Of a stretch of DNA of 64,000 nt, positions 1 through 64,000 are shown piece by piece. Source of the DNA: Phycisphaerales bacterium (lineage in GTDB: Bacteria > Planctomycetota > Phycisphaerae > Phycisphaerales > SM1A02); contig JASMLR010000003.1 of the NCBI GenBank assembly GCA_030748575.1, positions 1 through 64,000 on the forward strand, read 5' to 3'. Position 1 is the first letter of the stretch; the number at the start of each line of letters is the position of its first letter. Made by a program: the position numbers and the translations under genes. Under the pieces are notes generated by a model. The model worked only from the letters and a program-made list of their open reading frames with translations. It was not told where the DNA came from and made no database searches.

Positions 1-1
1 T

Positions 2-868
2 CCAGAGGTGATCGGGCAGGGGATCACCGTGTACTTCACGGATCTGGATTGGGGTGGTGTGTCCTGCGCGATTCTTGCCGACCGCATGTTCAAGTCATCA
101 CCAACCATCGCGGTTCCCGAAGGGGCGTTCCGGAATGGCTGGCCGCAGGCCGAGGGCTTCGATGCGGCTGCGCAGGCGGACGTCGCTGGTGCCGAACTGC
201 TTGGCAAGAGGCAGGAGCAGTTTCTGGAGGCGTGGTCTGCTCGCCGGGACGGTCGCTTTGCCGCCGCGGTGTTGAGTCAGACGCCGCTGTGCAACCTCGC
301 CACACTTCCGCCGGCTGCCACCTCCGGCAGCGGGCTCGCCCGCGCGGCGATTCCTGAGAGGGGTGTGTATCCAGAGGGATATACGTTGGCGGCGGATGCA
401 GACTCGAATGGGTGGCCTCAGACGGCCCGCAACCGCGCGGTACGGTTGATATCCGATGCCGATGCGGTACACATCTGCGGTGACCAGCACCTGGCGGCGG
501 TGGTGGAGTACGGGGTGGAGTCTTTCGACGACGGGGCGTGGGCCTTCTCGGTTCCGGCCGTGTCGAACACGTGGCCGCGGCGGTGGTTCCCGCCTGAGCC
601 CGGCGCCAATCGCCCCTCCGCCGCGCCGCGATACACGGGTGAGTTCCTCGACGGCTTTGGAAACCGGATGCGGGTGCATGCCGTTGCCAATCCAGCCCGA
701 TCGGGCCGCCATCCAGCCGCCCTTCACGACCGCATGCCGGGGTACGGGATCATCCGCTTCGACCGAGCGTCGGGCCGGGCAACCTTCGAGTGCTGGCAGC
801 GGCCCGAACGCGGCGTCAACGCCCCGCCCACCCAGTTCCCCGGCTGGCCCCAACACAGCGCCAACTGA
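2..868 (+). CDS. PhoD-like alkaline phosphatase family protein, C-terminal part (5' end outside window)
   Basis: The reading frame is open from the first base, so the gene begins upstream of the window; about 288 C-terminal residues are present. The stretch HICGDQHLAAVVEYG followed by WAFSVPAVSN and a Pro/Trp-rich tail is typical of the PhoD-like metallophosphatase domain, where the GDQH histidine is a metal ligand. Members are usually exported phosphodiesterases/phosphatases with Fe/Ca centres, but export cannot be judged because the N-terminus is missing. The stop codon TGA (866-868) is also the first three bases of a 98-bp palindromic repeat. The family call is fairly firm; the substrate is unknown. 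Confidence 0.75.
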   Translation, partial: PEVIGQGITVYFTDLDWGGVSCAILADRMFKSSPTIAVPEGAFRNGWPQAEGFDAAAQADVAGAELLGKRQEQFLEAWSARRDGRFAAAVLSQTPLCNLATLPPAATSGSGLARAAIPERGVYPEGYTLAADADSNGWPQTARNRAVRLISDADAVHICGDQHLAAVVEYGVESFDDGAWAFSVPAVSNTWPRRWFPPEPGANRPSAAPRYTGEFLDGFGNRMRVHAVANPARSGRHPAALHDRMPGYGIIRFDRASGRATFECWQRPERGVNAPPTQFPGWPQHSAN

Positions 869-963
869 CCGCCGGTCACTTTATCTCCTTGCCTTGCAAC
901 GAGTTATGAAATCACGGTTTTGTAACCTGTTGTCCTGTAAAGAGATAAAGTGACCGGCGGTCG
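866..963. repeat. 98-bp REP-like palindromic element, copy 1
   Basis: The element begins TGACCGCCGGTCA and ends TGACCGGCGGTCG. Its outer arms (867-887 and 942-962) are perfect 21-bp inverted repeats. Inside is a second hairpin, 903-911 pairing with 918-926, with two G-T wobbles and a 6-nt loop. Two more copies of identical length lie at 55358-55455 and 56141-56238, on either side of a RAYT transposase gene. Copy 1 lies between two same-strand genes, and the upstream stop codon is its first three bases. It may also act as a transcript-end hairpin, although it has no T tract. Confidence 0.92.
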
Positions 964-980
964 GGTGTGCGTGTTTGGGG

Positions 981-986
981 TATCCT
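981..986 (+). promoter_or_regulatory. Putative extended -10 box (GGTATCCT) for the PD40 gene
   Basis: TATCCT preceded by GG lies 42 nt before the proposed ATG at 1029, just outside REP copy 1. The same GGTATCCT core occurs before trpS and the glutamine synthetase gene. No convincing -35 box is visible; here the transcript would have a leader of about 35 nt with its own Shine-Dalgarno. Confidence 0.4.
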
Positions 987-1028
987 GCGGGGCTTTCCTG
1001 ATGCGGACGTCCTTTGATGGAGTTGTCT

Positions 1029-2219
1029 ATGACGCTGTTGAGCCTTTCCGTGACCTTCCTTGCCCTTCAATGCCCCGAACCTACGCAGCAGGAGTGTCCG
1101 CACACCGGCGCGTCGGGGGCCTCCGGGGCTGAGGCGACGCATGTGGCCGCAGCAGATTCCGGGACCGGCGTTCTGGGCGGGGCGACCCAACTGACGTTCG
1201 GCGAACAGTTCGTCAAGGCCGGCGAGTCGTACATCTCGCCGGATGGAACCAAGGTGATCTTCCAGGCCGTGGCAGTCCCCACCGACGGTGGCGAGCCGGA
1301 CGAGCACTATGCCATGTACCTCGGAGATCTCACACATGACTCCGGATCCTGGCGGCTCGACAACATTCGCATTCTGACGCCGGAGGGCTCTGCAAACACC
1401 TGCGGCTGGTTCCACCCGACCGATCCGAACAGGGTCATCTTCGCAAGTACTGTGACCGAACCTGGTGGGGGTGACGTGCCCGGGTATCAGCGGGGCAGCC
1501 GCAAGTACAAGTGGTCGTATCCTCCTCGGATGCGCATCGTTGAAGCACGCATCGACGGCGAGTTTCCGCCGCCGATCATGCTTCTGGAGGGTGATGAGTC
1601 CGCCTACCAGGCAGAGTGTTCCATCAGCCCGGACGGGCGACATCTGCTGTACACCTCTCACGAAACAGGCGACGGCGACATCTACATCCGAGATCTCAAG
1701 ACCGGCAAGAGGCACTTGATTGTTGGCGCGCCGGGCTATGACGGCGGGCCGTTCTTCTCGCCCGACGGAACCCGCATCACGTACCGAAGCGATCGCAACA
1801 AGGACAACCTCCTGCAGGTCTTCGTCGGGGAGCTTGCCTTCGATGAGCATGGCACCATGGTTGGCCTTGAGGAAGAGATTCAGCTCACGAACAATGAACA
1901 CGTCAACTGGGCACCCTTCTGGCATCCGGACGACGCCCACCTCGCGTACGCCACCAGCGAGGCCGGCCACGACAACTACGAGGTCTATGAGATTGAGGCG
2001 GCTCGCGGCGGAGGCGTCGGCAAGCCGGCGCGATACGGCACCGGCAAGCGGCGGGTGACCGATGTCGCCGGATTCGATGGCCTGCCGGCCTTTGACCCGA
2101 CCGGTCACCTCATGATCTGGACGAGCCAGCAGGGTGGTGATGGGAGTCAACTCTGGATCGCGCCCTATGGCGACCGGTCGCAGCCAGCGAAGACCGGGGA
2201 GTGCCCGGTCAGCCATTGA
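1029..2219 (+). CDS. Secreted TolB-like PD40 beta-propeller protein
   Basis: A 396-residue protein with a short hydrophobic signal peptide (MTLLSLSVTFLALQCPEP). Repeated WD40-like PD40 blades follow, visible as SPDGTKVIF, SPDGRHLLY, SPDGTRITY, HPDDAHLAY and DPTGHLMIW. Such propellers act in the periplasm as protein or ligand-binding platforms. I chose the ATG at 1029 because GGAG lies 6 nt upstream and it leaves a clean signal peptide; TTG 1014 and ATG 1017 are alternatives. It precedes a secreted S9 peptidase whose family also has an N-terminal propeller, so the two may cooperate on peptides, which is inference. A GACCGGG/CCCGGTC hairpin sits in the last codons (2192-2210). Confidence 0.8.
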   Translation: MTLLSLSVTFLALQCPEPTQQECPHTGASGASGAEATHVAAADSGTGVLGGATQLTFGEQFVKAGESYISPDGTKVIFQAVAVPTDGGEPDEHYAMYLGDLTHDSGSWRLDNIRILTPEGSANTCGWFHPTDPNRVIFASTVTEPGGGDVPGYQRGSRKYKWSYPPRMRIVEARIDGEFPPPIMLLEGDESAYQAECSISPDGRHLLYTSHETGDGDIYIRDLKTGKRHLIVGAPGYDGGPFFSPDGTRITYRSDRNKDNLLQVFVGELAFDEHGTMVGLEEEIQLTNNEHVNWAPFWHPDDAHLAYATSEAGHDNYEVYEIEAARGGGVGKPARYGTGKRRVTDVAGFDGLPAFDPTGHLMIWTSQQGGDGSQLWIAPYGDRSQPAKTGECPVSH

Positions 2220-2381
2220 CGGCTGCAAATCACTGTCTCACTCCCCCCGACGGGCCAGATCCGACGCGAACACCGCATTTCGGTCAGAATACGCCGCTCG
2301 TGATTGTTCGTTGACGTACCGATGTGCCGCGATGGCGAGCCGCCGAAAATGCCCCATCCCCAGGAAGAGGAGTCAGATCCA

Positions 2382-4607
2382 ATGATGCTTGAAGCCATGA
2401 TTGTGGCGGGTGCCGCTGCTGCGCAAGATGCAGCCCCTGCCGGAGAACTCATCCCTCGTGAAGTCCTCTTTGGCAACCCCGAGCGGTCAAGCGTTTCCAT
2501 CAGTCCCGACGGATCAATGCTCGCGTTTCGCGCTCCAGTGGATGGTGTGATGAACGCGTGGGTGCAGCCCGTCGATGGCGGAGAAGCCCGCGCCCTGACC
2601 AGCTTCACAGATCGGCCGATCAGCGGCCTCTCCTGGTCATGGAATGGTGAACAGTTGCTGTTCATGAAGGACGCCGGTGGCGATGAGAACTTTCACGTGT
2701 ATGCCATCGACGTTGCCGGAGGTGAACCACGTGACCTGACGCCGATCGACGGCGTGCGGGCCGACATCACTGATGCCTCGCGAGAGCGGCCGGACGAGAT
2801 CGTCATCAACATGAACGACACGAACCCGCAGTTCATGAACGTCTACCGTGTTAACACGCGTACCGGTGATCGGACCCTGATTCAAGAGAACGATGGGTAT
2901 CTCGGCTACACGCTTGATGACAAGTGGAATGTTCGTGGGCGGGCGAAGATGACCGAAGACGGCGACCTTGTGGCCGAGCTTCGTGACCTCGGTGGCGAGG
3001 AGTGGTACGAGTTCATGACCATCCCCTCCGATGAAATGATGACGACGTCGATCGCAGGCTTCAACAAGGCCGGCGATCGGCTCTATGGAACCTCATCACT
3101 CGGCCGCGACAAGGCCGCGCTCGTCTGGTGGGAGCCCACACAGGGCGGCGCCGAAAGCCCCACCGTCGTGTTCGAATCTGACAAGGCCGACGTCTCCGGC
3201 AGTATCGGCAACCCGGATACCTACGAACCCGAAGCCGTCGTCGTCAATTACCTGCGTCCCGAGTGGCACGTCCTCAGCGATGCTATTGCCGCCGACGTCG
3301 AAGCGCTCAAGGCGCTGGATCAGGGCGATTTCGGCGTCACGAGCCGCACAAAGGACAACCGCACCTGGATCGTCGCCTACAACCGCGACAACGGCCCGCC
3401 GCGATACTGGATGTGGGATCGAGATGCGCAGAAGGGCCGATTCCTCTTCACAACCTGGCCAGCGCTTGAAGACAAGCAACTGGCCAGCATGCAGGCTGTT
3501 GAGATTCCGACGCGGGACGGCCTGGTCATGCCCTCTTACCTCACGGTGCCGGAGGGTTCCGACGGGAAGAACCTGCCGATGGTGCTTTTCGTCCATGGTG
3601 GCCCGTGGGCCCGCGATGGCTGGGGGTACAACCCGTACCACCAGTGGCTGGCCAATCGTGGCTATGCGGTGCTCAGCCCCAACTTCCGAGGTTCGACCGG
3701 ATTTGGCAAGGCGTTCGTCAACGCCGGGGACCGTGAGTGGTACGGAGCCATGCAGGACGATCTCAACGATGCCACCGATTGGGCCATCGAGCAGGGGATC
3801 GCGGACCCCAAGCGAGTGGCGATCATGGGTGGGTCCTACGGCGGTTATGCGACGCTTGCGGGCCTGACTCGGGATCCGGACAGATTCGCTGCCGGTGTTG
3901 ACATCGTCGGCCCCTCTCATGTGCGGACATTGATTGAGTCGGTGCCACCCTATTGGAAGCCCATGATGACGATGTTCGAGCAGCGGGTCGGCAGCCTGGA
4001 CGATCCCACCTTCCTCGATTCAATCTCGCCGCTGACGCACGTGAAGAACATCAACAAGCCGCTGCTGATCGGGCAGGGCGCCAATGACCCGCGTGTCAAG
4101 ATTGCCGAGAGCGACCAGATTGCCGAGGCCATGACAGCGAGCGGATTGCCCGTGACGTATGTCGTGTTTCCTGATGAAGGCCACGGATTCCACAAACCGA
4201 AGAACACCATGGCATTCAATGCCGTCACCGAGCAGTTCCTCGCAGAGCATCTTGGTGGCCGCGCCGAACCGGTCGGCGATGACCTTGCCGACTCGACGGC
4301 GCAGGTTCGCGACAAGGGCGGGCTTGCGCTTGCCGTGGACACGTATGTGCCGGCCGCAGGTGAGGATGAGCCCGCGCCGGTCCAGCACGTGGCATTTGAA
4401 GACCTCTCGCCCGAGGAGCAGCAGCAGGTCCAGATGGTGCTGGAACAGTTCGAACAGGTTCCTGTCGAACAACTGCCCCTCATCCGTGATCAGATGATGC
4501 AGCAACGGGGCATGGCGCCGCCGGAGGCGATCAAGCTTGTTGACTTCCTCATCCAGACGCTGGATGAGCGGATTGAGCGTTCGACCAGGGAGGGCGCTCC
4601 AGCCTGA
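2382..4607 (+). CDS. S9 family serine peptidase (dipeptidyl aminopeptidase/acylaminoacyl peptidase type)
   Basis: A 741-residue protein: a short hydrophobic N-terminus, an N-terminal propeller region (SPDGSMLAFRAP and similar), and a C-terminal alpha/beta-hydrolase domain. The nucleophile is Ser485 in GGSYGGYA; the acid lies in QGANDPRVK and the histidine in DEGHGFH. It should cleave oligopeptides, probably in the periplasm. After the catalytic domain come roughly 120 extra residues rich in Glu and Gln that are not part of the S9 core. The start is ATG 2382, behind AGGAAGAGGAG about 10 nt upstream; the frame is open to 2304 but lacks a start signal there. Family confidence is high, substrate unknown. 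Confidence 0.9.
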   Translation: MMLEAMIVAGAAAAQDAAPAGELIPREVLFGNPERSSVSISPDGSMLAFRAPVDGVMNAWVQPVDGGEARALTSFTDRPISGLSWSWNGEQLLFMKDAGGDENFHVYAIDVAGGEPRDLTPIDGVRADITDASRERPDEIVINMNDTNPQFMNVYRVNTRTGDRTLIQENDGYLGYTLDDKWNVRGRAKMTEDGDLVAELRDLGGEEWYEFMTIPSDEMMTTSIAGFNKAGDRLYGTSSLGRDKAALVWWEPTQGGAESPTVVFESDKADVSGSIGNPDTYEPEAVVVNYLRPEWHVLSDAIAADVEALKALDQGDFGVTSRTKDNRTWIVAYNRDNGPPRYWMWDRDAQKGRFLFTTWPALEDKQLASMQAVEIPTRDGLVMPSYLTVPEGSDGKNLPMVLFVHGGPWARDGWGYNPYHQWLANRGYAVLSPNFRGSTGFGKAFVNAGDREWYGAMQDDLNDATDWAIEQGIADPKRVAIMGGSYGGYATLAGLTRDPDRFAAGVDIVGPSHVRTLIESVPPYWKPMMTMFEQRVGSLDDPTFLDSISPLTHVKNINKPLLIGQGANDPRVKIAESDQIAEAMTASGLPVTYVVFPDEGHGFHKPKNTMAFNAVTEQFLAEHLGGRAEPVGDDLADSTAQVRDKGGLALAVDTYVPAAGEDEPAPVQHVAFEDLSPEEQQQVQMVLEQFEQVPVEQLPLIRDQMMQQRGMAPPEAIKLVDFLIQTLDERIERSTREGAPA

Positions 4608-4629
4608 CTCGGCCCCGCCCCGGCTGACC

Positions 4630-4635
4630 TATCCT
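4630..4635 (+). promoter_or_regulatory. Putative -10 box for a leaderless transcript of the flippase/arn operon
   Basis: TATCCT ends 6 nt before the ATG at 4642 and no Shine-Dalgarno is present. The spacing puts the expected transcription start at or next to the start codon. It is one of a set of TANNNT boxes at this distance in the window. Confidence 0.45.
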
Positions 4636-4641
4636 CTGCGC

Positions 4642-5772
4642 ATGCAGCGGCGCATCTTCACTGCGGTACGCATTCTGCTCGTGGCCGTCGGAGTCGCGGT
4701 CGTTGTGTACGCGGTGAACTGGCGCACGATCGTCACGCTTCCTGCGGGTGACACAGCACTCACGGGTGCCGCATCAAACACAGAGACGACGCACGTCGTG
4801 ACTGCCATGACGGCGGCGGGCCCGGGCGAGGTCATGGTGACGACCGCCTCAGGGCTCACGGGTGAGGTGCCGCTGGACACCGTCAGCATGGGAATGTTTG
4901 ACGTGCTCGGCGGGGCTGATCCGTGGTGGCTCCTGATCGGACTGGGCCTCGTTGGGTGTGTGTACCCCCTGCAGACGACCAGATGGTGGATTCTGATGCG
5001 GTGCCGCGGGCTTGGCGGGTCGTGGCCGCGGACGCTGCGTCTCGTCCTGGTTGGCGCCTTTTGCAACTTCGCGCTTCCCGGCACCGAGGGCGGAGATGTT
5101 GTGAAGGCGTGGGGCGCCGCCAGAGATTCAGACCGTCGTGTGGAAGCGGTTGTCAGTGTTGTCTTCGACCGCATCACCGGGCTTGCAGGGCTGGTGATTC
5201 TGGCAGCCATAGTGGGACTGTTCGTGGCCGAATCCGATGCGGCCCGGCAGATCGGGCAGTGGGTTGGCTGGGCCGCCCTTGGGGTTGGTGGTGCCGCCGT
5301 TGCGGCGTTCGTTATCGCCACGCGGGGTTGGCTGCGGATGCCGGACATCGCGCGGAGGTTTTCCGGAGGTCTCCCGGTGCGGCTTTTCGAGGCCGCGTCC
5401 GCCTATGCGAACCATCCAGCCGCTGTGGCGGGCGCGACAGGCGTGTCGGTGTGCGTGCAGATACTTCTGGCGTCCGCCGCGGGCTGTGCTGCCTGGTCTC
5501 TGGGCGTGACGCACGACATCACCGTGATTCTCGCGGTCGTGCCGGTGCTGTTTCTGGTTGCGGCAGTGCCGCTTTTCTGGCAAGGCGCTGGCGTGATGGA
5601 GGCGGCTGGCATTGCGCTGCTCGCCGCGCCCGAGGTGGCGAGTGTGAATCAGGTTGTTGGGTTTCTTCTGCTCTACCGCGCTTTCGAATTCGTCTGGGGT
5701 GGCGTAGGGGCTCTCTTGATGGCAGGGGGCGGCATCACACTGCATCCTCCTGTCGAAACCACTGCCCAGTAG
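4642..5772 (+). CDS. Flippase-like membrane protein (UPF0104 / lysylphosphatidylglycerol synthase TM-domain family)
   Basis: A 376-residue integral membrane protein. One N-terminal membrane segment is followed by about 70 Thr/Ala/Gly-rich residues that look extracytoplasmic, then about seven more hydrophobic segments. Family signs are GAFCNFALPGTEGGDVVKAW, the VVFDRITGLAGL segment and a C-terminal FLLLYRAFEFVWGGVGA. Relatives (AglD, the MprF membrane domain) handle polyprenyl- or lipid-linked groups. It lies 14 nt upstream of arnB. Because no arnE/arnF is present, it is a candidate flippase for undecaprenyl-phosphate-L-Ara4N; that role is inference. ATG 4642 lies behind a TATCCT box rather than a Shine-Dalgarno. 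Confidence 0.8.
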   Translation: MQRRIFTAVRILLVAVGVAVVVYAVNWRTIVTLPAGDTALTGAASNTETTHVVTAMTAAGPGEVMVTTASGLTGEVPLDTVSMGMFDVLGGADPWWLLIGLGLVGCVYPLQTTRWWILMRCRGLGGSWPRTLRLVLVGAFCNFALPGTEGGDVVKAWGAARDSDRRVEAVVSVVFDRITGLAGLVILAAIVGLFVAESDAARQIGQWVGWAALGVGGAAVAAFVIATRGWLRMPDIARRFSGGLPVRLFEAASAYANHPAAVAGATGVSVCVQILLASAAGCAAWSLGVTHDITVILAVVPVLFLVAAVPLFWQGAGVMEAAGIALLAAPEVASVNQVVGFLLLYRAFEFVWGGVGALLMAGGGITLHPPVETTAQ

Positions 5773-5786
5773 GTGTTCCCGGTACC

Positions 5787-6974
5787 ATGCGCGGTCAGGA
5801 GCGCCCCCCAGTGAGATCGGAATTCCTGCCCTTTGCCCAGCCCTCGATCAGCGAGGAGGACGTGGCGGCAGTCGCGGACACACTCCGTAGCGGCTGGATC
5901 ACGACGGGGGCGAAGTGCGCCGAGTTGGAGGACGCCTTCCGAAACCGGCTCGGATGCCACCACGCCGTCGCCGTGACCAGCGGGACGGCAGCCATGCATC
6001 TCGCCCTGTATGCCAGCGGCATCGGTCCTGGAGACGAAGTCATCACGCCTTCGATGACGTGGGTTTCCACACCCAATCTCATCACCATGGCCGGAGCGAC
6101 ACCTGTGTTCGTAGACGTCGACCCGGAGACGCTCATGGTGTCGCCGGATGCCGTGGCCGCGGCGGTGACGGATCGGACCAGGGCGGTCATCCCGGTCGAC
6201 TTCGCAGGGGCCGCTGTGGACATGGCGCCCTTGCGTTCCGTGGCCGCAGATCAGGGTGTTGCGCTGGTTGAGGATGCGGCGCACGCCATCGGGACCATTC
6301 GGCAGGGTGGGGAGGAAGTCGGGTCGATGGGGACGGCGATTTTCAGCCTGCATCCCATCAAGACCATCACAAGCGGTGAGGGTGGCGTGCTGGTCACCGA
6401 CGACTCGGAGTTCGGCAGCCGCATCAAGAGACTGCGGTTTCATGGCCTCGGGGTTGATGCGTGGAGCCGGGGGCAGCAGGGGCGGTCACCCCAGGCGGAA
6501 GTCCTCGAGCCAGGGTTCAAGTACAACCTCCCGGATATGAACGCCGTTCTTGGCCTCCGTCAGTTCGCGCGGCTGGACGAATTCATTGCTCAACGGACCT
6601 CGCTGGCCAATCGGTACCGCGAGTTGCTTGCTGAAGTGCCGGGGATTGAGCCGCTCGGCGACGCAGCAGCAACCCAGCGCCATTCGTGGCACTTGTTCAT
6701 CGTGCGGGTCGCCCGTGAAGACATGGATCGGGAGTCGTTCATGAACGCCCTGAAACAGCGGAACATTGGGAGCGGCGTCCACTTCAGGCCGACGCACACG
6801 CAGGCCTGGTACGCCGAGAACAGTGGTCGATGGCGAGCACACGGAAGCCTCGAGAACACCGAGCGGGTGGGCCAGCAGATCTGCTCTCTTCCACTCTTCC
6901 CCGGGATGACGGAATTGGATGTCGATGAGGTCGTGGCGGCCGTATGCGATACGGTTGCGGAGGTTGCATCATGA
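5787..6974 (+). CDS. arnB: ArnB-type UDP-4-keto-pentose aminotransferase (DegT/DnrJ/EryC1 family)
   Basis: A 395-residue PLP aminotransferase of the DegT/DnrJ/EryC1 fold. The Schiff-base lysine is about K192 in [15 protein letters not shown] and the pyridoxal-contacting Asp lies in [10 protein letters not shown]. The N-terminus ([16 protein letters not shown]) matches ArnB proteins, which convert UDP-L-Ara4O to UDP-L-Ara4N with glutamate as donor. It is followed by arnC, arnA, arnD and arnT with 4-nt overlaps, which makes the specific assignment strong. ATG 5787 is taken as start; GTG 5811 is an alternative eight codons later. Confidence 0.9.
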
Positions 6975-7975
6975 GTATGTCCGTCTCCATCGTTGTTCCC
7001 GTGTTCAACGAAAACGAAAACATCGACCAACTCGTGCAGCGAGTCGTGACGGCCGCCGAACCGCTTGAGAACGAGTGGGAACTTGTGCTGGTGGACGACG
7101 GGAGTCGTGACGGCTCGACGGAGAAACTGGAGGCCGCGTCGGTACGGCATGATGGACGTATTCGTGCCATTGTGCTGAATCGAAACTACGGCCAGCACGC
7201 TGCCATCATGTGTGGCTTCCGCCACGCGCGGGGCGACATGGTGATTACGCTCGATGCCGACCTTCAGAATCCACCAGAAGAGATCCCCCGGCTGGTCGAG
7301 GAGATCGAGCAAGGCAACGATGTTGTCGGCACGATCAGAATGAACAGGCAGGACTCGTTCTTTCGTCGATTTGCCTCAGCAAGAATCAACTGGATGGTGA
7401 AGAAGTCGACCGGCGTCGGCATGAGCGACTACGGATGCATGCTCAGGGCGTATCGGCGTCCCGTGGTCGAGGCCATGCTCCAGTGCCGCGAACGAAGCAC
7501 GTTCATCCCGGTTCTGGCGAACAGCTTTGCGAAGCGAGCTGCAGAGATTGAGGTGACGCATGCCGAGCGAGCTGCCGGGGAGTCAAAGTACAGCCTGTGG
7601 AAGCTTGTCAATCTTCAGTTCGACCTTCTGACCAGCATGACGACGACGCCGCTCAGGCTGCTGTCCTGGTTTGGGGTCGCCATTGCTGCAGGGGGATTCT
7701 TGTTCGGGATTCTGCTTCTCGTTGGCCGTCTGCTGTTCGGAGCGGAGTGGGCGGCCGAGGGTGTATTTACGTTGTTCGCAATTCTGTTCATCTTTGTCGG
7801 GGCGCAGTTCGTCGCGATGGGACTTCTGGGTGAATATCTTGGCCGCGTCTATCACGATGTCCGTGGAAGGCCGCGTTACTTCATCGACCACATCGCCGGA
7901 ACGTCGATGCTCGATGGGGCCGAGGCAAAGGAGACGGCCAGAGCGGCCGCGCTCGAAAGGCAGGTTCAGGCATGA
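6971..7975 (+). CDS. arnC: ArnC-type undecaprenyl-phosphate glycosyltransferase (GT2)
   Basis: A 334-residue GT2 enzyme that should transfer 4-formamido-L-arabinose from UDP to undecaprenyl phosphate at the inner membrane. The catalytic domain has [13 protein letters not shown] near the N-terminus, the DDGS nucleotide motif and [12 protein letters not shown] with the DXD. Two hydrophobic helices near the C-terminus (residues about 230-300) anchor it, as in ArnC/DPM1-like enzymes. The ATG overlaps the arnB stop as ATGA, so translation is probably coupled. Confidence 0.9.
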
Positions 7976-9981
7976 GAGTCGTCCTCTTTGCATATCACGA
8001 GATTGGTGCAGCGGCCCTTGAAGCCTTGCTCCGAAGCGACGCGGATGTGGCCGCTGTCTTCACGCACCGTGACGATCCAGGCGAGGGCGGGTGGTTCCGC
8101 TCGGTGGCGAGGATTGCAGCGGAACACGGGGTTCCCGTGCATGCACCCGATGACCCGAACCACCCCATCTGGGTCGAGCGTGTTCGCGACATGGCCCCGG
8201 ATGGCATTCTGTCGGCCCACTATCGAAGCATGGTGGGACCGGACATGTTGGCGGTGGCGCCGGGGAAGTGCTGGAATCTCCACGCGTCGCTGCTCCCGAA
8301 GTACCGAGGCCGATGCCCCATCAACTGGGTCCTGGTCAACGGCGAATCGTGTACAGGCGTCACGCTGCATGAAATGACCGAACGCGCCGATGCCGGTGGC
8401 ATCATCGCGCAGGAGCGGGTGGAGATCGACGCGGATGACACAGCGGCGACGCTGACCTCCCGCCTCGTTGAAGCGACGGGCCGGCTGCTTGATTCGGCGT
8501 TGCCCTCGCTCGCTGATGGCACGGCTGCTTCGACCCCCCAGGACGATTCTGAAGCAACCACGTGGCCGGGCCGATGTCCAGACGATGGGCTCATTGACTG
8601 GGCCAACTCAGCAGAGTCGATCCGAAACCTCGTACGCGCCGTAACCCATCCGTGGCCTGGCGCGTTCACATGGGCCGGGGACCGCAAGGTCATGGTCTGG
8701 GACTCGGTCGTCATGCCGGGCGCGCCGGGGGTAGCAGCGGGGACCATCCTGTCGGTTGATCCGCTGACGGTTGCGTGCAGTGAAGGCGCTGTGCGGATCG
8801 ACGCGGGCCAGACTGCAGACGGCGTGTGGTCGACCGGCGCCAACCTTGCTTCGGAACTCAACCTGTGCGAAGGCATGCGGCTCGGCCGGTCTGCGCCGGT
8901 GGCGGCCCCCCGCAAGCGATCGGTGCTCATTCTGGGCGTGAACGGGTTCATTGGGAGCCATCTCTCTGAGCAGCTTCTTGCCGCCGACTACGAAGTCTTC
9001 GGCATGGACCTTCGCGCGACCAACATTGCCCACCTGGTCGACCGGGAGGGGTTCCACTTTGTCGAGGGCGACATTTCGATCAATCGCGAGTGGGTCGAGT
9101 ATCACGTGCGCAAGTGCGATGTGATCCTTCCACTCGTCGCCATTGCGACGCCCATTGAATATGTGCGGAATCCACTTCGTGTGTTCGAGCTGGACTTCGA
9201 GCAGAATCTTCGGATCGTTCGCGATTGCGTGAAGTACGGCAAGCGAATCATCTTCCCGTCGACCAGTGAGGTGTACGGAATGTGCACCGACGAGTCGTTC
9301 GATGAAGACACGTCCAATCTGATCACCGGACCAATCAGCAAGCAGCGGTGGATCTACTCCTGCTCCAAGCAACTGCTCGACCGTGTGATCTGGGCCTACG
9401 GCGCCAAGGGCGAACTTGATTTCACGCTCTTCCGCCCATTCAACTGGATCGGTCCCCGCCTGGACACGCTGGACGCTGCCAGGGTCGGGTCTTCTCGAGC
9501 GATTACGCAACTCATCCTCAATCTGGTCGAGGGCACGCCCATTCAGCTTGTCGATGGCGGCGAGCAGAAGCGGTGCTTCACTGATGTGACGGAAGGCGTC
9601 GATTGTCTGTTCCGGATGATCGACGACACAACGGGCCGAAGCAGCGGCAAGATCATCAATGTAGGCAACCCCGTCAATGAGGCGAGCATCAAGGCGCTTG
9701 CGGAGATGATCGTTGCAAGGTTCGATCAACATCCGCTGCGGCACCGATTCCCACCATTTGCCGGCTACCGAGTCGTCGAGAGCGGCCGGTACTACGGGAA
9801 GGGATATCAGGATGTGCAGCACCGCCGCCCATCCATTCGAAACGCCAAGCGGGTGTTGGATTGGGTTCCGACGATTTCCACCGAGGATTCTGTCGCACGC
9901 ACGGTGGACTGGTTCATCGAGGACCACGTTCGGACGCTTGCCGCATCGCCCGCCTGCACGGAGGCGCCGACGGGCGCATGA
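7972..9981 (+). CDS. arnA: Bifunctional UDP-L-Ara4N formyltransferase / UDP-glucuronate decarboxylase
   Basis: A 669-residue two-domain enzyme. The N-terminal formyltransferase domain (about 1-300) has N102 and H104 in [12 protein letters not shown] and D140 in RADAGGII, the same numbers as the E. coli ArnA catalytic triad. The C-terminal SDR domain (about 320-660) has [10 protein letters not shown] for NAD, SEVYG, and YSCSK with the catalytic Tyr and Lys. It oxidatively decarboxylates UDP-glucuronate and N-formylates UDP-L-Ara4N. Full length and intact motifs indicate both activities. The start overlaps the arnC stop as ATGA. Confidence 0.95.
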
Positions 9982-10847
9982 AACTCGGCCTACGTATCGA
10001 TGTCGATACATTTCGAGGTACGCGTGACGGGCTCCCGGCACTGCGACGGTTGCTCGATTCCCGAGGCATCCGGGCAAGCTTCTTTCTCACCGTCGGCCCG
10101 GACAACATGGGCCGACACATCTGGCGTCTTCTTCGGCCGTCATTTCTGATGAAGATGCTGCGGAGCGGGGCGCCGAACATCTACGGATGGGACATTCTGC
10201 TTCGGGGCACTCTGGGCTCCGGCCCACTCATCCACAAACGACTCAACGCCCAACTCTCAGAACTCGGTCGGGATGGGCATGAGATCGGGACCCACGCGTG
10301 GGATCACCACTGGTGGCAGGTTGCGGCCCATGTGGCAGGCAAGGATCGTCTTCAGCAGGAAATGCAGCGGGCCCACGACGCGATTGCGGATGCAGTTGGC
10401 CGGGCACCGACCTGCGCAGCGGCGCCCGGGTGGCGATGCACGCCCGACATGCTCGCGTCTCGCGAGGGACTCGGCTACACCTACGCGAGTGACTGTCGTG
10501 GTCAGGGTGTGTTTCAGCCGGACCATGGTCCGCCGCAGATCTGCGTCAACCTTCCGACCTGGGATGAGGCGGTCGGCCGAGATGGCGTCACCAATGCAAC
10601 CTTCAACACGCATCTGTTCAACTGTATGAATCGAGATGACATGGATGTGCTCACCGTTCACACCGAGACCGAAGGCGGCAGGCTGCGGCCGCTCTTTGAG
10701 GACTTCCTGGATCGTGCTGTGGCCGAGGGGATCGAATGCGTGGCACTTTCGGACCTGCTTCCGAGCACGATCGATCCCGGCGCCATGGTGCAAGGCCGCG
10801 TCGCGGGACGCGAGGGTTGGGTTGCGGTGCGGGAGGTGGCGGCATGA
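9978..10847 (+). CDS. arnD: ArnD-type polysaccharide deacetylase family deformylase
   Basis: A 289-residue NodB-homology protein that should deformylate undecaprenyl-phosphate-L-Ara4FN. Visible metal and catalytic motifs are LRIDVDTF (D8/D10), [11 protein letters not shown] for the metal histidines, and CAAAPGWRC in the substrate region. The C-terminal TVHTETEGG segment is also characteristic of ArnD. It has no clear signal peptide. The start overlaps the arnA stop as ATGA. Confidence 0.9.
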
Positions 10848-12583
10848 ACCGGATGCAGACGCCCACCCTGGCGCACCAGAGGACGTTCGCCAAGACAGCG
10901 TTCTGGTGCCTGGCGCTCATGTTCATTGCGATCTACCTGATACCGCTTTCAATCCGCCCGCTGGTTGTTCCGGACGAGGCTCGGTACGGCGTGATTCCGG
11001 TCGAGATGATTGATACGGGCGAGTGGATCGTGCCGCATCTTGCCGGGATCAGATACTTCGAGAAGCCTGTGCTGGGCTACTGGATGACCGCGGTGTCCTT
11101 TCTGTGCTTCGGGGAGAACGCCTTTGCGCTCCGCCTTCCGGCAGCGTTGATGTCGGGCGTTGCAATCGTGTGCATTACGTTGTTCACTCGCAGGTGGACC
11201 GGGAGGTGGGACCTTGCGGCCCTGTCCGGGGTGGTTCTTGCGACATCTCTGGAGCCGGTCGTACTCGGAACGACCGCCGTGCTGGACGCGCCGTTTTCGG
11301 CCTGTGTGACCGCCACAGTGGTGTTCTTCTATCTCGCGACTCGAGCGCGGGGTGGCCCCAGATTCGGCTGGCTGGTTGCAGCAGGCCTTGCGTGCGGGGC
11401 GGCCTTTCTCATCAAGGGCTTCCTTGCTGTTGCGTTGCCCGGCCTGGTGCTGGCGCCCTGGCTGGCGTGGTCCGGCAAGTGGAAGGAATTGGTGACGCTG
11501 CCCTGGATACCGGCCATTGTCGCCACGCTTACAGCGGTTCCCTGGGCACTTGCGGTTCATGAGCGATCAGACGAGTACTGGAACTACTTCTTCTGGGTTG
11601 AGCATGTCCATCGGTTCACGGCCGGCGGAGAAGCGCAACATCCGGAACCATGGTGGTTCTTCCTGCCGATTATCTGCGTCGGCTTCATTCCATGGGTGTT
11701 CGCAGCGCCCTTGGCGGTACTTGGCCTGGTGCGGCGAGGCATGGCGTCAGACGAGAGCCGCCTGCTCATCTGCTGGCTCATCCTTCCCCTGGCATTCTTC
11801 TCAATCTCTTCGGGGAAGCTTCCGACCTACATTCTTCCGTGCTTCCCGCCCGCGGCTGCCCTCATGGCGGTTGGGCTGGTGGATCGATTCAGTCAGACCG
11901 GGCCGCGCCGCGGCTTCAAGGAGATGCTTCCTGGGGGTGTGCTCATTGTGCTTGGCGGGCTTGCAGTCGCTGCGGTGTTCGTGGTGCCGGTGGATCCACT
12001 CGATGGTGGCCCATGGCAGGATGGTGGGGTGTGGCGGCTTCCGGTACTCGGCGCCATGCTCATATTCTGGGGCGGCGCTGACTGGGTCTCGCAGCGAACG
12101 GACGACGGGAGGTCTCGCGTTCTGATCGGCGGTCTCGGCTCTGCCGGATTCCTTGCCATCATGTCGGCGCTCATGCCGACGGGCTGGATGACCATCGCCA
12201 AGTCACCGGTGGACTGGATGAAGCCCTGGCGTTCACTTGCGGAACGATCAACCGTGCTTGCTGGTCGCGACTTCATTCACGTTGCTCACTGGACGTGGCC
12301 TGAAGCCGAGATTCGACTCTTCGGCGAGCCGGGTGAGTTGCGGTGGGGCGTCGAGACGTTTGAAGAGCACGCAGAGGCGCACATAGAGAAGGACGAGTTC
12401 GCCGCGGTTGCGAGGGCGGCCACCCTTGAGGATCCGGTCTTGTTGATCGCCACCTTTCCAGAGTGGCGCACAAAGTGGATTGACGGGCTTGTAGAGGCGG
12501 GAGAGGTCGAAGAGCCCGCCGTCACGACCGATCGCAATGTCTATGTCGCTGTGTGGCCTGCGCAGGCCATGGAGTCACCCTGA
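10844..12583 (+). CDS. arnT: ArnT-type 4-amino-4-deoxy-L-arabinose lipid A transferase (GT39/PMT fold)
   Basis: A 579-residue polytopic membrane enzyme. After a short cytoplasmic start come the first membrane helix and the DEARYG motif, the conserved Asp-Glu of PMT-fold transferases. RYFEKPVLGYW, many hydrophobic helices and a soluble C-terminal domain of about 100 residues follow. ArnT moves L-Ara4N from undecaprenyl phosphate to lipid A phosphates on the periplasmic face, lowering negative charge and polymyxin binding. It is the last gene of the overlapping series; its start overlaps arnD by ATGA and a hairpin covers its stop. Confidence 0.9.
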   Translation: MNRMQTPTLAHQRTFAKTAFWCLALMFIAIYLIPLSIRPLVVPDEARYGVIPVEMIDTGEWIVPHLAGIRYFEKPVLGYWMTAVSFLCFGENAFALRLPAALMSGVAIVCITLFTRRWTGRWDLAALSGVVLATSLEPVVLGTTAVLDAPFSACVTATVVFFYLATRARGGPRFGWLVAAGLACGAAFLIKGFLAVALPGLVLAPWLAWSGKWKELVTLPWIPAIVATLTAVPWALAVHERSDEYWNYFFWVEHVHRFTAGGEAQHPEPWWFFLPIICVGFIPWVFAAPLAVLGLVRRGMASDESRLLICWLILPLAFFSISSGKLPTYILPCFPPAAALMAVGLVDRFSQTGPRRGFKEMLPGGVLIVLGGLAVAAVFVVPVDPLDGGPWQDGGVWRLPVLGAMLIFWGGADWVSQRTDDGRSRVLIGGLGSAGFLAIMSALMPTGWMTIAKSPVDWMKPWRSLAERSTVLAGRDFIHVAHWTWPEAEIRLFGEPGELRWGVETFEEHAEAHIEKDEFAAVARAATLEDPVLLIATFPEWRTKWIDGLVEAGEVEEPAVTTDRNVYVAVWPAQAMESP

Positions 12584-12603
12584 GGTGGATCTTCTCCTCA
12601 GGG
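12578..12603 (+). terminator. Hairpin at the end of the arn operon
   Basis: CCCTGAGG (12578-12585) pairs perfectly with CCTCAGGG (12596-12603) around a 10-nt loop and overlaps the arnT stop codon. There is no U tract, so intrinsic termination is only suspected. Confidence 0.4.
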
Positions 12604-12671
12604 GGCGGCGACTGCGTGTCCCAGGAATCCTTCCGCCGGTGTACAGCGTCCAGTTCGCTCCGTATTGCTGA

Positions 12672-12677
12672 TATGAT
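12672..12677 (+). promoter_or_regulatory. Putative -10 box (TATGAT) for the peroxiredoxin gene
   Basis: TATGAT lies 47 nt before ATG 12725, followed by a GC-rich leader and a Shine-Dalgarno. No clear -35 box is visible. The 140 bases before the gene otherwise hold only the upstream hairpin. Confidence 0.35.
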
Positions 12678-12724
12678 CCCCGCCCGCTCCCGGAGTGGGG
12701 GGAGTCGAAAGAGGATCCCGTCGA

Positions 12725-13345
12725 ATGACCGACTGCTGTAACACTGGCCTCAATGTGCTCGTCACCCGCGAAGCTCCGGACTTCACGGCCCAGGCCGTCA
12801 TGGCTGATGGCTCCATTGGCGAACTGACGTTGTCGGCGCTTCGGGGCAAGTATGTTGTCGTCTTCTTCTGGCCACTGGACAACACGTTTGTCTGCCCCAC
12901 GGAGATCATCGCGTTCCATAATCGCCTTGAGAAGTTCAAGGAGAGGGGTTGTGATGTCGTTGGCGTGAGTATCGACTCCGTCTTCTCACACATCGCATGG
13001 CGTAACACGGCGGTGGAGGACGGCGGCATCGGGCCGGTCGGCTTCCCCATGGTGTCGGATCTCAAGCAGGAGATCTGCGCTGCGTGGGGGATCCAGCACG
13101 CCAATGGCCCGGCGCTTCGTGGGACGTTTCTCCTGGACAAGGACGGCGTGGTCAGGCATCAGGTCGTCAACGATCTCCCGCTCGGTCGCAACGTCGACGA
13201 GGCACTTCGAATGGTGGATGCGCTGGCCTTCTTCGAGGCTAATGGAGAGGTGTGTCCTGCCGGCTGGACACAGGGCGAAGACGCCATGACACCGAATGCC
13301 GAAGGCGTAGCCGACTATCTGGCCACCAAGGCTGGTTCGCTCTGA
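12725..13345 (+). CDS. Typical 2-Cys peroxiredoxin (AhpC/TSA family)
   Basis: A 206-residue thioredoxin-fold peroxidase that reduces hydrogen peroxide and organic hydroperoxides in the cytoplasm. The peroxidatic Cys lies in FVCPTEI with the preceding Pro/Thr of the active site, the conserved Arg in GPALRGTFLL, and the resolving Cys in GEVCPAGW, so it belongs to the typical 2-Cys (AhpC/Prx1) group. ATG 12725 lies behind AGAGGA. No ahpF reductase is adjacent. It converges with the next gene, leaving one base between stop codons. Confidence 0.92.
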   Translation: MTDCCNTGLNVLVTREAPDFTAQAVMADGSIGELTLSALRGKYVVVFFWPLDNTFVCPTEIIAFHNRLEKFKERGCDVVGVSIDSVFSHIAWRNTAVEDGGIGPVGFPMVSDLKQEICAAWGIQHANGPALRGTFLLDKDGVVRHQVVNDLPLGRNVDEALRMVDALAFFEANGEVCPAGWTQGEDAMTPNAEGVADYLATKAGSL

Positions 13346-13346
13346 T

Positions 13347-14183
13347 TCACTGATCGACCCGGCGTGCTTCCTGAATCTTGAGTTGGATGTGCCAGTAGTA
13401 CTGCGCCTTCAGTTTCGCAAAGACGAAGCCTGCCCGTCCATCCAGAAACCCCTTCTTGAGAAAGTAGGAGAGGATGAAGTACGCGGCGGGAAACCATCGC
13501 TTCTCGATGCGCCGATACTTTGATCGTTGACGGCTCGTGAGCGCCGACCAGGCAGGACTTCCCTGTGGCCCGAGTGCGAGGTAGCGGCGAGCCTCCCACG
13601 ACGAATAGTCGTTGTGCTTTCCAAGGTAGGACTCAAGGCCCCGCCGATCGTCATGGTCGATCGGGGCGTGGATCGTTCCGACTGGCCCGTCGAGCACGGG
13701 GTGCTCATGGATCTCCATGTCGAGGTGGCTCCACCGATCCTCATCGATTCGTTCGTATCGCCCGGCATCCGGCCTGAACAGGGCCAGTTTGGCAAATGGG
13801 TCTCCGTGGCGGAGGAAGCGTCCCTGAAACCAATTGTGGAACGTCAACCAGTACCCGAGATTCGTCGTCGACCGGACGGCCTTGTCAACTTCGTCACAGA
13901 AGGCGTCCGTGATGAACTCATCGGCGTCGAGGAAGAGAACCCAATCCGTTTCAAGCGTGTGGTTGTCGAGAAACCAGTTGCGCTTCTTGGGGAACTTGCC
14001 ATTCCAGCGGAACTGCACGACTTCGGCACCACAATCCGCAGCCACCTGATCGGTACCGTCATCGCTTCCTGAGTCGACAACGTAGACCTTCGCAAATCGG
14101 GAGAGGCGTTCGAGGCAACGAGGAAGATTCTTCGCCTCGTTCTTAACCGGAACCACGACACTGACGGGAATCGGTTCGCTCAT
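13347..14183 (-). CDS. Glycosyltransferase family 2 protein (WaaE/KdtX-like)
   Basis: A 278-residue GT-A enzyme. SVVVPVKNEAKNL opens the fold, VVDSGSDDGT binds the nucleotide, and FLDADEFITD carries the DXD/E metal site. The lengths and the C-terminal KLKAQYYWHIQLKIQE amphipathic end resemble WaaE/KdtX-like lipopolysaccharide core glucosyltransferases. The substrate is not determined by the sequence, but an envelope glycan role fits the neighbourhood. ATG 14183 has AGGAG 7 nt upstream; the longer open frame has no signal. Confidence 0.82.
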   Translation of the reverse strand: MSEPIPVSVVVPVKNEAKNLPRCLERLSRFAKVYVVDSGSDDGTDQVAADCGAEVVQFRWNGKFPKKRNWFLDNHTLETDWVLFLDADEFITDAFCDEVDKAVRSTTNLGYWLTFHNWFQGRFLRHGDPFAKLALFRPDAGRYERIDEDRWSHLDMEIHEHPVLDGPVGTIHAPIDHDDRRGLESYLGKHNDYSSWEARRYLALGPQGSPAWSALTSRQRSKYRRIEKRWFPAAYFILSYFLKKGFLDGRAGFVFAKLKAQYYWHIQLKIQEARRVDQ

Positions 14184-14220
14184 GGGTGCTCCTGGCGGGG
14201 AGCGGGGATGGTACCGCACG

Positions 14221-14251
14221 CGGCCTCCTCGCCCCGATGGCGAGGAGGCCG
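14221..14251 (-). terminator. Strong hairpin downstream of the chitinase gene
   Basis: A perfect 13-bp stem (14221-14233 with 14239-14251) with a 5-nt loop lies 23 nt after the chitinase stop and before the glycosyltransferase start. It is GC-rich and lacks a U tract. It would separate the two minus-strand genes. Confidence 0.6.
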
Positions 14252-14273
14252 GTGGCGGCATGCCGGCGTCGGG

Positions 14274-17200
14274 TCAGGGCTGAGTCAAGCCCGTGTGGAT
14301 GACGTCGAGCAGCGTCTCATTGCGGTCGGCGGTGATCTCCCAGAACATCACGCCGCCGAGGTCGAGCGACTGGACGTGATCAATCTTGTGCCCCATCGAC
14401 TCGGCATCGTCGTAGGAGATGAAGTGTCCGCCGTGTTCGGTCGCGCTGTAGAGCCAGGGCACCTTGGCGACGTTGTCCCAGTGGCGGACATAGGCGCCAC
14501 TCGAAACGAACTGCTCGAGTTCGGTGAAGTCGTTGACGCCCGTCGCGCCGCTGGACCAGTCGTCCCACGTTCCCGGAGGGACGCTTGAGGCCGACTGGAA
14601 GAGGCCGCCGCCTGAAGCGGAGACGCCACCCCAGCCGCGGCCATAGAAGGGCACACCCATCACGATCTTGTCGCTGTCCACGCCCGCATCCAGCCAAGCC
14701 TGAACAGAGGCGGCGGCGTTGTATCGAAGCCTGACGTCCTCATTGGATGATGGGTTGTTTGGATTGGCGTGCAGGCCTGAGTGATGACCCGTAATGGAGA
14801 GGTCCCAGGCGCCCATGAAGTCGTACGACATGGTGTTGACCCAGTCGCAGACCTCAGCGATTTCGGCGAGCTCATAGTTCTCGAGTTTGTCCACGCCGCC
14901 GGCGGCCGCGATGGTCAGCAGATAGTCCCGTCCGTCGGCAGCCGCGGCCGCGTCGAGTTGGGTCCGGAGTTCCTGGAGCAACAAGGTGTAGTTCTCACGA
15001 TCCTCCGGGCGGTATGTGTTGCTCGAGAGGCCGCAACACACCGGGTACTCCCAGTCGAGATCGACGCCGTCAAAGTTGTACGTTCGAATGAAGTCGACGC
15101 AGGACTGTGCAAAGACGAATCGTGCGGCCTCGGTGGCCGCGACATCGCTGAAGCGGCCGGACCACGTCCATCCGCCCACCGAGATAAGCGTCTTCAGATG
15201 GGGGTGGGCAGCCTTCAGCACGTTGTTGATCTGGTTGTAGGTGCCGCGGTAGGGCTGATCCCAACTGTCGCCTTCGTAGTACTTGTCGATGGCGGCATAT
15301 GGGTCGCCGATGGCAATGGTGCCGTCTTCGCCAATGTTCGCAAAGGCGTAGTTCAGGTGCGTGATCTTGTCAGCGGGAATATCTGCCGGTTGGTAGTCCC
15401 GTCCGTAGATGCCCCACTCAATGTAGTAGGCGACGATGCGATCGTCAGGATCGACGGGACCGCCGCCGCCGTCGCCGCCGCCGTCGCCGCCGCCGTCACC
15501 ACCACCGCCGTCGCCGCCGTCGCCACCGCCGTCGCCGCCGTCACCGCCGCCGCCGTCGCCGCCGTCGCCACCGCCGTCACCGCCGCCGCCGTCGCCACCG
15601 CCGCTACCGTCGGCGCATGGGCCCCAGAACTCAAGGATGCGCATCAGGTCATTGGCATCGACCTCGCCGTTGGCGTCAAAGTCAGCCGGGCAGGCCTGAC
15701 CTGCCGGGCATGGACCCCAGAGGGAGACCAGCGCCAGCACATCGTCGATGTCGACGATCCCATTCCCGGAGAGGTCCTGATCGCACACGGCGTCACCGGC
15801 GTCGTTGCCGCCCGATCGCATGACCGGATCCTGGAGGTAGCGTTGGACCTTCGTGATCCACCATCCTCCATCGGTCGGTTCGCCGGCAGAGGTGTCGCTC
15901 CGTGGTGTTCCCTGCGTACTTGAGCCGACACCCGCACCGAACAGGACCGCAAGCACGCCTGCGTCCGCGACGTCCTGCATGTGCGATGCCCAGGTCACAG
16001 AGTTCCCGTCGACCTGTACGCCAGCGTCGTTGGATGCATTGGCGGCGAAGTGCGCCAGACGATCGCCGGAGACATCGAATGTGTCGCCCAGAAAGAACGT
16101 CCCGGCCGAGTCCTCATAGTGCTGGTGCGTGTTGTCCAGGATGGGGAAGGGCGATCCGCTCGAATCGACGGCATGGCTTTCATTGATGTGGCCGACGGGA
16201 ATCTGCCACAGCACCGTTGGACAACTGCCAGCCTCGCCGACAGCCTGAGTGACGGCCAGGTAGTTCAGCCAGTGGTCGTTGTTCCAGAACCACGCGGATG
16301 AGGCAGGATCGGTTGCGGCCGAGGCAGACGTTCCTCCGGCATCAAGTCCATACTTGTCGAGCGAGATGAAATCGGCTCCGTGCCGCATCACACCTGCGTC
16401 GACGTACCACTGGGCCATCGCTGCGGCCTCGGCTTCGATGGCAGCGCGGCCAGCGTCGATGCCCATGGAGTCACTGAGATGCACCAGCCCGGTCCCGGGA
16501 ATGCCGATGCCCGTGTGCCCGCCTGGCGGCGAGGCCCACAGATTGAACTGCCAGCCGAAGATGGCATTGGAAAGATCGCGCTGAATGATGTAGTTCACTG
16601 CTTCCACGAATCCATCGATCGAATTGGAAAAGGCCGGGTCTTCCCCCTGAGTCAGGATGGCGCTGCCGTCAAATCCCGTGGCTGAATAGGCCGAGTCGAC
16701 TTGAGGCGATCCAGTTACACCGACGGACCACTCGGACTGCGTCGGTGACAGGCCGGCCTGCGCGAAGTAGCCGAGCAGGTCGGGCTCAATCACGATCATG
16801 ACGGGCCACCCATCGGCAGTCTCTTCGCGGGCAATGTCGAGCATCAGATCGAGATCGCGCCAGTACGCGGCCATGTACTCGGGGTCAAACAAATGCTCAC
16901 TATTGGTCCAATAGGACTCGCCGCCGTCCGGAACGTTGTACCAGACGAAGCACGGAATCATGCCCAACTGTCGACTGTTGCGGATGTAGGAACGAACACG
17001 GCCTCCCGGCTCGTCCGACCACGTACGCCACCCGGTGTACGGGCCGCCATTGATGTAGATGTATCTGACGTCAACGCGGCGGTTCTCGTCTTCGTCGCCA
17101 AAGTCGCGAAAGAATGCAAGGTGCGACGCGGCGTCTTCACTCACGCTGCCCACTGCAAGATGATCGGGAAGCCCCGGCATGGACCCGTCCTCATGGAGCA

Positions 17201-17870
17201 CGGCGATGCCGAGCCAGATCCGCTCGCCGGATGAAGCATCCTCCACCCGGATGGATGCGAAGCCGGGCGCGGTCGCCTCAATATGCAGGCTCCCGCCGAC
17301 GATGTCGGCATGTGCCACCTCCGGGGCGCTACTGGCAGCAGATGCGGAACTCGCTTGGACGTTTTCAAGCGGGATCTCGACTCCGCCCACCGAGACAACG
17401 ATCGACTCGACGCCCGAGGCAATGCCGCCAAATGCAGCCCCGCCCGAGTTGTCACCTCCGGAACCACCATCCCCACTGCTGCCATCCGCCGCCTCGATCT
17501 CGGCAGCGACGCCATTGAACAGCACGCCGCCGAATGCGGGAGGCCACCCGCCCGAGGCGGTCAGCCCGATCTCGCAGGATGCACCGGGTTCAATGTTGCC
17601 GTTCCAGGACGCGTTTGAAATCGTGGTGACCCCGTCCAGCACCGTCATGGTGCCGTTCCATACGCTCTCGATGTCGGGGCCTGAGGTCCAGGAGAGGGTC
17701 CAGCCATCGATGGGGGCATCGGGTTCAGGATTGGAGATGGTCAGGGCCGCGGTGTACCCGCCGGACCAGCCGGATGACATCGCAATGTCGATCTGAGGGC
17801 CGGCGAGGGCGGGCCCGACGGCTGCGGCCAGAAAGAGCGATATCCGACGACAAGCAATGGGGGGCAACAT
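14274..17870 (-). CDS. Secreted multidomain chitinase: CBM2-like, TIM-barrel-like module, dockerin-like, acidic linker, GH18
   Basis: A 1198-residue secreted protein with signal peptide 1-23. Residues about 25-127 form a CBM2-like carbohydrate-binding module with Trp residues at typical positions. About 235-670 is a large unassigned domain with VIEPDLLGYF, reminiscent of the Asp in GH6-type barrels but not clearly a member. About 695-750 is a dockerin-like pair of Ca-binding loops (DLSGNGIVDIDD and DFDANGEVDANDL). A Gly/Asp linker of about 50 residues follows. The C-terminus (about 806-1198) is GH18 with FDGVDLDWEYP carrying the catalytic DxxDxDxE. It should hydrolyse chitin or related beta-1,4 glycans outside the cell. 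ATG 17870 has AAGGAGG upstream. Confidence 0.9.
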   Translation of the reverse strand: MLPPIACRRISLFLAAAVGPALAGPQIDIAMSSGWSGGYTAALTISNPEPDAPIDGWTLSWTSGPDIESVWNGTMTVLDGVTTISNASWNGNIEPGASCEIGLTASGGWPPAFGGVLFNGVAAEIEAADGSSGDGGSGGDNSGGAAFGGIASGVESIVVSVGGVEIPLENVQASSASAASSAPEVAHADIVGGSLHIEATAPGFASIRVEDASSGERIWLGIAVLHEDGSMPGLPDHLAVGSVSEDAASHLAFFRDFGDEDENRRVDVRYIYINGGPYTGWRTWSDEPGGRVRSYIRNSRQLGMIPCFVWYNVPDGGESYWTNSEHLFDPEYMAAYWRDLDLMLDIAREETADGWPVMIVIEPDLLGYFAQAGLSPTQSEWSVGVTGSPQVDSAYSATGFDGSAILTQGEDPAFSNSIDGFVEAVNYIIQRDLSNAIFGWQFNLWASPPGGHTGIGIPGTGLVHLSDSMGIDAGRAAIEAEAAAMAQWYVDAGVMRHGADFISLDKYGLDAGGTSASAATDPASSAWFWNNDHWLNYLAVTQAVGEAGSCPTVLWQIPVGHINESHAVDSSGSPFPILDNTHQHYEDSAGTFFLGDTFDVSGDRLAHFAANASNDAGVQVDGNSVTWASHMQDVADAGVLAVLFGAGVGSSTQGTPRSDTSAGEPTDGGWWITKVQRYLQDPVMRSGGNDAGDAVCDQDLSGNGIVDIDDVLALVSLWGPCPAGQACPADFDANGEVDANDLMRILEFWGPCADGSGGGDGGGGDGGGDGGDGGGGDGGDGGGDGGDGGGGDGGGDGGGDGGGGPVDPDDRIVAYYIEWGIYGRDYQPADIPADKITHLNYAFANIGEDGTIAIGDPYAAIDKYYEGDSWDQPYRGTYNQINNVLKAAHPHLKTLISVGGWTWSGRFSDVAATEAARFVFAQSCVDFIRTYNFDGVDLDWEYPVCCGLSSNTYRPEDRENYTLLLQELRTQLDAAAAADGRDYLLTIAAAGGVDKLENYELAEIAEVCDWVNTMSYDFMGAWDLSITGHHSGLHANPNNPSSNEDVRLRYNAAASVQAWLDAGVDSDKIVMGVPFYGRGWGGVSASGGGLFQSASSVPPGTWDDWSSGATGVNDFTELEQFVSSGAYVRHWDNVAKVPWLYSATEHGGHFISYDDAESMGHKIDHVQSLDLGGVMFWEITADRNETLLDVIHTGLTQP
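15455..15605 (-). repeat. In-frame Gly-Gly-Asp codon repeat within the chitinase linker
   Basis: About 150 bp of GGC/GGT and GAC/GAT codons, with units of 6, 9 and 12 nt, encode a flexible acidic linker before GH18. It is a tract prone to slippage and assembly error. Confidence 0.85.
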
Positions 17871-18031
17871 GCGGTGGACCTCCTTGAGGCGAAACTCGCC
17901 CACGATGGGCCGAGGATGGCCAAAGGGAGGTCTACGATCTTCTGGCCGGCTCGGGTTCATAGATCTTGGCTCATTGTTGATCCTGCAGCGTTCGGAGCCA
18001 CCAAACGGCCTTGGGGGACCGCAGAGCCCCG

Positions 18032-18037
18032 TATGAT
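18032..18037 (+). promoter_or_regulatory. Putative -10 box (GTATGAT) for the SGNH hydrolase cluster
   Basis: TATGAT preceded by G lies 44 nt upstream of ATG 18082, with TTGGGG 15 nt before it as a weak -35. It lies in the 211-bp divergent region between the chitinase and the SGNH gene, where I see no gene. Confidence 0.4.
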
Positions 18038-18081
18038 CGCGCAACCCCGGAAACTCATACGGCCCGCCGTTTGGAGGCGAC

Positions 18082-18792
18082 ATGATCTCAGCCATGCTCA
18101 TTGCAACGCTTACCTGCACGTCTTCGGGTCCCGCTACCACCGCTCAGCCTCGCGATGGATGGCACGCTGAGCGGCACGATCACATCAACGCCGTCGTTGC
18201 CGCGCAGCGAGGCGAGGTTGATCTTGTGTTTGTCGGAGATTCCATCACGCAGGGGTGGGAAGGGGCGGGCAAGTCCGTCTGGGACCGGTACTACGGTGAT
18301 CGCCGTGCCGTCAACCTTGGCATCAGTGGGGATCGGACCGAGCACGTGCTCTGGCGGCTTGACCATGGCAATCTGGCGGGCATCACGCCGCGGGTCGCCG
18401 TTGTCATGATTGGCACCAACAACATCGGCCACGGGACACACGAGACGTCCGAAGTGCTTGCGGGTGTTCGCCAGGTGGTGGAACGCATCAGGGCCATCTC
18501 GCCCGAAACACGCGTACTGCTGCTGGACATCTTTCCTCGCGGGCGATCATTCAATGCCGGGCGTGGCCGCATCCTGCAGATCAACCAGGCGCTTTCCAGA
18601 ATGCATGACGGTGATCATGTCGTCTTTCTCCCGATCGGCGCAGCCTTCATCGAGTCGGACGGATCGATCGACCCGGCGGTCATGCCGGACGCCCTGCATC
18701 TTTCCGAAGAGGGGTATCGGCGGTGGGCCGAAGCCATGGAGCCTGCGCTCGTGGACATGCTCGCGGCGGCACCTGAGACGGACGCGTCATGA
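18082..18792 (+). CDS. SGNH/GDSL hydrolase (PAF-acetylhydrolase-like)
   Basis: A 236-residue protein with the four SGNH blocks: VFVGDSITQGW with nucleophile Ser, GISGDRTEH with oxyanion Gly, MIGTNNIG with Asn, and DALHLSEEGY with the Asp-His pair. The N-terminus (MISAMLIATLTC) may be a short signal peptide. Such enzymes are esterases or acetylhydrolases acting on lipids or glycans; here a secreted glycan deacetylase is plausible but unproven. GGAGG precedes the ATG. It is the first gene of a series with 4-nt overlaps ending with rmlA. Confidence 0.87.
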   Translation: MISAMLIATLTCTSSGPATTAQPRDGWHAERHDHINAVVAAQRGEVDLVFVGDSITQGWEGAGKSVWDRYYGDRRAVNLGISGDRTEHVLWRLDHGNLAGITPRVAVVMIGTNNIGHGTHETSEVLAGVRQVVERIRAISPETRVLLLDIFPRGRSFNAGRGRILQINQALSRMHDGDHVVFLPIGAAFIESDGSIDPAVMPDALHLSEEGYRRWAEAMEPALVDMLAAAPETDAS

Positions 18793-19400
18793 GCAGAACT
18801 TCCAGCATCGGTGAACGCGTGCGGTGGGCGTCCAAGTTCTTCACGCACGGCCGCAAGATCGCCAGCCTGACGCCGTCCAGCCGGTGGCTCTCCCGGGCCA
18901 TGTGTCGAGACATCGATGCGAGTCGCCCGCAGGTCATCCTTGAACTTGGCGCAGGCATGGGGCCGGTCACAGACGTTATTCGACGAAGCATGCACCCGAA
19001 GAGCACGTTGATTGCACTTGAGATCGAACCCGAATTGCACGCGATCACCGCGAGACGATGCCCGGATGTGGACGTGGTGCTCGGGAGTGCCGCCGATCTT
19101 GATGGCATACTGGATGAGCGAGGTCTGGACTCGGTGGACTGCGTGCTCTCGTGCCTGCCGACGCCGAGCCTGCCTAAGGAAGTCAATCAGTCGGTGCTGG
19201 AGTTCTGGTCTCGGCGATGCACTTCTGAGGTCTTCACCCAGATCACGCAGATCCCCTGGTACTACCGGCGGATGTACCGGCAGGCGTTTCAGGACGTCGA
19301 GTTCCAACTCGTCGTTCGCAACATCCCCCCGGCAGGCGTCTACCACTGCAGCAACCTTCGGGCCGACTATGCGTCCAGCGATCGGTTGTACGGCGCGTGA
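18789..19400 (+). CDS. Class I SAM-dependent methyltransferase (phospholipid N-methyltransferase-like)
   Basis: A 203-residue Rossmann methyltransferase. SAM motif I is LELGAGMGPVT, followed by an acidic residue in LIALEIEPEL at the ribose-binding position. The preceding FFTHGRKIASLTPSSRWLSRAM resembles the N-terminus of rRNA-dimethylase-fold phospholipid methyltransferases (PmtA type). A phosphatidylethanolamine substrate is therefore possible but not shown. The start overlaps the SGNH gene stop as ATGA, implying coupled translation. Confidence 0.75.
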   Translation: MSRTSSIGERVRWASKFFTHGRKIASLTPSSRWLSRAMCRDIDASRPQVILELGAGMGPVTDVIRRSMHPKSTLIALEIEPELHAITARRCPDVDVVLGSAADLDGILDERGLDSVDCVLSCLPTPSLPKEVNQSVLEFWSRRCTSEVFTQITQIPWYYRRMYRQAFQDVEFQLVVRNIPPAGVYHCSNLRADYASSDRLYGA

Positions 19401-20215
19401 AGTGGTTGATCGGCATTGCAGTCTGCGCTGCGGCCATCGGGTGCGCTGAACCTCAGCCGGATCCGGCTGGTGAGGTTCGCATTGTGAGCCTCAGCCCCGC
19501 CATGACTCGGACGATCGTGCAGGTCGGTATCGGCGGGCACCTGATTGGCCGGTCCGCATTCTGCAGCGGAGTCGATTCGTTGCCGGTCGTGGGTGACCTC
19601 CAACACCTGGACGCGGAGCGGCTGGTGCGTCTGCAACCCACCCACGTCATGGTGCAACGCACCGAGGCGGATGTCGAACCGCTGCTGGCGAAGCTGGCGG
19701 CCCAACAGGGATGGACGGTGGTGGCCCATCCAATCGTGAGCCTAGACGACGTGGAGTCGCTGCTGGAGCGGTTGCCTGAGGCGTTCCCGGATGTCCATAT
19801 CGGGCCCGCGTGCGATGCGCTGCGGACCCGTTTGCGTGAGGCTCGGCGTCCTGTGGCAGCCGCGGCAACGCTCCGGGTCCTGATTGTGGGCGGCGGGCCC
19901 GCACCACTGGCATGGGGCGACGACACCTACTTGGGGCAACTTGTCGCGGCGACCGGCGCCAACAACCCGATCAAGGGGCGAGTGTGGCGGACGTTGACGC
20001 TGGAGGACATTGCCCGACTTGACGTGGACGTGCTGTTGGTTCCGAGCGAGGGCCCGGACCCGGATGTTTCTCAGCTTGAAGTGGCCGTCGGGGCCGATCG
20101 AATCCGGATTCTCCCGTTTGAAGGCATTGAGATCCCCGGGCCGCATCTGGCGCAGCTGGCGAAGCCGATTCGCGCGCTGCTTTCGGGGGATGCGGCGTAC
20201 ACTGGATCTCCATGA
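19397..20215 (+). CDS. Periplasmic binding lipoprotein (BtuF/FecB-like, class III)
   Basis: A 272-residue lipoprotein with signal peptide [16 protein letters not shown] and the lipid-modified Cys at about 16. The body starts [17 protein letters not shown] and continues with [12 protein letters not shown], the standard layout of helical-backbone binding proteins for cobalamin, haem or ferric siderophores. No permease or ATPase lies beside it, so the ligand cannot be named. The start is GTG overlapping the methyltransferase stop as GTGA. Confidence 0.78.
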
Positions 20216-21114
20216 GCACACGCAAGGGGATCATCCTCGCTGGTGGATCGGGTTCGCGTCTGCACCCAGTGACGCGTGCAGTCAGCAAGCATCTGCTTCC
20301 GGTGTACGACAAGCCGATGATCTACTACCCGCTCTCCGTGCTCATGCTGGCCGGCATTCGCGAGATTCTCGTCATTACGACGCCGACCGATGCTGCTCGC
20401 TTTCAAACGCTGCTTGGTGACGGCTCCGACTGGGGACTAACCATCGAGTATGCCGTGCAGACCAAACCGGATGGCGTGGCCCGGGCACTGGTGATTGCCG
20501 AACCATTTCTTGGCGGGAGTCCTTCGGCGCTCGTGCTGGGAGACAATGTGTTCTTCGGCAACGGCCTCCGCGGGCGGCTCGCTCGGGCGAGCGAGCGATC
20601 GGAAGGCGCCACCGTGTTTGCATACCCGGTGGCAAACCCGTCTGACTTCGGCGTCATTCGGTTGGATGGAGACGGTCGACCGGTCTCCATCATCGAAAAA
20701 CCAGAGACCCCGGAGTCGAATCTGGCGGTCACGGGGCTCTACTTCTACGACGAGCGGGCGCCGAGCATTGCGGCCGCAACGGCACCGTCGGCTCGGGGAG
20801 AAGTCGAGATCTCCGATGTCAATCAAGCCTACCTCTCCGAAGGCATGTTGAGCGTTGAGCAGCTCGGTCGCGGCGACGCCTGGCTTGACACCGGAACACA
20901 CGAGAGCCTTCTGCAGGCGTCCATGTTCGTTGAGACCATCGAAACCAGGCAGGGGCTGAAGATTGCGTGCCCGGAGGAGATCGCGTGGAGACAGGGCTGG
21001 ATTGATGACGCGAGCTTTGCGTCGCTCGCCACCGCGATGGGTGCCGGCACCTACGGCGACTATCTCCGCGCGCTGATCTCCGAACGCGGGGGCGTTTCGG
21101 GCGGCATCAGGTAG
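20212..21114 (+). CDS. rfbA: Glucose-1-phosphate thymidylyltransferase
   Basis: A 300-residue enzyme making dTDP-glucose from dTTP and glucose-1-phosphate, the first step of dTDP-sugar synthesis. The N-terminal signature [30 protein letters not shown] and [11 protein letters not shown] (metal Asp), and IIEKPETP are classic RmlA sites, and the length fits. ATG overlaps the upstream stop as ATGA. Its 3' end overlaps the convergent rmlB by 8 nt. Confidence 0.93.
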
Positions 21115-22130
21115 ACCGGTCCGGCCCATACCAACGCGACTCGTGGGCGAGATAGCGTTCGTCAGATCGAATGGCCTGCCACCACCGTGGATTGTTGGTG
21201 TACCAGTCGACGGTTTGCGCGAGCCCGGCGTCGAAGTCGATGGTCGCTCGCCACCCGAGCGATTCGGCGGCGGACGGGTCAATCGCATACCGAAGATCAT
21301 GACCGGGCCGATCTTCCACAAACTGCATCAGTGACTGTGGCTTGTCGACCGTCCGAAGCACCGACTCGGCGACCTGCAGACCGGTGCGTTCCAACTGAGC
21401 GCCCAGGTTGTAGACGCCACCGGGCCGGCCCTTCCGAAGGACCAGGTCGATGCCGGCGCAGTGATCGTCAACGTGCATGTAGTCGCGAACGGCGCCGCCG
21501 TCTCCATAGATTGGAAGCGGTTTGTCTTGCAGCGCATTGGTGATGAAGAGCGGGACGATCTTCTCCGGAAACTGCCGCGGCCCATAGGTGTTGGACCCTC
21601 GCGTCACCACCGTGTCCAAGCCACCCGAGACGTGCGCGGCCTGGACGAGATGTTCGGCGGCGGCCTTGGATGCGGCGTACGGGCTGCGAGGCTGCATGGC
21701 GTCGGACTCGACGGACCGGTGATCCGTGCCGACGAGGTCGCCGTAGACCTCGTCCGTGGAGACATGCAGGAATCGCTGCACGCCGTGCCGTCTGGCCGCG
21801 TCGAGCAGGACCTGCGTGCCGACCACATTCGTGTGGACGAACGGCCTGCTGTCCAGCAGGCTGCGGTCGACGTGGCTTTCCGCCGCGAAATTCAGCACGG
21901 CTGCGCACCCCGGCATGACCCGATCCACCATGTCCGGATCGGCAATATCCCCCCTGATGGAACTCCACACGGCCATCGACACCGTCCAGATTCGCCCTGT
22001 TTCCACAGTAGGTGAGCAGATCGAGCACTCGGATTGTCCAATTGGCGTGATCCCGGAGGGCCCCGTGGACGTAGGTGGAACCGATGAAGCCGGCGCCTCC
22101 GGTCACGAGGATTGTGGTGCATTCCGCCAT
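21107..22130 (-). pseudogene. rfbB: dTDP-glucose 4,6-dehydratase with a single-base frameshift
   Basis: Both halves of RmlB are present in different frames. The start (from ATG 22130, behind GGAAAGG) encodes TTILVTGGAGFIGS, the NAD site. From about 21950 on, the other frame encodes GDIADPDMVD, STDEVYGDL, SPYAASKAAAEH with the catalytic Tyr and Lys, and NTYGPRQFPEK. The switch falls at a run of six C on the plus strand (21949-21954). Five C would restore a single frame reading FHQGDIADPD, and the locus length (1024) is 3n+1. A sequencing or assembly error is the simplest explanation, but a true frameshift is possible. It is convergent with rfbA. Confidence 0.88.
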
Positions 22131-22144
22131 GCACATGCCTTTCC

Positions 22145-22175
22145 GGGGGGCGAATGCCACTCTGGGGGGCGAATG
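22145..22175. repeat. Direct repeat GGGGGGCGAATG upstream of rfbB
   Basis: Two identical 12-mers (22145-22156 and 22164-22175) are spaced 19 bp start to start, just upstream of the rfbB start. They could be a tandem operator, but nothing else in the window repeats them. Confidence 0.4.
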
Positions 22176-22243
22176 GTAGTCAGGTCCACGGCGGGACGAG
22201 CCGATCAGCATGAATGTGGGTGCCCCAAGGCCCCGAGCAGGGG

Positions 22244-22267
22244 TAGAATCGGAGTCGATTCGACTCC
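22244..22267 (+). promoter_or_regulatory. TAGAAT box and 17-bp palindrome upstream of the large secreted protein gene
   Basis: TAGAAT (22244-22249, extended by GG) is followed at once by GGAGTCGATTCGACTCC (22251-22267), an 8-1-8 perfect palindrome. The palindrome lies 40 bp before ATG 22308. A regulator bound there would cover the transcription start; this is inferred from position only. Confidence 0.4.
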
Positions 22268-22307
22268 TGCGAACCGCAGCCTGTGCCCCTGAAGGATGGT
22301 ATTCCCC

Positions 22308-24812
22308 ATGATGTACCCATTTCGGCGTCCTCGGACCGTTCAGATGCACCTTGGTGTTCTGGCCATGCTGGTGACGGGCGTCGCCTCCGCCAACCTTGAG
22401 TTCATGGGCGATTTTGGCCCGTCACAGTGGGATGCCTCGGCAGATGGGACGCCGGATCTGCTCTTTCACGATCTGGCGAACGATCAAGTCGTCATCCTCT
22501 ACATGCATCAGGATCTTGATCGGTGTCTGGAGCCAGCCGATCTCAACGCGCTCGGCGGAGAGTTCTACGGGCCGGGGACCATTGGCGCCATTGATGTGAT
22601 GGACCCCGATGTCGAACTGACCACAAGCGACGATGTTGGCGCGCTGGTTGTTGACAACTGGGGCAGCGGCGGCGAGGGGCTGGAAGGTTCCTACAACGTC
22701 TCAGGTTCCGTGGTCGAGATCCAGGTTCTGGACGGGGGTTCCGGGTTTGACAGCAGCGAACTTGGTTACTTCGACATCGACGAGTCGGGAACGGGTGGAT
22801 CCGGATTGGACATCTTCTTCACGGCGCTCGGCGGGATCGAGGGCGAGGTGCAGCGAGTCGATGTTCTTGACGGCGGGTACGGCTATGAGCCGGGGGCGGA
22901 ACTGGCAGTGCTCAACTCAGACTTCATTTCGCACAGCGGCGATCCGCTGGCGGGCATCGCCTATGTGAATGAAGATGGTGTCATCGACCGGGTCGATCTG
23001 GTCGAGGGCGGATCCGGCTTCACGGAGACGCCGCCCGTATCGATCTTTCCGGCGCCTTCGCAGGGGAGCGGTGCTGAGTTCACCGCCTTTCTCGCAGGGG
23101 CGATCAGTCAGGTGTATCTGAACCCGAACAATCCGGAGCCAGGAGGCTCCGGCTACACCAGTAACCCGATCCTGACGCCGCTGGGCGATGGCGACGCCGA
23201 TGCCTTTGCGTATCGGATGACACGCCGCGGCCCGATTACGGATGTCACGGTGACCAACCCCGGCGGGAAGTATGTCGTACCACCAGTGCTGGGGATCGAT
23301 CTCGATGACATGGGCGGGCTCTTCTCGGCCGTGCTGTGGGAGGACCTCCCCGCGGACGAGCGGCCGATGGGCGATCGAACCGGCCGTGTGGTCATCACGG
23401 GGCCGGATGGACAGCCGATGGAACTTGAAGGTCGCAAGTGGCGAGCCTATGTCGGGGATCTCGACGGCGACTTCGACCAGGACATCATGTGGCGTCAGAC
23501 GTGGGGGGTGCGGGATGATGGCTGGGCCAAGGTCTGGTTCATGGACGGTGGGCAGGTCACCGAGTCCTTTGACCTTCAGTATCCGGGCGAAGACTGGAAG
23601 CCCTGGAAACTGGCCGACCTCAATGGTGACCGGCGTAAGGAACTGATCTGGTGGGACCCGACCACGGCCGACATCGCCGCCTGGGAGCTCGACTCCGAAG
23701 CGGTTGGCGGCGTGGGAGCCGGGAGTTGGGTGGCGCAGAGCGACACGCACGATCGACGATGGCGTCCATACGTCGTCATGCCGGGCATGGTGGGCGAGAA
23801 TGATCGCATCCTCTGGAGGCGAACCAGGCCGACCTATATGGCGGTGGCCGACTACGCCGAACTTGATCCGGGCGTGACGGCATCATGGTCTCCCGTCACC
23901 GACTCGCAGGGTGACGTCGTGGTGACGGCGAAGTCATGGGAGCCATGGATCATTGGCAATCTCAATGGCGACGGTGACGACCGTGACATTCTTGGAGTTG
24001 ATCGGGCCACCAAGCGTCTTGGTGTCTGGCAGATGGACGACACCGTGGTCGTGCACGGCGGGTATCTGACGTGGAGCGGGGAAGAGATCCGCTCACGCGG
24101 ATTGCCACGGGGTCTTGCTACGCATGGCGAGCAGGGATCTGTGTCGCTTGCGGGCTCCGATGGAAGCTTGACGACGACCAATGTGACGACGTCAAGCCCC
24201 CTGGAGCCGACGGATTCGGAACTCACCGATTTGTTGGTGCTCGTCGACTCTCTGGAAGACGCTTCGGCGGCCCAGACGCAGTTGATCGTGGCGGACATCC
24301 TGGACCTGCTTGATCGAACGCCGGCGTTGGTTGACTACCTTCGCAACCCATTTCATGCGGCGCAGGTGCTCGGAGACCTGACTGACTACGCCCGCCATGA
24401 GATTGAGGCAGGCGTCGCGGAACTGGCGGACCGCAGCACGGTGATCGACACCACGAGTACCTACGCGATCGACACCTACCGCCTCGCAGATTCCAGCGGG
24501 CGGATTGAGCGGGCTGTCCCGCGGCTCCAGCCCGAACCCGAGGATGGGGGCTCTGACAGTTCCGGCGGCGGCGGCGGCGGTGCCGGCGGCAGTGGCGGCG
24601 GCGACGGGTCCGGATCGGGCAGTGGTGGCGGGGACGGCTCCGGTGGCGGCGGTGGCGATATCGGTGGAGGAAGCGGCGACGGCGGCGGCAGTGGGGGCGG
24701 CGACAGCGGAGGCCTGCCTGACAACTTCGATCCGAACGATCCCACGACCTGGCCGGACGGTGTGGATACCTTCGAGGAACTGCTGGAGTGGCTGATCAAC
24801 AACCCGCAGTAG
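22308..24812 (+). CDS. Large secreted protein with beta-repeat and FG-GAP/VCBS-like regions
   Basis: An 834-residue exported protein with a signal peptide ending near GVASA. Residues about 110-320 hold at least four divergent repeats built on a GGSGF/GYGY core and a VDVLDGG or VTNPGG strand, seen in many secreted surface proteins. Before and after them come FG-GAP/VCBS-like blades such as DGTPDLLFHDLAND, DLDGDFDQDIMWRQ, DLNGDRRKELIWWD and NLNGDGDDRDILGVD. A Gly/Ser/Asp-rich stretch (about 750-800) precedes an acidic tail ending EELLEWLINNPQ. The function is unknown; surface or extracellular binding is likely. ATG 22308 is chosen with AAGGA 11 nt upstream; ATG 22296 is possible. Confidence 0.75.
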   Translation: MMYPFRRPRTVQMHLGVLAMLVTGVASANLEFMGDFGPSQWDASADGTPDLLFHDLANDQVVILYMHQDLDRCLEPADLNALGGEFYGPGTIGAIDVMDPDVELTTSDDVGALVVDNWGSGGEGLEGSYNVSGSVVEIQVLDGGSGFDSSELGYFDIDESGTGGSGLDIFFTALGGIEGEVQRVDVLDGGYGYEPGAELAVLNSDFISHSGDPLAGIAYVNEDGVIDRVDLVEGGSGFTETPPVSIFPAPSQGSGAEFTAFLAGAISQVYLNPNNPEPGGSGYTSNPILTPLGDGDADAFAYRMTRRGPITDVTVTNPGGKYVVPPVLGIDLDDMGGLFSAVLWEDLPADERPMGDRTGRVVITGPDGQPMELEGRKWRAYVGDLDGDFDQDIMWRQTWGVRDDGWAKVWFMDGGQVTESFDLQYPGEDWKPWKLADLNGDRRKELIWWDPTTADIAAWELDSEAVGGVGAGSWVAQSDTHDRRWRPYVVMPGMVGENDRILWRRTRPTYMAVADYAELDPGVTASWSPVTDSQGDVVVTAKSWEPWIIGNLNGDGDDRDILGVDRATKRLGVWQMDDTVVVHGGYLTWSGEEIRSRGLPRGLATHGEQGSVSLAGSDGSLTTTNVTTSSPLEPTDSELTDLLVLVDSLEDASAAQTQLIVADILDLLDRTPALVDYLRNPFHAAQVLGDLTDYARHEIEAGVAELADRSTVIDTTSTYAIDTYRLADSSGRIERAVPRLQPEPEDGGSDSSGGGGGGAGGSGGGDGSGSGSGGGDGSGGGGGDIGGGSGDGGGSGGGDSGGLPDNFDPNDPTTWPDGVDTFEELLEWLINNPQ
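24556..24715 (+). repeat. Gly/Ser-coding low-complexity tract
   Basis: About 160 bp of GGC-rich codons encode a Gly/Ser/Asp linker in the secreted protein. It is comparable to the chitinase linker but richer in Ser. Confidence 0.75.
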
Positions 24813-24837
24813 GCACGAGCGGCCGTGGCTCAGTGAG

Positions 24838-24843
24838 TACAAT
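24838..24843 (+). promoter_or_regulatory. Putative -10 box (TACAAT) for the DegT aminotransferase gene
   Basis: TACAAT lies 26 nt before ATG 24870 and is followed by AGGAGG as Shine-Dalgarno. The expected leader is about 20 nt. Confidence 0.4.
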
Positions 24844-24869
24844 GGGCCCCTTCCTCAGGAGGCCGACCC

Positions 24870-26054
24870 ATGGACCATGCCCCCGTTCCGCTGCTCGACT
24901 TGAAGGCTCAGTACGCGTCGATCCGAGATGAGATCGAGCCGCTGCTCCGGGAGATTTCCGAGAGCCAGTGGTTCATCGGCGGACCACATCTCGATGCATT
25001 CGAGAAGGCGATTGCCGCCTACTGCGGGACCACCGACGCGGTGGGCTGCGCCAGCGGCTCCGACGCACTCCTGCTGTCGCTCATGGCCGCGGGGGTTGGT
25101 GCAGGCGATGAAGTCATCTGCCCCTCGTACACATTTTTCGCAACCGCCGGGGCCATTTGGCGGCTCGGCGCGCGGCCTGTGTGGGTGGACATCGATCCGG
25201 TGACCTACAACTGCACGGCAGACGGCGTTCAGGAGGCCGTGGAGCGATGCGCGTCACTGAAGGCGATCATGCCGGTGCATCTCTTCGGGCAGGCACTCGA
25301 CATGGACGGGATGCTGGCGGTGGCCGCCGACGCCGGCGTACCGATCATCGAGGATGCTGCCCAGGCGATCGGTTCGCGTGACGCGACGGGTGCCCGCGCC
25401 GGATCCCGTGGCTGGACGGGCTGCTTCAGTTTCTTTCCGTCGAAGAATCTCGGTGGATTCGGAGACGGGGGCATCATCAGCACGAATGACGCGTCGGTTG
25501 CAGCGCATCTGCGCCGGCTTCGCAACCATGGCATGGATCCGAAGTACTACCACGCCGAAGTTGGCGTCAATAGCCGGCTGGACGCCATGCAAGCGGCCGT
25601 GCTGGGTGCCAAACTTCCCCACCTGGACACCTGGTCCGAGGCGCGTGCAGCCAATGCAGACGACTACGATCGGATGTTCCTGGAGGCGGGCGGAGGCACC
25701 ACGGCGCAGACCATGGACGACACGTCGCTACCGCTGCTGGTGCCGGAAAGACCACAGACTCCTGCGGTGCACATCTTCAATCAGTACGTGCTGCGGGTTC
25801 CGGCGGCCATTCGAGACGATCTTCGAGCACACCTCGTCGAAGAAAAAATCGGGCACGACGTGTATTACCCCGTCCCCCTGCATCGTCAGGAGTGCTTCCG
25901 GTCGCTTGGAGAGGCATCGCTTCCGGTGAGTGAGCAGGCGGCTGCGGAGAGCATCGCGATTCCCATCTACGCCGAACTGACGTCCGATCAACGCAGCCGA
26001 GTGGCCGAGACGATCCTGTCGTTCGTCAAGACCCACGCGACGGCCAGTGTCTGA
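24870..26054 (+). CDS. DegT/DnrJ/EryC1/StrS sugar aminotransferase
   Basis: A 394-residue PLP enzyme that should aminate a nucleotide-linked keto-sugar. The Schiff-base lysine is in FSFFPSKNLGGFGDGG and the Asp in IIEDAAQAIGS; EVICPSYTFFATA is the substrate/cofactor loop. The FFPSKNLG form resembles WbpE- and QdtB-like enzymes more than ArnB, so it is a second, different aminotransferase. It may act on a dTDP- or UDP-keto-sugar for a surface glycan. AGGAGG lies 8 nt before the ATG. The next gene overlaps its end by 8 nt. Confidence 0.88.
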   Translation: MDHAPVPLLDLKAQYASIRDEIEPLLREISESQWFIGGPHLDAFEKAIAAYCGTTDAVGCASGSDALLLSLMAAGVGAGDEVICPSYTFFATAGAIWRLGARPVWVDIDPVTYNCTADGVQEAVERCASLKAIMPVHLFGQALDMDGMLAVAADAGVPIIEDAAQAIGSRDATGARAGSRGWTGCFSFFPSKNLGGFGDGGIISTNDASVAAHLRRLRNHGMDPKYYHAEVGVNSRLDAMQAAVLGAKLPHLDTWSEARAANADDYDRMFLEAGGGTTAQTMDDTSLPLLVPERPQTPAVHIFNQYVLRVPAAIRDDLRAHLVEEKIGHDVYYPVPLHRQECFRSLGEASLPVSEQAAAESIAIPIYAELTSDQRSRVAETILSFVKTHATASV

Positions 26055-26871
26055 CGCCGCCTGGACATGCACTGTGCTTCAAGCCGGTTCGCTGCGGCTC
26101 GACGGCGGCGGCATGTTCGGTGTTGTGCCCAAGGCAGTGTGGTCGCGTCTGACCGAGCCTGACGAGCAGAATCGAATACCGCTTCAGGCGAACTGCCTGC
26201 TGCTGCAGTCACAAGACCGAACGGTGCTCGTTGAAACCGGATGTGGTGACAAGTGGAGCGACAAGGCCCGAGCAAGGTTCTCGATCGAACGGCGTACGGT
26301 GGTCGATGCGCTCGCGGAGCGTGGTGTGGATCCAGGCGATGTCACGGATGTTGTGCTCACCCACCTCCACTTCGACCATGCAGGGGGGTTGACCCGGCTC
26401 CAGGATGATCGTGCGGTGCCCGTTTTCGGAAGCGCCCGCGTGCATGTGCAGGGCCGCGAGTGGGAGGATGCGCTGGCCAATCGCTCGACGATGACAGGGA
26501 CCTACCTTCGCAATCATCTTGATCCGATCGCTGACCGCGTGAGGCTTCTTGATGAAGGTGTGGCGATTCTCCCTGGGATTGAGTCAATCCCGATGCCAGG
26601 GCACACCTGGGGCCAGCAGGCCGTGCTTGTGCGAACCCAAGCAGGCACGGTGTGCTTTCCTGGTGATGTCATGCCGACACGGCATCACCTCGGTGCTGCG
26701 TACAGCATGGGGTATGACATGTTGCCGTATCAGAACATGTGTTCCAAACGCACGCTGCTGGAGCGAGCAGAGGAAGAGCGGTGGACGCTCGTTCTGGATC
26801 ATGAGCCGGGCCACGCCTCGTTCACTGTGCGGAAGGACGGGGACTGGTTCCAGTTGGACGAATGCCGCTGA
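26047..26871 (+). CDS. MBL-fold metallo-hydrolase
   Basis: A 274-residue metallo-beta-lactamase-fold protein. THLHFDHAGG is the HxHxDH zinc site, GHTWGQQAVLV gives the next His, FPGDVMPTRHH the bridging Asp, and LDHEPGH the last His. No signal peptide is seen, so it is likely cytoplasmic. Its length and the NCLLLQ...VLVETGCGDKW segment resemble lactonase-like or uncharacterised MBL hydrolases. The start is GTG 26047, overlapping the aminotransferase end by 8 nt, which suggests coupling. The substrate is unknown. Confidence 0.85.
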   Translation: MSDAAWTCTVLQAGSLRLDGGGMFGVVPKAVWSRLTEPDEQNRIPLQANCLLLQSQDRTVLVETGCGDKWSDKARARFSIERRTVVDALAERGVDPGDVTDVVLTHLHFDHAGGLTRLQDDRAVPVFGSARVHVQGREWEDALANRSTMTGTYLRNHLDPIADRVRLLDEGVAILPGIESIPMPGHTWGQQAVLVRTQAGTVCFPGDVMPTRHHLGAAYSMGYDMLPYQNMCSKRTLLERAEEERWTLVLDHEPGHASFTVRKDGDWFQLDECR

Positions 26872-28215
26872 TCACACGGCTGGAAGGAACTTCTCGGGCG
26901 CCTCGAGGTGCGACACGATGGTGTTGAGGAAGCGTGCGCCCTCGGCACCATCCACGATGCGATGGTCGCATGACAGGCTCAGCGGAAGCACCATGCCAGC
27001 GTAGAACGCGCCGTTTCGCGTCAGGACGCGTTCCTTGGCGCGGCCCACGCCCAGAATGGCGACCTCCGGATAGTTGATGATCGGCGTCGCAAACATGCCG
27101 CCGTAGCTGCCGACATTGGACACGGTGAATGTGCCCCCCGAGAGGAGTTCGCGATCGATGGAGCGGTCCTTGCAGCCACGGGCGAGCTCAGCGATCTGCT
27201 CGCCCATCTGGACAACACTCAGTTCGTCCGCGTCTTTGATGACCGGGACCATCAGTCCGTGGTCGGTATCGACGGCGCATCCGAGGTTGACGACGCTGCG
27301 AATCTGAATCTCTTCGACAAAGTCGTCCACGGTCGAGTTGATCGCCGGGTGGGCACGCAGTGCCTTGCATACGGCCGACATAATGAACGGCAACAGGCTC
27401 ATCCGCCGCCCGAGAAGCTCTTCGTACCCCGATCGTCTCCGCTCAAGCTCCGTGACATCCGCTTCGTCAACGACCGTGAAGTGGACCGTCGTCTGGACAG
27501 AGTGCTGGAGGGCCTGCGCCGTCTTGCGGCGAATTCCCCGGAACGGAATTCGTTCCGCGACGCCTTCAATGGGCATCGCAACTCGCGTTGCGATGGCGAC
27601 GTCCGGGTCGCTCGCCGGCGCGGCGGGCGTCTGCGGCCGGGTGGCTGGAGCCGGGGCAGCCGGCTTGTCGGCGTGCGCCTGGACATCGGAGGCCGTGACG
27701 CGGCCACCTCGCCCGGACCCAGACACGGTGTTGATGTCAATCTCCAGATCTCTGGCGATTCTGCGCACGGCGGGCGTGGCCAATGCTCGGCTGGCCGAGG
27801 CATCGGTCGTGGGGGTTTCTCTGGCCCGCGAGAAGCTCTCCGGCATGCTGAGCGATTCGCTGACATTGCCCACAACAGTGCCTGCGTCTTCACGCTCTGC
27901 AGGCGGGGCCGCGGACGACTGGGTATCGGCTGCCGGCTGGGGTGCCGGGTCGCCTGAACCGATGTCATAGGTCACCAGAATGGCGCCGACCTGGATGATG
28001 TCTCCGGCGGAGCCGTTGAGGTCCTTGATGGTGCCGGACCAGGGGCTCGGCACTTCGACCAGGGCCTTGTCCGTTTCCATCTCAGCCAACGTCTGGTGTT
28101 CGGCAACCGCTTCGCCCGGTTTGACCTTCCAGGTGATGAGTTCCGCTTCGGCAACACCCTCTCCCAGGTCCGGAAGAAGGAAGTGCGATCGATCATCAGG
28201 CTGCTTCATGGCCAT
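26872..28215 (-). CDS. bkdB: 2-oxoacid dehydrogenase E2 acyltransferase (branched-chain type likely)
   Basis: A 447-residue E2 core. One N-terminal lipoyl domain has EMETDKALVEV with the lipoylated Lys. A linker leads to a peripheral-subunit-binding domain (ATPAVRRIARDLEIDINTVSGSGRGGRV) near residue 150. The C-terminal catalytic acyltransferase domain ends with SCDHRIVDGAEGARFL, whose His and Asp are catalytic. It receives acyl groups from E1 and passes them to CoA. Upstream leucine dehydrogenase and the nearby acyl-CoA dehydrogenase favour branched-chain 2-oxoacids over pyruvate, though sequence alone cannot decide. No E3 gene is in the window. ATG 28215 has AGGAG 10 nt upstream. Confidence 0.85.
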   Translation of the reverse strand: MAMKQPDDRSHFLLPDLGEGVAEAELITWKVKPGEAVAEHQTLAEMETDKALVEVPSPWSGTIKDLNGSAGDIIQVGAILVTYDIGSGDPAPQPAADTQSSAAPPAEREDAGTVVGNVSESLSMPESFSRARETPTTDASASRALATPAVRRIARDLEIDINTVSGSGRGGRVTASDVQAHADKPAAPAPATRPQTPAAPASDPDVAIATRVAMPIEGVAERIPFRGIRRKTAQALQHSVQTTVHFTVVDEADVTELERRRSGYEELLGRRMSLLPFIMSAVCKALRAHPAINSTVDDFVEEIQIRSVVNLGCAVDTDHGLMVPVIKDADELSVVQMGEQIAELARGCKDRSIDRELLSGGTFTVSNVGSYGGMFATPIINYPEVAILGVGRAKERVLTRNGAFYAGMVLPLSLSCDHRIVDGAEGARFLNTIVSHLEAPEKFLPAV

Positions 28216-28234
28216 GTGCTGAGTGCTCCTGGGA

Positions 28235-29203
28235 TCAGTATGCCGCAGTTTCGGCGATGGCCTTTCCGATACGTTCGGCATCGGGCAGGTACTCAAGTTC
28301 AAGCTTGTAGTACGGCATGAGCGTATCGAACCCGGTGACGCGCTGCACCGGCGCCTGGAGATGCAGGAAGCACTGCTCCATGATGCGGGCCGAGAGTTCG
28401 GCGCCCACGCCACACGTCATGGGTGCCTCGTGCACGATGACGGCACGGCCGGTCTTGCGAACCGAGGTGGCCACGGTGTCCATGTCGAGTGGGTTGATCG
28501 TGCGCAAGTCGATGAGTTCAATGTCGCTTCCGGACGCCTCGATGGCGTTCATGCACTGCAGGACGGTTGCGCCCCACGACACCATGGTCATGTCGCCACC
28601 TTCGCGGACAACTCTGGCCTTGCCGATGGGCACGGTGTATTCATCCTCGGGCACTTCCTCTCGGAAGGCTCGGTAGATGCGCTTCGGCTCGAAGAAGATG
28701 ACGGGGTCCGGGTCTCGGATCGCGCTGATCAGGAGACCCTTCGCGTCGTAGGGGGACGACGGCATGACGACTTTGATGCCCGGGTTGTGACTGTAGATGG
28801 CCTCGGGGCTGTCGCTGTGCAGTTCGGGGGCATGAATGCCACCGCCGACCGGAACGCGAACGGTCATCGGCACGGTCAGGCCTGCCCGGGTGCGGGAACG
28901 CATTCGTCCGGCGTGCGTACACAACTGGTCGTATGCAGGACCGAGAAACCCTTCGAACTGGATTTCGGGCACGGGCCGAAGGCCGCCCATGGCCAGCCCG
29001 ATGGCGGTGCCAATGATGCCCGACTCCGCCAGTGGTGTGTCTACGACACGGTCACCGCCGAATCGCTCGTGCAGACCTTCGGTTGCACGAAAGACCCCGC
29101 CGTTTGCGCCGACGTCCTCGCCAAGGATGAGGACACGGTCGTCCTTCTCCAACTCCTGAGCGAGCGCCAGATTGATGGCCTGTACCAGTGTGAGATTTGC
29201 CAT
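28235..29203 (-). CDS. bkdAB: 2-oxoacid dehydrogenase E1 beta subunit
   Basis: A 322-residue transketolase-like subunit. LTLVQAINLALAQEL starts the pyrimidine-binding domain, ILGEDVGANGGVFRAT includes the Glu that activates thiamine diphosphate, and DTPLAESGIIG follows; the C-terminal domain has VHEAPMTCGVGAEL. It pairs with the adjacent E1 alpha to decarboxylate 2-oxoacids onto E2. It lies 19 nt after E1 alpha and 19 nt before E2. AAGGA precedes the ATG. Confidence 0.88.
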   Translation of the reverse strand: MANLTLVQAINLALAQELEKDDRVLILGEDVGANGGVFRATEGLHERFGGDRVVDTPLAESGIIGTAIGLAMGGLRPVPEIQFEGFLGPAYDQLCTHAGRMRSRTRAGLTVPMTVRVPVGGGIHAPELHSDSPEAIYSHNPGIKVVMPSSPYDAKGLLISAIRDPDPVIFFEPKRIYRAFREEVPEDEYTVPIGKARVVREGGDMTMVSWGATVLQCMNAIEASGSDIELIDLRTINPLDMDTVATSVRKTGRAVIVHEAPMTCGVGAELSARIMEQCFLHLQAPVQRVTGFDTLMPYYKLELEYLPDAERIGKAIAETAAY

Positions 29204-29222
29204 ATCGAGTGTGTCCTTCGCC

Positions 29223-30311
29223 TCAGGCGCCCGTGATGCCCTGCCCGAGGCTGCTCGTACGCATGCTTTGACGCTGTGCTTCGAGAACGGGCGGTGTGTC
29301 TGCGTACATCCAGTTGAAGATGTCATCGGTCGTGGGGGGTTCGATGCCTTCGGCTCGCTTCACGATGGACGACACGGTCGCTTCATTCTCCGCCCGTTGG
29401 GCCTGCTCCTGATTCTCATCCCACAGGTCGCGGTGTTCGAGCCAGTTGCGAAGCCGAATCATCGGATCGCGGCCCTTCCATGCGTCGACTTCCGCCTGAT
29501 CGCGATACCGGCGTGCATCGTCCGCTGTGGTGTGGTCGCCGAGTCTGTAGGTGATGGCTTCAATGAAGGTCGGGCGGTTCTCGGTACGCGCTCGATCGGC
29601 GGCATCGCGAACCACCTTCACCATGGCGAAGAGATCGTTGCCGTCGACCTGCACGCTGTGCATTCCGTAGGCCAGGCCCCGCTGCGCGATCGTCGGCGCG
29701 GAGCACTGGATCTTGGTGGGAACCGAAATGGCCCAGGAGTTGTTCTGGCACACGAAGACGACCGGGAGATCAAGATTGGCCGAGAAGTTCATGGCCTCAT
29801 GGAAGTCGCCTTCGCTCGTCGCTCCGTCGCCGAAGAACGTGCAGGCAATGCCGCCGTCGCCGCGGTACTTGCTCGCCCAGGCGAGACCCGCCGCGTGCAA
29901 CATCTGTGTGCCGATCGGAATAGCCAGCGGCGTGGCCTTCACCGGAATGTGGTTGCCTCGCTCATCGCCCATCCAGTGCAGCAGGATCTTCTCGGGATCC
30001 ACGCCGCGCCAGAAGAGGCCGGCATTCTCGCGGTAGCAGGTGACGAGCCAGTCTGAGTCCTCCAGCGCGTATGCGGCGCCGAGCGACGTGGCCTCCTGGC
30101 CGCGATTCTCCGGATACGTGCCCATGCGTCCCGACCGCTGCAGCTTGAAGGCAATCTCATCGAAGTGTCGGCACATGGTCATGTGCCGGTACAAGGCAAC
30201 GACGTCCGCGTCGGGGATCAGCCCCTCTCCCATCGACTCATCGAACACGCCGTGTTCGTCGAGGATTGAAACGCGCTCGATCGTGGTCTCAAAGGCGCAG
30301 TCAACCGGCAT
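29223..30311 (-). CDS. bkdAA: 2-oxoacid dehydrogenase E1 alpha subunit
   Basis: A 362-residue thiamine-diphosphate-binding subunit. The GDGATSEGDFHEAMNFSANLDLPVVFVCQNN region holds the ThDP/Mg motif (GDG...NN), with the catalytic His region in AITYRLGDHTTADDA. YPENRGQEATSLGAAYAL is typical of branched-chain/pyruvate E1 alpha. Its start overlaps the leucine dehydrogenase 3' end by 11 nt, so keto acid production and oxidation are translationally linked. This supports the branched-chain assignment. AGAGGAG precedes the ATG. Confidence 0.87.
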   Translation of the reverse strand: MPVDCAFETTIERVSILDEHGVFDESMGEGLIPDADVVALYRHMTMCRHFDEIAFKLQRSGRMGTYPENRGQEATSLGAAYALEDSDWLVTCYRENAGLFWRGVDPEKILLHWMGDERGNHIPVKATPLAIPIGTQMLHAAGLAWASKYRGDGGIACTFFGDGATSEGDFHEAMNFSANLDLPVVFVCQNNSWAISVPTKIQCSAPTIAQRGLAYGMHSVQVDGNDLFAMVKVVRDAADRARTENRPTFIEAITYRLGDHTTADDARRYRDQAEVDAWKGRDPMIRLRNWLEHRDLWDENQEQAQRAENEATVSSIVKRAEGIEPPTTDDIFNWMYADTPPVLEAQRQSMRTSSLGQGITGA

Positions 30312-31374
30312 GGACCGTCTCCTCTTTGCTCGCGGGATCTTCCGCGATGCGCTGCCGCGCGATCTCAATAGCCGCATGGTGCGGAGACGCGGCAGATCTC
30401 GCACGCTCAAGAATCTCAATAGTTGTGTCTTCGATGCCGTCGTTGCGGCGATCGAGTTCCTCGCGACTCATGCCCAGCCACAGCCCGGCGAGCCAGATGA
30501 GCCCTCCCGCGTTGACGACGAAGTCGGGTGCGTACAGGATGCCCCGTTCCGCCAGGGCCGCCGCGTCGCGCTCGGGGTCGACGAGGATGTTGTTCGCGGC
30601 GCCGCAGACGATGGACGCACGAAGTCGCCTGATCTCGTCGGGGCCGATGACGGCTCCAAGGGCGCAAGGCGCGAGCATGTCGCACTGGGCTTGCAGAATT
30701 GACGACGGGTCGGAGACTTCTGCGCCAAAGGCGTCGACGGCGTCTCGCACCCGATCCGCATTGATGTCCGCGACGATGAGTTTGGCGCCGGCCGTATGGA
30801 GAATGCGGCAGAGATCCATGCCGACGTGGCCCAGTCCCTGGACGGCAACCGTCATGCCGTCGAAGTCCGCCTGCCGCCCGAGATGTTGCAGGCACGCCTT
30901 CATTCCGTTGAACGTGCCCTTGGCTGTGAATGGCGAGGGGTCACCGCCGGATGCGACAGTCTCGCCGCCCATGACGTGATTGGTCTCCAACGCCATCCAG
31001 TCGATGAACTGTGGGTCGATGCCGACGTCTTCGGCGGCGATGTAGTCGCCCGACAGCGTGTCGACGAAGCGTCCCATGGCTCTCGCTTCGGCCTGAGTTC
31101 GGGGGAGACCCGACTCCGGGAGCAGAATGACACTCTTGGCGCCGCCCATCGGCAGGTTGGCGCACGCGGCCTTGTAGGACATGCCCTCGGAGAGTCGAAG
31201 GACATCAAACAGGGCTTCTTCTTCGGTGGCGTAGTGCCACCGCCGCGTGCCTCCAAGCGCAGAGCCGCGTCTGGTGGAGTGGATGGCGATGATGGCGCGC
31301 AGGCCCGTGTCAGCGTCCTGATGGAAACAGACGCGTTCGTGACCACGCTCAATCATCTGGCCAAAGGTGTTCAT
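30301..31374 (-). CDS. Leucine/valine dehydrogenase (Glu/Leu/Phe/Val dehydrogenase family)
   Basis: A 357-residue NAD-dependent dehydrogenase that oxidatively deaminates branched-chain amino acids. The catalytic region has SALGGTRRWHY, MSYKAACANLPMGGAKSVI with both conserved lysines, and DVGIDPQFIDWM. The NAD domain has VQGLGHVGMDL. The length of about 360 fits leucine/valine dehydrogenase rather than glutamate dehydrogenase (about 450). It lies between acyl-CoA dehydrogenase and the E1 alpha gene. AAGGA lies 7 nt before the ATG. Confidence 0.88.
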   Translation of the reverse strand: MNTFGQMIERGHERVCFHQDADTGLRAIIAIHSTRRGSALGGTRRWHYATEEEALFDVLRLSEGMSYKAACANLPMGGAKSVILLPESGLPRTQAEARAMGRFVDTLSGDYIAAEDVGIDPQFIDWMALETNHVMGGETVASGGDPSPFTAKGTFNGMKACLQHLGRQADFDGMTVAVQGLGHVGMDLCRILHTAGAKLIVADINADRVRDAVDAFGAEVSDPSSILQAQCDMLAPCALGAVIGPDEIRRLRASIVCGAANNILVDPERDAAALAERGILYAPDFVVNAGGLIWLAGLWLGMSREELDRRNDGIEDTTIEILERARSAASPHHAAIEIARQRIAEDPASKEETVHAG

Positions 31375-31402
31375 GGCGATCCTTCCTCCTGACGTGCCAG
31401 CG

Positions 31403-33358
31403 TCAGCTGCTTTCTCCAAAGACGGACTGGAACTCTCTCGCCAGCGATCCAGATCCGAACTGGGGAATGTACTCGTCATCAGTGGCCCTGCCGCGTCCTC
31501 TGGCTTCATCCACCGGAGTCTTCTCGGGAATGAAGTACTCGCCGTGAGGCATGGAGGGCAGTTCGCTCCAGGCGGCGTCGGCGCACTTCTGCATCGTGTC
31601 GTCCGTGTTCTCGCGGAGCGCACGAAGCTCGTTACGGATCTCATGGGCGCCCATCGCGATGCAGTGGTCCACGATGGCCTCGTCGTGTTCAAGTGCGGCC
31701 CCGTCCAGACCGTTGCGGAGATCGCGATCGAACTTCGAGAGGACGCAGGACATTGCGTGCAGCCAGATGACCGACCAGCTGAGCCGCCGCTGGATCATCT
31801 GGCGGGTCACCAACTGCTCGTCATGCTCCTTGAAGGCCATCTTGACCTGGTGGCTGAACTCTCGCGTCAGTGCCTCAAGCTCGTCGGCATGAGCGCGAAG
31901 TGACGGATGCATGGCAGAGATCGTCGGCGCCGCAGGCCGTATGCCCGCAAAGAGCTGCATGCCGATCTTGAAGGCGTCGCCCATGTGCTTCATGGGCGAA
32001 GCCTTGATGCCGAGCATCCACTCGCCCAACTGCTTGGAGCCGTAGGCGAACACAAACGAGTGCATCACTTCGTTGGCGCCTTCGACGATCACATTGATGC
32101 GTGAATCACGCCACAGTCGTTCGACGACGTTCTCCGTCATGTACCCCTCGCCGCCCATGATCTGCAAGGCATGGTCGCACGTGCGGAAGCCGAGTTCGGA
32201 ACAGAAGATCTTGCAGATCGCCGTTTCGAGCATGATGTCCTCGTCACCGCGGTCGACGATGCCGGTGGTCATGTACAACATGGCGTCCATCGCATAGCAA
32301 TAGGTGGCCATCGTGGCGAGTCGATCCCGGACGAGGTCAAACTCCCCAATGGCGCGATCAAACTGATACCGGGTCTGCGCCCACTTGAGTGCCTGCTTGT
32401 AGGCCGACCAGCCGGCGCCGACCATGCCGGCGGAGAGCGTGCATCGCCCGTAATTCAGGCAGGTGAGCGCCACATTGAGCCCCAGACCTTCCTTGTGAAG
32501 CAGGTTGGCGCGAGGCACTTTGACGTTGGTGAAGCGGATCCTCGCCTGCCACGTTCCCCTGATGCCACACTTGGCTCGGTTGCGGCTGAAGATGTCGATG
32601 CCTTCCATGTCCGGCGTGACGATGACGGCGGTGATCTTGTCCTTCTCCTTGCCCGTTCGAGGATCGACAATCCGCTGCTTGGCCATGACAGTGAACATGC
32701 CGGAGAGTGCGCCCGACGTAGCCCACTTCTTTTCGCCGTTGAGGATGTAGTGCTCTCCATCCTCGGTCACTTCACACCGCGCCTCCTGGCCTCCGGCGTC
32801 GCAGCCGACATTGGGCTCGGACAGGCAGAACGCGCTCAACATGTCCTTGGAGATCCGTGGGAGCCAGTACTGCTTCTGCTCCTCCGTTCCAAACAGGTTG
32901 ATAGCCCCGCATCCGATCGACTGGTGCGCCGAGACCATGACCGCCGTGGATCCGCACGTTCGGCCGATGCGGTCGAGCACGCGGTTGTAGGACGTGATGC
33001 CAAAGCCACCCCCTCCGTACTCCTGAGGGACGATCATGCCCATGACGCCGATCTCGAAGAGCCGCTTGATCGCCCAGTGCGGGATCTCCTGGTCGCGATC
33101 AACTTCGGTCGAGGGGTGCTCTGTTTTGAGGTACTCGTCGAGTTCGGCCAGGAGTTGGTCGCACCGCGCCGTTTCCTCGGCAGAGACCTCCGGGAACGGA
33201 AAGATGCTCTCTTCCCGGTAGTTTCCCCAGAAGAGGTTCTTGATGAACCCCATGGTTTCCGGGTCAGGGCCGAGCATCTCCTCGGCTGCCTTGATCTGCT
33301 TCTTGTCCTTCTCGGAGACGTTCTTGAGACTGTCTGCAAGCGAAGGTTTCGTTGTCAT
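31403..33358 (-). CDS. Long acyl-CoA dehydrogenase (VLCAD/ACAD9-like domain layout)
   Basis: A 651-residue flavoprotein. N-terminal helices, then FCLSEPNVGCDAGGQEARCEV and KKWATSGALSG around the FAD, then the helical domain with ALQIMGGEGYMTENVVERLWRDSRINVIVEGANEV, where the Glu in VEGANE is the likely catalytic base. About 180 extra C-terminal residues match the length of VLCAD/ACAD9-like enzymes. It should oxidise acyl-CoAs to enoyl-CoAs, delivering electrons to ETF. Genome context suggests branched acyl-CoA, while the long layout suggests broader substrates; I leave this open. GGAG precedes the ATG. Confidence 0.88.
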   Translation of the reverse strand: MTTKPSLADSLKNVSEKDKKQIKAAEEMLGPDPETMGFIKNLFWGNYREESIFPFPEVSAEETARCDQLLAELDEYLKTEHPSTEVDRDQEIPHWAIKRLFEIGVMGMIVPQEYGGGGFGITSYNRVLDRIGRTCGSTAVMVSAHQSIGCGAINLFGTEEQKQYWLPRISKDMLSAFCLSEPNVGCDAGGQEARCEVTEDGEHYILNGEKKWATSGALSGMFTVMAKQRIVDPRTGKEKDKITAVIVTPDMEGIDIFSRNRAKCGIRGTWQARIRFTNVKVPRANLLHKEGLGLNVALTCLNYGRCTLSAGMVGAGWSAYKQALKWAQTRYQFDRAIGEFDLVRDRLATMATYCYAMDAMLYMTTGIVDRGDEDIMLETAICKIFCSELGFRTCDHALQIMGGEGYMTENVVERLWRDSRINVIVEGANEVMHSFVFAYGSKQLGEWMLGIKASPMKHMGDAFKIGMQLFAGIRPAAPTISAMHPSLRAHADELEALTREFSHQVKMAFKEHDEQLVTRQMIQRRLSWSVIWLHAMSCVLSKFDRDLRNGLDGAALEHDEAIVDHCIAMGAHEIRNELRALRENTDDTMQKCADAAWSELPSMPHGEYFIPEKTPVDEARGRGRATDDEYIPQFGSGSLAREFQSVFGESS

Positions 33359-33388
33359 ATCAGGCTCCAGTGCGGCGATGATCGATGG

Positions 33389-34264
33389 TCATTGAGCGGG
33401 GTTGAGAAACGCGTGCAGCAGCCCGCGTGTGTGTTCGGTGTTCCGGAGTGAGACGAGCCCCTCCCGCTCCATCTCCAGCCCTTCGGGAAGGCCGTCCTTG
33501 ACGCCGGTGGCGACGCAGTGGGCGACGATCTTCCCCGCCTCGGTGGCGGCGGGATCGTGGCGAATGTGGTCGACCGCCGCGAGGAGCATCTCCTCGTCGC
33601 AGGAAGCGATGGTTCGGGGAAGGTCGGTGGGGTCGAGGGTGGCGGCCAGGTCCACACACGCTTGCTCAAGCGCGTCGGGGTCATCCACCGTGGCGTCCAC
33701 GAGATCCTCCGGCAGCTCGGAACTGAGAAACGGTTTGCCTGCTGCCATGGCGGGGAGGCTGACGTCGGGCGGCACCCGTGCCGGCATCAGTTGGGTGCCT
33801 CCCCAGCCGGGCACGAGTCCCAGCGAGGCTTCGGGAAGCCCGATCGGGTACGGCTTGCCACGCATGGATGTCACGCAGGCGACCACGCCGTGGCAGTGCA
33901 TCGCCAGCTCCAGTCCTCCCCCGAGTGTGGCGCCGCAGACGGCTGCGATGACAGGGAAAGGCAGCGAGGCGATCCGGCCGAAGACCCGTTGGCCCTCAGC
34001 CAGGTAGGCCTCGAGTTCGTCATCAGACAGGCTGTCGATCTCCTTGAGGTCGGCGCCTGCCACCCAGACCCGCTGGTCCCGGCTTCGAATGATCACCATT
34101 GAGGGAGGCGAGGCCTCGAGCGCGTCGATGGTTGCGTCCAGCCGCGCCAGCATGACGCGGTCCATGACGACGACGCTCTGGTGCGGGGCCTCCAGCCACA
34201 CGACCGCGGCGCCGTCTGGCCTTCGATCCAGGGCAAAGGCGGCGGTGGGTGATGCGGTGGTCAT
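33389..34264 (-). CDS. Enoyl-CoA hydratase/isomerase family protein
   Basis: A 291-residue crotonase-fold protein. VAGADLKEIDSL is the CoA-binding and oxyanion loop, CGATLGGGLELAMHC the second with a Glu in place, and LPEASLGLVPGWGGTQL holds the other active-site Glu. Both catalytic glutamates suggest a true hydratase. The C-terminal part is shorter and more divergent than in simple hydratases. ATG 34264 has GGAG about 10 nt upstream. An in-frame ATG at 34420 with a good GGAGG could add 52 residues, but those look non-coding. Confidence 0.8.
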   Translation of the reverse strand: MTTASPTAAFALDRRPDGAAVVWLEAPHQSVVVMDRVMLARLDATIDALEASPPSMVIIRSRDQRVWVAGADLKEIDSLSDDELEAYLAEGQRVFGRIASLPFPVIAAVCGATLGGGLELAMHCHGVVACVTSMRGKPYPIGLPEASLGLVPGWGGTQLMPARVPPDVSLPAMAAGKPFLSSELPEDLVDATVDDPDALEQACVDLAATLDPTDLPRTIASCDEEMLLAAVDHIRHDPAATEAGKIVAHCVATGVKDGLPEGLEMEREGLVSLRNTEHTRGLLHAFLNPAQ

Positions 34265-34596
34265 GTGTCGAATACTCCGAGAGGGGCCGATGGCTGAAAC
34301 ACTCAGAAGCAGAGGGCCGCGCTTCCAGGAAACAGGGGGCTGCATTGTGTCAGTCGCTTCCGGGGGCGGACGACCCGTCCAGCGGCCTGAAAGAGGCTTG
34401 GCGCCTCTCTCCTCAGCCATAACAGGGACCTCCAGGGCCCTATTTGACTTCGGCCACCCATGGTAGCACGAATGCCCCCGATTGGGGGTCATCCACTGCC
34501 GGTCCCCTCTGCCCTGAGCGGAGCCCGGAGCGGAGAAAACTGCTGTGTGGCAAGCGGTTGCGGGGTGGCGGTGGTCGAATGACGCCGGGGAGGGCA
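34265..34596 (-). other. 332-bp gap with two short hairpins and an unused start signal
   Basis: No convincing gene lies here. It holds an AGAGGC/GCCTCT hairpin (34392-34408), CCCCC/GGGGG around 34473-34486, and a GGAGG plus ATG at 34420 in frame with the following hydratase. The hairpin lies just after that ATG, which could be a leader or attenuator of the catabolic genes, but the evidence is weak. Confidence 0.4.
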
Positions 34597-35340
34597 TCAG
34601 CCCCCGTACAGCGGCCGCAACCGGGCCTGGGCTTCGTCTCCGGCGATGATCCGGGCTGAGTGTTCGGCGCCCCGCTCAAGCATCTCCGGGTCAAGCGAGC
34701 CGTCCAGCGCGTTGAGCCACTGCTTGGTGACGGCGATGGCGTCGCGTCCGCCCGTGGCCAGTTTCGCCGCCATGGCGACCGTCTGCTCCGTCAGGTCGTT
34801 CGGCTCATGCAGCGCGTCGACCAGCCCCATGGCCAGGGCCGCTTCACCAGTCACCGTTCCGCCCTGGAGGAGCATCGCGCGGGCCGGTCCAGCACCAATT
34901 TTCCGAATGAGCCACGGCGCCACGACTGCCGGACACACGCCGAGTGTGACCTCCGGATATCCGAGCTTGGCCTCCGGGTGCGTCACGGCGAAGTCCGTCA
35001 CGGCGGCGAGACCGCACCCGCCGCCGATTGCAGCGCCGTGGATCCGGGCGATCGTGGGTACAGCCAACTGGCGTATGCGTCCTGTCGCGGTGGCCAGGCG
35101 GCGGAGCATTCCGCCCATGGCCTCGGCGTCATCAAGAACACCGCGGAGGTCCATGCCTGCGCAGAAGCAGGGGCCCCGACCGGCGATGATCAGTACCCGC
35201 ATTGTGTCATCGGACTCCAGCGCGTCCAGAGACCCATGCATCGCCTCGATCAACGCCGCTGAGAGGGCGTTCCGCTTCTCCGGCCGGTTCAACTCCAGCG
35301 TGACGATGCCTTCGTGCCGTGTGGTTTCGATCAAGGACAT
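34597..35340 (-). CDS. Methylglutaconyl-CoA hydratase-like enoyl-CoA hydratase
   Basis: A 247-residue crotonase-fold protein. FCAGMDLRGVL and IHGAAIGGGCGLAAVTDFA form the oxyanion hole. The first catalytic Glu position is Gly, while the second is kept in GYPEVTLGVCPAVVAPWLIRKIG. That PEV.LG..PAV..P pattern is typical of 3-methylglutaconyl-CoA hydratases (LiuC/AUH type) of leucine breakdown. This agrees with the leucine dehydrogenase and keto acid dehydrogenase downstream. No Shine-Dalgarno is present; TATCCT ends 6 nt before the ATG. Confidence 0.8.
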   Translation of the reverse strand: MSLIETTRHEGIVTLELNRPEKRNALSAALIEAMHGSLDALESDDTMRVLIIAGRGPCFCAGMDLRGVLDDAEAMGGMLRRLATATGRIRQLAVPTIARIHGAAIGGGCGLAAVTDFAVTHPEAKLGYPEVTLGVCPAVVAPWLIRKIGAGPARAMLLQGGTVTGEAALAMGLVDALHEPNDLTEQTVAMAAKLATGGRDAIAVTKQWLNALDGSLDPEMLERGAEHSARIIAGDEAQARLRPLYGG

Positions 35341-35346
35341 GGCGGA

Positions 35347-35352
35347 AGGATA
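35347..35352 (-). promoter_or_regulatory. Putative -10 box for a leaderless hydratase transcript
   Basis: On the minus strand TATCCT, preceded by G, ends 6 nt before the ATG at 35340 and there is no Shine-Dalgarno. It would start transcription of the catabolic block. Confidence 0.45.
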
Positions 35353-35380
35353 CGTCCGGCGTGGCCCCGCCGGGGAGCAC

Positions 35381-36208
35381 TCACGACCAGGGCGTCCCAA
35401 GCAGCGTCCGAAGCGCGTCTCCCGGTCGGTCATGCCGCAGCAGACTCTCGCCAATAAGGAACCGCCGCACACCGTGCCGCACCATGCGTTCGACATCCGC
35501 TGAAGAGGCGATCCCCGACTCGGTGACGAGAATGTCGCGGTGATCCTCAACCAGTTCCAGCATCCGAGTGGTGTGGCTGAGGTCCGTCGTCATCGTCTTG
35601 AGATTTCGATTGTTGATGCCGAGCAGCATGTAGCCGGGGTGAGGAAACCCGACATGCCGGCGAACCCTCAGGAGGTTCTCGATGTCGTGCACCTCCACCA
35701 GTGCGGTCATGTCCAGTTCATGGGCGAGGATCAGCATGTCCATGAGTTGGCCTTCGGAGAGGCACTCGGAGATGAGCAGAATCGCGTCTGCACCGGCTGC
35801 GCGGGATTCCCAGATCTGCCAGGTATCGACCAGAAAGTCCTTGCGGAGTACCGGGATCCTGACGGCTTCCTTGATCCTGCCGATCGTTTCGAGCGATCCA
35901 CCGAAGAACCGCTCATCGGTCAGGCAGGAGATCGCGACCGCCCCCGCGTTTTCGTACTGTAGAGCGATGTCCACAGGGTCGAAGTCCGCGCGAATCTCAC
36001 CGGCCGAAGGGCTTCGGCGTTTGACTTCGGCGATGACGTTGACGCCGCCGGGCCCGCTGCCCGTTGCGACAGCTGCGAAGAAGTTCCGCGGCAACGATGT
36101 TTCCGCCACCCGCTCGCGGAGTTCCTCAAGCGGGCAGGCGCCGCGGCGAGTCTCAATCTCGGCACGCTTGTGCTCGACAATGGCCTTGAGAGTGGGTGGA
36201 GTCGTCAT
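35381..36208 (-). CDS. trpC: Indole-3-glycerol-phosphate synthase
   Basis: A 275-residue TIM-barrel enzyme of tryptophan synthesis. Landmarks are NVIAEVKRRSPSAGEIR with catalytic Lys, DERFFGGSLE, PVLRKDFLVD with catalytic Lys, ALVEVHD, GINNRNLKT and VTESGI. No other trp synthesis gene is adjacent, but trpS lies 1 kb away. The ATG has no Shine-Dalgarno and overlaps, head to head, the start codon of the CPBP protease gene. Length and N-terminus (LKAIVEHKRAEIE) support this start. Confidence 0.95.
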   Translation of the reverse strand: MTTPPTLKAIVEHKRAEIETRRGACPLEELRERVAETSLPRNFFAAVATGSGPGGVNVIAEVKRRSPSAGEIRADFDPVDIALQYENAGAVAISCLTDERFFGGSLETIGRIKEAVRIPVLRKDFLVDTWQIWESRAAGADAILLISECLSEGQLMDMLILAHELDMTALVEVHDIENLLRVRRHVGFPHPGYMLLGINNRNLKTMTTDLSHTTRMLELVEDHRDILVTESGIASSADVERMVRHGVRRFLIGESLLRHDRPGDALRTLLGTPWS

Positions 36209-37145
36209 GGTGGTTGGCTTTGTGGCGGCCCCGGCAGCAGGCAGGGTAGCCGCCGCGCCGACCGCGGGGGACTCGGTGGCGTCCGGCCCTTCGTGGATCC
36301 CCGTGATTGTCGGCGGCCTCGCTGCAGCGGTGTTCGCAGGGTCGGGCTGGTGGCGCATTCGACGTGTGCCGGTGCGGCCGTGGCGATTCGGCCCGGGAAC
36401 GGGGCTGGCCACCTTTGCGTTGGCCGTGCTGGTCGGCGCCATCGCGGCGTCCGTGGCCGAGGCCGTGATGGGTGCGGAGCCGGACCCATCGGGCCCTGTT
36501 TCAATGCTGCTTCCCATCATGCTGGTGGCCTGGGTAGCGCAGTTGGCGACCGCCGCGTGCCTTCCATGGGTCCGGGGTTTCGTGGAACCCGATCACCACA
36601 GCGGCGACGGCCGCATGCCCAGACGAGGTTCGGTCTGCCCGGACAGGCGGCGGCCCCGTTGGGCTGCGGGTGTTCTGGGCGTGGTCGGGCTGGCACTCTT
36701 CTGGCCCATGACGCTTGCGGTCGCGATGATCGCGGGCCTGTTGTGGCAGTCACTGACCGGGCATGCACCCTCGGAGATTGCGCACACGGTCCTTGCCCAA
36801 CTGGCGGCCGAGGGTCCGACGGCGGCCACGATTGCAACCTCGGCTGCGCTGGTCGTTCTTCCGGCGATCGTCGAAGAGGTGCTCTATCGCGGCCTGCTAC
36901 AGGAGTCGTTCCGCCGAGCCAAACTCTTCAGCAGTGGGAACCCGTGGCACTCCATCGTGCTGGCGAGCCTCATCTTCACGGCGATGCACGTCGGGGCAGT
37001 GGAACCCCATGCGCTGGCAGGCCTGTTTGTGCTCTCGTTGGGCTTCGGGTGGGCCTACGCGCGAACAGGTAGGCTCACTGCATCGATCACCATGCACATG
37101 GCGTTCAATGCCGGGAACATCCTGCTGGCAGTGTTCTGGGTTTGA
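36207..37145 (+). CDS. CPBP family intramembrane glutamic endopeptidase
   Basis: A 312-residue membrane protein with about seven hydrophobic segments. The CPBP (Abi/Rce1-like) catalytic residues are visible: EEVLYRGLLQESF (EExxxR), FTAMHVGA (His), and HMAFNAGN (HxxxN) near the end. Such proteins cleave membrane-linked peptides or act in self-immunity; the target here is unknown. The start ATG has GGTGGAG 6 nt upstream, a better signal than trpC has. It ends 36 bp before trpS. Confidence 0.83.
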   Translation: MVVGFVAAPAAGRVAAAPTAGDSVASGPSWIPVIVGGLAAAVFAGSGWWRIRRVPVRPWRFGPGTGLATFALAVLVGAIAASVAEAVMGAEPDPSGPVSMLLPIMLVAWVAQLATAACLPWVRGFVEPDHHSGDGRMPRRGSVCPDRRRPRWAAGVLGVVGLALFWPMTLAVAMIAGLLWQSLTGHAPSEIAHTVLAQLAAEGPTAATIATSAALVVLPAIVEEVLYRGLLQESFRRAKLFSSGNPWHSIVLASLIFTAMHVGAVEPHALAGLFVLSLGFGWAYARTGRLTASITMHMAFNAGNILLAVFWV

Positions 37146-37166
37146 GCCTCCGCTGCGCTCCCTCGG

Positions 37167-37172
37167 TATCCT
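37167..37172 (+). promoter_or_regulatory. Putative extended -10 box (GGTATCCT) for leaderless trpS
   Basis: TATCCT preceded by GG ends 9 nt before the trpS ATG, with TTGAGC 19 nt upstream as a weak -35. There is no Shine-Dalgarno. Confidence 0.5.
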
Positions 37173-37181
37173 CTGCGTCCC

Positions 37182-38249
37182 ATGACGCGGCAACGCATTC
37201 TGACGGGCGACACGCCCACCGGCAATCTTCACATCGGCCACTGGGTTGGTTCGGTGAAGCGCCGCGTGGAGTTGCAATCGCAGCACGACTGCTTTTTCCT
37301 CATCGCGAACCTGCATGCCTATACGACGCGGGCGGGTGACCCCGAGGCAGTCCATCAGGACTGCATAGAAGTCGCGCGAGATGCGCTGGCGATGGGTGTC
37401 GATCCATCAAAGGCTGCAATCTTCGTGCAGAGCGAAGTTCCAGCGCTGGCGGAACTCACGTACCTGTTTGCAATGCTGCTCCCGTTCAACCGGGTCATGC
37501 GGAATCCGACGCTCAAGGATGAGCTTCAGGTCAAGGGTCTTGCCGATACGTACTCGTTTGGATTTCCGCTGTACACAGTTGGGCAGACCGCTGACATCCT
37601 CGCCTTTCGCGCTCACAGTGTGCCGGTCGGTGAGGATCAGGTGCCGCACCTGGAACTCACACGGGAAGTTGCGAGGCGATTCAACAAGATGTACTGCGGT
37701 GTGGCCGACAAGGCGGAAGATGAGGATCACGAGCAACTCGGCGGCGTGTTCCCCGTCCCGGTCGCCGACGTTGGCACCGTCGGCAGGCTTGTTGGAACCG
37801 ACGGGCAGAACAAGATGAGCAAGTCGCTTGGCAATGCGATTCATGTGATCGACACGCCCAAGCAGGTGAAGAAGAAGATCGGGAAGATCTACACCGGTCA
37901 GGACAGCCGGCAACCAACGGACCCGGGAATCATTGACCCGGAGAAGAATCCGCTTTTTCAGTACCTGGACGTGTTCGTTGAGGATGAAGCCACGAAAGCG
38001 GACATTCGAGATCGCTACCAGCGGGGAGACAACATCGGCGACGGGGAAGTCAAGATGCTCGTGGCGGATGCGATCAACACGCTGCTGGACCCGATGCGAG
38101 CGAGGCGAACCGCTTACGAAGACGACGCGGTGGTGCTGAAGGTGCTCCGGGAGGGGACGGCCCGCGCCATCGAGGCGACGGAAGAAACGCTTGCAATGGC
38201 CAAGCAGGCCGCTGGAACCGGGTTTTTTCCTCGGACCATCTCCATCTGA
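37182..38249 (+). CDS. trpS: Tryptophanyl-tRNA synthetase
   Basis: A 355-residue class I synthetase that charges tRNA-Trp. The HIGH motif is GNLHIGHW and the KMSKS motif is QNKMSKSLGN; GEDQVPHLELTREVARRFN is the conserved ATP/tryptophan region. The length fits bacterial TrpRS, with a modest insertion before KMSKS. There is no Shine-Dalgarno; the promoter-like TATCCT lies directly upstream. Tryptophan biosynthesis trpC is nearby on the other strand. Confidence 0.96.
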   Translation: MTRQRILTGDTPTGNLHIGHWVGSVKRRVELQSQHDCFFLIANLHAYTTRAGDPEAVHQDCIEVARDALAMGVDPSKAAIFVQSEVPALAELTYLFAMLLPFNRVMRNPTLKDELQVKGLADTYSFGFPLYTVGQTADILAFRAHSVPVGEDQVPHLELTREVARRFNKMYCGVADKAEDEDHEQLGGVFPVPVADVGTVGRLVGTDGQNKMSKSLGNAIHVIDTPKQVKKKIGKIYTGQDSRQPTDPGIIDPEKNPLFQYLDVFVEDEATKADIRDRYQRGDNIGDGEVKMLVADAINTLLDPMRARRTAYEDDAVVLKVLREGTARAIEATEETLAMAKQAAGTGFFPRTISI

Positions 38250-38323
38250 CGTTCGCAGCACGCCCCTGGCCCTCCCGGACTATTGCGGCCCGGGGGCCCG
38301 GATGACCGATACCTCCCTTCGGC

Positions 38324-38569
38324 ATGGATGCCCCCGAGAGAGACTGCTGCCCGTTCGTGGATCTGGGACATGCCCGCTGTGGCGATCGCTTTCGTCTGGA
38401 CAGTCTCAACGAAGCGTTGGAGACGTGTTTCTCGGACGCCTACACGCAGTGCCCGGCCCACGCGGCGCTCACCCGTCGGTTCGGGTCAGTCGGGCCGCCA
38501 CCCATCCCGGTTGTGATCACGGTGTCTACATATGGCCGCTCCAAACGGCTTCTCCCGACCGGTTCGTGA
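38324..38569 (+). CDS. Small Cys-rich protein of unknown function
   Basis: An 81-residue protein beginning MDAPERDCCPFVD. It has regularly placed cysteines (CCPF...RC...TCF...QCP) within the first 45 residues, in the pattern C-x-F/D-x(6)-C-x-x-R/F-x(9)-L-x(5)-C-x(7)-C. The spacing suggests a metal or Fe-S binding module. Its 3' end overlaps xerD by 38 nt, implying one transcript. I know no function for it. Confidence 0.6.
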   Translation: MDAPERDCCPFVDLGHARCGDRFRLDSLNEALETCFSDAYTQCPAHAALTRRFGSVGPPPIPVVITVSTYGRSKRLLPTGS

Positions 38570-39461
38570 CTTCCTGACCTGGCTTCGCGTCGAGGGTGGC
38601 TTGTCCGCGGCGACGCTGTCAGCGTATGGGTCGGACCTGCGAGACCTCTCGTCAGATCTCCGCAGCAAAGGAATCACCACGCCCAGTGCCGTCGGCCCGC
38701 GTGATCTTGCCGGCCACGTGCAGACGCTTCATCGTGACCGGGGCATGCAGCCGAGCAGTATTGCGCGGCACCTCTCGACCATTCGCATGTTCTTTCGATG
38801 GATGGAATCCGAGCGGCTCATCGAACGCAGCCCCGCCGGCCCACTCGTGCCGCCCACGCGATGGAAACGCCTGCCGGGCGTGTTGTCGCCGAAGCAGATG
38901 AAGTCATTGGTGGAGGCGGCGTCACCGGAGAGCGGCCGGTTGTGGCAGCGAGACCGCGCCCTGGTGGAGTTGATGTACGCGGCGGGGCTGCGGGCCAGTG
39001 AAGTCTGCACGCTGTCGCTTGCCGACTGGAAGCGTGATCTGCAGGTGGTGTTGGTGACCGGCAAGGGCGACAAGCAGCGTCTGGTGCCCATTGGCGAGCC
39101 CGCGACGGACGCACTGACGGTGTGGACGGCCGACCTCCGCGTGCACCTGTCGAGATATCAGGATGGTCGATGCGACGGCCGATTGCTGTTGTCGCACTCC
39201 GGTCGCCCACTGGAGCGGGTGGCCGTGTGGCAGATCATTCGGCGGCTTGCCAAGCGTGCAGGGTTGCAGGACGTCCACCCGCACATGCTTCGGCACAGTT
39301 TCGCGACGCATCTGCTCGCTGGCGGCGCGGATCTGCGGGTTGTTCAGGAGCTTCTTGGGCACGCCGACATCGGTACGACGCAGATCTACACGCACATCGA
39401 TCGAAGTGCGCTGCGGGATGTTGTCCAGCGGTGCCTTCCAAGACCCAAGCGGTCAGCCTGA
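38532..39461 (+). CDS. xerD: Tyrosine recombinase XerC/XerD family
   Basis: A 309-residue recombinase. The N-terminal SAM-like DNA-binding domain (VRDFLTWLRVEGGLSAATLSAY) is followed by the catalytic domain with the first Arg in YAAGLRASEVC, Lys in GKGDKQR, HMLRHSFATHL (H-x-x-R), the His in LGHADI and the nucleophile Tyr in TQIYTHI. It resolves chromosome dimers at dif in most bacteria. The housekeeping neighbours and full length argue for the cellular Xer enzyme rather than a mobile-element integrase. Confidence 0.92.
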   Translation: MAAPNGFSRPVRDFLTWLRVEGGLSAATLSAYGSDLRDLSSDLRSKGITTPSAVGPRDLAGHVQTLHRDRGMQPSSIARHLSTIRMFFRWMESERLIERSPAGPLVPPTRWKRLPGVLSPKQMKSLVEAASPESGRLWQRDRALVELMYAAGLRASEVCTLSLADWKRDLQVVLVTGKGDKQRLVPIGEPATDALTVWTADLRVHLSRYQDGRCDGRLLLSHSGRPLERVAVWQIIRRLAKRAGLQDVHPHMLRHSFATHLLAGGADLRVVQELLGHADIGTTQIYTHIDRSALRDVVQRCLPRPKRSA

Positions 39462-39477
39462 CCTTCCGGGCGGGGGC

Positions 39478-39483
39478 TATCAT
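39478..39483 (+). promoter_or_regulatory. Putative -10 box (TATCAT) for a leaderless transcript
   Basis: TATCAT ends 7 nt before ATG 39491. It is framed by GGGGGC (39472-39477) and GCCCCC (39485-39490), an inverted repeat that would place an operator over the transcription start. Confidence 0.45.
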
Positions 39484-39490
39484 TGCCCCC

Positions 39491-40651
39491 ATGTTGGAGA
39501 TATGCATGTGTGTGGTGGCGCTGGCAAGTGGACAGGTGCCGTTGTCCCGTAGCGCTGAGTCGACCGCATTCCGGGCGATTGGCATTGAGCCCATCGTTTC
39601 GCCAGACGCGTTTCGTCGGTTTACCGTTGATCTCCAGTTGGGAGACGCTGAGCGAGAGGCCGCCAATCTGCTGCTGGACGACTACGCGTCGGAGATGCGG
39701 CAACTTCTAGAGGACACCCGCGGTCGTCAGGAGGCCGACCGGGCGCAACTCGACGCGGCGCTTGATGGGCGTATTCGTCTGGACGCGGCGGCGCTTCGGC
39801 AAGTCCGCGTCTCGCTTCGGACCATCGTCGCGGATGCGTGCCGCACCGCTGACATCAGGTTGGATGAAATGGTCGAGTGGGCGACGCTCCTGTCTCCCGC
39901 AGATGCTCAGGCCAAGGCAGCGGCGACTGGGAACTTCTACCGGACCATCTGTCTTCCCGAAGGGAATCGGGACGGACTTGTCGATGTGGAAGCGCTGGCA
40001 AGCCGCGCGATCGGCGATGAACTCGACGCGTCCTCGCTGTCCGCTGCCCTGAGCGAATACGGCGACGCGCTTGCCGTGATCGCGCGGACCGATTCACAGC
40101 ACGTCAGGGACAGCCGCATTCAGGATGACCTGGCCGCCCTGCAGGGCAATTCGCCCGAACGCGTGACGATTCAAAGGGACGGGGCCGCCCGATGGGTGTC
40201 CCGTATGCAACTGCAGGATGCTGCGGTTCAGGCCGTCGCAGCCATGTTGAGCCCGGATGCAGCAGCTGGGTGGCGTATGGCAGCCGACGCGGCATTGTTC
40301 CCGTCGATCTGCCGACCGGCTGATGCAGCGCGGGCGGCGGCGTGGGTATCAGACCATGCTGATGCGTCGGTGGCCGAGACGGCTGCGGAGTGCGTTGCGG
40401 CTGCGTCCGATCGACTCTCGACGCTGCGGGCTGAAGCCGTGGAGATCCTTCGAGAGGGCCGAGCGGCCGGCGTCGACCTTGACCACGAAGCCGCTGCGCT
40501 GGTTGCTGATGCAACGCCACTCAGGATGCGATATCTGCGAAACAGCGGAGAGCGGTCCGTGTTGGAGGAGGACATGCTGGACTGCGTGCTGCAACCTCTT
40601 ACGGATGGTCAGCGGGCAGCTGTTCGGCGGGTGCTTCTGATGGGCCGCTGA
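39491..40651 (+). CDS. Helical secreted protein of unknown function
   Basis: A 386-residue mostly helical protein. A hydrophobic start (MLEICMCVVALASG) may be a signal peptide. Modules of the form LQLGDAEREAANLLLDDYASEMRQ, with alternating long helices, recall Spy/CpxP (LTXXQ) repeats. It resembles in style the 833-residue protein at 46830-49331, so both may be periplasmic chaperones or stress sensors of one lineage-specific family. The 3' end overlaps the convergent dus gene by 53 nt. The ATG has no Shine-Dalgarno. Confidence 0.65.
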   Translation: MLEICMCVVALASGQVPLSRSAESTAFRAIGIEPIVSPDAFRRFTVDLQLGDAEREAANLLLDDYASEMRQLLEDTRGRQEADRAQLDAALDGRIRLDAAALRQVRVSLRTIVADACRTADIRLDEMVEWATLLSPADAQAKAAATGNFYRTICLPEGNRDGLVDVEALASRAIGDELDASSLSAALSEYGDALAVIARTDSQHVRDSRIQDDLAALQGNSPERVTIQRDGAARWVSRMQLQDAAVQAVAAMLSPDAAAGWRMAADAALFPSICRPADAARAAAWVSDHADASVAETAAECVAAASDRLSTLRAEAVEILREGRAAGVDLDHEAAALVADATPLRMRYLRNSGERSVLEEDMLDCVLQPLTDGQRAAVRRVLLMGR

Positions 40652-41762
40652 GGTACCACCGATCGAGCACGGCTTGCCAGTCGGAAGCGCACTTCACCGC
40701 GATGAACTCCTTCCGAACGGCCTCCCCATTGGCGTGGTGGACCGAGAAACGGATACCGAACTTCCGCATCATGCGTGCGCCGCCCGCTTCACCGTGGAGC
40801 GCCACGCACAGCCGAAAGTGATCCAGCAGCGCCTCGCGTTGTTCGGCCACGGTCGGCGCAAGCGGCTCCTCGCCTGCGAGCAGCATTCTTGCCTGGCGGA
40901 AGATCCAAGGATTGCCGATGCACCCGCGGGCAACCGACACGGCGTGTACGCCCGTCTCGTTCATCATGCGGAAGATGTCGGCGACTTCGAAGATGTCGCC
41001 GCTGCCGAACACGACTCGGTCATCGTACTTGTTTGTGAGGTACTCCAGAAACGGCCAGTGCGATGGCCCCACGTACTTCTGTTGCACCGTGCGGCCGTGC
41101 ACGGTCGCCCAGGCGAAGCCGGCCTGATAGGCGCCGTCGAAAATCCGCTCGAATGCGTCCGCCATATCGGTCGTGTCATCCCATGCGCGGCGGAGCTTGA
41201 CCGTGCAAGGGACGTCGGATGGAACGGCGGTGCGAACCGCCCGAAGGACCGCGATGGCCTCGTCCGGGGCCGTCAGAAAGTGGCCGCCGCGCTTTCGGCG
41301 CCGAATCTTCTTGACGGGGCAGGCGAGGTTGACGTCCACGACGTCATGGCCGAGTTCAACCAACAAGGCAGCGGCCCGGCCCATCTCGTCCGGGTCCGTT
41401 CCCATGACCTGCCCCGCAACCGGATGATCTTCAAGCCCCGCGAGTCGGTTGGATGCCGGATCGCCCAGCCCGCACTCCTCCCTGAGAATGTCGGGGTCTT
41501 CGCGTGTGCGTCCCTTTCCGCCGCTGAGCAGCGTGCGGTCAAGGAGTGCCTCGGTGACGCAGTAGGGGCAGCCGTGCCGCCTCGCCACCAGCCGCATGGC
41601 CGCGTCTGAGTATCCCGCGAGCCCTGCCTGAAAGAATGGGGCGTCGAAGCCGGGCACCGTGGCAGGGATCCGCTCGTCGAGCACAACCGCTGCCGCGAAT
41701 CGGCGAATCGCGGCAGAGCAGTCTGTTCGAGGTCGCTCGGTGGAAGGCGTGTGCGTCGACAT
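40599..41762 (-). CDS. dus: tRNA-dihydrouridine synthase
   Basis: A 387-residue FMN enzyme that reduces uridines in tRNA. FFQAGLAGYSDAAMR opens the barrel, VDVNLACPVKKIRRRKRGG carries the catalytic Cys, PCTVKLRRAWDD and ATVHGRTVQQKYVG follow, and SVARGCIGNPWIF binds the FMN phosphate. The length is slightly above the usual 320-350 because of an N-terminal extension and an internal insert. A GACAAT box ends 8 nt before ATG 41762. Confidence 0.93.
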   Translation of the reverse strand: MSTHTPSTERPRTDCSAAIRRFAAAVVLDERIPATVPGFDAPFFQAGLAGYSDAAMRLVARRHGCPYCVTEALLDRTLLSGGKGRTREDPDILREECGLGDPASNRLAGLEDHPVAGQVMGTDPDEMGRAAALLVELGHDVVDVNLACPVKKIRRRKRGGHFLTAPDEAIAVLRAVRTAVPSDVPCTVKLRRAWDDTTDMADAFERIFDGAYQAGFAWATVHGRTVQQKYVGPSHWPFLEYLTNKYDDRVVFGSGDIFEVADIFRMMNETGVHAVSVARGCIGNPWIFRQARMLLAGEEPLAPTVAEQREALLDHFRLCVALHGEAGGARMMRKFGIRFSVHHANGEAVRKEFIAVKCASDWQAVLDRWYLSGPSEAPAEQLPADHP

Positions 41763-41770
41763 GGCGAGAC

Positions 41771-41776
41771 ATTGTC
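41771..41776 (-). promoter_or_regulatory. Putative -10 box (GACAAT) for dus
   Basis: On the minus strand GACAAT ends 8 nt before the dus ATG, without a Shine-Dalgarno. Its first base departs from TANNNT, so it is a weaker member of the set. Confidence 0.3.
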
Positions 41777-41812
41777 GCACTCAAGCGGCCGGCAGGCAAC
41801 GATGCCCGGGGG

Positions 41813-41818
41813 TAGCAT
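41813..41818 (+). promoter_or_regulatory. Putative -10 box (GGTAGCAT) for leaderless lipoprotein gene
   Basis: TAGCAT ends 7 nt before ATG 41826. This supports the later of two possible starts; ATG 41817 lies inside the box. Confidence 0.45.
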
Positions 41819-41825
41819 GCGGCCC

Positions 41826-42245
41826 ATGTGGAAAGTGCTGGCTGCGGCGACGGTAGTGACGGCGGCGGGGTGCCATCGGCCCGATTTCAACCCGGCGCTG
41901 GCCAGAGCCGCCTACCCGTACGACCTCCATTCAACGGACACGATTCCGATCGAGGTGTTTCGGGACGGCACGACGATTTCCATCGTCAACTCCACAGCGT
42001 CAGGATGGCACGACGCGATCATCTGGATCAATCAGCGGTTCAGCGCGCCGCTCCCCTCGCTTCGGGCCGGCCAGACGCTGCAGATGGAACTGTCCGCCTT
42101 CCGAGACGACATCGGCGAGTCATTTCCCGCCGGCGGCATGTGGGCGACGCGTCGATCCATGCCTGTGCGTCTTGTCGAGTTGCAGGGGGCGGCGGATCAA
42201 CCACTCGTTGGCATCATCGCCATTCGCCAGACCGAACATCAATGA
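41826..42245 (+). CDS. Small lipoprotein of unknown function
   Basis: A 139-residue lipoprotein with signal peptide MWKVLAAATVVTAAGC, lipid Cys at 16. The mature part (about 120 residues) looks like one beta-rich domain with IPIEVFRDGTTISIVNSTASGW and a closing LVGIIAIRQT. I do not recognise a family. Start chosen from the TAGCAT box 7 nt upstream; ATG 41817 would add three residues. It converges with folA, overlapping by 7 nt. Confidence 0.6.
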   Translation: MWKVLAAATVVTAAGCHRPDFNPALARAAYPYDLHSTDTIPIEVFRDGTTISIVNSTASGWHDAIIWINQRFSAPLPSLRAGQTLQMELSAFRDDIGESFPAGGMWATRRSMPVRLVELQGAADQPLVGIIAIRQTEHQ

Positions 42246-42745
42246 CCGATCGGGACACGCTCCCATCGCTCGAAGGTGAATGCGTGGGCGTGCCGGCTGT
42301 CTGCGTCATGATGCTCGCGGGACACGCATGACCACGCACCCTCGGGGAGCGGCGGAAAGGTTGTGTCACCATCGATGTCGGCATGTACCCGCGTCAACTC
42401 GATGACGGCGGCCGCATCAAAAACGGCGCGATAAATCTCGCCGCCCCCGATCACCATCAGCACGTCGCCCTCGGCCGCAGCAAAGGAATCGTCCAGCGAG
42501 TGAACGACGGTGGCGCCTTCCGCGCGGTACGACAGATCTCGCGTCAGGACGATGTTGGATCGGCCTGGGAGTGGTCGGCCGATCGACTCCCATGTTCGCC
42601 TGCCCATCAGTACGGGGTGGCCCATCGTGACGCGCTTGAAGTGCTTGAGATCGGCGGGAAGATGCCATGGCATGTCCCCGTCGCGGCCGATGACGCCATT
42701 GTCGGAAACGGCTGCAATTAGCACGATGGTCGGGCGAGTCGCCAT
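42239..42745 (-). CDS. folA: Dihydrofolate reductase
   Basis: A 168-residue NADPH enzyme making tetrahydrofolate. IAAVSDNGVIGRDGDMPWHLPADLKHFKRVTMGHPVLMGRRTWESIGRPLPGR shows the usual run of sites: Met20 loop, acidic Asp after WHLPAD, and TW; VIGGGEIY binds the cofactor. It lies 3 nt after thyA, so the pair regenerates tetrahydrofolate consumed by thymidylate synthesis. Translation is probably coupled since no Shine-Dalgarno is evident. Confidence 0.96.
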   Translation of the reverse strand: MATRPTIVLIAAVSDNGVIGRDGDMPWHLPADLKHFKRVTMGHPVLMGRRTWESIGRPLPGRSNIVLTRDLSYRAEGATVVHSLDDSFAAAEGDVLMVIGGGEIYRAVFDAAAVIELTRVHADIDGDTTFPPLPEGAWSCVSREHHDADSRHAHAFTFERWERVPIGH

Positions 42746-42748
42746 GGA

Positions 42749-43543
42749 TCAGACGGCGACCGGAGCGGAAATGCGTGGGTGTGGCTCGTAGTCTTCGACA
42801 GAGATGTGCGCCTCCGTAAACGCCAGCAGATCCGTCACGGTTGGGTCGAGATGCAGGGTCGGGAGCCTGCGAGGCGATCGCTGCAACTGCGTGTCCACCT
42901 GTTCGAGGTGGTTGCTGTAGATGTGAACGTCGCCGAAGGAATGCACGAATTCGCCTGGTTTCAGGCCGGTGACCTGGGCGATCATGCATGTGAGCAGTGC
43001 GTATGAGGCGATGTTGAAGGGCACGCCGAGGAATAGATCGGCGCTTCGCTGGTACAACTGGCATGAGAGACGCCCATCCGCGACGTGGAACTGGAACAGC
43101 GCATGGCACGGCGCCAGCGCCATGTGCTCGAGTTCCCCCACATTCCACGCCGAGACGATCAGTCTGCGGCTGTAGGGATCCGTACGAATGCCATCGAGCA
43201 CGCGGGCGATCTGGTCATGCGTCTTTCCATCGGCGCCTCGCCACGATCGCCACTGCGCGCCGTAGACGGGCCCGAGATCACCTCGCTCGTCTGCCCACTC
43301 ATCCCAGATTGTGACGTTTCGCTCATGCAGCCATCCGACGTTCGTGTCGCCTCGCAGGAACCAGAGAAGTTCAGCGATGATGGATCGGAGATGGATCTTC
43401 TTGGTTGTGACCAAGGGGAAGCCGTCCTCCAGCCGAAACCGGAGTTGCCGCCCGAAGAGGCCGATGGTCCCCGTGCCGGTTCGGTCCGGCCGTGTGACGC
43501 CGTTTGTGCGGACGTCACGCAGGAGATCGAGATACTGCTGCAT
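42749..43543 (-). CDS. thyA: Thymidylate synthase
   Basis: A 264-residue enzyme, exactly the length of E. coli ThyA, making dTMP from dUMP with methylene-tetrahydrofolate. The nucleophile Cys is in [31 protein letters not shown] and [10 protein letters not shown] are the other conserved segments. ATG 43543 is chosen over TTG 43552; a TACATT box ends 7 nt before it and there is no Shine-Dalgarno. Confidence 0.97.
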
Positions 43544-43550
43544 GCGCCCC

Positions 43551-43556
43551 AATGTA
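43551..43556 (-). promoter_or_regulatory. Putative -10 box (GGTACATT) for leaderless thyA
   Basis: On the minus strand TACATT, preceded by GG, ends 7 nt before the thyA ATG. Confidence 0.45.
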
Positions 43557-43588
43557 CCGGATGCGGGACCGTCGGCCGGCGAGGTTGT

Positions 43589-44356
43589 TCAGACGGCGAG
43601 CGCCTCCACCAGCCGCTGCGTTACGGCGTGTACAGGCCGGTCAACGACCGTGGCTGCGTCTCCCTCTTCGACGATTCGCCCGTCGTCCATCACCGCGATT
43701 CGATCGCATACGTGCCGGGCAACGGCGAGGTCGTGTGTGATCAGCAGCATGGCCAGCCCGCGTTCGGCGCGGAGCCGATCGAGGAGATTCAGAATCCTCG
43801 CCTGCACCGATACGTCGAGGGAGGATGTGGGCTCGTCACAGACGAGCAGGGAGGGATTGCTGGCGAGGGCCCGCGCAATCCCAATCCGCTGACGCTGCCC
43901 GCCCGAGAACTGGTGAGGCCATTTGCCGGCATCGGACCCGTCCAGGCCGCACTGCTCAAGCAGGGCGATGGCGGCTGCTTCGGCCTGCTTTGGCGAGGCC
44001 AGCCCATGAACCAGCATCGGCTCGGCCACCAGATCGCCCGCGCGCATACGACCATTGAGCGATCCGCCGGGGTCCTGAAACACCATCTGCATGTGCCTGC
44101 GGAAGGACCGGAGGTCCCTGCGAGCCATGGTGGCAAGGTCGCGGCCTGCGACTTCGACGGTTCCAGCCGACGGAGGGATCAGGCCGAGCGAGGCTCGGGC
44201 GCACGTCGTTTTCCCGCACCCCGACCCGCCCACCAGCCCCAATGCTTCACCTGGAGCGATCTCCAGATCAAGCCCTCGAAGGACGGTCCGCATGGTGCCG
44301 GCGGCGGCCCGCGGCAGGCGAACTTCCAGGCCACGCAGTCGCAGGGCGGCGGTCAT
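43589..44356 (-). CDS. ABC transporter ATP-binding protein (oligopeptide/dipeptide OppF-like)
   Basis: A 255-residue ABC ATPase. Walker A is GGSGCGKTT, Q-loop FQDPGGSLNGR (the OppF/DppF form), signature FSGGQRQR, Walker B LLVCDEPTSSLD and switch His in LITHDLAV. Oligopeptide/nickel-type subfamilies use this exact Q-loop sequence. No permease or binding protein is near; the partner genes must be elsewhere. It overlaps the HtrA gene by 4 nt. Confidence 0.87.
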   Translation of the reverse strand: MTAALRLRGLEVRLPRAAAGTMRTVLRGLDLEIAPGEALGLVGGSGCGKTTCARASLGLIPPSAGTVEVAGRDLATMARRDLRSFRRHMQMVFQDPGGSLNGRMRAGDLVAEPMLVHGLASPKQAEAAAIALLEQCGLDGSDAGKWPHQFSGGQRQRIGIARALASNPSLLVCDEPTSSLDVSVQARILNLLDRLRAERGLAMLLITHDLAVARHVCDRIAVMDDGRIVEEGDAATVVDRPVHAVTQRLVEALAV

Positions 44357-45807
44357 GGATCGAATCGCTCGGACCGGTCGGCGAGGGTGATGTCCACATC
44401 AAGGGCGAGTCCGGCGCCCCGCGTCAGATCGGGCCGCCACAGCGAGACGGTCACGGTCGTGCCGGGCGGCAGCGATGACACGATGGCGCGAAGCTGATCG
44501 ACCGACCTGGTCGGCCGCTCGTCAATGCTGGTGATCACATCGCCTCGTCGAAGGCCTGCGAGATCAGCAGGCCCGCCGGCGACAGGCGTCGACACGATCA
44601 CCCCGGCTGGAGGTGAGCCCGCGCCGGCCAGAACCCGGTGAAGCGGGGACGACAGGGAGACCACGGTCGCCTCGCCGGCCGGTGAGGGCGGGGCCGAGAT
44701 CTCGCGAGGCTCCAGAGGATTGCCATCCAGAAGGTGGGTTGCCGACAGGGCGCCCACGCCCGATCGAAGCCATCCCTCCATCAACTCAAGCGTGGCGGGC
44801 TCGCCGTCGATGGTCCAGATGAGGTCGCCCGCCCGCAGCCCGGCTGAATCCAGGTTGCTGCCCGGATGGACCTGCGAGAGCAAGACGCCGCCGGGCATGG
44901 GCACGGGGCCGATCATGGCTGTGACGGGCCGATGCGTGTCGAGGATGCTCACGCCGAGGTATCCACGCCGCACCTGGCCCTCGGAGAGCAATTGCGGCAC
45001 AACCGCCTCGATCATGGTCATTGGAACAGCCAGTGCCACGCCGCTGAACCGGTCTTCGGTCGTCGTGTGGACGTCGGCCGCGATCGCGGTGCTCATGCCG
45101 ATTACGTGGCCGCGGTGGTCGGTGACAGGGCCGCCGCTGCTTCCGGGGTTGATGGGCGCATCGATTTGAATGAAGTTCTCAAAGCCGCCGTGCGAACGTA
45201 CAGAGGCATCCCGCGTGTCACGGCCGAGCCCGGACACGACGCCGCTGGACACCGAGAACCGGAAGTCCAGTGGAGATCCGAAGGCGAACACCAGGTCGCC
45301 CTGGTGCGCAGCGACGTCGCTGCGGGTTGCCGCAATCGTTCGATCGGCTTGAAACTCCAACACGGCTATGTCGGTGAGCGGATCGCCTGCAACCAGCGTG
45401 GCGTCGCGGCGGGCTCCGTCGTGCATCTGCACGTCGATCTCGTCCATGCCTCGAACGACGTGCCAGGCCGTCACGATGTGGCCGCTGTCATCCCAGATCC
45501 AACCACTGCCCGTGCTCTGGCGGGTGGGGTGCGGGCCGCGATGGGCGGTGTCCCGGCACGCGAGGTGAACGACGGACGGCTGGACGAAGGCCGCGACATC
45601 ACGCTGGGCTCTGCTGAGCTTCGCAAGAATGGCCGCGTCGCCGTATGGATCGGCCAGACGTGCGGCGGCTTCCTCCACCTGGACGCGGGTACGTTGAAAC
45701 TCCAGCTCTCGGTGGCCCCAGAGGACGACCAGGACGAGGATGACCGCGCTGATCAGGAGAAGCAGCGTTGGAAGAAGCGTGCGAACCGGGTGCCTGTGGG
45801 GCGTCAC
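44353..45807 (-). CDS. HtrA/DegP-like serine protease with PDZ domains
   Basis: A 484-residue protein anchored by one N-terminal membrane helix (residues about 9-30). The trypsin-like domain has His in TAWHVVRG, Asp in DPLTDIAVLEF and Ser in INPGSSGGPV. Two C-terminal PDZ domains follow, seen as YLGVSIL...GSNLDSAGLRAGDLIWTIDG and GPADLAGLRRGDVITSIDE. It should degrade misfolded envelope proteins. GTG 45807 is the start and overlaps the panB stop as GTGA; its own stop overlaps the ABC gene start as ATGA. Confidence 0.9.
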   Translation of the reverse strand: MTPHRHPVRTLLPTLLLLISAVILVLVVLWGHRELEFQRTRVQVEEAAARLADPYGDAAILAKLSRAQRDVAAFVQPSVVHLACRDTAHRGPHPTRQSTGSGWIWDDSGHIVTAWHVVRGMDEIDVQMHDGARRDATLVAGDPLTDIAVLEFQADRTIAATRSDVAAHQGDLVFAFGSPLDFRFSVSSGVVSGLGRDTRDASVRSHGGFENFIQIDAPINPGSSGGPVTDHRGHVIGMSTAIAADVHTTTEDRFSGVALAVPMTMIEAVVPQLLSEGQVRRGYLGVSILDTHRPVTAMIGPVPMPGGVLLSQVHPGSNLDSAGLRAGDLIWTIDGEPATLELMEGWLRSGVGALSATHLLDGNPLEPREISAPPSPAGEATVVSLSSPLHRVLAGAGSPPAGVIVSTPVAGGPADLAGLRRGDVITSIDERPTRSVDQLRAIVSSLPPGTTVTVSLWRPDLTRGAGLALDVDITLADRSERFDP

Positions 45808-46637
45808 GGCTTTGCCTGTGACTCATCGATCATCTGATAGGGGTGCTCCCCGAGGTCGCACGCGGCAACCTTGGACTTCCATCGAACCGCGGCAGCCTGC
45901 ACCGCGGCGGCAACGTCGGCAACGGGCTTGGCGAAGGCGGGTTGCCAATCCGTCAGACCCAGGATGTCCTGTGTGACAACGATCTGTCCGTGGCAGGCCG
46001 GCCCGGCGCCGCACCCGATGACCGGAACACCCACCCGCTGGACAATCCGCTCGGCAACTTCAGCCGGGGTCGCCTCGATGAGCAGCAGGCACGCGCCGGC
46101 GTCTTCAAGTCGCAACGCATCCTCGACGATCCTGGTGGCGGCATCGGGCGTCCTGCCGGCAGCGCGGTATCCGCCTTCGTGCTTGGCTCGTTGTGGGCGT
46201 GAGCCGATGTGTGCGCAAACGGGGATCCCTGCGCGGTCCATCTGGGACACCAGGCCGGTGAACGTCCCGTCGACCTCCACTTTCACCGCGTCGGCGGTTC
46301 CTTCCGTGAGGAATCGACCGGCATTGCGAATGCCCTCTGCCTCATCCGCCTGATACGACATGAACGGCATGTCGCCCATCACAAACGTCCGCGGTGCGCC
46401 CCGCTTGACGGCTGCCGTCAGCGTCAGCAGGAAGTCGAGTGGGGCGTGAATGGTTCCCTGGAGGCCGAGCACCATCTCGGCCGCCGTGTCGCCAACCAGC
46501 AGAAGCGGTATGCCCGCCCGCTCAAGATGTCTGGCGGTCGTGGCGTCGTAGGCCGTGAGGCACGCGAATCGCTCGCCGCGTTCGGCGAACTGCTGGAGCG
46601 TCCTGAGCGTGATCGACTTTGGGGCGTTCGTGGCCAT
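45804..46637 (-). CDS. panB: Ketopantoate hydroxymethyltransferase
   Basis: A 277-residue TIM-barrel enzyme that makes ketopantoate from 2-oxoisovalerate in pantothenate synthesis. ACLTAYDATTARHLERAGI, LLVGDTAAEMVLG, VMGDMPFMSY with a metal-binding Asp, AVKVEV, PVCAHIGSRPQ and IGCGAGPACHGQIVV are conserved. 2-Oxoisovalerate is also the keto acid of valine, linking loosely to the branched-chain block. ATG 46637 is chosen; GTG 46658 is an alternative. A GATACT box ends 6 nt upstream. Confidence 0.94.
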   Translation of the reverse strand: MATNAPKSITLRTLQQFAERGERFACLTAYDATTARHLERAGIPLLLVGDTAAEMVLGLQGTIHAPLDFLLTLTAAVKRGAPRTFVMGDMPFMSYQADEAEGIRNAGRFLTEGTADAVKVEVDGTFTGLVSQMDRAGIPVCAHIGSRPQRAKHEGGYRAAGRTPDAATRIVEDALRLEDAGACLLLIEATPAEVAERIVQRVGVPVIGCGAGPACHGQIVVTQDILGLTDWQPAFAKPVADVAAAVQAAAVRWKSKVAACDLGEHPYQMIDESQAKP

Positions 46638-46829
46638 TCGAGGAGTATCGTCGGGCACGGGGCGGTGTTCAAGCCGTTTGCCGCATTCGACGCCTCGCGG
46701 TGGCTTCCAGAAGGGTTGGCCGCGCGATCATCGGGCCGGCAGGCTCGGATCGACCACCGCGATGCAGGGGCCGGCGGCTGGTCCGGGTCCCCCGCAGGTG
46801 TGTGGGTCGCGCCTGCCTGATCGAGCGGA

Positions 46830-49331
46830 TCAGAATGGCATGGCCAGCGTCTGTGGTTCAGGCGGGTCCGCAAGACCGTCCGCGGCCGCCAATTGCTGCT
46901 GGCTCAGGAGCGTGCGAAGTTGCTCGATCCGCTTGAGCGCTGCCTCCCGCCGCGAGAAGGTGCGCCGATCGATCTCCTGCCGGATCCGCTGTCCTTCGAA
47001 GAATGCCTCCTGCTGGTTGGCTGGCGGGTCGCGATCTTCGGCGAGCATCGCGACGGCTTCCTCGGTGGTGGTCCACCATGCGTCATCGTGTTCGGCTCGC
47101 AGGATGGCGATCGCGGCGCGTTGGTCGTCCGTGAGTTCGTCGAGGTTGGCCGCGCGGGCGTAGAGCGTCATGAACGCGTCCTGGCCCGCAATGTCGGGAA
47201 AGGCCGCGCTCACCCAGACGCGTCGAAGCGTGTGGCCGTCATCGACAGTTGAAGCAATCTCGTCCAAAGTCGCTTGCGTCAGTTCGGAGAGCTTCAGTCG
47301 ATCTCGCTGCACCTCCGCATTCAGTTGATCAACCTGCATGGCTGCCTGCACGTCGACTTCGACTTTCCCAGTGTCTGCCGATGTGTTCATCATGGCGTGC
47401 ATGGCCTCTTCGAGGCGGCGTTCGGCGCCTCGGATGTCCAGCAGCGCCGCTGTCGCGGCGTCGTGCCATGGCTCCATGGCGGCGAGCGCGGCGGCTCGGT
47501 CGTCGTGACTGAGGTCGCTGTCGTGGACCATCGTGAAGAGGTCAACCTTCCATCGGTCATCCGGGACGCCGATGGTCTGCAGGCCTGCCATCATCATGCC
47601 CGATCCGCCCGTAGCGAGTTCACGCACGCGAGCCTGCCTCCAGACGTCCAGCCGTTCGGGGGCGTCCGTGAGTTGGGCTGCGCCGCCGAAGAATGCCGCG
47701 TCGAGTGCCTCGAGCCCCTCGCGTGAGATCGGCTGCATCATGGCCATGGCGATCTCCATCATCGCCATCTGCGTGGGCTCGCCGCCTTCCGAAATCGACT
47801 GCCGCAGGCGTTTTCGCTCGGCCCTGCGGGCGTCGGCGCGGGTCGTTTCCATGGCGAGTCTGGCCGCCTCGTGCTCGGCGTGGAGCGCCTGCAAGGCCTC
47901 CCTGTCTGAAGCGGAGAGTTCCAGATCCCGGGCGATACCGTCGACGACCTGCGTTCGAATTCGCGGAATGGTGAGCAGGTGGTCGAATTCGCCGGCCGGC
48001 CCCTCGTCCGAAGACGAAACCGTCGTGTTGACCACGACGGCGCCATCTACGTCGCCATCGTCGGATCCACCGGACACGACGACGGCGGTCGTTGTGCGTG
48101 TTTCGCTGGACGGATTCTGCGATGAATGTTCGTCGATGGACTCACGCATGGCATCCGCCACTTCCGCGGGGAGCAGTCCGCGCATCTGCTCAAGCGTCTC
48201 GTCGTGACGATCGTTCCACCGCGTTCGTACGGCCTCGGCGAACTCTGGTGTCGGAATGTCGATGGATATTCCCCCTTCATCGGTCACCTCTGTCATGGCC
48301 GCAAGCATCGCACGCTCGTCCTTCCAGGAAGCCTCGAGCATCTCGATCATGAGTGGAATGGCCTGGGCCTGCCAGTCAGTGCGAGCGCGTTCCAACGTCT
48401 CGATCGTGCCGGTGTCCACACCCTGCCGGCGGGCGGAGGTGACAAAGGCGGAGACCGCGTTCCTGAGATGCGCTCCGCCGGTTGCCTCCTGGACGAACTC
48501 GAAGTCGTAGGGAGACGGCATCATCACAGCCAATTCGCGAATCCCGGTCACGAGGTGCGATCGAAGCTTGCCGACGTGTGGTTGCACCTGCTGGTGGACG
48601 TTGGTCTGCGCCTCCCGAAAGATGCTCATCAGTTCGCTGATCTCCTCCGGGCTCGGCGGCGCCTCCGGCGAAAAGTCCTTCTGGCGAGCGTTCAATTGGG
48701 CGACAGCCTCGTTGAAGGCAGTCTGCGAGCGGTCACTCGCGCTGGCCCATCCATCCATGAGCCGCGTGTACCGGTTTTCCCATTGGGCGATCTGTGGGCC
48801 CAGGCGATCACGCTCGCCCTCGCTCAATTCAGCCCAGGGGACGGCGTCGCCAGGCTCATGGGCAGGCGCGCGGGTGTCGTTGACCAGCGGGTTGGCACGG
48901 GTGCGGAGTCGGTCCCGCTCGCGGCGTTTCCGGATTCGGTCGAGCCCGGCGTGCTGACCTTCGCCGAGCAGCAGTTTGATCTGGTCGTAGAAAGCCTCGT
49001 CGATCCGCTCGATGTCCCTGCGGATGGCTGCTGCGCGGGCCGTCGCCCTTCGCCCGGCGTCGGGGTCGTCGGCCGCGAGGGGGCCCAAGCCCTTGGTTTC
49101 TTCGAGGAATTCGGCGATGTCGCTGCTGTGGAGGGCCTCGAACTCCGCCAGGTAGGCGTCGTGCGCTTCGGCGATGCGGTCCATCTGGGCGGCGGATGGG
49201 GAAATCAGGACCAGTCGATCTTTCATTTCCTGCCACGTCACCGGCTTGACGAACTGATCGAACATGCCCTGCGCGGTGGCCAGTGAAGCACTCAGGACGA
49301 TCGCGAGCGTGGCTGTCAGGCGGACGAGCAT
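46830..49331 (-). CDS. Large helical secreted protein with repeated Spy/CpxP-like modules
   Basis: An 833-residue exported protein with signal peptide MLVRLTATLAIVLSASLATA. The mature part is almost all helical with heptad-like Arg/Glu/Ala runs. Several modules share the form L-[ST]-x-x-[QR]...L..LH..H, for example LELSASDREALQALHAEHEAAR and LDELTDDQRAAIAILRAEHDDA; the C-terminal RRTFSRREAALKRIEQLRTLLSQQQ is another. These look like tandem LTXXQ-type units. The function is unknown; periplasmic binding or stress sensing is inference. AGAGGGAG precedes the ATG. Confidence 0.72.
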   Translation of the reverse strand: MLVRLTATLAIVLSASLATAQGMFDQFVKPVTWQEMKDRLVLISPSAAQMDRIAEAHDAYLAEFEALHSSDIAEFLEETKGLGPLAADDPDAGRRATARAAAIRRDIERIDEAFYDQIKLLLGEGQHAGLDRIRKRRERDRLRTRANPLVNDTRAPAHEPGDAVPWAELSEGERDRLGPQIAQWENRYTRLMDGWASASDRSQTAFNEAVAQLNARQKDFSPEAPPSPEEISELMSIFREAQTNVHQQVQPHVGKLRSHLVTGIRELAVMMPSPYDFEFVQEATGGAHLRNAVSAFVTSARRQGVDTGTIETLERARTDWQAQAIPLMIEMLEASWKDERAMLAAMTEVTDEGGISIDIPTPEFAEAVRTRWNDRHDETLEQMRGLLPAEVADAMRESIDEHSSQNPSSETRTTTAVVVSGGSDDGDVDGAVVVNTTVSSSDEGPAGEFDHLLTIPRIRTQVVDGIARDLELSASDREALQALHAEHEAARLAMETTRADARRAERKRLRQSISEGGEPTQMAMMEIAMAMMQPISREGLEALDAAFFGGAAQLTDAPERLDVWRQARVRELATGGSGMMMAGLQTIGVPDDRWKVDLFTMVHDSDLSHDDRAAALAAMEPWHDAATAALLDIRGAERRLEEAMHAMMNTSADTGKVEVDVQAAMQVDQLNAEVQRDRLKLSELTQATLDEIASTVDDGHTLRRVWVSAAFPDIAGQDAFMTLYARAANLDELTDDQRAAIAILRAEHDDAWWTTTEEAVAMLAEDRDPPANQQEAFFEGQRIRQEIDRRTFSRREAALKRIEQLRTLLSQQQLAAADGLADPPEPQTLAMPF

Positions 49332-49459
49332 TGGTTGGCTCCCTCTCTGTTGGCTCTGGAGATCACGGGCGCTGCGCCATGATAGGGCGAGGCCAGGGGG
49401 GGGTTGTCCACCGCCGAACCTGCATCCCGCTCTGGGGAGGAGCGGCGCTGCTCAGGTGG

Positions 49460-49465
49460 TATCCT
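49460..49465 (+). promoter_or_regulatory. Putative extended -10 box (GGTATCCT) for glutamine synthetase III
   Basis: TATCCT preceded by GG ends 8 nt before ATG 49474. The 210-bp region before it contains nothing else that I can name. Confidence 0.45.
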
Positions 49466-49473
49466 GCTCTTCC

Positions 49474-51684
49474 ATGAGCAGACTTGTGAGCCCCCCCTCG
49501 TCGTTCATCGAACTTTCTTCGAACCACACGGAGTCCACCCGCATGCCTGACAACAGCGCGGAGCGATGGGTTCGCGATGCCGCCTCACAGTTTGGTGACC
49601 GGTACGGCATCCTGACCTTCACAGGCGAGAACGTTCGGCGGCGGTTGTCGCCCTCCGCGGTTCAGCGGCTGGAGAGCACCCTGCAGCAGGGAGAACGTCT
49701 CGATCCTCGCATTGCCGACGAAGTCGCCAACGCCATGAAAGACTGGGCGATCGACAACGGCTGCACCCACTACTGCCACTGGTTCCAGCCACTCACCGGA
49801 TCGACTGCAGAGAAGCATGATTCATTTCTGAGCATCGACTCCAACGGCCAGCCCATCACCGAGTTCTCCGGTGATCAGTTGATTCAGGCTGAACCCGATG
49901 CCAGTTCGTTCCCAAGCGGCGGCATTCGTGACACGTGGGAGGCTCGCGGGTATACAGCCTGGGATCCCACGAGCCCAGCCTTCATCGTTCGCAATGGCGT
50001 GGAGCGGACGCTCTGCATTCCGACGTGCTTTGTCTCCTGGACCGGGGAATCACTCGATCAGAAGACGCCGCTGCTTCGAAGCGACGAGGCGCTCAGCCGG
50101 CAGGCCATGCGTGTACTCCGCCTCTTCGGAAGCGCCGACGGCGTGGTCAACGTGACGACGACCCTTGGCGTGGAACAGGAGTACTTCCTGATTGATGAAG
50201 ATCTGGCGGCGATGCGTCCCGACCTGCTGCTCTGTGGGCGAACGATCATCGGCGCAGATTCTCCCAAGGGCCACCAACTCGACGACCACTACTTTGGGTC
50301 GATTCCCCAGCACGTTCAGGCCTACATGGCCGATGTCGAGCAGCGGCTCTTTGAACTCGGGATTCCCGCCAAGACGCGGCACAATGAAGTGGCACCGCGT
50401 CAGTTTGAGATCGCGCCGCTCTTTGAACGCTCCAACGTTGCCAGCGACCACCAGATGCTCACCATGAGTGTGCTTGAGAAGGTGGCGCGGCGCCATGGCA
50501 TGCGGTGCCTGCTGCACGAGAAGCCGTTCAGGGGCATCAACGGCACAGGAAAGCACAACAACTGGTCTATGACCACCGATACCGGGCACAACTTGTTGAG
50601 CCCGGGTAAGTCGGGCGAGAGCAACCTTCAGTTCCTGACGTTTGTGTGCGCTGTCATACGGGCTATCGATTTGCACGCGGACATCATGCGTGCCTCCGTC
50701 GCCAACGCGGGCAACGATCACAGGCTGGGCGCCAACGAGGCGCCGCCGGCCATCCTGAGCGTCTACACGGGCGACGAACTCGGCCGCGTGCTCGACAAGT
50801 TGGCAGCGGGTGAGACTTCGGACTTTGAAGCGAAGTCGAGAATTGATCTGGGCACGACCGCGGTTCCCCATCTCCAGCGGCATGCGGGCGATCGCAATCG
50901 AACCAGTCCGTTTGCCTTCATCGGGAATCGCTTTGAGTTCCGGGCTGTGGGCGGTACCGCGTGTGTAGCCTGGCCCAATGCGGTCATCAATACCATCATT
51001 GCCGAGTCGCTCGATTGGATCGCCAGTGAGATGGAGGGGCATGTCGATGCCAATGGCTCCATCGAAGCTGCCGCGGTCGAGGTGCTTGGGGACGTTGTGC
51101 GAGAACATCGCAGGGTCATCTTCAACGGCGACAACTACTCAGCGGACTGGCACGAGGAGGCGGCTCGACGGTGCCTGCCGATCCTTCGTGGAACCGCGGA
51201 CGCGCTGCTGGCATTCCGGAGCGACGACGTGCGGCAGATGTTCCAGAAGTACGGGGTCCTGAGCGCTACCGAAGTGGATGCGCGGGTTGATGTCCTGTTT
51301 GAGACGTACAACCACGTCATGGGGATCGAGGCTAGAACGCTCTTGCAGATGGTGGAGACGCTCGTGCTGCCGGCGGCTGTTCGCTATCAGACCGAGTTGG
51401 CATCGTCACTGGCTGCGACGGAGGCGGTGGGCGTGCAGTGCCCCGCGACCGGCGGGCGCCTGCATGATCTGGTGGACACCGCGACCAGGCTTGAGACGAC
51501 CATCGGCGAGATTCGTGACGCGATCGCACACGAAGGCGAGACGCCCGATGTGCACGCCCGCTGCATTCAGGACAGGATCATTCCGCTCATGGAGAAGGCC
51601 CGGGAATGCTGCGACTCGATCGAATCGAGTGTGCCGGCGGACATCTGGCCGCTTCCGACCTACACGGACATGCTCTTCGACTGA
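49474..51684 (+). CDS. glnN: Glutamine synthetase type III
   Basis: A GSIII enzyme (736 residues from 49474; 713 from the alternative ATG 49543, which has GGAG 9 nt upstream). It condenses glutamate and ammonia using ATP. The catalytic core shows VEQEYFLID, RHNEVAPRQFEIAPLFE, HEKPFRGINGTGKHNNWSM and NAGNDHRLGANEAPPAI, the GSIII versions of the metal and substrate sites. Its length, about 700 residues, distinguishes it from GSI and GSII (about 370-470). Start chosen because a TATCCT box ends 8 nt before ATG 49474. Confidence 0.95.
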   Translation: MSRLVSPPSSFIELSSNHTESTRMPDNSAERWVRDAASQFGDRYGILTFTGENVRRRLSPSAVQRLESTLQQGERLDPRIADEVANAMKDWAIDNGCTHYCHWFQPLTGSTAEKHDSFLSIDSNGQPITEFSGDQLIQAEPDASSFPSGGIRDTWEARGYTAWDPTSPAFIVRNGVERTLCIPTCFVSWTGESLDQKTPLLRSDEALSRQAMRVLRLFGSADGVVNVTTTLGVEQEYFLIDEDLAAMRPDLLLCGRTIIGADSPKGHQLDDHYFGSIPQHVQAYMADVEQRLFELGIPAKTRHNEVAPRQFEIAPLFERSNVASDHQMLTMSVLEKVARRHGMRCLLHEKPFRGINGTGKHNNWSMTTDTGHNLLSPGKSGESNLQFLTFVCAVIRAIDLHADIMRASVANAGNDHRLGANEAPPAILSVYTGDELGRVLDKLAAGETSDFEAKSRIDLGTTAVPHLQRHAGDRNRTSPFAFIGNRFEFRAVGGTACVAWPNAVINTIIAESLDWIASEMEGHVDANGSIEAAAVEVLGDVVREHRRVIFNGDNYSADWHEEAARRCLPILRGTADALLAFRSDDVRQMFQKYGVLSATEVDARVDVLFETYNHVMGIEARTLLQMVETLVLPAAVRYQTELASSLAATEAVGVQCPATGGRLHDLVDTATRLETTIGEIRDAIAHEGETPDVHARCIQDRIIPLMEKARECCDSIESSVPADIWPLPTYTDMLFD

Positions 51685-51685
51685 G

Positions 51686-52435
51686 TCACTTCTTGGCGCT
51701 GCCCTGGGCGGCGACGGCGGCTTCGGCCCTGGCAATCGCTTCGGCGTCGCCCAGATAGCGGCGGCCGAGGACCGTCATGTCATCGGCAAACTCGTACACC
51801 ATGGGCACGCCGGTCGGGATGTTCAGCGAGGTGATGTCGTCGTCCGAGATGCCGTCGAGGTGCTTGACGAGCGATCGAAGCGAATTGCCGTGCGCCGAGA
51901 TGACGATGCGCTGGCCTGCAGCGACCCGCGGCGCGATCACGTCAGACCAGTATGGGACCACGCGGGCCACGGTGTCCTTGAGGCACTCGCCTGTGGGTAA
52001 CTGATCGCGGGGGATCGCTGTATAGCGTCGATCATGTCCTGGGAAGGACGGGTCGTCTCGGGAGAGTGGCGGCGGCGGTGTGTCGTAGGAGCGGCGCCAC
52101 ACATGCACCTGTTCCTCTCCGTGCTTCGCCGCGGTCTCGGCCTTGTCGAGCCCCTGCAGCGCGCCGTAGTGTCGCTCGTTGAGTTGCCATGCTCTGGTGA
52201 CCGGTATCCAGCACTGATCGGTCCCTTGCAGCACATGCCAGAGCGTGCGGATGGCCCGCTTCAGGACGCTGGTGTAGGCCGCGTCGAATGTGAAGCCCTC
52301 GTTGCGAAGCAGTTCGCCGGCGGCCCGGGCCTCTGATTCACCGCGGGGAGAGAGGTCCTGGTCGATCCATCCGGTGAACCGGTTCTCGAGATTCCATTGG
52401 CTTTGGCCGTGTCGGATGCAGACGAGTTGTGGCAT
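51686..52435 (-). CDS. gpmA: 2,3-bisphosphoglycerate-dependent phosphoglycerate mutase
   Basis: A 249-residue glycolytic mutase. [18 protein letters not shown] has the phosphorylated His, [16 protein letters not shown] the next set, and [14 protein letters not shown] the second His. This is the 2,3-BPG-dependent type. It is convergent with the glutamine synthetase gene with one base between. A TACCAT box ends 6 nt upstream of the ATG. Confidence 0.96.
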
Positions 52436-52441
52436 CGCGAC

Positions 52442-52447
52442 ATGGTA
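52442..52447 (-). promoter_or_regulatory. Putative -10 box (TACCAT) for leaderless gpmA
   Basis: On the minus strand TACCAT ends 6 nt before the gpmA ATG, without a Shine-Dalgarno. Confidence 0.45.
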
Positions 52448-52459
52448 TCGGCGCCTACC

Positions 52460-53224
52460 TCAGTCGAGATCGACGATGACCGGGGCATGGTCGCTGCACG
52501 CCAGGCCGGCGGGGCGGTGGATGGAGGGCGTGCCTGTGGCTCGCGCTGCGGCTCGATTGGCCAGCAGGTAGTCGATTCTCCAGCCACGGTTCAGGGCACG
52601 TGCCTGGCCGCGATTCGACCACCATGAGTAGGGGCCGTCCACGTCGCCGGCATGGGAGCGGACGAGATCATCCCAGCCGTTCTCGACGATGCCGTTGAGC
52701 CAGGTTCGCTCATGCGGGAGAAAGCCACTGGTGTTCTGGTTCGACTTCCAGTGGTAGATGTCCCGCTGGTCCCGGGCGATGTTGAGGTCGCCGCCGATGA
52801 TGACGGGCCGCCGTCTCCGGCGGAGGGTGGAGAGCCAGGGCAAGAACGCCTGCATCCAGCGGTCCTTGCGTGCTTGAGCTGCCTCGCTTGAAGACCCGCT
52901 TGGGAGATACACGCTCAGCAGGTCGGCGCCGTTGATGTCGACTCGCATGACGCGGCCTTCAGCATCGGGCTCGCCGTTGATCCCGGTGCCGATGACCTTC
53001 AGCGGGAGTTTCGAGAATACGGCAGTGCCGGCGTATCCGGGACGCTCGGCCGGGTTCCAGGCGGCGTGCCAGTCGCGAAAGGGGTTGGTGTCGTCGAGTT
53101 GGTCCGGCCTGCATCGAATCTCCTGAAGCATGACGACGTCGGGATCGATCGCGTCGATCCAGTCGGCCAGGCCCTTGCGGATGGCGGCTCGGAGCCCGTT
53201 GACGTTCCAGGTCAGAAGTCTCAT
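52460..53224 (-). CDS. xth: Exodeoxyribonuclease III (ExoIII/AP endonuclease family)
   Basis: A 254-residue endonuclease/exonuclease/phosphatase-fold nuclease for abasic-site repair. TWNVNGLRAA starts it, VVMLQEIRC holds the metal Glu, GGDLNIARD the Asp/Asn pair, and CSDHAPVIVDLD the catalytic His. A TAGCAT box ends 10 nt before the ATG; no Shine-Dalgarno. It is divergent from the prolyl oligopeptidase gene with 72 bp between. Confidence 0.95.
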   Translation of the reverse strand: MRLLTWNVNGLRAAIRKGLADWIDAIDPDVVMLQEIRCRPDQLDDTNPFRDWHAAWNPAERPGYAGTAVFSKLPLKVIGTGINGEPDAEGRVMRVDINGADLLSVYLPSGSSSEAAQARKDRWMQAFLPWLSTLRRRRRPVIIGGDLNIARDQRDIYHWKSNQNTSGFLPHERTWLNGIVENGWDDLVRSHAGDVDGPYSWWSNRGQARALNRGWRIDYLLANRAAARATGTPSIHRPAGLACSDHAPVIVDLD

Positions 53225-53234
53225 TGGGGAGGGA

Positions 53235-53240
53235 ATGCTA
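53235..53240 (-). promoter_or_regulatory. Putative -10 box (TAGCAT) for xth
   Basis: On the minus strand TAGCAT ends 10 nt before the xth ATG. A TACACT box for the divergent gene lies at 53268-53273 on the plus strand. Confidence 0.4.
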
Positions 53241-53296
53241 TCGGCGGCGGTCGTGGTCTGTGGTTCTTACACTTCCCGAACAGGAGGGCAGAGGCC

Positions 53297-55360
53297 ATGA
53301 CATACGGAGTGCTTGCGGCAGTGCTGATGAGCGGGCTGGTTCCACCGGAGCCGAGGGTTGCTCCGGTGGTCACGATTGAGCATGGCGTGACGCGGGTCGA
53401 CCCCTATGCGTGGATGCGAGATCGGGACACGCCCGAGATTCTGGCGCATCTCAATGCAGAGAATGCCTATGCCGATGCGATGACCGCTGATCTCGAAGCG
53501 CTGCGTGAAGACCTCTACGCGGAGTTCCTTGGCCGGATCGTCGAGGACGATGAGAGCGTGCCATGGTTGGGAGAGGATGGGTGGTTGTATTGGAGCAGGA
53601 CCGAGACGGGAATGAACTACCCGGTGCTCATGCGGCGAAAGGGTGAGATTGAGCAGGTCGTTCTTGATGAGAACCAGATGTCGGAGGGGCGCGATTACTT
53701 CAGTGTGACGGCGTGGGCAGTGAGCCCCGGGGGTGACATGATCGCGTGGCTTGAGGACACGACCGGGTACGAGCATGCGACGTTGCACATTCGGGACATT
53801 GAGACCGGCGATGCGGTCGACGAGCCGATCGAGCAGGTCGGCGCGTTCGATCTGGCATGGCTCGATGATCATTCGTTGTTCTACACGAGGTATGACGCAT
53901 CGAGCAGGCCGGACAGCGTGTACAGGCATGAGATCGGGTCACCGGTGGCCTCCGATGTCGAAGTCGCCCGCGAGGATGACGGGCGATTCTGGGTCGGGGT
54001 CTCGAGACTTCGAGACGGCGCAGGCGTTGTGATTCCAATCGGGTCGACCATGACCAGTGAGGTGCTGTTTGTTCCTGCCGGGAGCGAGGCTGGTGCTCCG
54101 AAGCCCGTGCTCCCGCGGCAGGACGGCGTCGAGTATGACGTGGAGCATCAGGGAGATCGGTTTCTTGTTCGCATCAATGACACGGGGAAAAACTTTCGGT
54201 TGGTGGAAGTGGCGGACGAGGCGATCGGGCAGACCCGGCGGGAACTTGTTCCCCATGACGATGAGGTGTATCTCACCGGTGTGACTGCATTCGAGGATGC
54301 GATCGTGCTCTCAGAGCGACGCGGTGGATACGCCGCGCTGGAGGTATTGGGCCCCAGTGGCGGCGAGCGGCGCCTCGTGCCAGTGCCCGAACTTGTATCG
54401 ACGATCGGTGTGGCTGGGGGAAACGAGGTGTACGACGCGGCCTCGGTGCGGGTCTCGTACATGTCGCCGGTGACCCCTCCTCAGACGGTGGATATTGACT
54501 TTGAAGATCTGTCGTGGAACGTGCGAAAGCAGCAGGAGGTTCCTGGTTGGGATCCATCCAGATACGTGGTGACGCGTGTGGTGGTGCCGGCGCGGGATGG
54601 AACGCAGGTCCCGGTGTCCATGATGCATCTGGCAGGTCAGAAGCCGGATGGATCGCATCCGATGCTTCTCTATGGGTATGGAGCCTACGGGTCGTCCATG
54701 AATCCCTACTTCTCGACGACTCGACCGTCACTGATTGACCGGGGGGTTGTGTACGCCGTGGCGCACGTTCGGGGTGGCGGTGAGATGGGGCGGGGCTGGT
54801 ATGAGGGTGGCAAGTTTCATGAGAAGACCAACACGTTCACGGACTTCATCGATGTAGCTGAAGGGCTGATCGATCTTGGGTGGGCCGATCCGGATCGGAT
54901 CGCCATTGAGGGTGGCAGCGCCGGAGGGATGCTGATCGGCGCGGTACTCAACATGCGGCCTGACCTTTGGCGCGTTGCGCACGCATCCGTTCCCTTTGTG
55001 GATGTGATCAACACGATGCTCGACCCGACGATTCCCCTGACGGTGGGGGAGTATGAGGAGTGGGGCAATCCAGCAGACGAAGCCTTCTACAAGACGATGC
55101 TCGGGTACTCGCCGTACGACAACGTGGCCGCGAGGCCGTACCCGACCACGCTGGTGACCGCAGGTCTGAACGACCCAAGGGTGCAGTATTGGGAGCCCAC
55201 CAAATGGGTTGCGCGGCTGCGTGACTACACAACCTCAGACGCACCGATCATTCAGCGAACCAACATGGGCGCCGGCCACGGAGGCGCCAGCGGCCGATAC
55301 GACCGCTACCGCGAAATCGCCTGGGAAGACGCCTTCCTCCTCCACCATCTGCACAACTGA
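53297..55360 (+). CDS. Prolyl oligopeptidase (S9A), oligopeptidase B-like
   Basis: A 687-residue serine peptidase. The N-terminal segment (DPYAWMRDRDTPEILAHLNAENAY) and propeller precede a hydrolase domain with nucleophile Ser in EGGSAGGMLIGAV, Asp in AGLNDPRVQYWEP and His in MGAGHGGASGRY. The first residues are hydrophobic and may be a signal peptide. It should cut after proline or basic residues in short peptides. AGGAGG lies 9 nt before the ATG. Its stop codon is the start of REP copy 2. Confidence 0.93.
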   Translation: MTYGVLAAVLMSGLVPPEPRVAPVVTIEHGVTRVDPYAWMRDRDTPEILAHLNAENAYADAMTADLEALREDLYAEFLGRIVEDDESVPWLGEDGWLYWSRTETGMNYPVLMRRKGEIEQVVLDENQMSEGRDYFSVTAWAVSPGGDMIAWLEDTTGYEHATLHIRDIETGDAVDEPIEQVGAFDLAWLDDHSLFYTRYDASSRPDSVYRHEIGSPVASDVEVAREDDGRFWVGVSRLRDGAGVVIPIGSTMTSEVLFVPAGSEAGAPKPVLPRQDGVEYDVEHQGDRFLVRINDTGKNFRLVEVADEAIGQTRRELVPHDDEVYLTGVTAFEDAIVLSERRGGYAALEVLGPSGGERRLVPVPELVSTIGVAGGNEVYDAASVRVSYMSPVTPPQTVDIDFEDLSWNVRKQQEVPGWDPSRYVVTRVVVPARDGTQVPVSMMHLAGQKPDGSHPMLLYGYGAYGSSMNPYFSTTRPSLIDRGVVYAVAHVRGGGEMGRGWYEGGKFHEKTNTFTDFIDVAEGLIDLGWADPDRIAIEGGSAGGMLIGAVLNMRPDLWRVAHASVPFVDVINTMLDPTIPLTVGEYEEWGNPADEAFYKTMLGYSPYDNVAARPYPTTLVTAGLNDPRVQYWEPTKWVARLRDYTTSDAPIIQRTNMGAGHGGASGRYDRYREIAWEDAFLLHHLHN

Positions 55361-55455
55361 CCGCCGGTCACTTTATCCCCTGTTCTCACAACCACTTACA
55401 AAACCACGTTTTTGTAAGTCGTTGTCGCACAAAGGGTTCAAGTGACCGGCGGTCG
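55358..55455. repeat. 98-bp REP-like palindromic element, copy 2
   Basis: Same ends as copy 1 (TGACCGCCGGTCA and TGACCGGCGGTCG). The outer arms pair over 15 bp, then diverge, so this is the most decayed outer stem. The inner hairpin is 55395-55403 with 55410-55418, nine Watson-Crick pairs. It contains the stop codon of the upstream peptidase (first 3 bases) and the last five codons plus stop of the RAYT gene on the other strand. Confidence 0.92.
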
Positions 55456-56082
55456 GCGGGGTGGGCGGAGCGTGTGCGTCAGTCCGATTCGCTCCGCCAT
55501 CTCTCGGGTCCATGTGGGGTCACCCAGTGGCCTGCATCGCCGCATGGACTCGGTCACGGACCGCATGGACTCCATGCACATCGGCTCAATGACTGGAGGC
55601 GCGAGCCGCTTGAGCCGCGGCATGTGGCCCACGGTCGGGTCGATCTGACGTCTGGCGCTGCCCCACCTCCACTCGGCCGGGTGTGCGCACAGGTTGGCCT
55701 TCACCGGGTTCCAGTGGATGTAGTGGATCAGCCGTTCCAGATGCGCCCCGCCCTGCACGGGAACCGCCTTGTAGGCGCGTTGATACAGGGAGCCCTGCCC
55801 CAGAGACTCGTGCCGCGTGCGCCAGCGTTTGGCGTGTGTGCCGCACAGCAGCTCCATGAAGCGGGGAAGGTCGCCGCGGCCTTCCGGCTCGACGTCCAGG
55901 TGCCAGTGGTTTGGCATGAGGCACCACTCAAGGAGTTCAATGTGGACCTTTCGGCGGGCGGACTCCAGGAGGTCTACAAACTCCAGATAGTCCTCGTCTG
56001 ACAGGAACATCTGCTGCTTGTCCACCCGCCGGTTGAAGACGTGAACGTTGAGGCCGCCAAAGTTGGGTCGCTTACGCGTCAT
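55438..56082 (-). CDS. REP-associated tyrosine transposase (RAYT, Y1_Tnp/IS200-like)
   Basis: A 214-residue HUH transposase of the RAYT group. The HUH motif is CLMPNHWHLDV (H59-W60-H61) and the nucleophile Tyr is most likely Y104 in YQRAYKA; LIHYIHWNPVKANL is the conserved C-terminal helix. The start is ATG 56082 (MTRKRPNF), since the first 32 residues of the longer frame are unconvincing. RAYTs bind and nick single-stranded palindromic REP DNA. It is flanked by two copies of the 98-bp repeat, and its last five codons lie inside copy 2. The gene looks intact. Confidence 0.92.
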   Translation of the reverse strand: MTRKRPNFGGLNVHVFNRRVDKQQMFLSDEDYLEFVDLLESARRKVHIELLEWCLMPNHWHLDVEPEGRGDLPRFMELLCGTHAKRWRTRHESLGQGSLYQRAYKAVPVQGGAHLERLIHYIHWNPVKANLCAHPAEWRWGSARRQIDPTVGHMPRLKRLAPPVIEPMCMESMRSVTESMRRCRPLGDPTWTREMAERIGLTHTLRPPRRPPVT

Positions 56083-56140
56083 GCCACCACCATGGCGGCC
56101 CCTGATCCCAACTTGCCCAACTGCTGCCAAAAAGCCACAC

Positions 56141-56238
56141 TGACCGCCGGTCACTTTATCCCCTTGTGACACAGGCACTTACAGATCCACGGATCTGTAA
56201 GATGTTGTCAGAGAACGAGATAAAGTGACCGGCGGTCG
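56141..56238. repeat. 98-bp REP-like palindromic element, copy 3
   Basis: Same ends as the other copies. The outer arms pair over 19 bp. The inner hairpin is the strongest: 56178-56188 with 56191-56201, 11 complementary pairs. It lies between the RAYT start and the RND pump stop, whose TGA begins at 56243, 3-5 bp outside the element. Confidence 0.92.
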
Positions 56239-56240
56239 GG

Positions 56241-59200
56241 TCAGGGCTCGGGGCTGGTGCGACCGAAGCCGAACTTGTGTCGCAGCGTTTCCACGACCAC
56301 GTAGAGGGTGGGGACGATGAGCAGCGTCACGAACGTCGCCACCAGAATCCCGCCGAACACCGTTGTGCCGATCGACCGATTGCTCATGCCGCCAGCCCCC
56401 TGCGCCAGCACCAGCGGAAGCACACCGATGCCGAACGCAAGCGCCGTCATCAGAATCGGCCTCAGTCGCAGCGTTGCCGCTGTGACAGCGGATTCGACGA
56501 TGCCGCCGCCCGCTTCTCGGTGCTGCTTGGCAAACTCAACCAGGAGGATCGAATTCTTCGCAGCCAGGCCGATCAGCATGACCAGTCCAATCTGTCCGTA
56601 CACATCCAGCGCGTACCCGCGAATCATGAGGAATCCGAGCGCGCCAAGAATGCCAGGCGGGACGGCCATGAGAATGAGAATGGGCAGCGACCAACTCTCG
56701 TACTGCGCAGCGAGGAAAAGGAAGACGGCGATCAACGCGAGCGCGAAAACATACGGCGCCAGATTCCCTGCCTTGATCTCCTGATACGTGAGCCCGGACC
56801 ACTCGTAGCCGATGCCCTGCGGAAGCGTTTTCTCAAGAACCCGCTCCATCACCTTGATTGCGGTGCCGCTGCTGTACCCCTCTGCGGCGCTGCCATTGAT
56901 CGGGATGGAGTCGTAGATGTTGTAGTGGGGGATGTTGTTGGCGCCGGTGATGCGGCTGACGGTCGCAAAGGACCCCAACGGCACCATCGATCCGTCCCGT
57001 GTTGGAATGCGGACTGTCAGGACATCCTCTGGTTCGGTGCGATACCTGGACTCGGCCTGGATCATGACCTGATACACACGCCCAAACCTGTTGAAGTCGT
57101 TGATGTAGTACGACCCAAGTGCTGCCTGCATAGCCGTGAAGAGCGACCCGATGTCAACGTTCGACGCCTCAGCCTTCGTCCGGTCGATATCGAGCCAGAG
57201 TTGGGGCACGTCGTTTCTGAAGGTCGTATACACCCGCGACAGATATGTGCTGGCAGGCTCTTTGGTGTTCGCGGTGTAGAGCACCTTCATCGCGGCGTCA
57301 TGGAGGGCATCTATGCCGAGGTCGTTGAGATCCTGCAGTCGAAGGTCGAACCCGCCGACGGACCCGAGCCCTTGAATGGCCGGCGGATTGACTGCAAACA
57401 CCGAGGCCCCTGGAATGGTCGCGAATTGCTCGTTCAACCTCGCTTCGATATCAGCGGCACTTTGCCCAGCTTCAGTTCGTTCGTCCCAAGGCTTGAGGAT
57501 GGGCACCATGAATCCAGAGTTGACCTGACTGATGCTTGCGATGAAGTCATAGCCGGCGATCTCGATGACTTCGGTGATCTCAGGAACGTCCTTGCAGATC
57601 TCATAGACCTGCTTCTCGACAGCCAGCGTCCTCTCCAGTGTGGCGCCTGAGGGCAGTTGAATCGCGATGAAGAGATATCCCTGGTCCTCGTCCGGGACAA
57701 ACCCCGTTGGCGAAGCCAGGAGCAGTCCAAATGTGGCGGTCAGGATTCCAGCGAGAATGACAACCGCCAGCCATGCAACTTTGCTGAAGCCCTTCACGAT
57801 CGATCCATACGTCTGCGTCATCCAATGGATGGCGACATTGACGGGTGTGAACAGTCGCTTGATCAAGCCTTCGCCAGTTCGCCGCTTCAGAATGAGTGCG
57901 CACATGGCAGGCGTGAGCGTCAGCGAGACGATGCTCGAGAGAATCACAGAGAAGGCGATCGTCAACGCGAACTGGTTGTACAGCTGACCGGTGATTCCGG
58001 GCATGAGTGCGGCGGGAACGAAGACCGCAAGGAGTACCAGTGTTGTGGCGACAATGGGTCCCCGCACTTCTCGCATCGCCTTGGACGTGATGTCCACCAT
58101 CGAGACGTTCTCGTCGGCTTCTTCCATCCCCCGTTCGACGTTCTCAACGACGACAATGGCGTCATCGACCACCAGCCCGACGGCCAGCACCAGGCCGAGG
58201 AGCGTCAGCATATTGATGCTGAAGTCAAACGCGAGCATGATGGCGAAGGCGCCAATGATGGAAACCGGAATGGCGATGATTGGAATGAGCGTTGCCCGGA
58301 ACGACTGAAGAAAGATGAAGATGACCAGGACAACGAGGCCGACGGCTTCGAGAATCGTCCAGATCAGGTCAGAGATGGCCGCGGTGACGAAGTCGGTGGC
58401 GTTGTAACTCAGCTTCCAGGTCATCCCCTCAGGGAGGTTCTTCTCGAGCGACGCCATCGTCTCTTCGATTCCGGATGCAACATTGAGTGCGTTGGCTGTT
58501 GTGAGCTGAAACACGCCGAGCTGCGCGGCGGGTTGCCCGTTCTGCATGCTGTCGCTGACGTAGGACGCTGCCCCCAGTTCAACTCTCGCAATGTCCTTCA
58601 GCCGAACGACCTCGCCAGGCGACGCTCGAAGAATGATGTCACCAAACTGCTCAGCGGTCACGAGCCGACCCAGCGTGTTGATCTGCATCTTGAAAGCCGG
58701 GCTGCTCTCAAGAGGAGGTACGCCTACGGATCCAGCCGCGACCTGCTGGTTCTGATCACTGATGGCCGAGACGATGTCTTCGGTCGAAATCCGGTAGGTC
58801 GACATCAGGTCGATGTTGAGCCAGATTCGCATGGCGTACTGGCGAAGGCCGAAGTTCGTCACGCCGCCGACGCCCGCGACGCGTTTGAGTGGATCGGTGA
58901 TGTGGATGTCGGCGTAGTTGCTCAGATAGGCGCTGTCATAGCGGCCGTCCGGAGAGAGCAGCGAGACGACCGCGGTCATCTGAGTTGACTGCTTGGTGAC
59001 GGTGACGCCCGTCCGTTGAACCTCCTCGGGGAGCCTGGCTTCAGCCTGCTGCACGCGGTTCTGGACGTCTACAGCGCCAATGTTCTGGTCATAACCGACT
59101 TCGAACGTCACGACGATGCTTGAGACGCCGTCGTTCGTGCTTGACGAGGACATGTAGATCATGCCCTCGACGCCATTGACCTGCTCTTCGATGAGCCTGG

Positions 59201-59384
59201 TAATGACCGAAGAGACCGTCTCGGCTGAGGCGCCGCTGTAGTTGGAGGTCACTGTGACCTGAGGGGGCGCCACCTGCGGGTACTGCGCGATGGGCAGTAC
59301 ACCCATGGCCACGCCACCGGCAATTGTGATGATCAGCGAAATGACCGTGGCAAAGATCGGCCGCTTGATGAAAAAGTCGATCAT
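56241..59384 (-). CDS. RND multidrug efflux pump, inner-membrane transporter (HAE1/AcrB-like)
   Basis: A 1047-residue proton-driven transporter with 12 membrane helices and two large periplasmic loops. MIDFFIKRPIFATVISLIITIAGG starts it. The VGLVVDDAIVVVENVER segment holds the proton-relay Asp pair of helix 4, and GLAAKNSILLVEFAKQ the helix 10 Lys. Residues such as PDEDQGYLFIAIQLP mark the HAE1 family. With the adaptor and outer-membrane protein it forms a tripartite pump for amphipathic compounds. Start overlaps the adaptor stop as ATGA. Confidence 0.95.
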   Translation of the reverse strand: MIDFFIKRPIFATVISLIITIAGGVAMGVLPIAQYPQVAPPQVTVTSNYSGASAETVSSVITRLIEEQVNGVEGMIYMSSSSTNDGVSSIVVTFEVGYDQNIGAVDVQNRVQQAEARLPEEVQRTGVTVTKQSTQMTAVVSLLSPDGRYDSAYLSNYADIHITDPLKRVAGVGGVTNFGLRQYAMRIWLNIDLMSTYRISTEDIVSAISDQNQQVAAGSVGVPPLESSPAFKMQINTLGRLVTAEQFGDIILRASPGEVVRLKDIARVELGAASYVSDSMQNGQPAAQLGVFQLTTANALNVASGIEETMASLEKNLPEGMTWKLSYNATDFVTAAISDLIWTILEAVGLVVLVIFIFLQSFRATLIPIIAIPVSIIGAFAIMLAFDFSINMLTLLGLVLAVGLVVDDAIVVVENVERGMEEADENVSMVDITSKAMREVRGPIVATTLVLLAVFVPAALMPGITGQLYNQFALTIAFSVILSSIVSLTLTPAMCALILKRRTGEGLIKRLFTPVNVAIHWMTQTYGSIVKGFSKVAWLAVVILAGILTATFGLLLASPTGFVPDEDQGYLFIAIQLPSGATLERTLAVEKQVYEICKDVPEITEVIEIAGYDFIASISQVNSGFMVPILKPWDERTEAGQSAADIEARLNEQFATIPGASVFAVNPPAIQGLGSVGGFDLRLQDLNDLGIDALHDAAMKVLYTANTKEPASTYLSRVYTTFRNDVPQLWLDIDRTKAEASNVDIGSLFTAMQAALGSYYINDFNRFGRVYQVMIQAESRYRTEPEDVLTVRIPTRDGSMVPLGSFATVSRITGANNIPHYNIYDSIPINGSAAEGYSSGTAIKVMERVLEKTLPQGIGYEWSGLTYQEIKAGNLAPYVFALALIAVFLFLAAQYESWSLPILILMAVPPGILGALGFLMIRGYALDVYGQIGLVMLIGLAAKNSILLVEFAKQHREAGGGIVESAVTAATLRLRPILMTALAFGIGVLPLVLAQGAGGMSNRSIGTTVFGGILVATFVTLLIVPTLYVVVETLRHKFGFGRTSPEP

Positions 59385-60574
59385 CCGTCGCTCTTCTTGG
59401 TTCCGTTATCGCGCTGGTCCGCCGCCTTGTTCATGTCAGGTGGCGGCGTTCCCGGCGATCTGGCGGGCGGCGCCTTGGTGATCTTCGTGCCGTTGAACCT
59501 GATCTTCTCGACGCCAGTCTGCACGACCGTGTCGCCTTCCTTGAGCCCCGACGACAGCACGGCTGTGCCATCCTGCTGCAGGCTCACCTCGACCTTTGTC
59601 TCAGTGACGGTGTCATCCTTGCCGACCTTCCAGACGTACACGTCGCTTGCAACTTGAACCAGCGCCTCCGCCGGTATCGTCACGGCGTTTTCAAGCACCT
59701 TCATGGTGACGGTGGCTTCGCAGTACTGACCAGGGAGCAGTTCGTACCCCGTGTTGTCGACATCGGTCCACATGCGAATGAGGCTTGTGTCCGGGTTAGC
59801 GGTGTTGTCGACAAATGTGATCTGTCCATTCCGCTTCCATGCCTTTTCACGCGGGATCGTTACTTCAGCATGCAATGGCCTTTTGGCCGTCCAACTGGCG
59901 AGATACTCAGGGAACTCATTGGCGCTGGGGGCGAAGTTGATGCGAATCGGATCCGCAGCGACGATGGTGCAGAGGGTCGCGCTCTCTGAACCGGGAACGA
60001 CGAGCGTTCCGGGATCAATTGAAGTCGCGCCAATCCGGCCATCGATGGGGGCGCGAATCTCTGTGTACGACAGATTCAGCTTGGCCTGAACGACCTGCGC
60101 TTCGGCCGACTTGACTTGAGCTGCGGCAATGGCGAGGTTTGCCTCATACTGATCGAACTCCTCGGCGGCAACGGCTCCGGTTGCCACCAGAGGCGCATTG
60201 CGATCCACAATCACCTGAGCCAGCACCTCCTGAGCCTCGGCTTCGGCGAGGGCTGCCATCGCTGCGAGCAATGAGGCTTCATACGGCGCTTGCTCAATGA
60301 CAAAGAGCAGGTCGCCCTCTTCGACGAAGTCACCCTGTTTGAAGTTCCGTGTCTCGAGCCATCCTTCCACCCGACCGATGATGTCCACAATCCACGGGGA
60401 CGAGGCAATGGCAGGGTAGGTGCGTTTGACCGGGAAGCTGCTCACCTTCGCTTGGGTGGTTGTAACCGGTACGGCTTGTGACGCCGGTGATGCGGGTGCC
60501 GCCTGCTCGTTGCATCCATGGAGGAGGAGCACGAGGGGCAGGCCGAGCGTTGTCGCTAGACATCGGCACTTCAT
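59381..60574 (-). CDS. RND efflux periplasmic adaptor lipoprotein (MFP)
   Basis: A 397-residue membrane fusion protein with lipobox LLHGC. The lipoyl and hairpin halves include GRVEGWLETRNFKQGDFVEEGDLLFVIEQ and LNLSYTEIRAPIDGRIG, the classic HlyD/AcrA pattern; the beta-barrel part follows. It bridges the RND pump and the outer-membrane channel. Its start overlaps the OMF gene stop as ATGA and its stop overlaps the RND start. Confidence 0.93.
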   Translation of the reverse strand: MKCRCLATTLGLPLVLLLHGCNEQAAPASPASQAVPVTTTQAKVSSFPVKRTYPAIASSPWIVDIIGRVEGWLETRNFKQGDFVEEGDLLFVIEQAPYEASLLAAMAALAEAEAQEVLAQVIVDRNAPLVATGAVAAEEFDQYEANLAIAAAQVKSAEAQVVQAKLNLSYTEIRAPIDGRIGATSIDPGTLVVPGSESATLCTIVAADPIRINFAPSANEFPEYLASWTAKRPLHAEVTIPREKAWKRNGQITFVDNTANPDTSLIRMWTDVDNTGYELLPGQYCEATVTMKVLENAVTIPAEALVQVASDVYVWKVGKDDTVTETKVEVSLQQDGTAVLSSGLKEGDTVVQTGVEKIRFNGTKITKAPPARSPGTPPPDMNKAADQRDNGTKKSDG

Positions 60575-62055
60575 GAGGGCGACTCCTTGGAATCAGAGGC
60601 GAGATCGGGAAGCACGTCGGGGGTCCAGCCGCCCCCGATGGAGCGATACACGGCGACCAGCGACTCTGCCGCAAGTCCCCGAGCCTGGGCGAGTGCATCC
60701 TGCGCGGAAAGCATCGTCTGCTGCGCGGTGATGACATTGAGAAAGTCCGTGACGCCATGCTCGTACTGGTCCAGGGTCAACTGGTAGGACTGCTCGGCCG
60801 CTCGCGCGGCGGTTCGGAGGTCGTCCCGCTGCCGGATCGCCAGCACGAATCCGAGCAGGCTGCCCTCCACCTCGCCAATCGCCTGAATGACGGTCTGCTC
60901 ATACGAGAGCAGCGCCTGCCTGGTCACCGACTCCTGCTCCTTCACAACCGACTTGAGTCGGTCACCGTTGAAGATGTCCCAGGTGAACGCGGGGCCCGCC
61001 GCGTAGGCGCGGCTGCTCCACTGGAACAGGTCATGAAACGACGAGGCGCCGAATCCAAACTGGCCGGACAGGCTGAGCTTTGGGTACAAATCTGCCGTCG
61101 CCTGGCCAACCCGTGCCGTGGCCGCAGCAAGCGTGCGTTCGGCCGCTCGAATGTCGGGGCGGCGTCGGATCAGATCGGCGGGAATGCCGACCGCTACGTC
61201 TCCTGGCGGGACCGGGATGCCCCCTCCACTTGGAAGAGAATCAGCCAATACGCCGGGCGTTGTGCCCAGCAGTATGGCAAGGCTCGTGAGTTGTTCGGTG
61301 AGCGCCGAGGCGTACTCGGGAATCAATGCTTCGTCCTGAGCGAGTTGAGCCCGGGCCTGGGCGACTTGCGCTTCTGTAGTCGTTCCTGCTGCGAGTTGGA
61401 GTTCGAGCAGTTCCACAAAGCGTCGCTGTGAGGCAACATTCGACTCCACGACTGCAAGCCGGGCCTGCAGCGTTCTCATGGCGATGTAGCTTGTCGCAAC
61501 TTCCGCCCGAATGCTGACCATGGCATATCGCCAGTCTTCAACGACAGCCTGCAGATCACCTTGAGCTGCTTCGATCGAACGCGCGATGCGGCCGAAGAGA
61601 TCGATCTCCCAACTAGCGTCCAGCCCGACGGTATATGAGTTGTAGGGCGAGCCGCCGAGCGTGAATCCGGAGACGGTGAAGTCTGTTCCAGGTGTGCGTT
61701 CACGGCTGTAGGAGGCAATGGCCCCGATGTCCGGGTACAACTCGGATGCGGCGATGCCGTAGATCGCGCGGTACTCATCGATCCGCTCTGCTGCGATCCG
61801 CAGGTCAAAGTTGTCAAACGTTGCCTTGGCAATCAGCGTGTCCAGCGTGGGATCGTCGAACCGATGCCACCACGTTTCCGGCTCGGCGGGGGGTGCCTCC
61901 TGCTGCGGATCTGCCCACGCGTACTCGTCGGGGATCGGTTGATCCGGGGGGACGTAGTCGGGGCCGACCTTGCAGCCGGTGACGAGGCAGCCCATGACAA
62001 GGCAGGCCGATGTGGCCTGCCCGGCGGCTGCGATGCATCTGAGACGCCTTCCCAT
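60571..62055 (-). CDS. Outer-membrane efflux lipoprotein (NodT/OprM-like, OMF family)
   Basis: A 494-residue outer-membrane factor with lipobox LVTGC at about 28 followed by KVGPDYVPP, the usual NodT start. The two repeated OEP halves include DASWEIDLFGRIARSIEAA and PALTWDIFNGDRLKSVV-like segments. It forms the trimeric channel of the pump. It is first in the operon OMF-MFP-RND; no regulator gene is adjacent, so its control is not visible here. Confidence 0.93.
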   Translation of the reverse strand: MGRRLRCIAAAGQATSACLVMGCLVTGCKVGPDYVPPDQPIPDEYAWADPQQEAPPAEPETWWHRFDDPTLDTLIAKATFDNFDLRIAAERIDEYRAIYGIAASELYPDIGAIASYSRERTPGTDFTVSGFTLGGSPYNSYTVGLDASWEIDLFGRIARSIEAAQGDLQAVVEDWRYAMVSIRAEVATSYIAMRTLQARLAVVESNVASQRRFVELLELQLAAGTTTEAQVAQARAQLAQDEALIPEYASALTEQLTSLAILLGTTPGVLADSLPSGGGIPVPPGDVAVGIPADLIRRRPDIRAAERTLAAATARVGQATADLYPKLSLSGQFGFGASSFHDLFQWSSRAYAAGPAFTWDIFNGDRLKSVVKEQESVTRQALLSYEQTVIQAIGEVEGSLLGFVLAIRQRDDLRTAARAAEQSYQLTLDQYEHGVTDFLNVITAQQTMLSAQDALAQARGLAAESLVAVYRSIGGGWTPDVLPDLASDSKESPS

Positions 62056-62111
62056 TCGCGTATAGGACCAGACATGAGGCCTATGTGCAACCGACTGCGC
62101 CGTCCGGAATG

Positions 62112-62831
62112 TCAGGCGATCAACTCGGCCAGATCTTCCCCCGGTGCGATATCGACAGGGTCCCTGTCAATGCGAAAGACGCGTCCGGTGCCGCCGACGA
62201 GTTCAACGGACTCGCTGTCACATCGGAGATAGGTGCCCTCGCGGAGCCCGATGACTGGAAGATCGTTGATCTCGTGGTACTCCCGGAGTCGATCGTCACG
62301 GGTCTCTCCGAAGTGCTCGATGTACGAGTCATCTTCGAGCCGAACCCATGTGGAGCCGCCGAAGTAGTGGGCGTTGATCTGGAACGGGACGAGGCCGAGT
62401 GTTCGGAAAGACTCGGGCCGGACGATCGGCATGTCGTTCGTGGTCTGCATCGTCGGGCACGCCACGTTCGTCCCGGCGCTGACGCCCATGTAGGGGATGC
62501 CTTCCCCGACGACGCGAGTGTGAATCGCCTTCATGGCCCCGGTCCTGTGCAACTCCCATGTCAGCCGAAACGTATTGCCACCGCCGATGGAAATGGCCTG
62601 GGCCTGCTTGATTGCAGCGATCGGGTCATCGAACGTGTGGATGCCGACCAGTTCATATCCGGCGTTGAGGCCTCGATCCATCATCGCCTTGAGGTAGGCG
62701 TCGTGGTCGTCGAGTGCCCAGGGAATAAAGAGCACTTGCTCCACGTCGCCAAAGTGCCGTTGCATCTCCTCCTGATAGAGCGTAATCCGCTCATCCGTTC
62801 GGATGCCACCGCTGCCAAGCAATGCTCTCAT
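62112..62831 (-). CDS. pepE: Dipeptidase E (peptidase S51 family)
   Basis: A 239-residue cytoplasmic serine peptidase specific for N-terminal Asp dipeptides. The nucleophile is in MGVSAGTNVACPTMQTTNDM, which is nearly the same as E. coli PepE; ISIGGGNTFRL is the nucleotide-like loop. Length is close to the 229 of E. coli. A TATTCT box ends 6 nt before the ATG, without Shine-Dalgarno. Confidence 0.95.
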   Translation of the reverse strand: MRALLGSGGIRTDERITLYQEEMQRHFGDVEQVLFIPWALDDHDAYLKAMMDRGLNAGYELVGIHTFDDPIAAIKQAQAISIGGGNTFRLTWELHRTGAMKAIHTRVVGEGIPYMGVSAGTNVACPTMQTTNDMPIVRPESFRTLGLVPFQINAHYFGGSTWVRLEDDSYIEHFGETRDDRLREYHEINDLPVIGLREGTYLRCDSESVELVGGTGRVFRIDRDPVDIAPGEDLAELIA

Positions 62832-62837
62832 GGGATC

Positions 62838-62843
62838 AGAATA
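62838..62843 (-). promoter_or_regulatory. Putative -10 box (GTATTCT) for leaderless pepE
   Basis: On the minus strand TATTCT, preceded by G, ends 6 nt before the pepE ATG. Confidence 0.5.
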
Positions 62844-63035
62844 CGGGGTTCTCAGAAGTCCCGTATCTACAGCCGCCTGTCGCCGGCCAGAAGCATGGCG
62901 AGGTCAGTCGGCGCAAAGGTGATGGTCTGTCACCACGGCCAGATGCCATCCCGCAGTGTCATGAACACACGGACGTCGATCGGTGACACGCCCACAACTA
63001 CCCCGCCCCGTAGTGAGTTGATGGTTGGACGAGCA

Positions 63036-63263
63036 TCAAGTCACGGTAAGCAGACAGATGAGCGTCCAGAGAGATAGGCACATGGAGAGCGTGGCTGCCA
63101 TCAGAAGCGGCCAACCCATGTGCTCTCCCACGGCAGGGCTGAGCCGGGCGATCGAACCCGAGGACAAGACGACCGCGCGGAGAACGAGCAGGCACGCCAC
63201 CGCGTGGCATGTGAACAGAATCCGCCTTCGTGAGACGGGTCGGGGCACGAGGAAGTCTGCCAT
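63036..63263 (-). CDS. Possible small membrane protein
   Basis: A 75-residue open frame starting MADFLVPRPVSRRR. Two hydrophobic segments follow: HAVACLLVLRAVVLSS and WPLLMAATLSMCLSLWTLICLL, with a short loop between. The positive N-terminus and hydrophobic helices look like a real small membrane protein, but there is no clear start signal and no family is recognised. The 204 bases after its end, up to pepE, hold only the pepE -10 box. Frame noise in GC-rich DNA remains possible. Confidence 0.4.
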   Translation of the reverse strand: MADFLVPRPVSRRRILFTCHAVACLLVLRAVVLSSGSIARLSPAVGEHMGWPLLMAATLSMCLSLWTLICLLTVT

Positions 63264-63309
63264 CCGCTGGCCTGCCTTTCGGGCGGCCATGCCGTGGCAG
63301 AGGCTGCCG

Positions 63310-63315
63310 TACCTT
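63310..63315 (+). promoter_or_regulatory. Putative -10 box (GTACCTT) for leaderless tag
   Basis: TACCTT, preceded by G, ends 6 nt before ATG 63322; no Shine-Dalgarno. It supports ATG 63322 rather than 63328. Confidence 0.45.
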
Positions 63316-63321
63316 GCTTGC

Positions 63322-63891
63322 ATGACCATGAATGATCGCTGCCCATGGTGTGGAGATGACCCCCAATACGTCGCCTACCACGATGAAGAATGGGGTGTGC
63401 CCGTCCGCGACGACATTGCGCTCTTCAACAAGCTCACGCTTGACACGTTTCAGTCGGGGTTGTCGTGGCTTGTCGTCCTCCGGAAGCGGGACGACATGGT
63501 TCGATTGCTCTCGCTGAACGAGCCTCAGGATCTGGCTCAGTGGTCGGATCGGCAGGTCAGTGCAGTGCTGGAGGATGCAAGAATCATTCGGAATCGAGCC
63601 AAGGTCGAAGCAGCAGTCAACAACGCACGCCGGTTCTGCGAATTGCGCGACGCGGGCCGCGGGTTCGGTGATCTGCTGTGGTCCCATGTGGGCGGGACGT
63701 CCATCGTCAACGCGTGGTCACGTGACGATCAGGTGCCAGCAACCAGTGCTGAGGGTGACACCATGTCGGCCGAACTCAAGTCTCTCGGGTTCAAGTGGAC
63801 CGGGCCAACTGTGTGCTACGCGTTCATGCAGGCGGTTGGCATGGTGAATGACCATCTTGTGTCCTGCGGCAGATACCGGGCGTGCGTATGA
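63322..63891 (+). CDS. tag: DNA-3-methyladenine glycosylase I
   Basis: A 189-residue HhH glycosylase excising 3-methyladenine. CPWCGDDPQYVAYHDEEWGVP has the N-terminal zinc cysteine and His; FQSGLSWLVVLRKR the active region; GFKWTGPTVCYAFMQAVGMVNDH and CGRYRAC close the zinc site. The length fits E. coli Tag (187). ATG 63322 is chosen; 63328 is two codons later. Confidence 0.95.
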   Translation: MTMNDRCPWCGDDPQYVAYHDEEWGVPVRDDIALFNKLTLDTFQSGLSWLVVLRKRDDMVRLLSLNEPQDLAQWSDRQVSAVLEDARIIRNRAKVEAAVNNARRFCELRDAGRGFGDLLWSHVGGTSIVNAWSRDDQVPATSAEGDTMSAELKSLGFKWTGPTVCYAFMQAVGMVNDHLVSCGRYRACV

Positions 63892-63896
63892 GCGTG

Positions 63897-63902
63897 TAGG
63901 CT
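63897..63902 (+). promoter_or_regulatory. Putative -10 box (GTAGGCT) for a leaderless lipoprotein gene
   Basis: TAGGCT, preceded by G, ends 6 nt before ATG 63909. No Shine-Dalgarno is present. Confidence 0.45.
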
Positions 63903-63908
63903 CTGCAC

Positions 63909-64000
63909 ATGCGGGGATTGAAGTGGCTGCTGGTTGGTGTGTTTGGCGCAGTGTGCATGGCAGGATGCGCGCCCACCCTTGCCCAGCAGTACACATGCAC
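63909..64000 (+). CDS. Lipoprotein, 5' end only (runs off the window)
   Basis: Thirty codons are visible from ATG 63909: a signal peptide MRGLKWLLVGVFGAVCMAGC with lipobox MAGC, then APTLAQQYTC. The remainder lies beyond 64000, so no function can be given. The TAGGCT box 6 nt upstream and the clean lipobox support it as a real gene. Confidence 0.6.
   Translation, partial: MRGLKWLLVGVFGAVCMAGCAPTLAQQYTC

Follow-up and report, generated by a model that had tools for sequence, protein, structure and literature searches.

The window, that is, the whole stretch of 64,000 nucleotides that was analysed, contains a gene for a REP-associated tyrosine transposase (RAYT) located between a prolyl oligopeptidase (POP) gene and a gene for an RND/AcrB-type pump. 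A copy of a palindromic element lies on either side of the RAYT gene, and a third copy lies 54 kb away. The features are as follows.

53066..55360, plus strand: prolyl oligopeptidase gene, left of the RAYT gene, with Pfam S9 domains; the coordinates are those of the listed frame, whose true start may lie further inside; its orthologues in relatives served for the synteny test
55359..55454, no strand: REPIN copy flanked by the stop codon of the prolyl oligopeptidase gene and the 3' end of the RAYT gene; the genome-wide model search scored it at E about 3e-20
55438..56082, minus strand: RAYT gene, 214 aa, HuH motif NHWH, Tyr motif YIHWNP
56142..56237, no strand: REPIN copy flanked by the 5' end of the RAYT gene and the 3' end of the RND pump gene (E about 1.5e-21, same search)
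56241..59384, minus strand: RND/AcrB-type pump gene, right of the RAYT gene, Pfam ACR_tran
867..962, no strand: REPIN copy 54 kb off, directly at a gene's stop codon (E about 6e-22)
867..886, no strand: one REP unit, the left arm of that copy, GACCGCCGGTCAC hairpin plus TTTATCT box; inverted partner at 943-962

An earlier note on this DNA had described an intact RAYT gene between two palindromes of 98 bp sharing 13-bp ends, and a third 98-bp copy. The gene and the palindromes lie where it had placed them, and exact matches to the 13-bp end GACCGCCGGTCAC occur at 867, 950, 55359, 55442, 56142 and 56225. The length of 98 bp holds if one flanking base is counted on each side, but the core itself, GACCGCCGGTCAC...GTGACCGGCGGTC (GACC...GGTC), measures 96 bp in the three window copies and 96-97 bp genome-wide. 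The last codons and the stop codon of the RAYT gene (55438-55454) are inside the neighbouring element, with the stop 17 nt in. No known RNA families or tRNAs were found in the window, a promoter and terminator scan yielded nothing above shuffles, and a search for plasmid relatives of the RAYT locus found none.

The RAYT reading frame is intact and matches Pfam Y1_Tnp with E=1.8e-13; no other Y1 gene occurs in the 2.38-Mb assembly. Against NCBIfam REP_Tyr_transpos the protein scored 66 bits (E=3e-18) and missed the curated equivalog cut-off of 80 bits, which is a naming threshold and not a functional feature. An AlphaFold model built with 23 homologues had a pLDDT of 86.6, and its top match among solved folds was 4er8 (E=1.2e-7), a REP-associated tyrosine transposase (TnpAREP) bound to a REP hairpin. 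Thus, the protein has the motifs of TnpAREP, a Y1 HuH domain (NHWH) together with Y---NP (YIHWNP), and its model has the fold. It resembles TnpAREP classes 2.1-2.8 and 3 (PMC6006769) in its Y1 HuH domain and in the class 2 motif Y---NP, but the tryptophan of NHWH does not occur among the residues given in that work. Class 2.1 comes close to this RAYT in motif and length and was described as being without REPs; class 3, which is listed for Planctomycetes, has a Y----Q motif and a CnGA foot (PMC6006769), neither of which is found in this RAYT and its element. An NHWH-motif RAYT clade that carries REPINs is new.

Pattern and covariance-model searches, on which all copy counts rest, detected 16 full and 3 damaged copies of the element in this genome, dispersed in intergenic DNA, although not all compound copies could be resolved. 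The earlier note had counted three copies because the remaining ones lie outside the window; those three are all present, but they are a minority. The pattern search returned 39 arm matches in the genome and 1 in a reversed control, and the CCGCCGGTC core is present in 32 of 32 arms of the full copies. All 16 full copies had E values of 2e-15 or lower in the genome search, with a model (R1) built mostly from this genome's own copies, which biases the scores, though not the self-match of the arms. The three damaged copies are as follows.

C2:67956-68074: element with a longer spacer
C13:16940-17035: element with a decayed arm
C33:242962-243199 (L035): partial element in a compound cluster where elements overlap and single REPs also occur

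When folded as single-stranded DNA, the copies gave z = -7.8 to -9.8 relative to dinucleotide shuffles. These values and the E values of the covariance model exclude a chance origin of the palindromes. Each element consists of two inverted REPs, has a set length and forms a hairpin, and a single REP arm can also fold as a short hairpin. Mean pairwise identity in this genome was 0.69 over the whole element and 0.96 over its 18-nt ends. Because the conserved ends, drifting spacer and near-constant length match the marks described for REPINs (PMC3116915), the element is best interpreted as a REPIN that consists of two inverted REPs of ~20 nt around a variable spacer of fixed length, and not as one long REP. 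The earlier suggestion of a new REP class therefore stands in part: the 98-bp unit is a REP doublet, whose size and layout have already been described (PMC3116915), but the hairpin foot has neither GTAG nor CGTC, with a GAGATAAA-like box in its place (alignment A1). We also considered a cloverleaf or other element-specific pairing within the spacer. No such pairing was found, and left/right chimeras tested for compensatory changes gave p 0.04-0.11, weak at best, so this candidate was rejected, and nothing found here speaks for a role of the spacer fold.

The nearest RAYT outside this genome (L046) is from the Phycisphaerales MAG ALOHA_ZT_36, which matches G100/G205 and belongs to a different genus. 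It is 46% identical by tblastn and 49% identical in the genome search, and it likewise lies between prolyl oligopeptidase and RND pump genes, the pump gene being a 78% identical orthologue. The 98-nt element adjoining it has 5 copies in that genome; its hairpin is GACCCGTCGGGTC, and it shares the TTTATCTC box and has a spacer resembling the one here. Between the two hairpin types, five stem pairs are changed on both sides. In the RAYT tree, these two proteins are joined at 100/95, and the pair groups at 100/99 with the RAYTs of G088 and G089, which are flanked on both sides by hairpin repeats of their own, TTGACTCCGAGTCAA and AACTCACCCCCGGTGAGTT, and neither of which is at the POP/RND locus. 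A third genus combines yet another hairpin with a similar backbone: two G088 elements match more of the spacer motif than TTTATCTC alone (p 5e-5 and 1e-4 against shuffles). The motif, TTTATCTC..TTGTnnnnCAA..TTAC, is partly kept across three genera, and the hairpin changes.

The genome count, the locus comparison and the tree indicate a RAYT that is single-copy and vertically kept. These observations bear on the idea that the RAYT and its two flanking palindromes form an autonomous element that moves as a unit, with the other copies being its MITEs. The bracketing of the gene by two copies would fit such a unit, as would the terminal inverted repeats of other planctomycete RAYTs, for example that of the congener G001. 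However, the genome has a single RAYT, the gene occupies the same chromosomal place in two genera, and in G100 the element was found on one side of the RAYT only, all of which make this account very unlikely.

Other RAYTs of the phylum are accompanied by repeats of various kinds. The single Y1 gene of G001 (L089:1170-1929) is of a different clade and has 23-nt terminal inverted repeats (TIRYT type). RAYTs of genus g19 (L186:1580-2551 and L189:1522-2569) are bordered on either side by series of hairpin REPs, each having its own sequence. Palindromes of 68-100 nt were seen near other planctomycete RAYTs (L047:4792-4891; L103:1109-1198 and 1897-1984; L096:1199-1272 and 1948-2015), and a RAYT with a nearby palindrome may be a widespread layout in the phylum. 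An 88-nt nearly perfect palindrome starting ATTTATCTCG, from another family of the order (L184, G211:C168:3073-3160), may be another REPIN-like element or a product of chance.

We compared the distributions of the element and the RAYT among 181 genomes of the family. The covariance model detected the element in 9 of these, seven of them in genus g1, to which this genome belongs, the others being G100 and, with a weak signal, G088; the rest of the set yielded no copy. When these genomes were searched for the RAYT, the top-scoring matches came from G100, G088 and G089. These results bear out the proposal that RAYT and palindrome belong together. Well-kept element populations occurred only where a RAYT of this clade was present. 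End identity was 0.96 in this genome and in G100 and 0.41-0.64 in six congeners scored as lacking the RAYT, a call made from incomplete MAGs (draft genomes) and inspection of the locus, so that a copy elsewhere may have gone unseen. Arm match was similarly higher with the RAYT (p=1e-7 per element), a value that is optimistic because elements within one genome share history and relatedness was not corrected for. The copies in these six congeners were mostly decayed, which holds for G001, the carrier of a different-clade RAYT; a few well-kept single copies were found at G002:C11, G003:C30 and G005:C198. Among 400 genomes of the order, the exact TTTATCTC...GAGATAAA pair was confined to two, each of which has a RAYT at the POP/RND locus.

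At the POP/RND site itself, each of G005 and G006 lacks the RAYT and retains a single decayed element, G007 has a degenerate stretch, and G008 has nothing; in G001, the RND gene does not adjoin the POP gene. The earlier note had held that the same repeat in relatives lacking a RAYT would speak against the pairing. Such relatives do carry it, but partner loss fits better than independence because their copies are mostly decayed and a remnant element is present at the RAYT locus. On the simplest reading of the sequences, an ancestral RAYT would have been lost several times, sometimes leaving one element behind. No transposition, excision or empty site was seen for the elements in the genomes compared. 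It might be supposed that another enzyme or recombination spread the elements and that the RAYT is a passenger, and the moderate copy number and strong spacer divergence do suggest that recent movement has been rare. However, the end identity of 0.96 and the exact TTTATCTC...GAGATAAA signature occur only in RAYT genomes, leaving this account with a probability close to nil. Thus, the pairing of RAYT and element is strongly supported.

Almost every isolated copy touches the 3' end of one gene or more, and there was no clear copy between two diverging genes, with genes called by frame composition only. At ~10 edges, including that at the prolyl oligopeptidase gene, the neighbour's TGA stop is formed by a T outside the element and the element's own GA. 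In G100, the stops of neighbouring genes are mostly 10-13 nt outside. Because of these edges, and because the RAYT gene ends within its own element, the elements could be seen as gene-end cassettes, with stop codons either targeted by the enzyme or favoured by selection very precisely, which we consider doubtful. CT is directly outside 18 of 32 element edges in this genome, against a base rate of 5%; this is the dinucleotide cut by studied TnpAREP enzymes (PMC8266576), and the rule fails for the G100 elements. The same placement, the TGA stops and the strong hairpins could also point to host 3'-end signals, bidirectional terminators or mRNA stabilisers that are beside the RAYT by accident. In contrast to that expectation, T-runs typical of intrinsic terminators were no more frequent than in shuffles, most of the family lacks the elements, they decay without the RAYT, and hairpin and RAYT change together across genera. 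We therefore regard it as improbable that they are primarily host signals, though a secondary host role may exist.

Taken together, these findings very probably describe a REPtron, in which the RAYT, a domesticated transposase encoded by one vertically kept gene, serves a small REPIN family in trans. This reading follows from the gene, the element family with its fixed length, conserved ends and variable spacer, and the co-occurrence with the RAYT clade; it follows also from the joint change of RAYT and hairpin between genera and the decay of copies where the RAYT is missing. In the mechanism we propose, the hairpins of the two inverted REPs would form the element ends. Judging from related enzymes, the RAYT would bind these hairpins in single-stranded DNA, its tyrosine would cut at the adjacent CT dinucleotide, and the enzyme would rarely copy or move an element into a new intergenic site. 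Such activity would place the ends under selection and let the spacer drift. That copies persist mainly at the 3' ends of genes is probably due to insertion being harmless there. The foot without GTAG or CGTC counts against this mechanism, as it makes guide recognition of the kind seen in known REPs conjectural here.

The REPINs and RAYTs of Pseudomonas fluorescens (PMC3116915) are alike in having two inverted REPs with conserved ends and a variable spacer of set length, a long hairpin, intergenic location and a single-copy RAYT. In contrast, there are 16 copies here, whereas 101 GI doublets were aligned there, and here the GTAG foot is missing and a spacer motif is partly kept as the hairpin changes across three genera. 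REPs were reported from Planctomycetes in 2013, with GTAG/CGTC REPs, REP dimers with 20-100 bp spacers and TIRYTs (PMC3733652), but the foot of the present hairpin belongs to neither type. Among the papers accessible to our literature search, there was no report of REPs in Phycisphaera-type bacteria. Thus, RAYTs, REPINs and planctomycete REPs are already known; what is new is the GAGATAAA-like hairpin foot and a natural gain-and-loss series within one genus. These results add marine Phycisphaerales to the groups in which the well-documented RAYT/REPIN pairing is found, here with a hairpin foot that falls into neither of the described superfamilies. A single genus and its neighbours constitute a natural experiment, with sharp ends where the RAYT is present and, where it is absent, decayed ends together with a leftover element at the empty locus, and the question of what keeps REPIN populations alive therefore becomes directly testable.
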